DNA of 32,723 nt from the IMG/VR virus record IMGVR_UViG_3300049216_000607, positions 1-32,723 of that record, one strand, 5' to 3'. Positions 1-32,723 of the stretch are shown piece after piece. Position 1 is the stretch's first letter. Each line of letters starts with the position of its first letter. Origin of the DNA: a virus. The notes below the pieces were generated by a model, which searched no databases, was not told the origin of the DNA, and was given only the letters and a program-made list of their open reading frames with translations. Both the position numbers and the translations under genes were made by a program.

Positions 1-423
1 ATGTCTGAAATACCCTCGCCTCTCATCACTGCTTACCTCGCTGCCCACTACAGCTTCATCTCGGGCAGTGACAGAGTGCCTGTCCGTATCGGTGAAGCTT
101 GTCTCGCGGCCGCCCGCCTGATAAGCGAGTTGCAGTGCCCTGGGGCGTTCTACATCACCGCATATAACCCACGCAGCAAAGCGAGGACTTCCGACCAGAA
201 CGCGACAGCGTCCACCGAGCTTCTGGCCGCACTGGAGGTTATGCCGGTGCGGGTGCTGGGAGCGATCGGCGAAGATCCGGAGGGAACAGTTCCCCCAGAG
301 CCCGGCTTCATGGTGTTTGGACCTGCACAGAAGGATGCGGAAGCGCTGGGTAAGAGGTTTGGGCAGAATGCGATCGTCTGGATAGCTCCCAGCGGCGTGC
401 CCCAGCTCCTGTTGCTGAGGTAG
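1..423 (+). CDS. DUF3293 family protein
   Basis: 140-aa protein beginning at the first base of the window, so an upstream in-frame extension cannot be excluded. It resembles the DUF3293 family: an N-terminal stretch with a Tyr/Phe-rich helix, the central block AFYITAYNPRS (about residues 49-59) and the C-terminal block FGQNAIVWI (about 119-127). The family is small, cytosolic and without a proven biochemical role. It lies about 70 bp upstream of a metallophosphoesterase in the same orientation. It may be host flank or a phage accessory gene; nothing here decides between these. Recognition is by motif memory only. Confidence 0.7.
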   Translation: MSEIPSPLITAYLAAHYSFISGSDRVPVRIGEACLAAARLISELQCPGAFYITAYNPRSKARTSDQNATASTELLAALEVMPVRVLGAIGEDPEGTVPPEPGFMVFGPAQKDAEALGKRFGQNAIVWIAPSGVPQLLLLR

Positions 424-494
424 CTCGCTTCGAAGGCGGTGTGTGGAACTGGCCTGGACGCTGGTATCGAACGGCGCTTTACAAAGGGGAATTT

Positions 495-1196
495 ATGCTG
501 GATCACATCGACCTTGTCTTGCTCGCAGACACGCATGAACTGCACCGTGAAATCGACATACCGCGTGGGGATATCCTGATTCACGCTGGCGATTTCACGA
601 TGTTCTCGAAGAGCCTCGACGCGATTGAAGACTTCAACGATTGGCTCGGTGAGCTACCCCATCCCTATAAGCTCATTGTGCCGGGAAACCACGAGTTCTT
701 CCTCGAGGCTGACCCGCAACGCCGCCGCCTGCTTTCTAATGGGACTTTGCTCATCAACGAGGCCATTGAGATAGATGGGTTGCGTCTATGGGGGTCGCCG
801 GTAACCCCGCTGTATGGGGGAGCCTTCGGGCTTAGTTCACCCGCAGACCGCAGCAGGCATTGGAGCAACATGCCTGCCACAGACGTGCTGATCACACATG
901 GCCCGCCCTTAGGGGTGCTGGACCGTTCACCCGGCCAGGAACACATGGGAGACCCGGAGCTGTTAGAGGCGGTGCAAAGAATTGCTCCCATGCTCCATGT
1001 GTTTGGGCATGTTCACGGGGCTGCGGGGCAGGTCACAGTCGGTGACACCCAGTTCGTGAATGCGGCCTTACTCGGATGGGATGGCTCTATGCGAAATCCG
1101 GTGTCGTTTCGCATGCGTCGGGCGGCACCTTCGATCAGGCAGAAGTGTCTTGCTCCACGGTCGTCTGCGAAAGTGAGGCTCGATGACCAGAGCTGA
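495..1196 (+). CDS. Calcineurin-like metallophosphoesterase
   Basis: 233-aa protein with the full set of dinuclear-metal phosphoesterase motifs: ADTHELH (D12, H14), HAGDFT (D33), VPGNHEF (N65, H66), ITHGPP and FGHVHG. The small size and the DTH first motif resemble the MPPED2/UPF0046-like branch that hydrolyses phosphodiesters such as cyclic nucleotides; the substrate here is unknown. The frame is open back to 441, but 495 is chosen because AAGGGG lies at 484-489, five bases ahead of the ATG. The end overlaps the next gene by 14 bp. Cytosolic; no signal peptide seen. Confidence 0.85.
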   Translation: MLDHIDLVLLADTHELHREIDIPRGDILIHAGDFTMFSKSLDAIEDFNDWLGELPHPYKLIVPGNHEFFLEADPQRRRLLSNGTLLINEAIEIDGLRLWGSPVTPLYGGAFGLSSPADRSRHWSNMPATDVLITHGPPLGVLDRSPGQEHMGDPELLEAVQRIAPMLHVFGHVHGAAGQVTVGDTQFVNAALLGWDGSMRNPVSFRMRRAAPSIRQKCLAPRSSAKVRLDDQS

Positions 1197-1545
1197 CGGA
1201 AATCGCAGTGGGTCTTCCAGTCTTACCAAGACGAAGCTCGAGGTTGAGAAGCAATTCTTGAAGACGAAGATATTTCATGGGCTGAAGGAGCTGCGCCCCT
1301 GGTTCGATTCTCCAGCAACCGTGCATTTCGATGCGCGCGATTTCCAAGTGGTCGTCGAACGCTGTTCGCGTCATGTTGTGACGATCAACGGCGTGGAGGT
1401 CTTCACGCACAAGGGCGAGCTACTCGAGGTCAGCTTCCAAGATGAAGGCGCCGATTCATGGTGTCTGGATCTTATAGTGAAGTACCAGCACGTTCCTCGC
1501 ATATCCTTCAGCGCGACCTACTCCGTACCTGAGGACGTCGATTAG
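1183..1545 (+). CDS. Hypothetical protein, 120 aa
   Basis: Not recognised. It starts inside the end of the metallophosphoesterase gene (14-bp overlap), so the two are probably translated together. The N-terminal 20 residues are basic and Ser/Thr-rich, followed by a helix and then alternating hydrophobic residues that suggest a small beta-rich domain (about residues 40-115) with an acidic C-terminus. There is no signal peptide or membrane segment. A stop at 1545 is followed 13 bp later by the end of a convergent gene. Confidence 0.55.
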   Translation: MTRADGNRSGSSSLTKTKLEVEKQFLKTKIFHGLKELRPWFDSPATVHFDARDFQVVVERCSRHVVTINGVEVFTHKGELLEVSFQDEGADSWCLDLIVKYQHVPRISFSATYSVPEDVD

Positions 1546-1558
1546 GGAGATCCTTGCC

Positions 1559-1873
1559 TCATCTATTCTCCTCTACGTAGTCCTTGCAGCCTTCGGCGAA
1601 GGACGGAGAGTTCGAACGTTCTCCAGCCTCCTCACATGAACCCTCATCATCAATCCCTTTTTCTTGCGCCCATTCGTAACCTGCCTGGTGCCCACTGCGC
1701 GAGTCACTCGTAGGCATGTAGGAGGACGCAGTCGATTCATCTTCCCGAGTGCCTTTCGGAGCAGTGCTCTCTGATGATATTGACTCGGAGCGAGTCTCAG
1801 GTCTCGGCTCCTTTCTGTAAAAGAAGAGATACAGAAGCGTCACTACGACTAGGAATAGCAGTATCTTTCGCAT
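1559..1873 (-). CDS. Small membrane-anchored or secreted protein
   Basis: 104-aa protein with an N-terminal hydrophobic segment (residues 4-18, rich in L/V/F), then a Ser/Thr/Glu-rich low-complexity linker, then a conserved-looking C-terminal block with GYEWAQEKGI, a Cys, SPSFAEGC and DYVEE. This block resembles short domains of the GYEWAxxxGI...SFxxGC...YV type found in many small bacterial proteins of unknown role. The two Cys could pair outside the cytoplasm. AGGAG six bases before the ATG at 1873 supports the start. It is convergent with the gene ending at 1545 and lies just beyond the terminator of the helicase operon. Confidence 0.6.
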   Translation of the reverse strand: MRKILLFLVVVTLLYLFFYRKEPRPETRSESISSESTAPKGTREDESTASSYMPTSDSRSGHQAGYEWAQEKGIDDEGSCEEAGERSNSPSFAEGCKDYVEENR

Positions 1874-1926
1874 CGGAGTCTCCTGCGCGGAATCCTCTCA
1901 GATACACCGTCCTAGCGCAAGGGAAT

Positions 1927-1956
1927 GGCTCTCCTCGAGAGGCATCGAGGAGAGCC
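1927..1956 (-). terminator. Hairpin after the dnaB-like gene
   Basis: Perfect 12-bp inverted repeat, GGCTCTCCTCGA (1927-1938) and TCGAGGAGAGCC (1945-1956), with a six-base loop, five bases beyond the stop of the leftward helicase gene. The trailing T-tract on the minus strand is weak (ATTCCC), so this is a probable rather than certain intrinsic terminator. Confidence 0.65.
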
Positions 1957-1960
1957 CGAC

Positions 1961-3307
1961 CTATTGTGCCGAGTTCTTATAGCGGATCGTCGGCTTGGGC
2001 ATCATCGATGGCTTGCGGCGAGCGTCGCGAAAAACCCCCGTCGTGGCCTCAAACTCGACAGGGAACGCACTTGTGACGCCGCTGCGCTGCTTCGGAATGA
2101 TGATCTCGCCATCGTCCTCGAGCCCACCACTCTCTTCGTCCCAGCCCCGGTGCAGGAGCAAAACGCAGTGCGCGTCATCGCCAAGGGCGGACGTCTCCCT
2201 GAGATCAGCGAGCGTCGGCGCTTTTGCTTGATACTCGGCCCCCACCTTCCTGAGCTGGCTCAGCAGCAGCACGTGCACACCCGTGTCCTTAGCGAGTGCT
2301 GTAAGCCCAGAGCTTACCTGTGCCACCCGGAGCCGCTCCTCTTTCGCGTCCGAGCCTACCCGCTGCGCGTAGTCCACGGCGATTACGCGGACGCCTTTAC
2401 GGTGTATCGTAGCCCGCGCGCGAGATACGATCTGCTGGACCGTCATCGTGGATTCATCGTTGATGTAGAGCGGCTAGGTGCCTACACGCATCGCTGCATC
2501 AGTAACGCCACGCTTCTGTTGTGGAGTAGCCTCGTTCGGGAAGCGGAAGATTCGCAGGGGAACGTCAGCCTCAATCGACCAGATGCGGTGTAGTAGCGCT
2601 TGCCGGGTCATCTCGAGTGAGAACGCGTGGACCGCTATACCAGCACGACTGCACGCGGCCAGCGCCTGCACCATAAGGCTCGACTTGCCCACCCCGTTCC
2701 TGGCACCAATAACGGTGACCTCGCCGGGGAACATCCCACCGGTGATGTTGTCCAGCACAGGAAGACCATATGGAAAGGTCGCTTGATCCTCAGGGTTCTT
2801 CCACCGGTCTAGGACCTCGACAAGATAGGAGCTGACATGGGGATCGTCTTCCTTGCCGTGTTCTCCGAGTATATCCAGAGCGGATCCCTGTAGCCTGCTC
2901 AAAGCGTCATCCACGTCATCCCGAGCTGCCACTCTCTGGATAAATGCGTTGCATTCCTCTGCACCGCGGCGACCCTTCCAGAGCGCAATGACGCGATCAA
3001 CGTGGTAGGTCACGACGAAGTTTCGTGCGAGCCCGTTCGTCAGGTCGCAAAGCTCAGCTAGTCCCCCGCCTACGCAGTTTGACTCACCGCGCCGCTCCAG
3101 CTCGTTCCAGATCATCAGGAGGTCCACCGTCTCGTGCTCGTCCAGCAACTGGCTCAAGCGACGGAAAAGTGTGCCATAGGCGACCACTCCGAACATCTCA
3201 GGTTTGAGGCGCACGCACTGCGATAGGGCTTCCTGTCCGTCCAGGATGATGTGGCCGATGATTTCGCGCTCGTTCTGTGCGGCGATGAGGGTCTCATCAA
3301 GCTGCAT
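1961..3307 (-). pseudogene. dnaB: DnaB-like replicative helicase, in-frame amber stop
   Basis: The frame encodes a DnaB-type hexameric helicase of 448 residues if one stop codon is read through. The N-terminal domain (about 5-110) is followed by the RecA-like domain with Walker A GARNGVGKSS (201-210), SLEM (230-233) and, after the lesion, Walker B-like VIAVDYAQ and LLLSQLRK with QRSG near the end. Codon 278 is TAG (2474-2476), between MRVGT and PLYINDES; both halves are in the same frame, and CAG would restore the usual Q-P-L-Y-I-N-D sequence. ATG 3307 is chosen because CAGGAG lies nine bases upstream, with ATGs at 3334 and 3324 as alternatives. It overlaps the DUF1376 gene end by 11 bp. A truncated product would lack Walker B and the DNA-binding loops. 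Confidence 0.85.
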
Positions 3308-4171
3308 GATCTTCATCTCCTGCATAGTCTTCATCGCGATACCTGCGCCGGGACGGTGCCCAAGCCTGGTGCGCAGGCGTGCCCTCGTCAAGGTGAGCCC
3401 AGCGTTTCTCCATCATCTCCACGCTCTTGAAGAGGTGATCGATCCAGTCCACCCACTGCTTCCCGCTTGGATTGCTGCCCATGTTGAAGACGCTGGAGGT
3501 CGGCCCATCGACGGCCCGCCTGAGAGCATTCTCCGCCTCCTCGATGCTGCCGAACCGGAGACAGCACTCATTCAGGCATGCCATCCCCTTCTTCATGCGC
3601 TGTTCCGTGAGCGCGTACCGCTCGACGCTACGGCCGACCTGCTGCAGGTAGTAGCTGAAGACACGCTCGACGGCCTCGCGGGCTTTCTTGAGACTCTCGT
3701 TGCTCGATCGAATAGCAGGCTGACCTACCGACGCCGAAGGCGCCGGTAATGGTTCTTCTTCTTCGGAAACAGAAGCAGAAACGGAAGGCATTCCCCGGCA
3801 TTCCCAGCCGATGCCGCAGCACGTGCCCGGGCATCCTTATCCCAGCGCTTGCGGGCCTTCACGGCCTGGCCTCCGTTGAACCTGACCTGCTTCTCCGCCT
3901 CTACGACCATGCGAGGATTCGCGCGCCAGCCCGCTTCGACGACCGGGAACTTACGAAGGAGAACCTCACGGCTACGCTGCCACTGCTTTGGCGCCATGCG
4001 GGAGAGTCGGCGAAGCCGTTCGTCGTCGTCTTCGAGATAGCCGTGGCGCTCACTGAGCCACGCATTGCTGAGGAGGGAGAAGTACGCGCCCACCTCTTCG
4101 AGAGTCATAGTCTGAACGTCTGGGGATCCCCAGAAGTCGGAAGGGTAAAACCTGAAGGCTGGGCTGTTCAT
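3297..4171 (-). pseudogene. DUF1376 (YdaU-like) replication protein, frameshifted
   Basis: The N-terminal half (from 4171) is a DUF1376 domain: FRFYPSDFWGSPDV, MTLEEVGAYF, then WLSERHGYLEDDDERL and AEKQVRFNGGQAVKARKRW. Near 3790 the coding continues in the -1 frame, with a Ser/Glu/Pro linker and a C-terminal domain (YALTEQRMKKGMACL, then VDWIDHLFKSVEMMEKRW) of the kind that ends phage replication-initiator proteins. One inserted base would join the halves into 291 aa. The open frames overlap by 67 bp and contain no canonical slippery heptamer, and the internal ATG at 3791 has no well-spaced ribosome site, so a mutation is favoured over a second gene or programmed shift. It begins with an ATGA overlap with the AlpA-like frame. 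Confidence 0.75.
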
Positions 4172-4391
4172 GCTGCCCGTCTTTCAGCGATGGTTGCGGT
4201 GACCTGCTCGCTCTCGCGTTCGCTGATAAAGCGCTCGATGGTCGAGCGGCGCCAGCCGACGGCACGATCACCGAGCTTGAACGGGGCCGGGAATTCCCCG
4301 CGGGCGATCTTCTTGAGATGGTGGGCCGGGCGTAGCCGGTGATGGTCGTGACCTCTTTGAAGCGGATCACACGGTCGATGTCGAACTGCAT
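4168..4391 (-). pseudogene. alpA: AlpA-like HTH regulator, single-base deletion
   Basis: The first 25 residues (FKEVTTITGYARPTI) match the helix-turn-helix of AlpA-type phage regulators. After about 4315 the expected continuation KKIARGEFPAPFKLG, then AVGWRRSTIERFI, is found one frame over and ends in a TGA overlapping the next ATG (ATGA, 4168-4171). The span is 224 nt; adding one base gives a 74-aa protein of normal AlpA length. The ancestral codon was probably TAC (Tyr), now TC. Without repair, translation continues as basic nonsense to about 4050. AGAGG seven bases before ATG 4391 supports the start. AlpA proteins activate excision or early genes in phages and satellites. The 160 bp upstream should hold its promoter, but no clear boxes were seen. 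Confidence 0.75.
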
Positions 4392-4553
4392 GGGGTACCT
4401 CTCACAATGAACAGCCGCAGGCGCTAGGACACATCTGGATACCAGCGCAGCAGCATATGTAGGGGAATACCCATCACCCCCTCCCGAGCTGGAATATCAA
4501 GCTCAAGAAATTGTGAAAAGATTTCGAGGACCACCAGCTGTCCACGAGGGCAT

Positions 4554-4577
4554 AGAAAACCCCTCCGGCTGGAGGGG
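4554..4577 (-). terminator. Intrinsic terminator between xis-like and AlpA-like genes
   Basis: Minus-strand hairpin CCCCTCC / GGAGGGG (arms 4571-4577 and 4560-4566, four-base loop) followed directly by TTTTC. It lies just beyond the stop of the HTH gene at 4584 and separates the integrase/HTH transcript from the alpA-DUF1376-dnaB transcript. Confidence 0.85.
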
Positions 4578-4583
4578 TGGAAG

Positions 4584-4802
4584 CTACAGTGGGGTGGCAT
4601 CGATGGTTTTCTCTTTGATCCATCGGCGCAGTGCCAGCAGGGGAACCCGAACGCTCCGGCCGCGGCGCAGCGAGGGTATCTCGCGGGCGGCGATCATGGC
4701 GTAGACCACGGTCTTGCTCAGGCCAGTGTGCCGCACGACGTCCGCCACCCTCAGCAGAACAAGCTCTTCATCGAGCACGGGCGGGACTGCGTTGGTGGTC
4801 AT
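4584..4802 (-). CDS. Excisionase-like helix-turn-helix protein
   Basis: 72-aa DNA-binding protein of the MerR/excisionase (HTH_17) type: ELVLLRVADVVRHTGLSKT forms the helix-turn-helix, followed by the wing SLRRGRSVRVPLLALRRWI. It starts nine bases after the integrase stop, with GGTGAT just upstream of the ATG, so it is co-translated with the integrase and ends at its own terminator. This position fits a recombination directionality factor that pairs with the integrase, although similar small proteins also act as transcription regulators. It is the only intact gene in the leftward arm. Confidence 0.75.
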   Translation of the reverse strand: MTTNAVPPVLDEELVLLRVADVVRHTGLSKTVVYAMIAAREIPSLRRGRSVRVPLLALRRWIKEKTIDATPL

Positions 4803-4811
4803 GGGATCACC

Positions 4812-6031
4812 TTATGCACTTCGGGGGAACGAGATCACTTCCGCGCCCTTCATCTTGAGCGTGTCGAGGAAGTCAGCCCATGCCTGCATCATCTTGTGAC
4901 GCTCGGCGAGGTGCTTGGTGCGGTTGTAGGCTTCGCCGTTCGCATCCTTGACCCTATGGGCAAGCTGATGCTCGATCACATCCGTTCGGAAGCCGAGAGT
5001 TTCATCCAGCAGCGTGCGCGCGGTGGCGCGCAGGCCGTGAGTGGTCATCTCCTCGGCGGGTATCTCCATGCGCCTCATGGCCGCCAGCAGCGCGTTGTCG
5101 CTCAGAGGGCGTCCTCCGCCGCGGGCTCCGGGGAAGACCTTGCGCCCGTTGCCGCTGGTCTCCCTCATCTCTTTGAGAATCCCGACCGCCTGCGTCGATA
5201 GCGGCACTATATGCTCACGCACATCCGACTTCTTGGTCTTCTTTATCTCGTAGCGCCATTCCTTCTTCGCTAGGTCGAACTCCGACCACTCGGCGTTGCG
5301 CAGTTCACCGGGCCTCACAAAAAACCAGAGGTGCGAGGCGAAGAGCGCATCTGACAGTCGTCGTGCCGTAGTACCCGTCAAACGCTCGGAGGATTGAACC
5401 AAGCTTCTCGGGGTCCAGGGTGGTTGCGAAGTGCCCGGCCTCCGGTCGCTCAAGGGCCCCGCGGAGGTTCACGGTGGGATCGGAGAGGCACCTGTGAGCG
5501 GCAACGCCGTAGCGAAAGATCTGCCCAATGATGCCCAGCGCGCGGTTCGCTGTGTCGGGGGCCCGTTCCTCGATCGGACGCATAGCCGCTAGAACTTCGG
5601 TCGCCTGCAGTTCGACGATCGGGCGTCGACCCACCTTCGGAAAGATGTCACGCTCAAGCATCCGCTCGACTCGGTCCTTGTGGCTCTTCGCCCACTTCGT
5701 TCGTTTGGCCAGGAACTCTCGTGCCGTCGCTTCGAATGTGTTGCCGGCCCGCGCAATCCGCTCGCGCTTCTGCTCCTTCTTCTTCTCTCCTGGATCAATG
5801 TCCTGAGCCAGCAGCTTGCGCGCTGCATCACGACGCTCGCGCATCGCGCAGACCCACATCTGGGTACTGCCCGAACGACAAGCGCTTCTCACGGTCAGCG
5901 TAGCGGTACTTCATGCGCCACAGCTTGCCGCCGGCTGGTGATACCTCGAGATAGAGAGCCTTCTCATCGGAGTACCGCTTAGCGGTCGCCTGTGGCTTCA
6001 CTGTCCGCACGAACGTGTCTGTAAGGGGCAT
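4812..6031 (-). pseudogene. int: Tyrosine integrase (DUF4102 type), two frameshifts
   Basis: The pieces together make a P4-type integrase: an N-terminal arm-binding domain (KRYSDEKALYLEVSP), a core-binding domain (RVERMLERDIFPKVGRRPI) and the catalytic domain with Arg in VRPGELR, Lys in KKTKKSDVR, HGLR, LAHR and the tyrosine in EAYNRTKHL. Lesion 1 (about 5842): DAR and ERRDAARKLLAQ are out of frame, explained by loss of one CG from a GCGCGC run. Lesion 2 (about 5320): LAPLVF and VRPGELR are out of frame, explained by one extra T in a six-T run. Undoing both gives 1221 nt, or 406 aa, normal for the family. No single piece keeps both DNA-binding and catalytic parts, so integration and excision should be lost. 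AGGAG lies upstream of ATG 6031. Confidence 0.85.
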
Positions 6032-6102
6032 CGTGTGAGCGTCTCCTGCAGATTTTCCGGAATGCCCCCAAGAATGCCCACGCCAGAGTGGCTATATCAG
6101 GA

Positions 6103-6142
6103 TTTCTTGCGATACATAAGGAGACACTATTTTCGCAAGAAA
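6103..6142. promoter_or_regulatory. Spaced 10-bp inverted repeat, candidate operator
   Basis: TTTCTTGCGA (6103-6112) and TCGCAAGAAA (6133-6142) are perfect inverted copies separated by 20 bp. TTGCGA inside each arm resembles a -35 box, and TATTTT lies at 6128-6133, but the 15-base spacing is short. The layout fits a dimeric regulator or integrase-arm site in the divergent control region. Function is inferred. Confidence 0.5.
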
Positions 6143-6235
6143 ACCGCGCCGTTGCTAGGCGGAAGCTACGTCCGGAGACATTAGGATATGTGAGGGTGGT
6201 GGCCAGAGACGGGATCGGTCCCTAGCGCACCTTAG

Positions 6236-6270
6236 AAACCTCAGTAAATACGCTGTTTTCTGGGGTTTTT
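6236..6270 (+). terminator. Possible rightward terminator or leader hairpin
   Basis: AAACCTCAG (6236-6244) can pair with CTGGGGTTT (6260-6268), with one G-T pair and a 15-base loop, followed by more T. It lies upstream of the first rightward gene, so it could limit read-through into the early operon. The large loop makes it uncertain. Confidence 0.35.
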
Positions 6271-6387
6271 GAAGAGCGAGATGAGAGAGAAGTGCCAGAA
6301 GTCCCGGACTTGCTTTCAAATTGCTTGCAAAAATCGAGACGAAATCGTTTCGGTCATCACGCTCTCAGTTTGTCTAAGGAGAGCATC

Positions 6388-6963
6388 ATGAACCACATCA
6401 CCCTGCCCGCAACCTTCGCCCGCTCCGTCCGTCGCGTCAAGCTCCCGCCGCCGCGCCTCGGCCCCAACGTCGTCGTATCGACCGAGTCGGTCACGCTGGA
6501 GGCCGTTCAGTTCGCCCCAGCGCTGAGGGCGGCGACCGCGCAACCACCGACCCCCGACCCGCCGCCTGCTCCGGCTCCGCAAGCTCCCCAGCCCTCAGCC
6601 GCGCGGCGGGTTAAGGCGCAGCCCTTCCCGAACGTTTGCGAGGTCGACACCCGGGGCCTCGCTGACCTGGAGCTTGAAATCGTTCGAATCTTGTCTGGCA
6701 GCTCAGCGCCGGTGCGACGCATCGTCGAACAGATATCGGTCGTGAGATCGCAGCAGGAAGTGCAGACGATCCTCGACGGGCTCATAGCCCGGGGGAAGCT
6801 GCATAAATTCATCGGTAAGAAGATGAGCGTCAGATACTGCCTCGCGCGTTCAGCTACTGATGCACCCTCACAAAAAGTTACGACGATACCTGAGGTGAGA
6901 GCAGGCTCAGCAGTATTACCTCAGCAGCGAGACCACGTCACGGATTGGATGCGGGCTCGGTAG
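6388..6963 (+). CDS. Pro-rich linker protein with probable winged-helix domain
   Basis: 191-aa protein, first gene of the rightward operon. Residues 50-85 form an Ala/Pro-rich disordered linker (PPTPDPPPAPAPQAPQP). Residues about 95-155 alternate helices in a pattern typical of a winged helix (LELEIVRIL, then VRRIVEQISVV, then EVQTILDGLIARGKLHKF). The start at 6388 is chosen for TAAGGAG seven bases upstream; the frame is open to 6292. A DNA-binding regulatory or replication role is plausible from the fold and position, but the family was not recognised. Confidence 0.6.
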   Translation: MNHITLPATFARSVRRVKLPPPRLGPNVVVSTESVTLEAVQFAPALRAATAQPPTPDPPPAPAPQAPQPSAARRVKAQPFPNVCEVDTRGLADLELEIVRILSGSSAPVRRIVEQISVVRSQQEVQTILDGLIARGKLHKFIGKKMSVRYCLARSATDAPSQKVTTIPEVRAGSAVLPQQRDHVTDWMRAR

Positions 6964-7005
6964 ATCAGAGTATGGGCCGAAACGTTCCAACGTGAGTATT
7001 CATTC

Positions 7006-7028
7006 AAAAAGACGCCCGACTTCGGGCG
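7006..7028 (-). terminator. Intrinsic terminator on the minus strand
   Basis: Read on the minus strand: CGCCCG, AAGT loop, CGGGCG (7013-7028), then TCTTTTTG. This is a textbook intrinsic terminator shape. No leftward gene is visible upstream of it. On the plus strand the same stem precedes the ribosome site of the gene starting at 7043. Confidence 0.65.
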
Positions 7029-7042
7029 CACAGGAGAACAAC

Positions 7043-7450
7043 TTGCATCACACAGCTGTCCCACTACATAGCCCTCGGTTTATAAATAGGCTGTTCTTCA
7101 CCAACTTAGTGCCTGACTACGATCGCCCAGAAATTTGGACTTCGATTGAAAGCGATTTAGAGCAGTATTTAGAGCAGTACTACCTCGTCAACGCTGACGA
7201 TGAACTTTGCGTGATCTTGCTCGCCGCCGCCCGCGCACGTTGCGGTAAGGCGTTTGACAATGCTGCTGTCGAGGTACTGCGCAAGAGCATCCCTGTCTTC
7301 GATCGTTACTTGCTCGCCGACCGCTACATAAATGAATTCTCCACCGGGCGTTGTGCAGACACCCGGGGCTTGCGCTACAACAGCACGTGCAAACTCATAA
7401 AAGCAGCCTTGGAGACTGCTCACGCAGCAGCCTCGGCGATGTTTAGCTGA
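7043..7450 (+). CDS. Hypothetical protein, 135 aa
   Basis: Not recognised. A mostly helical, soluble protein with an acidic patch (ESDLEQYLEQYYLVNADDEL) and conserved-looking hydrophobic helices after it; no signal peptide. Two starts are possible: TTG at 7043 with AGGAG six bases upstream, chosen here, or GTG at 6992, which adds 17 residues but has no ribosome site and spans a stable hairpin. It ends 20 bp before a strong terminator, so it closes the first rightward transcript. Confidence 0.55.
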   Translation: MHHTAVPLHSPRFINRLFFTNLVPDYDRPEIWTSIESDLEQYLEQYYLVNADDELCVILLAAARARCGKAFDNAAVEVLRKSIPVFDRYLLADRYINEFSTGRCADTRGLRYNSTCKLIKAALETAHAAASAMFS

Positions 7451-7470
7451 TCTAGCCCCGCCCGAACCTC

Positions 7471-7502
7471 AAGCCCCGGCCACGAGCCGGGGCTTTCGTA
7501 TT
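7471..7502 (+). terminator. Intrinsic terminator
   Basis: Perfect 10-bp stem AAGCCCCGGC (7471-7480) and GCCGGGGCTT (7486-7495), loop CACGA, followed by a T-containing tail. It lies 20 bp after the stop at 7450. Confidence 0.8.
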
Positions 7503-7624
7503 TAACCACGCTGAAGGATTTCCACAGATTCCTTCCTTCAATATCTCAGGCTCACGATGCCTCACGAGTATTTCCCCAGTAACACGCCCGGGGCAATGAC
7601 GCCCTCGGCACAGGAGATTCACCC

Positions 7625-7834
7625 GTGAACACGACCATCGACAACACCCTCCGCACCTCAGCCAAGCTCCTCCCCCTCAAGGCGCTCGCCCTCACCCTCG
7701 GCATCCACTACCAAACGTTGTACGGCTGGGTGCGTGAGGGAAGCATCCCCTTCACCCGTGTCGGGGCCCGCATTAAATTCGACGGCTCCGCTGTCGCTGA
7801 CTGGCTCGATCGACGCCGCGTCGGGGCTAGATAG
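7625..7834 (+). CDS. Small helix-turn-helix DNA-binding protein
   Basis: 69-aa HTH_17/excisionase-type protein: LPLKALALTLGIHYQTLYGW is the helix-turn-helix, followed by VREGSIPFTRVGARIKF (wing) and VADWLDRRR. GTG start with AGGAG about nine bases upstream. It begins a new transcript after the terminator at 7471-7502. It is likely an early regulator or directionality factor; it is distinct from the leftward HTH gene at 4584-4802, giving the element two small proteins of this fold. Confidence 0.75.
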   Translation: MNTTIDNTLRTSAKLLPLKALALTLGIHYQTLYGWVREGSIPFTRVGARIKFDGSAVADWLDRRRVGAR

Positions 7835-7910
7835 CCCGCGCTATTTCGCAAGCGGACGCAGGAAATTGACTACCGAACCCCATATACAGAAGCACCCAAC
7901 GGAGACTCGT

Positions 7911-8114
7911 ATGACCAGCCACACCCACCGCACCACCGACCTCGACCGCGCCATGATGGTCGAGGTCGGCGCTTACTTCCTCGACAAGCATGGCTACCTC
8001 GCCGCGCGTCACGTCGTTCGCAACGTCCCTTGCTCGATCGATAACGATGAGCGCGAAGCTATCGTGTTCGCGTTCGCCATTCTCAGCCGCACGGGAGGCA
8101 ACCGTGGCAAGTAA
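7911..8114 (+). CDS. Hypothetical protein, 67 aa
   Basis: Not recognised. A small helical protein (LDRAMMVEVGAYFLDKHGY, then RHVVRNVPCSIDNDEREAIV) without membrane segments. ATG 7911 has GGAG about seven bases upstream; the same frame is open to 7734, but that part overlaps the preceding HTH gene. It overlaps the following gene by 11 bp, indicating translational coupling. Confidence 0.6.
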   Translation: MTSHTHRTTDLDRAMMVEVGAYFLDKHGYLAARHVVRNVPCSIDNDEREAIVFAFAILSRTGGNRGK

Positions 8115-8889
8115 CAGATCCACCTCGTTTCAGTGCTGGCGTCAGCTAGAATTTCGCGGGGATATGCGTATCTCCCGCATGTCCCCGGTCCATCGGCGCT
8201 TCCTTTATCCGCTGCTCCTCAACAGTTTCCACCTGCCGACAGGCCCGCTCATCCCTGACGACGATGATGAACTGTGGCTTCTCGCAGATGCAGACTCCAT
8301 CGAGGAGTGGAAGCAGGTGCGCGAGAAGGTCTTGGCAGTAATGGTCAAGACAAATGACGCGCAAGGGAAGCAATGGCTGAGCCACCCGATTCTCGATGCT
8401 GATCACGGGTACATGTCACAGCGTGCTGAAGAGCGTAAGGCCAGCGGTAGCAAGGGAGGTAAGGCTAAAGCAGCGAAGTCCTCAGGCGACGAGCCTGCGG
8501 GCGGAACCCCCGACGATGTCTCGATTACGTTCGAAGACATAGTTGATGGAGAAACGAAACAATTTCAGCCAGAGTTCGCGCAAGCCGGGGGTTTAATTCA
8601 GGATTTGATCTCCGATCGATTCGGGGACGGCGAAGGCTCGACAATGAAACCTTCAGCGTGGTGCGAGTGCGTGCAGGCTGTCAAAGACGTCCTCGATGGT
8701 TGGGAGCAGTGTGATACAGATGATCTTTTCGACTGGCTATCTTCACCTGACACTTACTACTCGAAGGAGACATTCAAGAACTGCAAAACTCCCTTAGGGT
8801 TGGTACGTTCATTTGTGAAGAACGCCGAGGCAATCAGGAAGGATTATGAGCGCCATGTCCGCGCCAGGGCAGATTCATCGAGTACCTAA
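8104..8889 (+). CDS. DUF1376-type replication protein
   Basis: 261-aa protein. The N-terminal half has the DUF1376 pattern: RSTSFQCWRQLEFRGDMR, then YPLLLNSF, PTGPLIPDDDDELWLLA and EEWKQVREKVLAVM, followed by a Lys/Gly-rich linker at about 118-130. The C-terminal half contains an acidic segment and a helical domain (CECVQAVKDVLDGWEQC). DUF1376 proteins are phage replication-initiation factors, often paired with helicase loaders. The GTG start at 8104 is chosen for GGGAGG at 8093-8098 and the overlap with the previous gene; the frame is open upstream to 7990. It is the last gene before a strong terminator and a repeat block. It is a second, intact member of the family broken at 3297-4171. Confidence 0.65.
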   Translation: MASNRSTSFQCWRQLEFRGDMRISRMSPVHRRFLYPLLLNSFHLPTGPLIPDDDDELWLLADADSIEEWKQVREKVLAVMVKTNDAQGKQWLSHPILDADHGYMSQRAEERKASGSKGGKAKAAKSSGDEPAGGTPDDVSITFEDIVDGETKQFQPEFAQAGGLIQDLISDRFGDGEGSTMKPSAWCECVQAVKDVLDGWEQCDTDDLFDWLSSPDTYYSKETFKNCKTPLGLVRSFVKNAEAIRKDYERHVRARADSSST

Positions 8890-8906
8890 TTCTGCTGCTG
8901 TATTCG

Positions 8907-8942
8907 ACGACGCCTCGGTTCATCCACCGGGGCGTCGTTTTG
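8907..8942 (+). terminator. Strong intrinsic terminator
   Basis: 13-bp stem ACGACGCCTCGGT (8907-8919) and ACCGGGGCGTCGT (8926-8938) with one G-T pair, loop TCATCC, followed by TTT. It lies 18 bp beyond the DUF1376-type gene. Confidence 0.9.
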
Positions 8943-8949
8943 GCTACGT

Positions 8950-9009
8950 CTAGCTCAGCTAGAGTCTGCTGTAGCTAAGCTAAGCTCAGCTAGAGTCTGC
9001 TGTAGCTAA
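8950..9009. repeat. Two 27-bp direct repeats containing AGCT palindromes
   Basis: A 27-bp unit beginning AGCTCAGCTAGAGTCTGC occurs at 8952-8978 and 8983-9009, 31 bp apart. The first copy sits in the perfect palindrome CTAGCTCAGCTAG (8950-8962). This is the start of a gene-free stretch from 8890 to 9440. Confidence 0.8.
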
Positions 9010-9016
9010 CTGTAGC

Positions 9017-9116
9017 AGATAGAGATAGAGATAGAGATGAAGATGAAGATGAAGATGAAGATAGAGATGAAGAGATAGAGCCAGAGATAGAGCCAGAGAT
9101 AGAGCCAGATGAAGAT
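9017..9116 (+). repeat. Purine-rich hexanucleotide tandem repeats
   Basis: One strand is nearly all purine: about three GATAGA units, four GATGAA units, then three copies of a 12-base unit GATAGAGCCAGA, ending in GATGAAGATCAT. Such a tract is rare in compact phage DNA. It could be iterons or a polypurine structure next to a replication gene, or simply a slippage-prone microsatellite. No gene is supported here. Confidence 0.8.
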
Positions 9117-9158
9117 CATGCGGGCTGCGCCCTATCATCTGCAGGTTATCGCTGCGCT

Positions 9159-9224
9159 ATCTATCTATCTCAGAAGCAACAGCAACAGCAAAAGCAAAAG
9201 CAACAGCAAAAGCAACAGCAATAA
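9159..9224 (+). repeat. CTAT tetranucleotide and AGCAAC/AGCAAA hexamer repeats
   Basis: CTATCTATCTATCT (9159-9171) is followed by a run of AGCAAC and AGCAAA hexamers up to about 9224, then two C-runs. One frame would encode a Ser/Asn/Lys repeat, but it has no ribosome site or conserved flanks, so it is not called a gene. From 9225 to 9419 nothing else was recognised. Confidence 0.75.
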
Positions 9225-9419
9225 GCATTTACACCCCCCCAGTAACGCCGCACCCCCCCCATGGCCCTTCCCGCGCACCACGCGCCCACCGTGAGCCCGC
9301 CGCGCCCTCGGTGATACGTATGGTCATCTCTACCTCACCCGCGTCCTGTACGTTGCCTGCGCGTAATGAGGCTGGCGTTCATATCTCGCAAGTGAGTTCA
9401 GCAAGGCGACTACCGGAAC

Positions 9420-9443
9420 CATGGGTGAGGATATTCACCCATG
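9420..9443 (+). promoter_or_regulatory. Hairpin enclosing a start codon
   Basis: CATGGGTGA (9420-9428) and TCACCCATG (9435-9443) are 9-bp inverted copies with loop GGATAT. The final ATG of the stem is the start of the small frame at 9441, and the only purine-rich ribosome site (GAGG) lies at the stem-loop junction. Confidence 0.55.
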
Positions 9444-9621
9444 ACCACCACGCCCGCCGCACCCCCCGCCATCGACATAGACGCAGCAGAACAAATCGTG
9501 CGCGACTTCAGCGCTGCACGAAGCTAGTATCGCGATGAAGGACCTGCGCAGATTCATCTATGCAGATCCGCCACCCACCGAGGTCGCGACTCAGTCGCCA
9601 GACGCCATGGTGATTGCGTAG
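9441..9621 (+). pseudogene. Small reading frame, probably frameshifted
   Basis: ATG 9441 opens 28 codons (MTTTPAAPPAID, then AEQIVRDFSAARS) ending at TAG 9525-9527. The +1 frame continues as LHEASIAMKDLRRFIYADP up to TAG 9619-9621, extending the same amphipathic-helix pattern. Joined, they would give a protein of about 60 aa. This could be one gene with an indel near 9515, two tiny genes (second ATG at 9535), or chance. Nothing recognised. Confidence 0.35.
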
Positions 9622-9623
9622 CC

Positions 9624-9980
9624 ATGGCTGCCTCGCGAAATAAGACTAAGCTGCTCCGCACCGAAGACCACATCGCCGCGATTCAAGAGCCACGCAGGCT
9701 ACCCGCATTAGATACCCCGCGCAAGACCGCCAAGCACATAAAGCTGGCGGATGATCTGCTCGTACGACGCTGCCATGAGAAGGCGTCTGCCGCGCTCGCA
9801 TTGCTGCCGAGCGGTCGTCTGATCGGGCTACATCAGACAGCAGACGGGATGATGATGCTTCACATTCGCGCCATGTACCCCGCCGCGCTCACTGACTGCG
9901 ACAGACAGCTACTTAATGACTACCTGTTCAGCGACGGCGCGAATGTGAATCACTACACAGATGAGCTACTCAACCACTAG
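9624..9980 (+). CDS. Hypothetical protein, 118 aa
   Basis: Not recognised. The basic N-terminal 45 residues (NKTKLL, then PRKTAKHIKLADDLLVRRC) are followed by a small alpha/beta region (RLIGLHQTADGMMMLHIRA) and an acidic C-terminus. No signal peptide or membrane segment. It ends two bases before the HNH-kinase gene, so it belongs to the packaging-side transcript. No clear ribosome site precedes ATG 9624. Confidence 0.5.
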   Translation: MAASRNKTKLLRTEDHIAAIQEPRRLPALDTPRKTAKHIKLADDLLVRRCHEKASAALALLPSGRLIGLHQTADGMMMLHIRAMYPAALTDCDRQLLNDYLFSDGANVNHYTDELLNH

Positions 9981-9982
9981 AT

Positions 9983-10750
9983 ATGCCACGCTCTCCAGAG
10001 GGTCTCTGTCTCGATTGTTCATCCCGCGTCATCCCCGGCACTAAGTACTGCCAGCAGCATCAGCACACGAACAATCGCCGCACCACCCGCATCACCTTCG
10101 ACCAGTTCCGCGCGGATGATGAAGTACGGAAGCTCTACCGCACCGCCCGATGGAAAGCGGTGCGGCAGGCGGTGTTCAAACGTGATGGCTACCTGTGTAG
10201 ATCCTGTGGGTTCCGTGCAGCTACAGAATGTGACCACACACCAAGAGCCCGTGTCATCATCGACACCTTCGGTCGCAATGAGTTCTTCGCCATGTCGCGA
10301 CTCACCTCGCTGTGCAGCGGATGCCACAAGAGCAAGACTCGGCACGAGCTGGGATTCGCCCGAGGCGGCACGAACCTGACCAAGGATGATCTAGGCGACA
10401 GATCGCGGACGACTGTTGTGTGCGGACAAGCTGCGAGTGGAAAGACGACATACGTTGAGCAGAACAAGGCGGCGAACGATCTGACGTGGGATTACGACGT
10501 GGTGATGAGTGAGCTGACTGGGCTACCTCTGCACGAGAGCTTACCCGAGGCGATTGGGTGTGTGCTGGCGAATCGCGACAGCTGGATACAAGCGACACGC
10601 TACACGCCTCACCCCTGCTGGCTCATAGTCAGCAACCCGAAGGCAGTCATCGTCGAGCTGATGAAGGATGCAGGAGCCACGATCATCACGATGGATACAC
10701 CCGATGAAGTCTGTCAGCGTCGCTTGCGAGAGCGCTACATGAAGTCTTAA
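9983..10750 (+). CDS. HNH endonuclease fused to a P-loop kinase domain
   Basis: 255-aa protein with two domains. N-terminal: a zinc-binding stretch C9, C12, C23, H26, then an HNH nuclease (VFKRDGYLCRSCG, TECDH with H85, LTSLCSGCHKSKT with C111, C114, H115). C-terminal: a nucleotide-binding domain with Walker A CGQAASGKTT (147-156), an acidic strand WDYDVVMSELTG and an Arg-rich end CQRRLRER, resembling small P-loop kinases of the polynucleotide/nucleotide kinase type. HNH proteins next to terminase genes help HK97-like phages cut DNA at packaging. The fused kinase suggests a linked end-processing or nucleotide reaction; this is inference. It precedes the small terminase by 191 bp. Confidence 0.8.
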   Translation: MPRSPEGLCLDCSSRVIPGTKYCQQHQHTNNRRTTRITFDQFRADDEVRKLYRTARWKAVRQAVFKRDGYLCRSCGFRAATECDHTPRARVIIDTFGRNEFFAMSRLTSLCSGCHKSKTRHELGFARGGTNLTKDDLGDRSRTTVVCGQAASGKTTYVEQNKAANDLTWDYDVVMSELTGLPLHESLPEAIGCVLANRDSWIQATRYTPHPCWLIVSNPKAVIVELMKDAGATIITMDTPDEVCQRRLRERYMKS

Positions 10751-10793
10751 CAGTAAGAGATTACCCGCATAAACATTGAGGTTTGACCCTGTG

Positions 10794-10817
10794 CGGGGCG
10801 GTGGTAGGGCCGCCCCG
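10794..10817 (+). repeat. GC-rich inverted repeat upstream of small terminase
   Basis: CGGGGCGG (10794-10801) and CCGCCCCG (10810-10817), eight-base loop, with no T-tract. It lies in the 191-bp gap between the HNH-kinase and TerS genes. Such gaps often contain the packaging initiation site (cos or pac), so it is a candidate; it could also be a transcription attenuator. An AT-rich island follows at about 10910-10922. Confidence 0.4.
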
Positions 10818-10941
10818 ATCGAGGCATACCCCGTGCCACCCCGATTCTCTGAGGCGAATCGCCCGGGTGCCCGACGCCGCACGTTTTTTCGCGTACGGAC
10901 AAAATTCCAATTTCAAATTCCAGCTACGCAGCCGCTGATTG

Positions 10942-11349
10942 ATGGCTCGCAATCGTCTACCTACCGCCGTGCAGGATGCCAAAGGAGCTTTTATAGGTAA
11001 GCCTTCGCGCCGTCGCGACGCCGAGCCAACGACGGATCGCCCGCTCGGCAACGCACCACCGTTCCTCTCCAAAGAAGAAAAGAAGGTCTGGCGTGACCTC
11101 GCGAAGCAAGCGCTCCCAGGAGTCCTGTTCGAGAGCGATCGCCTGATGTTCGCGCTGCTCGTTCGCCTCGCCACCAAGTTCTACACGGGCTCACAAATGA
11201 TGGCGTCGGAGACTGCGCAGATGATCCAGCTGTCCAGCAAGTTCGCGCTTAACCCCGCTGATCGCTCGAAGGTCGCAGTCGAGAAACCCAAACAATCAAC
11301 GCTCGCAGCGTTCATCGCCAAGCGCAACAACCCAAACTCACAGCAGTAG
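10942..11349 (+). CDS. terS: Terminase small subunit (P27 family)
   Basis: 135-aa protein with the pattern of P27-type small terminases: a basic N-terminus, APPFLSKEEKKVWRDLAKQA (about 35-53), GVLFESDRLMFALLVRL and a helical C-terminus ending in LAAFIAKR. It recognises the packaging site and loads the large terminase. The ATG at 10942 is preceded by weak ribosome-site sequence; a TTG at 10939 is an alternative. It is separated from the large terminase by 3.3 kb holding accessory genes and the capsid gene, whereas the two are usually adjacent. Confidence 0.75.
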   Translation: MARNRLPTAVQDAKGAFIGKPSRRRDAEPTTDRPLGNAPPFLSKEEKKVWRDLAKQALPGVLFESDRLMFALLVRLATKFYTGSQMMASETAQMIQLSSKFALNPADRSKVAVEKPKQSTLAAFIAKRNNPNSQQ

Positions 11350-11361
11350 GAAGGTTCACGC

Positions 11362-11715
11362 ATGAACAAGTTCGAAGCAGCAGTAGAAGACGCGGGCAAG
11401 GTCGCCCTTAACGTCGTCGATGGGAAATACATCGACGAAGCAATCACCTGGACTGAGAAGGCCGCGTCGGTTCTGGCGACCGCGATCAAGGATCAGCCTG
11501 CACTGAAGACCGCGCTCACCACGCTCGTCACCAAAGCTGAGGCCATCGGTGCGGACGCCGTGACCGACGCCGCTGGCAAGGGCCTCGACTTAGCCAGCGA
11601 TGCAAAGACGCTGGCCGATGTTGAGGCGCTCTTCGCATGGATCATGTCGACGCTTGTGCCTTTGATCGAGAGCGTGTACGCCGAGGTCGAGACGGACGTC
11701 ACCCAGGCCGCGTAA
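11362..11715 (+). CDS. Ala-rich helical phage protein, 117 aa
   Basis: Not recognised with a function. Almost entirely helical and Ala/Asp-rich, with repeated KALxT-like amphipathic helices (TALTTLVTKAEAIGADAV) and a more hydrophobic C-terminal helix AWIMSTLVPLIESVYAEV. The latter is interrupted by acidic residues, so it is probably not a holin-type membrane span. AGGAAGG lies eight bases before ATG 11362. It follows TerS by 12 bp and precedes the methyltransferase by 5 bp, so all three are likely co-transcribed. Confidence 0.6.
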   Translation: MNKFEAAVEDAGKVALNVVDGKYIDEAITWTEKAASVLATAIKDQPALKTALTTLVTKAEAIGADAVTDAAGKGLDLASDAKTLADVEALFAWIMSTLVPLIESVYAEVETDVTQAA

Positions 11716-11720
11716 TCGCA

Positions 11721-12497
11721 GTGGCGAAGCTTACCAAGCCCGAAGCACGGCAGCACGAGAAAGCTTGCGAGCTTCTTGCTAAGGATGTCCTGACGAACGA
11801 CGACAAGTGGTTCGTCTTGCAGAATTGGCAAGAAGCTGCCACAAATAACAACACGGTCGCGGGGGCGTTCTTCACGCCCCCTGGACTCGCTGCTGATTTC
11901 GCCATCGACGCTTGCGGTCACGGTCGCGTGATCGACCTCTGCGCAGGGATAGGGGGTCTTTCGTTCGCTGTCTGCAATCGCATGACAGCATGGAAGTCCG
12001 ACGTCGACCGCGCGGAGTATGAACGTCGATTCACGTTGATCGAACTGAACCCCGCCTATATCGAAGTGGGCAAGAAGATCATGCCGCACGCGAACTGGGT
12101 GCAAGCAAGTGTGTTCGAGCTGCCCGCTGATCTGGGCCGCTTCGAATGTTCGATCAGCAATCCGCCATTCGGCAAAATCAAGCACGACGGAGCCGCACCC
12201 CGTTACAAGGGTTCGGAGTTCGAGTACAAGGTCATCGACATCGCCTCTCAGCTCTCGGGTTTTGGCTGCTTCATCATCCCCCAAGGTTCAGCGCCGTTTG
12301 TCTTCAGCGGACGTCGTTGCTACGAAGAGCGTTCATCCGCGAAGCACTCGAAGTTCCTAAAAGAGACCGGCATCGTTTTGTCCGTTGGATGCGGTGTGGA
12401 TACCACCTATCACGTCGACGACTGGCACGGCGTCGCGCCCGTGTGCGAGATCGTGACGGCAGAGTTCTCCGAATACGTTGCACCTATCGTGTGCTAG
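11721..12497 (+). CDS. Orphan DNA methyltransferase (N6-adenine type)
   Basis: 258-aa SAM-dependent methyltransferase. AGAFFTPPGLAADFAIDA (about 48-65) resembles the N-terminal segment of adenine methylases, motif I is VIDLCAGIGG (70-79), the acidic residue of motif II is in LIELNPAY, and catalytic motif IV is SNPPFG (146-151). The NPPF signature fits N6-adenine rather than C5-cytosine methylation. No partner restriction enzyme is nearby, so it is an orphan, perhaps protecting phage DNA from host restriction. GTG start at 11721 follows the previous stop by five bases. The 3' end overlaps the convergent membrane gene by 14 bp. Confidence 0.8.
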   Translation: MAKLTKPEARQHEKACELLAKDVLTNDDKWFVLQNWQEAATNNNTVAGAFFTPPGLAADFAIDACGHGRVIDLCAGIGGLSFAVCNRMTAWKSDVDRAEYERRFTLIELNPAYIEVGKKIMPHANWVQASVFELPADLGRFECSISNPPFGKIKHDGAAPRYKGSEFEYKVIDIASQLSGFGCFIIPQGSAPFVFSGRRCYEERSSAKHSKFLKETGIVLSVGCGVDTTYHVDDWHGVAPVCEIVTAEFSEYVAPIVC

Positions 12498-13167
12498 TGG
12501 ATGGGACGACAGGTGACGGGTTAATCGGAAGCTGAATTGTTTGCGGCTGATGCAGATCCACCGTCACTGGTTTTGTTACTTCAAACCGCGTGATTGATGC
12601 GTCGTTTCTGTGATACCAGTTCAATGTTCCTAAAGCTCCGAGTAGAACAAGGGACAGGCCAAGCGCGCCATACGCGATATAACGCACATACCTAAAGGTT
12701 GTCTCGCCGGACTTGACGCGCTCCCATGATTCGTCGAGGACCGCCATAGTAGCACTCTCTACTGCCTTCATAGCGTTCGTCACGTCTTCTTCTAAAACTC
12801 TAGGAGTCGCTGTTGCGACGGTTCTTGCGTTGATCACGACGGTGTAGAGCTTGTGGTGCAGCTTCTTATTCTTCGACTCATCTTTATGCTGTTTGATGTC
12901 GAGCCGCAAGACAATTCGATAGAGTGCCATATTTGCACGTTCACTTACGGCTTCATCACCGACGGCATAAGCATATGTCTTTTCCCGTTGGGCTTTCTTG
13001 ATCTGATACTTGCGGACGAGCAAGGCTATATAGGTCGCTACATCATCGCGAAGACCGTCAATCCACTGCTGGCGGAACTCCGACACCTTCCCATCCTTCG
13101 CCAATGTGACACCAATGCTTGCGACAGCTGCACTAATGACCGCCGCGAGAATCGTTCCGCTCTCCAT
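12484..13167 (-). CDS. Two-TM membrane protein, antisense accessory gene
   Basis: 227-aa protein with an N-terminal hydrophobic helix (5-23), the block KVSEFRQQWIDGLRDDVATY (27-46), a long basic/helical middle, and a second membrane helix YIAYGALGLSLVLLGALG (163-180), then a Pro-rich tail. The FRQxWIDxLRDD block with flanking membrane helices is seen in many uncharacterised bacterial and phage membrane proteins. It is the only leftward gene within the rightward late region, a typical accessory (moron) layout, so lysogenic expression and a host-benefit or superinfection-exclusion role are possible but unproven. GAGG seven bases before ATG 13167 lies inside a hairpin. Confidence 0.65.
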   Translation of the reverse strand: MESGTILAAVISAAVASIGVTLAKDGKVSEFRQQWIDGLRDDVATYIALLVRKYQIKKAQREKTYAYAVGDEAVSERANMALYRIVLRLDIKQHKDESKNKKLHHKLYTVVINARTVATATPRVLEEDVTNAMKAVESATMAVLDESWERVKSGETTFRYVRYIAYGALGLSLVLLGALGTLNWYHRNDASITRFEVTKPVTVDLHQPQTIQLPINPSPVVPSTSTR

Positions 13168-13170
13168 GTA

Positions 13171-13200
13171 TGACCTCGTCCTTCGTTTGGGATGAGGTCA
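13171..13200 (-). promoter_or_regulatory. Hairpin covering the ribosome site of the antisense membrane gene
   Basis: TGACCTCGTCC (13171-13181) and GGATGAGGTCA (13190-13200) pair over 11 bp with one G-T type mismatch and an eight-base loop. On the minus strand the 3' arm holds the GAGG ribosome site and ends three bases before the ATG at 13167. It could act as a translational block or be an operator in DNA. Confidence 0.5.
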
Positions 13201-13369
13201 AGGGTATCGCGGGCTGCGGCTTCTTACAACTTCCTCGTTTGCTAATTACAACTGTCCAGCCTTTGTGTGAATGCTTTCGTCCGGCTCCGTCGAGTCCGCG
13301 CCGTGAGCCGTGTGCCTATCCAGCTCCAAAGAGCCCCAGGGCAACATCATCCACAGGAACCCCGCCACC

Positions 13370-14566
13370 ATGGCACTCGACCCAAAGGCTCTACATACCC
13401 GCAACACCGAAATCCTGAACGAGCAGGAGCGCATTCTCAACTCTGCCTCCGAGGCTAAGCGTCAGCTCGCAGCCGACGAAGAGATCACCTTTGCGAACCT
13501 CACTAAGGAACTCGACGCAAACAACATCACCATCGCCCGCTTCGCCGCCATTAACAAGGGTCGCGAAGTCATCGCCACGCCTCGCGAGCACGCGATCATC
13601 ACTTCCAGCACCTCCAGCACCGCGACGAAGTACTCGAACTGTACAGCTGCGTACGGCAACGCCTTCTGGAACGCGATGAAGACGCGCAGCTTCACCAACG
13701 CAGTCCTAGGTGAAGGTGGCGCGGCTGCCGACGGTGGATTCCTTTTTCCGACTGTAACCGACCCCGGCATCCGCACGCTCGCGACGATCGAGGCTGCTGC
13801 GCGTAAGCTGTCGCTGGTCGTTCCCACCGAGGTAGACACGAAGTACCCTTACCAAGCGTCGAAGGCTTTCGCGATGGGTAAGGCTGAGACAAACTCCACC
13901 GCCAGCAACGCCTTCGCAAACAACGTCCCCACCTTTGGCTCGACGACGCTGAGCGCATTCAATGCTGGCGACTACATCACGATCAGCTGGGAGCTGATGC
14001 AGGATGTCCCGCAGCTGACCGCGTTTCTCACCAAGGAACTAACCCGCGCTGTCTTCGAATATGAAGAGTCGACCTTTATCAACGGATCGGGCACCGGACA
14101 GCCGCTCGGTTACCTGAACGGCGCGACACCCTCGTCTACCGCTGCTCTCAACATCGACTCGATTCTCGATCTTGAGTCTTCGCTGAAGTCTGCCTACTAC
14201 CCTGGCGCGAGCTTCCTGTTCAACCGTGGTGAGTTCAACCGCCTCCGCAAGGCTCAGCTGGCCATCGATCAGTTCCAGTCCTACATCACCAACGAAGGCT
14301 CGAACTTCTTCCTCGACGGCTTCCCCGTCGCCTTCTCGACTGCGATGCCTTCGTACTTGGCTTCGCCCGAGTCAAACGGCGCAGTCCTGTTCGGGTCGTT
14401 CGCGCAGGGATGGATCATCGGAGACCGTGGCGGCAGCGATGTACGCGTTAAGGTCCTCGACCAGATCGGCGCGCTGAACGGCACCACCACCGTCCTCGGC
14501 TACCGTCGCACGGATCAGCGCTGCCTGATTCAAGAAGCTGTGCAGATGCTGACGACGAACGGCTAA
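13370..14566 (+). CDS. HK97-type major capsid protein
   Basis: 398-aa phage major capsid protein. The first ~100 residues are a charged, helical delta domain (RNTEILNEQERILNSASEAK) normally removed by the prohead protease. The HK97 fold follows: GGAAADGGFLFPT, a long strand/helix region, ITISWELMQDVPQLTAFLTK (the E-loop/spine region), FEYEESTFINGSGTGQPLGYL, and a C-terminal GYRRTDQRCL. ATG 13370 is used because ACAGGAA lies about 12 bases upstream and earlier residues look non-conserved; the frame is open to 13310. It lies upstream of the large terminase and far from the protease, unlike the usual order. A strong terminator follows directly. Confidence 0.88.
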   Translation: MALDPKALHTRNTEILNEQERILNSASEAKRQLAADEEITFANLTKELDANNITIARFAAINKGREVIATPREHAIITSSTSSTATKYSNCTAAYGNAFWNAMKTRSFTNAVLGEGGAAADGGFLFPTVTDPGIRTLATIEAAARKLSLVVPTEVDTKYPYQASKAFAMGKAETNSTASNAFANNVPTFGSTTLSAFNAGDYITISWELMQDVPQLTAFLTKELTRAVFEYEESTFINGSGTGQPLGYLNGATPSSTAALNIDSILDLESSLKSAYYPGASFLFNRGEFNRLRKAQLAIDQFQSYITNEGSNFFLDGFPVAFSTAMPSYLASPESNGAVLFGSFAQGWIIGDRGGSDVRVKVLDQIGALNGTTTVLGYRRTDQRCLIQEAVQMLTTNG

Positions 14567-14583
14567 TCTCCGCCTCAACCGCG

Positions 14584-14614
14584 AAGCCCCGACCCTCATC
14601 GGTCGGGGCTTTGT
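14584..14614 (+). terminator. Intrinsic terminator after the capsid gene
   Basis: 11-bp perfect stem AAGCCCCGACC (14584-14594) and GGTCGGGGCTT (14601-14611) with loop CTCATC and a short T tail. It separates the capsid gene from the large terminase, so capsid mRNA can accumulate independently. Confidence 0.8.
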
Positions 14615-14653
14615 GCTGTTCGGAGAAACAACGCAACTTCGGCCCCCTTAGGT

Positions 14654-16396
14654 ATGAACGCAAATAACACGATCAACACCACGGTCGATGCATATATCGC
14701 GGGAGTCCTCGACGGCTCCGTCGTGGTAGGTCAATGGATTCGCAAGGCTGTGTTGCGACACCTCAAAGACCTCCAGCGCACGGACATCTACTTTGACGTC
14801 GACGCTGCGAGCTACGTGATCGACTTCATCGAGTCGTTCTGCATCCCCTCGGCTCAGACTGAGCCCATCAAGCTGATGCCATGGCAGCAGTTCGTGATAG
14901 CCGTTTCGTATGGCTGGAAGCGCCTCGACGGGACGCGCCGCTTCCGTCGCGTTTATCTCGAAATCGCAAAGAAAAACGGCAAAACAGGCTTGGCTGCACC
15001 GCTGTCGATCTATCACACGATTGCTGACGGAGAGATATCCGCTCGCGTGTTCGTCGCTGCCACGGCGCTGAAGCAGGCTCGCGAGTGCTTCCATGAAGCA
15101 GTTGCCATGCGGGACAAGCACCCCGAGCTGTCAGCAGTGCTAAACAAATACGGCCAGTCGCCGGTCCTCAGCTTGTACGCCCCCGAAACAAACTCCCGCC
15201 TATCCCCCATGACACGCGGCTCTGACTCGCAAGACGGCGCTGTCGTTTCAGCAGCGATCCTAGACGAGCTTCATAGGTGGAAGTCGACCGACAGCCTCTG
15301 GTCCATCCTGCGCTATGGCGGAGACACACGCAAGCAGCCGATGCTTTTCTGCATCACGACCGCAGGCGCATCCGCTGGAAAGAGCAGCCTGTGCTGGGGT
15401 GAGCACGAGTACATACAGAGAATCCTCGATGGCATCGCTGAAGACGACGAAGTGTGCGGCTTCATCTTCAGCCTGGACCCTAAGGATGACATCAAGGATG
15501 AGCGGAACTGGATCAAGGCGAACCCGTCGCTTGGTGCCATCCTTCCGCTGTCAGCACTGCAGAACCAATACAAAGAAGCCGTGGGAAAGCCGACCGCGAT
15601 GGGCGAATACAAACGCTATCGCCTCAACATCTGGACGGACGAAGTTTCCGACCCCGCCATCGAAATCGAGAGCTGGGATGAATGTTGCATCGTCCCGACC
15701 AGCACGCACCCCGACCCGGTCCAGCTCCGCGCTGAACTCATCGCCTCGCTCGCAGGCCGACCTTGCTTCGGTGGCGTCGATCTCGCACCGAAGATCGACA
15801 CGTCCGCTCTAGTTCTAGTCTTCCCACCCCACGGTGCGGACACGAAGTGGTCGGTCCTCGAATTCTGCTGGTGCCCCGAGGATGACATCGCCACTCGCAG
15901 CAAGCGCGACCGCGTCCCCTACGACATATGGGCGAAAGATGGCTTCATCGTCCCCACGGAAGGCAATCTCACCGACGTTCGCTACATCGCCGAGCAGATC
16001 ACCTCGATCACCAAGCAGTTCGACCTGCGCGAGATCGCGTACGACGCCGCGTGGTCCTCGGAACTGATTCGAATGCTCGGCGAATCAGGCTTCCCCATGC
16101 AGAAGCTTGTCCCGATGAGGCAGACACACGAGTCGATGAACCCCGCCTGCCAGGAGCTGATGCGCAAGATCCTGCGCAAAGAGTTCGCCCACGCCCACAA
16201 CCCGTGTATGCGCTGGCAGATGAGCAACCTCCGCTGGAGCACGCAACGGGGCAGCGGCTTCCTGAAGCCCGCCCGCGACCGCAAGCGGGAAAAGGTTGAT
16301 CTTTCCGCCTCCTTAATTATGGCGCTCGCCCGCGCGACGCACCCCGATAACCAACCCAAACCAAAGAAAACTTTATGGATGGTCACAAGCAAATGA
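14654..16396 (+). CDS. terL: Terminase large subunit (HK97-like)
   Basis: 580-aa packaging ATPase/nuclease. The ATPase domain has MPWQQFVIAVSYGW, Walker A EIAKKNGKTG (103-112), FVAATALKQA and Walker B AILDELH (201-207) with the coupling segment ITTAGAS. The nuclease domain begins at about 372 with the acidic FGGVDLAPKID and continues through REIAYDAAW and DLSASLIMALARA. Full length compared with about 500-600 for the family. It binds the portal and drives DNA into the prohead. TTAGGT precedes ATG 14654. Its stop overlaps the HTH gene start (ATGA at 16393). No frameshift or missing catalytic residue was seen. Confidence 0.92.
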   Translation: MNANNTINTTVDAYIAGVLDGSVVVGQWIRKAVLRHLKDLQRTDIYFDVDAASYVIDFIESFCIPSAQTEPIKLMPWQQFVIAVSYGWKRLDGTRRFRRVYLEIAKKNGKTGLAAPLSIYHTIADGEISARVFVAATALKQARECFHEAVAMRDKHPELSAVLNKYGQSPVLSLYAPETNSRLSPMTRGSDSQDGAVVSAAILDELHRWKSTDSLWSILRYGGDTRKQPMLFCITTAGASAGKSSLCWGEHEYIQRILDGIAEDDEVCGFIFSLDPKDDIKDERNWIKANPSLGAILPLSALQNQYKEAVGKPTAMGEYKRYRLNIWTDEVSDPAIEIESWDECCIVPTSTHPDPVQLRAELIASLAGRPCFGGVDLAPKIDTSALVLVFPPHGADTKWSVLEFCWCPEDDIATRSKRDRVPYDIWAKDGFIVPTEGNLTDVRYIAEQITSITKQFDLREIAYDAAWSSELIRMLGESGFPMQKLVPMRQTHESMNPACQELMRKILRKEFAHAHNPCMRWQMSNLRWSTQRGSGFLKPARDRKREKVDLSASLIMALARATHPDNQPKPKKTLWMVTSK

Positions 16397-16746
16397 ACGA
16401 GACACGTGGACGCAGACGCAAAGTAAGTCACGAATTTATCGTGGCTTTCGCAAAGAACAACCCTTCGATGTTGCAGCGCGATATCGCTCTGCACTTCAAA
16501 CTCACACAATCGCGTATATCCAAGATCCTCCGCGACGCTGGCATCACTGGCCTCAAGCGCGGTCGACCACCCGTAGTCAAGGCGGGGCAGGACGAGGTAG
16601 AGGCTCACTGGGAGCGAGTTCTGCACTCGTATGGGCTCGGTGTTGATCGTGGGCTCCGGCTCGGCAGCCATCGAATTGTGTACGGCTACGACCCTCGGCT
16701 CGAAACAGAGCAAGACGACAGCGCTACGCGTGTAGCAGCTAACTAA
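16393..16746 (+). CDS. Helix-turn-helix protein between terminase and portal
   Basis: 117-aa protein: a basic N-terminus (RGRRRKVSHEF), then a helix-turn-helix of the homeodomain/resolvase-like type (NPSMLQRDIALHFKLTQSRI, then KILRDAGI), a second basic stretch LKRGRPP, and an unrecognised C-terminal half. It overlaps terL by an ATGA; an in-frame ATG at 16375 would add six residues. Neither start has a clear ribosome site. It is not a normal member of the head module. It might regulate late genes, assist packaging as a DNA-binding partner, or be a passenger gene. Confidence 0.65.
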   Translation: MNETRGRRRKVSHEFIVAFAKNNPSMLQRDIALHFKLTQSRISKILRDAGITGLKRGRPPVVKAGQDEVEAHWERVLHSYGLGVDRGLRLGSHRIVYGYDPRLETEQDDSATRVAAN

Positions 16747-16764
16747 CCCCTTGATGAGGGTTAG
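16743..16764 (+). promoter_or_regulatory. Hairpin covering the portal ribosome site
   Basis: CTAACCC (16743-16749) and GGGTTAG (16758-16764) form a 7-bp stem with an eight-base loop; the 3' arm includes the GAGGG ribosome site and ends one base before the portal ATG at 16765. The 5' arm overlaps the stop codon of the preceding gene, so ribosomes finishing that gene would melt it, a classic coupling device. Confidence 0.55.
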
Positions 16765-18390
16765 ATGAGTTTCTTCGCACGACTGAAATCAGGCTTTCGC
16801 AACAGCGCAACCAGCACGCTCGCAGCCCCATCCGCCGATCTAGTTCATGCCCTGGTGGGGCTGCCGGGCGCGGCTGGCAAGCCTGTGACGCGGGAGACTG
16901 CCTTGCGCGTCGCCGCGTTCCTGTCCGCTGTGAAGATGCTCGCGAACGACATCGCTAAGATGCCTCTTGTTCTTCGCGAAACGGCGATGATCGGTGGACG
17001 CCAACGCACATCCCCCGCGCTCGACAACCCTCTCTACTCGCTGCTGCTGCACTGCCCCAATCAGTGGCAGACGAGTTATCAGATGCGGTGGTTCCTCGCT
17101 TCGCAGTTGATCATGAACTGCAACTGCTACTGCCAGAAGATCACGGACCAAACTGGTGCAATTCAGGCGCTCATCCCGTTGAACGCGTGGAACATGACCC
17201 CGCACTGGGACCGCTCGACGAACCCTCCGTCGCTCAAGTATCGCTACGCCAGCGGCGGCGGGACCACTGAGTTCACACAAGATCAGATTTGGCACGTGTC
17301 AGTGAATAACCTTGAAGGCTTTGGTCTCGAAGGCTCATCCATCATCCTCTTGGCGAAAGAGTGCCTGTCGGTGCTCATGGCAGCAGAGGAGACGGCTGGT
17401 CGCAACTTCGCGAATGGCCTTGGGATGGGCGGATTCATCTCGTTTCCGAACGATGTTGAGATCACGGAGACAGAAGGTCAGACGATCGTCGACCAGCTCA
17501 AGCGCGATTTCACAGGCTCCGCCAACGCGGGGAAGTTCTCGATCATCCCCCGAGGCGGTAAGTGGGAGAAGATGAGCTTTAACGCTCAGGAGTCGCAGCT
17601 ACTCGAATCGCGCAAGTGGAACGAGCAAGAGGTCGTTCGGCTGCTTGGCGGTGCGCCTTTGTTGACCAAGCTAGGGATGGGTGAGCAAAACAGCACGTAT
17701 GCAGCCAGTTCCGCATTTTTGGACGAGTACTTTTCGACCTCATTGCTGCCGTTCACGACCGCGATCGAACAGAGCATCACCCGCGATCTCATCCCCAGGA
17801 AACACTGGGCGACGCTATATGCAAGGCACTCCGCCGACATTATCCTTCGCGGATCACCGAAGGAACGTGCGGAGACGAACGCGGCGCTCATCCTGTCATG
17901 GCAGTTGACGCCCAACGAAGCACGATTGCTCGAAGATCGCGACACCATCGAGGGTGGCGACTTCCTTTGTGGACCCGCGAACGGAGCGATCTATGACCCC
18001 GTGAACGGTGAGTTCTTTATCCCGGGGCAGAAGCCCCCTACCTCCGCCGACCCCGACGACGCGAATGAGCTGACCACCGCGCCTGACGCTCCCGAGCCTG
18101 ACGAAGCGGGCGACGACGATGGAAACACTGATCCACCTGCGTCGAATAAGCCATCGGTGAAGCCCGGGAAGGCAGCGAAGCGACTCAACGCACTCGCGAC
18201 CTCGATGGCGGAGCGAGTCATTCGCAAGGAACAGAAGACCGCCCCTGACGCGAAGTTCGTTGCTGAGGTGCTGAACGTCGACACCTCGGCAGCAGAGAAA
18301 TACGTCGCCACACGCGGCGACATGACTGAAGACCAAGCTCGCGCCGCGCTGATCGCGCTGGCAACCGGAGATGACCCTACTTATGAGTAA
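16765..18390 (+). CDS. Phage portal protein (HK97 family)
   Basis: 541-aa portal protein, forming the dodecameric DNA entry ring. The N-terminal half holds TRETALRVAAFLSAVKMLAN and LYSLLLHCPNQWQTSYQMRW; the central part WHVSVNNLEGFGLEGSSII and MSFNAQESQLLESRKWNEQE, then VVRLLGGAPLL, is typical of HK97-type portals. The C-terminal ~120 residues are Pro/Asp-rich and disordered, then a helical region. Full length and free of breaks. It overlaps the protease gene by eight bases. The start is set by GAGGG upstream and the hairpin at 16743-16764. Confidence 0.9.
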   Translation: MSFFARLKSGFRNSATSTLAAPSADLVHALVGLPGAAGKPVTRETALRVAAFLSAVKMLANDIAKMPLVLRETAMIGGRQRTSPALDNPLYSLLLHCPNQWQTSYQMRWFLASQLIMNCNCYCQKITDQTGAIQALIPLNAWNMTPHWDRSTNPPSLKYRYASGGGTTEFTQDQIWHVSVNNLEGFGLEGSSIILLAKECLSVLMAAEETAGRNFANGLGMGGFISFPNDVEITETEGQTIVDQLKRDFTGSANAGKFSIIPRGGKWEKMSFNAQESQLLESRKWNEQEVVRLLGGAPLLTKLGMGEQNSTYAASSAFLDEYFSTSLLPFTTAIEQSITRDLIPRKHWATLYARHSADIILRGSPKERAETNAALILSWQLTPNEARLLEDRDTIEGGDFLCGPANGAIYDPVNGEFFIPGQKPPTSADPDDANELTTAPDAPEPDEAGDDDGNTDPPASNKPSVKPGKAAKRLNALATSMAERVIRKEQKTAPDAKFVAEVLNVDTSAAEKYVATRGDMTEDQARAALIALATGDDPTYE

Positions 18391-19090
18391 GCAAACGAAC
18401 CGATTCTTTAACGTCACCAACGCCGCAGGCGCACTGACCCTGGACATGTACGACACCATCGGGGCCGACTACTACGGCGGCGGTATCACGGAAAGCATGG
18501 TGTCAAACGCGCTGAAGTCCTCGGACGCTAAGAGCGTCACCCTGAATATCAACTCCCCCGGCGGCGACGCCTTCGCGGGCGTGGCCATTCGAAACGTCCT
18601 CGCTCAGAGCAACAAGACCGTGAAGGTGAACGTCGTAGGGCTGGCTGCATCAGCTGCCTCGATCATCGCCATGGCTGGATCCAGCATTGTCATGAATGCG
18701 GGCAGTGTGATGATGATCCACCCTGCGCAGTCCATCGGCGTGGGTGACGCAGCTGACATGCGGAAGCTGGCTGACACCCTGGATACCGTGACGGAAAGCA
18801 TCGCCGATGTGTACGTCGCAAAGACAGGCCTCGACAAGCAAACTGTGCTCGACATGATGAACGCTGAGACATGGATGACTTCAGACGAAGCTGTCGCGAA
18901 GGGCTTCGCAACGCAGGTCTCGAAGGAGAAGGCAGCCATCGCGAATTCATACGATTTGTCTAACTTCCGCAACGCGCCGTCCACGCTCATAGCGCAGGTT
19001 GAAGAGCCCGCTGCCGAACCCGCCACCGAGAAGGCCTTCGACGCTACCAACCTTTACCGCCTTCAACTCGAAATCAACAAGCGGAAGTAG
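18383..19090 (+). CDS. ClpP-like prohead protease
   Basis: 235-aa serine protease of the ClpP/S49-like phage type. Motifs: LNINSPGGDAFAG (54-66, oxyanion loop), nucleophile Ser90 in GLAASAAS, and His113 in MMIHPAQS; an Asp follows in the helix before VYVAKTG. These proteases cleave the capsid delta domain and can also act as scaffold-associated maturation enzymes. ATG 18383, inside the end of the portal gene, has GGAG 12 bases upstream; another in-frame ATG at 18371 directly abuts that GGAG and is less likely. Unusually, the next gene is a connector rather than the capsid protein. Confidence 0.88.
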   Translation: MSKQTNRFFNVTNAAGALTLDMYDTIGADYYGGGITESMVSNALKSSDAKSVTLNINSPGGDAFAGVAIRNVLAQSNKTVKVNVVGLAASAASIIAMAGSSIVMNAGSVMMIHPAQSIGVGDAADMRKLADTLDTVTESIADVYVAKTGLDKQTVLDMMNAETWMTSDEAVAKGFATQVSKEKAAIANSYDLSNFRNAPSTLIAQVEEPAAEPATEKAFDATNLYRLQLEINKRK

Positions 19091-19096
19091 GGACGC

Positions 19097-19777
19097 ATGT
19101 ACGAGAAGATCCTAACCCCGCGCACTCAGCCGGTCGTCACGCCCGAACGCCTATCCACGTTCGGGCGCTTCGACCTGCCTGACCCATCAAGCGATGAGTA
19201 TGCGCTGATGGAGCTTTTCATCGAGGCGGCAACAGACGAGTGCGAAACAACCGCCGCTCAGGCCTGTCTCAATGAACAGGTGCTACTCACGTTCGACTCG
19301 TTCCCAGGGCAGCAAGATCCACGCACCGAGTACATCGACCTCAGCTATGCAAGCACCTTTTGGTGGTGGCATGGTCATCGCAACCACGACAGCATCGAGC
19401 TGGTTCGTCGCCCCGTCCTTGTGCCATCGTCTTCGCCGCTCACTGACGAGGTGACGGTCACATACAACGCCCCCGACGGCACCACCCAAACCCTCAACCC
19501 GGCCTCGTACACAGTCTTCGCTGACAAGATCACGCTGAACGTTGGTTATCACTGGCCTCCGACCGATCGTCGCCAGGACTGCGTGCAGGTAACTTACTGG
19601 GCTGGCCACGGCGATGACCCAACCGGTGTTCCCGCCCGCCTGCAGCTCGCCGTGCTCTACCTCGCCAACCACTTCGCGCAGGTCCGCCAGGTCGTGAGCG
19701 TCGAGCCCACCAGTGAGGTTGGGATGACGTTGTGCCGGATGCTCGGCAGCTACCGCTCGATGAGGATACCCACGTAA
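19097..19777 (+). CDS. Head-tail connector (gp6/phiE125 gp8-like)
   Basis: 226-aa protein with a helical N-terminal part (ALMELFIEAATDECETTAAQ), a beta-rich middle (LVRRPVLVPSS, then TYNAPDGTTQTLNPASYTVF) and a C-terminal YWAGHG with VPARLQLAVLYLANHF. This matches the connector family that docks below the portal in HK97-like phages and gene transfer agents (TIGR02215-like pattern). It begins six bases after the protease and ends with a TAATG overlap with the next gene. Confidence 0.78.
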   Translation: MYEKILTPRTQPVVTPERLSTFGRFDLPDPSSDEYALMELFIEAATDECETTAAQACLNEQVLLTFDSFPGQQDPRTEYIDLSYASTFWWWHGHRNHDSIELVRRPVLVPSSSPLTDEVTVTYNAPDGTTQTLNPASYTVFADKITLNVGYHWPPTDRRQDCVQVTYWAGHGDDPTGVPARLQLAVLYLANHFAQVRQVVSVEPTSEVGMTLCRMLGSYRSMRIPT

Positions 19778-20151
19778 TGAAGCTCCCAAAGACACCTTCA
19801 GGCGTTCGTTACGCGGGCTCGACCGACTACAACACGCAGATCACGATCGTTCAGCCCGGCGCGGGTAATGCGCTCGACGGCACGCCGCTGCCAGAAACCA
19901 CGGTCGCATCGACATGGGCGAACGTAGCAGAATGGCGCGGTAAGGAAGCTGACAAACAGCAGACTATCCAGGCAGTCAGCAGCTACAAGATCATCATCCG
20001 CTACCCGAAAACATACAGCCTCGACACAGGGATGAACATCCTCGTACGCGGGCAGCGCCACAATATCGACTCGTTTTCAGACCCCGACGGCCAGCGTGTT
20101 CAGCTAACTATTTGGACGTGGGTCGGCGATGATGCGGTGGTGAACTCATGA
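19777..20151 (+). CDS. Head-tail joining protein (head closure)
   Basis: 124-aa small beta-rich protein with the SPP1 gp16/Phage_H_T_join pattern: DYNTQITIVQPG at the start, STWANVAEWRGKEADKQQ in the middle, SSYKIIIRYPK, and a C-terminal NIDSFSDPDGQRVQLTIW. It closes the connector after packaging and joins the tail. It starts in a TAATG overlap (19775-19779) and ends in an ATGA overlap with the tail terminator gene. Confidence 0.8.
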   Translation: MKLPKTPSGVRYAGSTDYNTQITIVQPGAGNALDGTPLPETTVASTWANVAEWRGKEADKQQTIQAVSSYKIIIRYPKTYSLDTGMNILVRGQRHNIDSFSDPDGQRVQLTIWTWVGDDAVVNS

Positions 20152-20570
20152 TAGAGCAAGGCCTCTTTCAACTGATCACATCTAACGCGGACGTGAAGGC
20201 CGCCGTCGGAGTCGACAAAAACGGCACGACGAAAGCGTATTGGGTTCTCGCCCCTCAAGGCGCGGCAATCCCGTCCCTCGTCCTTTCCCGCGTGGCCACC
20301 TCCGACACGTATGCGATGGCTGGCTCGATCAACTTCCGCAACGCGTTGTTTCAGGTCGTGAGTTACGCCTCGGACTACTACACCTCGCGCAACATAGCCA
20401 AGCTTGTCCGCAACGCGGTCGAAGACTTCACAGGTGCTCTCCCGGATGCGGATGCGACTGTTGTGTCCTCCATCATCGTCGAGAAAGATTGGGACATGAA
20501 TTACGAAGAAGGTAGCAAAGGTTTTATCTACGGTGCCTATCTCCAGTTCCGGGTCTGGTATCGCGACTAA
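20148..20570 (+). CDS. Tail completion/terminator protein (DUF3168)
   Basis: 140-aa protein with the DUF3168 pattern: an N-terminal helix (GLFQLITSNADVKAAV), PSLVLSRVATSD, FQVVSYASDYYTSRNIAKLV, and a C-terminal strand YGAYLQFRVWYRD. The family (lambda gpU-like) caps the tail tube. Start ATG overlaps the preceding stop (ATGA). It is followed by a gene-free 180 bp before the gp10-like frame; here it precedes gp10, whereas in HK97-like phages gp10 usually comes first. Confidence 0.78.
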   Translation: MIEQGLFQLITSNADVKAAVGVDKNGTTKAYWVLAPQGAAIPSLVLSRVATSDTYAMAGSINFRNALFQVVSYASDYYTSRNIAKLVRNAVEDFTGALPDADATVVSSIIVEKDWDMNYEEGSKGFIYGAYLQFRVWYRD

Positions 20571-20757
20571 TTTGAGTTATGCAACCCCTACGTAGTTGGC
20601 AAGGCGAACACTGCAAGACGAAGACAGGTAAGACGACGACAGCTAATTCATGTGACCGCCCTGGTCATTTTCGCCCCATCATCCCGATGGGTGCATCTGT
20701 CCCCTTACATCTTGTCCGCGCTTCAGTGTTCGCCCCCCAACGACGAGGGCTTGAACC

Positions 20758-21165
20758 ATCAGCGATGCAGTCAAAATCGAAGGACTAAACGACCTCTCCA
20801 CTCTGCTGACGGAGCTGACGCCGCGTGCTGCCAAGCGCTATCTCTCCCGCGTGGCTGAACCCGCCGCGCAGGTTGTGCTCGATGCGATGGCTGAGACAGT
20901 CCCAGTCGGCGTTGGCATCCTTGAAGAACAGCTCGGCTGGCAGAAGAAATGGGGTAGCGATGGCGACCAGACCACCATGGACATCGCCATCGGTCCTCTG
21001 AAACCCGCCTTCTGGGGATCATTTCAGGAGTTCGGAACAGCCACGCAACCCGCCAGACACTGGTTCGGGAATGCCTGGGAGAGCTGTCGCGATGAATGTC
21101 TGAACGTGTTCGCCACCGAAGCCATCGGCCTTCTACAAGATCTTGAAAACAGGAAGGGCGACTAA
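20758..21165 (+). CDS. HK97 gp10-like tail component, start unclear
   Basis: The homologous-looking frame opens at 20755 after a TGA: SDAVKIEGLNDLSTLLTEL matches the usual gp10 N-terminus, followed by PRAAKRYLSRVAEPAAQVVL, WGSFQEFGTATQPARHWFGN and a helical end. Between 20755 and 20851 there is no ATG, GTG or TTG in frame. GAGGG at about 20745-20749 lies eight bases before ATC at 20758, so a rare ATC start is possible; otherwise GTG 20851 gives a 104-aa protein lacking about 32 conserved residues. A lost start codon is a third option. The frame ends in TAATG with the glycosyltransferase gene. Confidence 0.6.
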   Translation: MSDAVKIEGLNDLSTLLTELTPRAAKRYLSRVAEPAAQVVLDAMAETVPVGVGILEEQLGWQKKWGSDGDQTTMDIAIGPLKPAFWGSFQEFGTATQPARHWFGNAWESCRDECLNVFATEAIGLLQDLENRKGD

Positions 21166-21926
21166 TGACAACCCTTCCAAAAGTCAGCGGCATCATGCCC
21201 GTCGGCTGTGGCGACCGTTATTTCATCGTCGCTGCCAACGCGTTCCTCTCCCAGCGCTACGAAGGTGAGCTTGAGCTAGTCATCGTCGACAACAGCGATG
21301 AGTCTATCGAGTCATTGCTGCCCGTCGACGACCGCATCGTTTATCACCGCTGCGCCCGCATGGCCGTTGGCGCTCTTCGCAACCTTGGAACCTCGCTGTC
21401 GACGGGCGATGTCTGTGTCTCCATAGACGAAGACGATTGGTCTCATCCTGATCGCATCGCCACGCAAGTGCAGCGTCTGATTGACACCGGCAAGGCTGTC
21501 ACAGGCTTCCACTCGATCTTCTACTACGACACCCACAACGACAGCACTTTCAAGTACTGGTACGAGCCCGCCGGGCGCAACCATCCTCCATATGCGTGTG
21601 GCTCTTCGCAAATGTATACGCGGGCGTGGTGGACGAAGCATAAGTTCCCCGAGACAGGCGTCGAGGATTACCCCTTCTCCCGCAACGCGCTCAATCACAA
21701 CCAGCTCGACTCCATCGACGCTGCGCACCTCTTCGTCGCCCGCGCTCACAGCGATTCCACCTGCTACCCGAAGCAACTCGGCGTTCACCGACAGTTCCCA
21801 GCCGTGCCCCGTGCTGCACTGCCCGCCGAATTCTTCACCGCCATCAACCCGATCACCGTAAAGCCCGCCGCCAAGCAGAAGGCCAAGCGCAATCAAAAAA
21901 CTTCAAACGCACCCACCCAGGAGTAA
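21165..21926 (+). CDS. GT2-family glycosyltransferase inside the tail operon
   Basis: 253-aa GT-A fold glycosyltransferase of family 2: nucleotide-binding start KVSGIMPVGCG, then ELELVIVDNSDES (35-47), GALRNLGTSLSTGDVCVSID with the DXD-type DEDD at about 88-91, and WSHPDRIATQV. The C-terminal part has FSRNALNHN and a Lys-rich tail. No signal peptide or membrane span, so it should be cytosolic and act on soluble acceptors, possibly a virion protein (tail tube, capsid) or a phage-modified surface molecule. AGGAAGGG lies just upstream; starts by TAATG overlap. Its place between the gp10-like and tail tube genes is not part of the standard tail cassette. Acceptor unknown. Confidence 0.82.
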   Translation: MTTLPKVSGIMPVGCGDRYFIVAANAFLSQRYEGELELVIVDNSDESIESLLPVDDRIVYHRCARMAVGALRNLGTSLSTGDVCVSIDEDDWSHPDRIATQVQRLIDTGKAVTGFHSIFYYDTHNDSTFKYWYEPAGRNHPPYACGSSQMYTRAWWTKHKFPETGVEDYPFSRNALNHNQLDSIDAAHLFVARAHSDSTCYPKQLGVHRQFPAVPRAALPAEFFTAINPITVKPAAKQKAKRNQKTSNAPTQE

Positions 21927-21932
21927 CACCCC

Positions 21933-22352
21933 ATGACCCCCACGCCCATCGTTGGAACTAACGACAGCTTTGAGTTCGCCTCCGTCGCCAGTCCAGCCGC
22001 CTTCACGACCCTCGCGGGAACCGATTCGTTCGCCTTCAATGGCGATAAGGTCGCAACTGAAAAGACGACCATGCAGGCGACCCCGAACGGCGTCGACACT
22101 TTCATCAGCTCGACCCAGGACCCCGGCTCGCTCGACGTGAAGGCGTTCTTCTTGCCCGGCGATACGACGCAGATCGAACTGGAAGCTATCCGCTTGTCCG
22201 GCGCTGCCGTACCGATGAAGGCCCTGTACGGCAGCTCTAACTCAATCTCCTTCACGGGGATCGTAGAGTCCATGACCCCGTCGTTTCCGCTGGATAAGCC
22301 CGCTCGCCTCGATATCAAAATTAAGATCAGCGGTCCGAAGCTCTATGCCTAA
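21933..22352 (+). CDS. Major tail tube protein
   Basis: 139-aa beta-rich protein with the lambda gpV/HK97 tube pattern: an N-terminal beta segment, TQDPGSLDVKAFFLPGDTTQ, IELEAIRLSGAAVPMKALY, and SISFTGIVESMTPSFPLDK near the C-terminus. It polymerises into rings around the tape measure. AGGAG lies ten bases before ATG 21933. It is the likely most-expressed tail protein; a strong hairpin follows, after which chaperones are encoded, a common way to lower chaperone expression. Confidence 0.82.
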   Translation: MTPTPIVGTNDSFEFASVASPAAFTTLAGTDSFAFNGDKVATEKTTMQATPNGVDTFISSTQDPGSLDVKAFFLPGDTTQIELEAIRLSGAAVPMKALYGSSNSISFTGIVESMTPSFPLDKPARLDIKIKISGPKLYA

Positions 22353-22359
22353 AACACTT

Positions 22360-22390
22360 GCGGGCGGGGATGCAGCTTGTCCCCGCCCGC
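22360..22390 (+). terminator. Strong GC stem after the tail tube gene
   Basis: 11-bp perfect stem GCGGGCGGGGA (22360-22370) and TCCCCGCCCGC (22380-22390), nine-base loop. No T-tract follows, so it is probably an attenuator or mRNA-stabilising stem, not a full terminator, allowing high tube and low chaperone expression. Confidence 0.6.
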
Positions 22391-22408
22391 CACACTTCAA
22401 GGACAGTC

Positions 22409-22816
22409 ATGAACGACATCATCAAGACTAGCGTCACCCCGCACATCAAGCTTGTACTCGACGCAGAAGACGGCAATGAACCAAAGGTCTGGAAGCTCGC
22501 CTACACCTACAAGGCCATCGCCAAGATCGAAGACGCGATCGGCAAAGACATCAAGCGTATCGACGCATGGCAGGAGCTGTCGTCGGGTAAGGACTTCCCC
22601 GTAATCGTCTGGGGTGGGCTCGATAGATTCAACCCCGAGGTCACTCTCGACGAAGTAAAGGACATGCTGAACCCCGATGTGCAGCGCCTTCTCTCCGACC
22701 GCATCTTTGACCAGATGTTTCCAGGGCTCGTAGACGCATATAAGGCCACGCTGGCGGAAGGTGACGCAGGTGCAACTGCCGACCCAAACGTGCAAACGGG
22801 GACGACGACAGAATAG
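22409..22816 (+). CDS. Tail assembly chaperone G
   Basis: 135-aa protein, the lambda gpG counterpart. N-terminal beta part (TPHIKLVLDAEDG, then KVWKLAYTYKAIAKIEDAIG), then a helical C-terminus (VQRLLSDRIFDQMFPGLVDA) and a flexible acidic end. It binds the tape measure during tube assembly. ATG 22409 has AAGGA about five bases upstream; the frame is open earlier but without coding signs. Read in zero frame it stops at 22816; at CCCAAAC (22783-22789) some ribosomes should shift to produce the G-T fusion. Confidence 0.82.
   Translation: MNDIIKTSVTPHIKLVLDAEDGNEPKVWKLAYTYKAIAKIEDAIGKDIKRIDAWQELSSGKDFPVIVWGGLDRFNPEVTLDEVKDMLNPDVQRLLSDRIFDQMFPGLVDAYKATLAEGDAGATADPNVQTGTTTE
22783..22789 (+). promoter_or_regulatory. 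Programmed -1 frameshift site CCCAAAC
   Basis: CCCAAAC fits the X XXY YYZ rule in the G frame (codons CCA AAC). The T frame is open from 22765 to 23271 exactly one base behind, so a slip here yields a G-T fusion of about 287 aa, as in lambda-like tail chaperones. It is 27 bp before the G stop codon. Confidence 0.85.
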
Positions 22817-23271
22817 AGTCGCCCCCGGAGACGTGGCAGGAGTTGTGGGCGTTCGCTCGGTACGAGTTCCAAATGTCGTGGGATGAGTTTGGCGATTGCA
22901 CACCGTCGATGTTTCAGGAGCTATGCAAGCGTCGCAACATCCGCATCCGTCACGAGCGCTACGCCGCCGCTCAGGCAGCAGCAGCGATCTACAACGTGAA
23001 TCGCGGCTCAGCCGACGACCCCACCGTCTCCGCCTTCGACTTCGTGCGTGACGAGAAATCTGCCAAGCGGAAGGAACGTATACGCGAGGCGAAGCAGTAC
23101 ATCCGCAAAGTGATTGGGAACTTGCCCATGGCTACAACGCGAGCGAGGTTGCTGGAGATTCGCCGCAGGGTCATCCACGACCTGGTCGCAAGCGGTACCG
23201 CAAACGCAGAGCAACTATTTAACGAGTGCTGGCCGTCGCTGGTGCCAACCCAGGAAGAGGAATCGCAGTGA
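22786..23271 (+). CDS. Tail assembly chaperone T domain (made as G-T fusion)
   Basis: About 160 residues reached by -1 frameshift from G; total fusion about 287 aa. The T part starts with PKRANGDDDRIESPPETWQE and includes LWAFARYEFQMSWDEFGDCT, then PSMFQELCKRRNIRI, matching the WDEFxxLTPxxFxxL pattern of phage T domains, and a basic helical region. There is no good independent start (TTG 22843 has no ribosome site), supporting frameshift expression. The end overlaps the tape-measure start by GTGA (23268-23271), so tape measure translation is coupled. Confidence 0.8.
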   Translation, partial: KRANGDDDRIESPPETWQELWAFARYEFQMSWDEFGDCTPSMFQELCKRRNIRIRHERYAAAQAAAAIYNVNRGSADDPTVSAFDFVRDEKSAKRKERIREAKQYIRKVIGNLPMATTRARLLEIRRRVIHDLVASGTANAEQLFNECWPSLVPTQEEESQ

Positions 23272-25595
23272 GTGAAGTCGGTGCATTAATCGTCAGGCTG
23301 CAGGCGGAGACAGCGCAGTTCCGCGAGGATATGGGCAAGGTAAAAAAAGACCTTGACGATCTGAAGGGCGGCGCTGACTCGGCGGGCGAGGGCATCGACT
23401 ACTCGATGGCGAAGGCTCGCGGCAGCCTCATGCTCGTTGAGGACGCTGTCGGCATCCGTCTGCCCCGCGCCCTCAACAACTTGATCTCCACGATGCCGAT
23501 GGTGGGCGCTGCGTTCGAAGCGATGCTCCCGTTCGCCGGTGTCCTCGTCGCCATCGGCGTCATCGGCAAGCTGATCGCCGCTCATGCGGAACTGAAAGAG
23601 AAGATCCGCGAGTCTGGACAGGAGTTCGCCAAGGCTGGTAACGAAGGCTCGCAGGCGATGCTGGCTCTGGAAGACAAGCTGCTGCAATCCGGGATCAAGG
23701 TCGATGAACTCACCAAGAATCACCTGGACGCTCTGCACAAGCAGCTCCAGTTGATCGACAACCAGTCATTGAATGAGCTGATCGAAACGTTTGGTAAGTT
23801 CAGTGGATTTGCGGACGCGGTCTTTGCGCAACTCAAAACGAGCTGGTACGAGTTCGGTTCAGGATCTGCTGGCGCAAAGAACGCTCTCACCGACTTCACG
23901 AATCAATACGACAAGCTTCTCCTGTCGGGCGACAAGGCAGGCGCATCAAACCTTCTCGCAGGAACGCTGAAGGATGCGAAGGAAGCGCAGGCCGCGCTGA
24001 AGGCCGTACAGGAAGGTCAACCCACCGACCCGAAGGCTAAGTTTGGTTCCGCCGTTCCACAACAGCAAGAGGCCGCGTGGCAGGAGAAGCTGAACCTGCT
24101 AAGAAAGGACGGCTTGCTGCCTACGGTGATGACCGAGGAAGCTCTGCGCAAGGAGGTGATGGCGCAGGATGAGTTAGTCGATGTCCTCACACGCCAAGGG
24201 CAGGCTCAACAGCTCATCTCCCAGACTGCTGCAAACGACAAGCAAGCTGCCAAGCTCACTGAGGCAAAGCGTTCCACAGAAGAAGGCAACAAAGCGATGG
24301 AAGCGCAGCTCGCTCTCCAACGCATTTTGCTCGCGGGAACGGATGCGCACATCGCTGCGATGCACAAGCTCGCGCAGACGAACGCAGAGGCAGCGCTCGC
24401 CGCACAAAAGACTCCTGAGCAAAGTTCTTCCGACGATTCCGCACACAAGCTCGCCGCGATCGAGATTGAACGCAACGCTGCCGTGCAGGCGGCGAACGAT
24501 GAACTGAACGCAAAGAATGGTGCATACAACGCTGAAGCAAAAGCTGCGCAGAGTAACAAAGCGAAGCTTAGAGAGCTGGACGCTCAGTACGCGAATGATG
24601 TTCGTGCCAACGCCGACGCAATCGCGCAGATCAACGCCGAGGCCAATGCAAAGGGAGTCGCCGTCCCGACCGAGGCGAAGAACGAGGAAGCCCGCGCCGC
24701 TATCGCCGCGACGCAGGAACGTTACGACGGAGAGCTGAAGGCGGCCATCACCGGGGCTCAGAACCAGGCAAAGCTGGCCATCGAGACTGCGAAGAACCTG
24801 CAAGCGCTTGGCAGACTCACATCCATGCAGGTGCTGCAGGTCGAGATTCAAGCGAACGCTGTGCTGGCTGCGCAGGAGAAGTCTTCCTACGATAAGCGCA
24901 TCTCTCTGCTCGATCAGTTCAGCAAGGATTACGCGAAGACGGTCGCGAAGCTGAACAGCGAGGTCCTAGCTGACACGACCAAGGGCGACATGCAGGTGGA
25001 GCAAGAGAAGCGTGCTGCCCTGCAACGTCAGACGCAGGACACCGTCTCCGCGCAGAACCGAATGACCTCAGCCATCGCCACCGACATAGCTCACAGCATC
25101 GTCATGAACAAATCCCTCGCTCAGGCGTTCCGCCAGACCGGCGAGCAGATGGCCGAAGGCATGATCAAGAATCTGCTCATCGCCGAAATGACCGGCAATA
25201 AGCAGAAGCTCATCGACGCGAAGACCGCCGCCGCAAATAGCTATCAGTGGGCGTCCGCGTGGGGCGGACCCGTCGCCGGTGCAATCGCTGGAGCTGCCGC
25301 TTTCTCGGGTGTCATGGCCTTCGCTAATGGTGGCCTCGTCCCTGGCTCAGGTTCGGGCGATACCGTTCCTGCGATGCTCACCCCCGGCGAGACTGTCGTC
25401 ACCAAGGCGCTCACCTCCCGCGTCGAATCCGCCGAGCGCAATCGCGGCTCCGGTGGCGGTGGCGGCGATACACATATCCACTTCGCTCCTCAGATCCACG
25501 CGGTAGACGCCGAGGGTGTCGATCGCGTCCTCACGAAACACTCTTCCATCTTCCAGCGCCACGTCTCCGGGATGGTCAGAAAGGCTAACAAGTAA
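23268..25595 (+). CDS. Tail tape measure protein
   Basis: 775-aa protein, long, Ala/Lys/Glu-rich and mostly coiled coil (for example LRKEVMAQDELVDVLTRQGQ and many AEAKAA repeats). A hydrophobic pair near 75-105 (MVGAAFEAMLPFAGVLVAIG) and a second near 660-690 (GPVAGAIAGAAAFSGVMAFA) are typical membrane-inserting parts of tape measures. A Gly-rich end (GGLVPGSGSGDTVPAMLTPG) follows the pattern seen near C-termini in this class. It sets tail length and helps DNA entry. GTG start at 23268 with AGGAAGAGGA just upstream. Predicted tail about 110 nm if 0.15 nm per residue applies. Confidence 0.9.
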   Translation: MSEVGALIVRLQAETAQFREDMGKVKKDLDDLKGGADSAGEGIDYSMAKARGSLMLVEDAVGIRLPRALNNLISTMPMVGAAFEAMLPFAGVLVAIGVIGKLIAAHAELKEKIRESGQEFAKAGNEGSQAMLALEDKLLQSGIKVDELTKNHLDALHKQLQLIDNQSLNELIETFGKFSGFADAVFAQLKTSWYEFGSGSAGAKNALTDFTNQYDKLLLSGDKAGASNLLAGTLKDAKEAQAALKAVQEGQPTDPKAKFGSAVPQQQEAAWQEKLNLLRKDGLLPTVMTEEALRKEVMAQDELVDVLTRQGQAQQLISQTAANDKQAAKLTEAKRSTEEGNKAMEAQLALQRILLAGTDAHIAAMHKLAQTNAEAALAAQKTPEQSSSDDSAHKLAAIEIERNAAVQAANDELNAKNGAYNAEAKAAQSNKAKLRELDAQYANDVRANADAIAQINAEANAKGVAVPTEAKNEEARAAIAATQERYDGELKAAITGAQNQAKLAIETAKNLQALGRLTSMQVLQVEIQANAVLAAQEKSSYDKRISLLDQFSKDYAKTVAKLNSEVLADTTKGDMQVEQEKRAALQRQTQDTVSAQNRMTSAIATDIAHSIVMNKSLAQAFRQTGEQMAEGMIKNLLIAEMTGNKQKLIDAKTAAANSYQWASAWGGPVAGAIAGAAAFSGVMAFANGGLVPGSGSGDTVPAMLTPGETVVTKALTSRVESAERNRGSGGGGGDTHIHFAPQIHAVDAEGVDRVLTKHSSIFQRHVSGMVRKANK

Positions 25596-26266
25596 TGGCT
25601 AACTACCCGATCATGCCATGCCTTCCCATATCTATGGCGGGCGGTCTGAAGAAGACACCCAACTTCAACACGGTCAAGCAGAAGACGGCGGCGGGACTGA
25701 CTTCCGCCATCTCCCTGAAGCCGTACCCGACCTGGGACTTCGAGTTCGACATGGATCACGTCGTCGGGCGGGAGCTGGATGCAAAGAGTGTCGTCGCAAA
25801 ATTCTTCGGGACTTACATGGCGACGGCAGGCGGAGCGAACTTGTTCCTGTTCCCTGATCCCGTCGATAATTCCGTATGCGGTGCGCAGTTTGGCGTCGGC
25901 GATGGAGCGACGACAAGCTTCCAGCTCAGCCGCAACATTTTCGGATATCCCGACATCATTCAGAACCTCAACACTTCCTTGAACGGGCAGCCGCTGATCT
26001 ACGTCAGTGGAGTTCTCACCGCACCCGCGTCGATATCGGCCACTGGTGTAGTCACGTTCGCCGCCGCGCCCGCAGCCGGTGCGGTGCTGACGTGGACGGG
26101 TAGCTTCTACTTCCTCTGTCGCTTCGCCGAAGACACGATCGACGCGACGCGGTCGTTCTCGATAAACAACGGGCTCGATCAGTGGATGATCCAAGGCATT
26201 AAGTTCAGCAGCGAGTTCGCTCCGACGACGACCTACGGAGTGATCGCAGCACCGGGCGGGGTGTGA
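25595..26266 (+). CDS. Distal tail protein (DUF2460-like)
   Basis: 223-aa protein beginning with a TAATG overlap with the tape measure stop. LPISMAGGLKKTPNFNTV and the block SLKPYPTWDFEFDMDHV fit the DUF2460 family; the later GAQFGVGDGATTSFQLSRNI, then GTGVVTFAAAPAAGAVLTWT-like beta segment and the end SFSINNGLDQWMIQGIKF continue the pattern. In Rhodobacter-type gene transfer agents the DUF2460 protein is the distal tail protein joining tube and hub. A perfect palindrome lies between its stop and the next gene. Confidence 0.78.
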   Translation: MANYPIMPCLPISMAGGLKKTPNFNTVKQKTAAGLTSAISLKPYPTWDFEFDMDHVVGRELDAKSVVAKFFGTYMATAGGANLFLFPDPVDNSVCGAQFGVGDGATTSFQLSRNIFGYPDIIQNLNTSLNGQPLIYVSGVLTAPASISATGVVTFAAAPAAGAVLTWTGSFYFLCRFAEDTIDATRSFSINNGLDQWMIQGIKFSSEFAPTTTYGVIAAPGGV

Positions 26267-26269
26267 CGA

Positions 26270-26288
26270 CTACCTAACCGTTAGGTAG
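26270..26288 (+). promoter_or_regulatory. 19-bp perfect palindrome ahead of the DUF2163 gene
   Basis: CTACCTAAC, C, GTTAGGTAG (26270-26288) is a perfect inverted repeat with a single central base, directly followed by ATG at 26289. As RNA, an 8-bp stem with loop CCG would bury the AGG ribosome site. As DNA it could bind a dimer. No other ribosome site is available. Confidence 0.65.
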
Positions 26289-27203
26289 ATGAAGCGCCTC
26301 ATGCCCGCCAGCCTGATCGAGTTCCTCCAGACGACGCAGAACTGTGTGCGGGCGGATCTGTTCACTATCGCGCTACCCAACGGCCAAGCGATCTACGCAA
26401 CCAGTGGACAGTTCGATATCCCCATCCCCACTGGCACAGCTGGCTGGACCGGCGCGACTACAACATTCTATGCGAACCAGTACGGCGTGTGGAGTCGCGG
26501 CTCGATCACATCAGAAGCGTCGTTCAGCCTCAGCTCGAACACGATGACGCTAGAGTGCGTGCCCCAGCAATCGACCCGATACCCGGGATTAAATGTTGGC
26601 TTGCTCTCCGCCGCGCTCAACTCTCTTTTCGATGCTGCACAAGTCACAGTCCAGACGGTGTACATGCCCTTCGGCGCATACGGCGATGTGAGCGCCGGTG
26701 TCGAGACAAAGTGGGTCGGGCAGATCACGAAGATCGACTCCATCACTCGCAACAAGGTCAGCTTCGAGTGTGCTGACTACCTCTATCTGCTTAACATCCA
26801 AGTGCCATCACGCCTCGTTCAAAGTAACTGCCCATGGTCCTTTGCGGACACGAACTGCTCCCTTGACGCCAGCACCTACACGACCGCGTTCACCGCTGCA
26901 GCAGGAACAACGAAATGGTCGATGACGCCCGCGATACCGTTCACCGCCGCCAACGGCGCGTTTACGCAAGGAGTCGTGAAGTGCGTCACCGGCACGAACG
27001 CGGGGCTTTCACAGTCGGTGAAGCTGCATGACGGGAACACCCTACAGCTCATGGCTCCCTGGCTAATCTCTCCCGCTGTCGGCGACACCTTCACCGTGAT
27101 CCAGGGCTGTGACAAATCACTGACCACCTGCAACCAGAAGTTCGGCAACCAGATTCACTTCGGCGGGCAGCCTCTCACTCCTGTCTCCTCGGCGGCGGTG
27201 TAG
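26289..27203 (+). CDS. Baseplate hub protein (DUF2163/BR0599-like)
   Basis: 304-aa protein. The N-terminus MKRLMPASLIEFLQTTQNCV and the block LFTIALPNGQAIYATSG, with SFSLSSNTMTLEC, fit DUF2163; the C-terminal SNCPWSFADTNCSLD (two Cys) and FTVIQGCDKSLTTCNQKFGN are typical of the phage BR0599 part. In gene transfer agents this is the tail hub following DUF2460. Translation may be limited by the palindrome at its start. It ends two bases before the peptidase gene. Confidence 0.82.
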   Translation: MKRLMPASLIEFLQTTQNCVRADLFTIALPNGQAIYATSGQFDIPIPTGTAGWTGATTTFYANQYGVWSRGSITSEASFSLSSNTMTLECVPQQSTRYPGLNVGLLSAALNSLFDAAQVTVQTVYMPFGAYGDVSAGVETKWVGQITKIDSITRNKVSFECADYLYLLNIQVPSRLVQSNCPWSFADTNCSLDASTYTTAFTAAAGTTKWSMTPAIPFTAANGAFTQGVVKCVTGTNAGLSQSVKLHDGNTLQLMAPWLISPAVGDTFTVIQGCDKSLTTCNQKFGNQIHFGGQPLTPVSSAAV

Positions 27204-27205
27204 CC

Positions 27206-27691
27206 ATGGCTCTGACTAACGAGCAACGCCAAGCAATAGTCACCGAGGCTGAATCGTGGATAGGCACGCCATATGTCGGTTGGTCGCGCGTGAAGGGCGG
27301 AGGAGTCGACTGTGGCCAGTTACTTGCAGCCGTGTATATCGCCACAGGTCACATGGATGCAGACATCAAGCTGCCGACCGACTACGCCCTCAACATCGGC
27401 CTGCATCAGGCGTCGACGGAGTACATCGACATCGTCCTTCGCTATTTCCGTGAGATCCCCGAGGCGGATGTTCTGCCCGGCGATGTCGTCGTTTGGAAGC
27501 TGACCGGCTCTCTCGCTTATTGTCACGCGGCGATTGTTAAGACCTGGCCTAACTACTTCATCCACGCGATTGGGTCGGGTGTTCGTGCGGGTGACGCGCG
27601 TTCACGCCTTCGCTTTCGCAAATCAGACAAGCTGTTCTTCACACTTCGCGATGAGTTCTGTGAAGCACCCAACAAGGCAGGAAAATCTTGA
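27206..27691 (+). CDS. NlpC/P60 cell-wall peptidase (tail tip)
   Basis: 161-aa NlpC/P60 papain-like peptidase with catalytic Cys36 (VDCGQLL), His107 (YCHAAIV) and third residue His120 (FIHAIGSG). EAESWIGTPYVGWSRVKGGG is the usual start of the family. It corresponds to the C-terminal half of lambda gpK and the GTA peptidase, which cut peptidoglycan at entry; it is not expected to be the lysis endolysin. Starts two bases after the DUF2163 stop; ends in a TTGA overlap with the hub gene. Confidence 0.88.
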   Translation: MALTNEQRQAIVTEAESWIGTPYVGWSRVKGGGVDCGQLLAAVYIATGHMDADIKLPTDYALNIGLHQASTEYIDIVLRYFREIPEADVLPGDVVVWKLTGSLAYCHAAIVKTWPNYFIHAIGSGVRAGDARSRLRFRKSDKLFFTLRDEFCEAPNKAGKS

Positions 27692-30600
27692 GCAGCTTAA
27701 TGAGCGGCGGCAATCAGCCGGAAAAACTATTCGGAGTAAAGGTCAACTCGTCGGAGCTTGGCCATCCATGGACAGTCGTGATGGGTTGCGCGAAGACGAA
27801 CCAGATACTCGTTTGGATCGATGGGTTCGAAGCTAACTCCGCTGGCAGCAAAAAGACAGGCGGCGGCGGCAAGGGCGGTGGCAAAGGCGGCGACTACATC
27901 TACTCCGCTGATGTCATCGCGGGGCTGTGCGCGAACGAGATCCTCGGCATCGGCGATGTATGGACTGGGCAGTCGTGGCTCGCAGCTCCCACCGCTAGCG
28001 CGGAGTACACCATCGCCGGTCCCTCCTATAGCTACACGCCCGCGAACGCAGCATCGCTGACAAACAACTATGGCGTGTCGCCGTCGTCCGCGTACACATC
28101 GACAGCGAACGACTACGGCGCTCCGACCTCGACCGTGCTGGCGAACCCATCCTCCGTTCCATACAACGAGGTGCCGTACGGCACGGCGCTCACAGCGGGC
28201 ACGTACAGCGTGAACCCGGCTGACGGTTCGTATCACTTCTCGTCTGCGAACGAAGGCGAGACAATCACTCTCTACTACAGCTACCTGCTCACCTATGTTA
28301 AGCAGCAGGAGAACGATGTCGTCCCAGCCGGTCGCACGATCGCCGTCGGCGGCGCGGTACAGTTCTCCGCCGACCTCGGCGTCACCTACGCGGGCACGGG
28401 CTCGAACTTCGGACAGGCGCTGACGAAGGTGAGCGGCACGCCCTCAGTCACTGGGACCTATTCGCAAAGCGGCTCCGCACCGGCGACATACACCTTCGCG
28501 CCCGGTGATGTTGGCGCTGAGGTTACGATCACGTTCCAACTCTACGACCCTGACGCCGTTGGTCAGAACGAGTCCACGATGCTGGACTTCACGCTCAACG
28601 CGGGCACGATCGGGCAGTCTCCATTCTCCTATCTATCGTCTTCGTATCCCGGCGCGGCGCTAGGATACTCAGGAGTGGCGACGCTCTTGTACGAGCCCAT
28701 GGACCTCGGCGAAGGTGCCGAGCCTCAGGAGAATTCATTCGAGGTCATCACACCCGATGGCTACGGCGGTGGAATCCTCGACTGCAACCCTGTGACGTGC
28801 CTCGGTCGCGTCCTGACCGATGCCACCTGGGGCCTCGGCGTCGGCGCTGTTCCGTTCCCACCGTCTGTCCTCGACACCGGTGCGGGCGGCACATGGGGAG
28901 CACCCGGAACCCCGGGCGCACAGCAGATAGGCTCAACTGCGTGGAACTGGTTCGCAGCGAATAACTTCTTCATCTCGCCCGTTCTCGACTCGCAGGACTC
29001 CGCCGCGTCGACCATGTCGAAGTGGCTTGAATCGGGGATGTGCGCAGCGTTCTTCTCCGAGGGCTTGCTCAAGCTCGTCCCCTATGGCGACACCTCCATC
29101 GCCGCGAATGGCTGCACCTGGACCGCGCCCACCTCGTTCGTCGTGGCGCTCGACGACACATGCTTCCTCGCGAAGGATGGCGTCGACCCGGTCACTATCA
29201 AGCGCTCCGCATGGCAGGACGCTTACAACACTGTGTCTGTGCAGTGGCACAACCGCGCGAACCAGTATGCGCAGGAAGTGACGCAAGAGAGCGATCAGTC
29301 TTTGATCAACCGCTTTGGCTCGCGTATCGAAGATCCTCAAGACTGGGGTCACATCACTACGCTCCCCGCCGCGACGTTCGCTGCCAACATGCGCCTCAAG
29401 CGCGGCACCTACATCCGCAACGAGTACACCTTCGCGTTGCCATTTAACTACGGCTACCTCGAACCGATGGACGTGGTGACGATCAGCACGACGAGCGTTT
29501 GGGCGATGGGGTTGAACAACGAGAACCTCGGCGTGAGTGACTTACCGGTACGCATCACGAAGATCGTCGATGATCCCGTCGAAGGGCTCTCGATCACCGC
29601 CGAGGATTACCCGTTCGGCTCAGGGCAGGCGACCATCTACAACAAACAAATCAGCCAGGCAGAGCAGGTCGTCAACACCATGGCCGATCCCGGAACGTCT
29701 GAGGTTGTCCTGTTCGAGGCCACCGGACGACTGACGGGATATACCGGCAACGAGATCTGGATCGGTGCGTGCGGCACCGGGGCGAACTATGGCGCGACGA
29801 ATGTATGGGTGTCCCAAGATAACCAGACTTACGTGAAGGTGACGCAGCTCGGAACGCCCTCCATCATCGGCAGAACGGCTGCGACGTTCGCAGCGGGCTC
29901 CGACCCTGACACGGCGAACTCCTTGATCGTTCAGCTTGCGGAGAACTGCCCGCCGCTCACCGCCGGTACGACCACGGCTGCTGATAACGACACGATGATG
30001 TGCTGGGTGGATGGCGAGGTCATCTCCTACAGCGCAGCCGCGCTTACCGCTCAGAACACGTACACACTCGGCACGTACATCCGGCGCGGACAGATGGGAA
30101 CCCCGATCAGCTCTCACGCAGCGGGCTCCGACTTCCTGCGTCTAGATAGCTCTGTATATAGATACCAGTACGACCCAACCTGGGAAGGCAAGACCGTCTA
30201 CTTCAAGTTCCAAGCGGTGAACAGCTTTGGCAACAACGCACAGCCACTGTCGAATCTGACTGCGACGACCTTTACGATCGGCACGGGGAACACCGCGACG
30301 GTGGACGCATCGACCGGCCTCGTGTTCTCGACGAACCTACCGCCGAACGTTGCAGCGAACGCCGCGAACAATGCGATCCTCAGCAGCTCGTACAACGGCG
30401 TCCTCCATACGTCGAGAATCGACATATATGGCCCCGCCGGAATTGGAACGTCGTGGTCGTATCAGGTGGGAAGCACGACCCGGAGCATCGCAGCTGGAAG
30501 CATAGTCGGTCTCGACCCAGCAACCGGGGTTGGCTACGTCGTCTTCGATACGCAGAACAGCGCCTACGTTTTCATCTCTGCTGCTGACTACCAGAACACG

Positions 30601-30738
30601 CTGAATGACTTCTACATCCTGCTGGGAACCTTGACTGTCGCGACTGCAACAGCCGTCTCGACCGGCGGCGGTGGCGGCGGCTATAACCCATCGCGCCCAG
30701 CCCCACCTGCACTGCCCGATCTACCATCCCCCGACTAA
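27688..30738 (+). CDS. Tail tip / host-specificity protein (gpJ-like), 1016 aa
   Basis: Large tail protein after the peptidase, in the position of lambda gpJ or GTA gp15. The N-terminal ~110 residues (WTVVMGCAKTNQILVWIDGF, Gly/Lys-rich insert at about 57-69, SADVIAGLCANEILGIGDVW) are typical of tail-tip proteins, as are the late WEGKTVYFKFQAVNSFGN (fibronectin-like) and a Gly/Pro-rich end. TTG start at 27688 (AGGA upstream, TTGA overlap) is preferred; an in-frame ATG lies at 27700. It spans beta-rich repeated Gly/Thr/Ser modules at about 95-320 which may be variable host-range inserts. It probably forms the central tail tip and binds DNA exit and receptor. Confidence 0.8.
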   Translation: MSSLMSGGNQPEKLFGVKVNSSELGHPWTVVMGCAKTNQILVWIDGFEANSAGSKKTGGGGKGGGKGGDYIYSADVIAGLCANEILGIGDVWTGQSWLAAPTASAEYTIAGPSYSYTPANAASLTNNYGVSPSSAYTSTANDYGAPTSTVLANPSSVPYNEVPYGTALTAGTYSVNPADGSYHFSSANEGETITLYYSYLLTYVKQQENDVVPAGRTIAVGGAVQFSADLGVTYAGTGSNFGQALTKVSGTPSVTGTYSQSGSAPATYTFAPGDVGAEVTITFQLYDPDAVGQNESTMLDFTLNAGTIGQSPFSYLSSSYPGAALGYSGVATLLYEPMDLGEGAEPQENSFEVITPDGYGGGILDCNPVTCLGRVLTDATWGLGVGAVPFPPSVLDTGAGGTWGAPGTPGAQQIGSTAWNWFAANNFFISPVLDSQDSAASTMSKWLESGMCAAFFSEGLLKLVPYGDTSIAANGCTWTAPTSFVVALDDTCFLAKDGVDPVTIKRSAWQDAYNTVSVQWHNRANQYAQEVTQESDQSLINRFGSRIEDPQDWGHITTLPAATFAANMRLKRGTYIRNEYTFALPFNYGYLEPMDVVTISTTSVWAMGLNNENLGVSDLPVRITKIVDDPVEGLSITAEDYPFGSGQATIYNKQISQAEQVVNTMADPGTSEVVLFEATGRLTGYTGNEIWIGACGTGANYGATNVWVSQDNQTYVKVTQLGTPSIIGRTAATFAAGSDPDTANSLIVQLAENCPPLTAGTTTAADNDTMMCWVDGEVISYSAAALTAQNTYTLGTYIRRGQMGTPISSHAAGSDFLRLDSSVYRYQYDPTWEGKTVYFKFQAVNSFGNNAQPLSNLTATTFTIGTGNTATVDASTGLVFSTNLPPNVAANAANNAILSSSYNGVLHTSRIDIYGPAGIGTSWSYQVGSTTRSIAAGSIVGLDPATGVGYVVFDTQNSAYVFISAADYQNTLNDFYILLGTLTVATATAVSTGGGGGGYNPSRPAPPALPDLPSPD

Positions 30739-30752
30739 AAGGAAATTGCATC

Positions 30753-30986
30753 ATGTCCGCAACTGTAACCGCATCAAAACTGCTACCGAGTCACGGCATC
30801 GAATCTGTAACCGTCACCGATGACTATGGAACGAACCTGATGGTGAGCATCCCCGTGACGACTTCCTCGGCGGATCGAACCACGCACATAGACGCCGCCA
30901 TCGCGACGCTGAACACGAACCAGGCGGCAATGGAAGCCTACGCTGCTGCGAACGGAGTTACCCTCCCGCCGAAGCGCAGCGCATGA
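30753..30986 (+). CDS. Small tail-region protein, 77 aa
   Basis: Not recognised. MSATVTASKLLPSHGIESVT is followed by a short beta part and a helix (HIDAAIATLNTNQAAMEAYA). GGAAATTGCATC precedes ATG 30753, giving a weak ribosome site (AAGGA). It lies between the tip protein and the tail fibre, where small chaperones or tip accessories are common. No further assignment. Confidence 0.6.
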   Translation: MSATVTASKLLPSHGIESVTVTDDYGTNLMVSIPVTTSSADRTTHIDAAIATLNTNQAAMEAYAAANGVTLPPKRSA

Positions 30987-31052
30987 GGTGCAACCCGTCT
31001 TCAGTAAGTGCTATGCAACCCCTTAGTAGATATCGAAGAGGAGTTATCAATA

Positions 31053-32723
31053 ATGGGATTGAGCTGGCGCGGTGCCTGGACGAACACGAACACGTATCAA
31101 GTGGGAGACGTCGTCTCCTACGATGGGTCGGGCTACGTAGCGACAGACATCAACACGTATGTTGTGCCGGGGAGTAATCCCGCCGCGTGGGGACTGCTCG
31201 TCCAGGGTGGCGAAGGAACGCCGGGTCCGGCTGGCGCGACCGGCGCAACCGGCCAAGGTTTTACGTGGCGCAACAGCTACAGTCCCACGGTGACTTACAA
31301 CGCATACGACGTTGTGACGTTCGGTACATCTAGCTATATCTGCATAGCCGATGGTGTGACTGGCCTTGAACCGGACACGAACCCATCTGAATGGAACGTG
31401 CTGGTCGTCGCGGCTCAAGGGGCGCAAGGTGTCCAGGGAGTGCCGGGGCCTGAGGGGCCGCAAGGCGCATCTGGCATTGTGGGCATCCCGATCTATCCGA
31501 CCGCTGCCGCAGGTGCAGCAGCCGGTACTGGTGCTGCGGTCGGAGGCTATTACCTAGTTCCATCGTCAACACCTGGCCAAGCCTTCGACATCTACCAGAA
31601 TGTGGCGAATGCTCCCGTGTTGTATGGTGAGCTTGCATCACAGAATGTTCTCGAAAAAGCAGATGGTCTGTATGTCATCGACGGTGCTGGATGGTATGTG
31701 AAGCTGTTTGATTACGCCACCGGTACGTTCACGCCGATTGAGGGCCGCATCGAAAATCTGGAGTCTGAAGTTGCCTCTCTGAACGCAACCGGCGTTAAAC
31801 CCGATGGTTTGCCCGACTTGTTTCTTGAGGACTCAGTAGGGTTTCAAGTTGGCATTTTGCAGAATGGCAAGTCTCCGCTGTTTGATCCCATGTACTTGCT
31901 CCCCGCAACCATCGCTCGATTGAATGCAACCTGCGTCAGCTACAGCGATGGTGTTCGTGGCAGCTATAACCCTGACCTAACGACAATCGTCAGTCAGCTC
32001 GTCACGATGTTTAGCTATGGACAATCTTTGAGCACCGGCTATCAAACGGTAGTGGCGCGTTCCATCACGTCAATGTTCGGGAACCTGATGCTCGGCGACC
32101 GACCGGCCTTTGATGGCAACAATGGATCACCGCTCAACAACGCAAACCTTAACCCACTGATCGAAGTGTCGACTAACATCACTGGTGAGACGGGCTGTGC
32201 AGGTATTTGCAATTTTGCCAAGCTGCTCTTAAACGTTTACGAACGCAAGACGAACGACACGAGTTTTGCATTTATCTCCAATGCACTAGGACAACCTGGC
32301 TTTGGTCTAGGTGGTCTACTGCCGTCTAGTGCCACGGCCACAAATACTCCTGGCCCAGGTGGAGTCGCGTCGAATGTTTGGAACCGTGTGCTTGTAGCCT
32401 GTGCCGATACGATGGCAGCGGCTGCTGGTCGCACTGTGCAAGCCGGTGGCACGTTCTATCTGCAAGGCGAAGCGGATGTAGGCGTCGATAACACTGCATG
32501 GATCGCAAACATGCTGACCCTTCGCGCCGCCTTTGATGCTGAGTACGCATCAGCCTTTGGTCAGACATCGCAAGCAGGGTTTTACACGTACCAGACACAG
32601 GACGGATCGCTAGCGCCAGCCGGTAAGAGCATCGCTGACGCTCAGTGGATGCTCGCGACGACACAGCCAAACTGGTATTTGTACTCGCCTCACTACCACA
32701 TGCCGAGCTTCGGTCTGCATCTC
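31053..32723 (+). CDS. Tail fibre with carbohydrate-binding repeats and SGNH esterase domain (partial)
   Basis: 557 codons, open at the window end. GAGGAG lies nine bases before ATG 31053. Domains in order: a chitin-binding type 5/12-like repeat (WRGAWTNTNTYQVGDVV, about 5-50), collagen-like Gly-X-Y (GTPGPAGATGATGQG, to about 69), a second repeat (WRNSYSPTVTYNAYDVV), collagen-like GVQGVPGPEGPQGASG (to about 142), an Ala/Gly stretch, a short coiled coil (IEGRIENLESEVASLN, about 228-243) and a domain with FSYGQSLSTG (Ser325 region) and YLQGEADVG (about 471-479), the block I and III motifs of SGNH/sialate-O-acetylesterase enzymes. It probably binds and deacetylates host surface glycans. The catalytic His should follow beyond the window. 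Confidence 0.78.
   Translation, partial: MGLSWRGAWTNTNTYQVGDVVSYDGSGYVATDINTYVVPGSNPAAWGLLVQGGEGTPGPAGATGATGQGFTWRNSYSPTVTYNAYDVVTFGTSSYICIADGVTGLEPDTNPSEWNVLVVAAQGAQGVQGVPGPEGPQGASGIVGIPIYPTAAAGAAAGTGAAVGGYYLVPSSTPGQAFDIYQNVANAPVLYGELASQNVLEKADGLYVIDGAGWYVKLFDYATGTFTPIEGRIENLESEVASLNATGVKPDGLPDLFLEDSVGFQVGILQNGKSPLFDPMYLLPATIARLNATCVSYSDGVRGSYNPDLTTIVSQLVTMFSYGQSLSTGYQTVVARSITSMFGNLMLGDRPAFDGNNGSPLNNANLNPLIEVSTNITGETGCAGICNFAKLLLNVYERKTNDTSFAFISNALGQPGFGLGGLLPSSATATNTPGPGGVASNVWNRVLVACADTMAAAAGRTVQAGGTFYLQGEADVGVDNTAWIANMLTLRAAFDAEYASAFGQTSQAGFYTYQTQDGSLAPAGKSIADAQWMLATTQPNWYLYSPHYHMPSFGLHL

Follow-up and report, generated by a model that had tools for sequence, protein, structure and literature searches.

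Tandem arrays of elements integrated at tRNA genes, in which each member carries its own integrase and its own tRNA fragment, are documented in the Islander database (PMC4383910). The locus described here resembles such tandem islands and prophages in its integrase, in a displaced 3′ tRNA fragment, in a crossover in the T-stem region and in what would be a neighbour at the same site; the tyrosine integrase of the element is frameshifted, and the tRNA fragment has the right orientation and distance. Unlike those arrays, the locus shows a single fragment and a single, broken integrase, and the full tRNA would lie outside the window, that is, the whole linear IMG/VR record IMGVR_UViG_3300049216_000607 (32,723 bases), whose right end cuts a fibre gene and in which no complete tRNA gene was found.

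Three other described systems share part of this organisation. P4-like or AlpA-bearing satellites (PMC8628076) also combine an Arm-DNA-bind_3 integrase beside a tRNA with an AlpA-type regulator and a replication gene in the arm. The arm studied here differs in its DUF1376 and DnaB genes and in its broken frames, and neither a P4-type primase-helicase nor capsid-hijacking or satellite packaging genes were found in the window. Integrase-bearing siphophage proviruses from metagenomes, for example IMGVR_UViG_3300050020_000295 (G003), have a particle module that is syntenic with that of the window from HNH to the tail tip, at about 43-81% protein identity, but they carry another integrase and other replication genes, have no DnaB and adjoin no broken arm. 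Gene transfer agents (GTAs) likewise keep head-tail genes beside broken integration genes; in the window, however, the broken genes are probably not those of the phage, which has its own replication gene and an HNH gene, and there is no sign of host-DNA packaging. The features of the window are collected in Table 1.

Table 1. Features of the window, with coordinates on the record and the evidence for each.
Feature	Position	Strand	Evidence or remark
DUF3293, metallophosphoesterase and two small genes	1-1873		host DNA or left-element cargo
dnaB-like replicative helicase, single in-frame TAG at 2474-2476	1961-3391	-	DnaB N and C domains in two parts
DUF1376/primosomal gene, probable frameshift near 3790	3297-4171	-	DUF1376 and PHROG 9327 in first half
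AlpA-type regulator, frameshift near 4315-4325	4168-4391	-	AlpA genes of relatives match second frame only
HTH_17 excisionase-like gene, intact	4584-4802	-	domain match; PHROG 66
Tyrosine integrase (int), Arm-DNA-bind_3 domain, frameshifts at 5837/5841 and 5317/5321	4812-6031	-	domain; homologs
att junction, tRNA-Phe 3′ end without tRNA body	6197-6217	-	21-base match; int-tRNA spacing in relatives
Phage early region: HTH_17 gene (7625-7834), DUF1376-like replication gene (8104-8889)	6292-8889	+	
HNH, TerS, capsid, TerL, portal, protease, connector, tape measure, tail, fibre	9983-32723	+	frames intact; cut by contig end
HK97 gp10-like gene, ATC in start-codon position	20758-21162	+	comparison with close relatives

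Lesions of the left arm

Comparison with homologous sequences confirms that the lesions in the arm at 1961-6031, on the minus strand, are real. The integrase spans three frames: every homolog aligned to it (about 20 loci) moves to another frame at 5837/5841 and a second time at 5317/5321, and these shared switches indicate two indel-type lesions, as the first-pass annotation had proposed. In many of the loci that carry integrase relatives, an AlpA-family gene lies downstream of the integrase. These genes match only the second frame of the AlpA-type gene, from about 4314-4335 on, and its start (4391) lies in a different frame from the matching part, which bears out the disruption claimed for it. 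The amber codon reported in the dnaB-like gene is also borne out, as the TAG at 2474-2476 is in frame and the read-through product aligns without a gap across it to solved DnaB helicases. Recoding of TAG was dismissed, because a single in-frame TAG is seen and because genes such as that for DUF3293 (1-423) terminate in TAG.

The frameshift claimed for the DUF1376 gene stands only in part. Its N-terminal part (4171-3725) is clearly recognised, but no homolog of the second frame (3297-3836) was detected in phages, plasmids or relatives, and this frame has an ATG of its own at 3791; the split near 3790, which is read from the N half, is therefore probable, not proven. The arm also contains an intact HTH_17 gene (4802-4584) that had been overlooked.

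Sequencing or assembly error, in which an arm intact in nature would have acquired its lesions from local low coverage, had been named earlier as a weakened alternative and is disfavoured here as well. The data are one single contig, and the frameshift at 5317/5321 falls in the only run of at least six identical bases in the arm; against this, the seven runs of that kind in the right part hold no detected lesion, one of the lesions is a stop produced by substitution, and the lesions are clustered, the probability that all five would fall in the arm being about 2e-4 under a uniform rate (1e-3 without DUF1376). We regard error as improbable.

The tRNA-Phe attachment-site junction

Upstream of the integrase, CGATCCCGTCTCTGGCCACCA at 6217-6197 matches the 3′ end of tRNA-Phe over 21 bases and ends 165 bp from the integrase start. 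Of the 26 loci of integrase relatives with enough flank, 20 have a tRNA or tmRNA gene on the same strand upstream of the integrase; its 3′ end is 138-224 bp from the integrase start in the 18 loci measured, and two of the relatives (L032 and L041) are likewise located at tRNA-Phe. When the 3′-end pattern was searched in some 400 genomes with the T-stem base left open, it was found in one genome, within tRNA-Phe, and a one-mismatch copy was found in another, again within tRNA-Phe; a search of viral contigs for the tRNA-Phe 3′ end gave no match. No second att copy or tRNA fragment was found within the window, and none marks the far end of the left element; short direct repeats in 1-8000 were considered as att candidates and look like chance. 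As no tRNA body accompanies the 3′ end, 6197-6217 is an att junction with the DNA of another element to its right, and not the ordinary tRNA-side end of an element. The broken element would then run leftward from the junction, and the phage would begin to its right.

At the opposite edge, position 1 is the ATG of the DUF3293 gene, which is a real gene, and trimmed proviruses among the relatives begin in the same manner. A record that starts at the ATG of a gene suggests that the DNA to the left of position 1 is probably non-viral. For the left-edge genes (1-1873, with those at 1-1545 among them) no counterpart was found among the particle-gene relatives, and the region may be host DNA or belong to the left element as cargo. 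The metallophosphoesterase, used as a bait, did not tell a host origin from a phage origin.

Replication gene and particle module of the phage

The DUF1376-like gene of the phage early region is intact and matches its counterparts in G022 and G023. A DUF1376-family gene lies directly upstream of HNH, on the strand of HNH, in G016, G022 and G023, and the gene in the window occupies the same place. A conserved and intact gene of this type indicates that the phage carries a replication gene of its own, to which the broken DUF1376-dnaB pair adds a second set. Searches of viral contigs with the phage replication gene and with DnaB as baits found no relatives. The stretch 9015-9225, between the replication gene and HNH, is filled with dense short repeats (agagat and gatgaa runs, together with caacagcaaaagcaa units) and holds no convincing gene.

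The head-tail proteins of 24 relatives align with the particle module in single frames over about 18 kb, and neither a frameshift nor a stop was seen. This agrees with the first-pass annotation, in which the head and tail genes were undisrupted with the possible exception of the gp10-like start. At that start the window has ATC (20758-20760) where G003, G009, G019, G005, G006 and G010 have ATG or GTG, and the first usual start after it comes 31 codons further on. Here the phage either uses a rare start codon or has itself suffered a lesion. In the TerS-capsid interval (11637-13167), a methyltransferase-like gene and a 227-aa gene on the opposite strand were noted, neither of which was found in the relatives, and a glycosyltransferase-looking gene (read by eye) inside the tail module, at 21165-21926, is conserved in most of them.

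A portal search in viral contigs returned 51 loci, of which about 46 had 47-73% identity, and a TerL search in GTDB genomes found no relatives; the lineage of the right-hand phage is so far known mainly from metagenomes. In the fully fetched records, the order HNH, TerS, capsid, TerL, portal and tail is mostly common, with local rearrangements. The dN/dS of the particle genes, a check proposed earlier, is about 0.1-0.2 and points to purifying selection, but with dS near-saturated it is silent on the present state and cannot date a recent change. Codon usage, with some gene sets mis-framed, did not separate the two parts of the window.

With regard to integration genes, an integrase is unbroken in 15 of the 24 relative records, split in one (G019) and absent from eight. 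The 15 unbroken integrases are unrelated to the broken one, no integrase similar to it was found among the relatives fetched in full, and DnaB occurs in 0 of the 24. Some of these records are complete prophages; G019, G022 and G024 have tRNA-end repeats on both sides, at lengths of 34-37 kb. In G009, G011 and G017 the integrase lies at the late-gene end and points inward, that of G017 being beside its tRNA. In G013, by comparison, the left end has the integrase of that phage with a homolog of the window's HTH_17 directly behind it, so the phage of the window might once have had a left-end integrase. The split in G019 shows that integrases can be broken in other members of the lineage: at 748-1247 of L119 (G019:1-19000) the integrase domain is found in two frames, in a relative flanked by repeated tRNA-Thr ends. 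Two back-to-back integrases on opposite strands were also seen at about 11473-14170 of L131 (G013:20001-40000), that is, adjacent integrative elements near this phage type.

Proposed tandem integration and competing readings

The arm is unlikely to be the phage's own, because it ends at the tRNA-Phe att junction, because the phage carries a replication gene of its own in a conserved position, and because the particle-gene relatives lack this integrase and DnaB and yet are integrase-bearing prophages. The leading suggestion of the first-pass annotation, a GTA-like element unable to excise or replicate itself that still assembles particles, takes the arm to be the phage's own and is doubtful; on the same grounds, its alternative of a composite that includes a dead left element is favoured.

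A domesticated or GTA-like cluster, whose head and tail genes would be kept by selection after the loss of replication and excision, finds no positive support and appears highly improbable. Intact particle genes in a lineage under purifying selection would suit it, but at this distance dN/dS is blind to a recent change of state, the broken arm stops at an att junction and probably belongs to a different element, and the phage retains its intact replication gene; moreover, its relatives are integrase-bearing prophages, several of them between repeated tRNA ends, and HNH beside TerS/TerL fits cos-type packaging, not random headful. Very unlikely too, in our estimate, is an arm of the phage's own in a particle producer that can neither integrate nor load helicase and is kept by complementation or host selection.

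The main rival is a single free or circular phage, with attP at 6197-6217 in mid-contig and a broken int-dnaB operon of its own, for which integration and helicase would be supplied by relatives unless it were a dead end. The order int(-), att, early(+) is that expected if phages like G009, G011 and G017 were circularised, and such a phage would measure about 36 kb in all, like the relatives. Such a phage, however, would carry two DUF1376-type genes, together with a DnaB seen in none of the relatives and genes at 1-1545 that were not found in them, and the start of the record at an ATG suggests trimming from a chromosome. We consider this reading rather doubtful.

What we hold to be probable is that a decayed tRNA-Phe element and a normal prophage stand in tandem, the prophage having its integrase to the right of where the window ends. 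The left element (int, HTH_17, alpA, DUF1376 and dnaB, from 6217 leftward) would be an old integrative element or prophage remnant that first entered tRNA-Phe. The phage would later have entered the tRNA-proximal copy of the site, pushing the older element outward and leaving one displaced tRNA fragment between the two. In the absence of selection on them, the recombination and replication genes of the older element would then have decayed through small indels and a nonsense change. The right element (6217 to beyond 32723) would be a functional temperate siphophage that has intact particle genes and a replication gene of its own, and its integrase would be expected beyond 32723, next to the full tRNA gene; this placement, made by analogy with G009, G011 and G017, is the weakest step. 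Counting against tandem integration, the record contains one integrase, the broken one, and one tRNA fragment, the far ends of both neighbours being outside it, and the arms of these phages are mosaic, so that the lack of DnaB in the relatives is no proof. The codon usage shared by the two parts and the left-end integrase of G013 also weigh against it.

Most likely, the phage itself need not be crippled and the situation is an ordinary genome scar. A dead neighbour and a live phage can end up joined in one provirus record, which then gives the appearance of a crippled or domesticated phage, and an att junction between the integrase and the phage genes is a cheap test that separates a fused neighbour from a crippled phage. 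If the broken arm were the phage's own after all, the locus would qualify as a possible case of domestication in a lineage known mainly from metagenomes.
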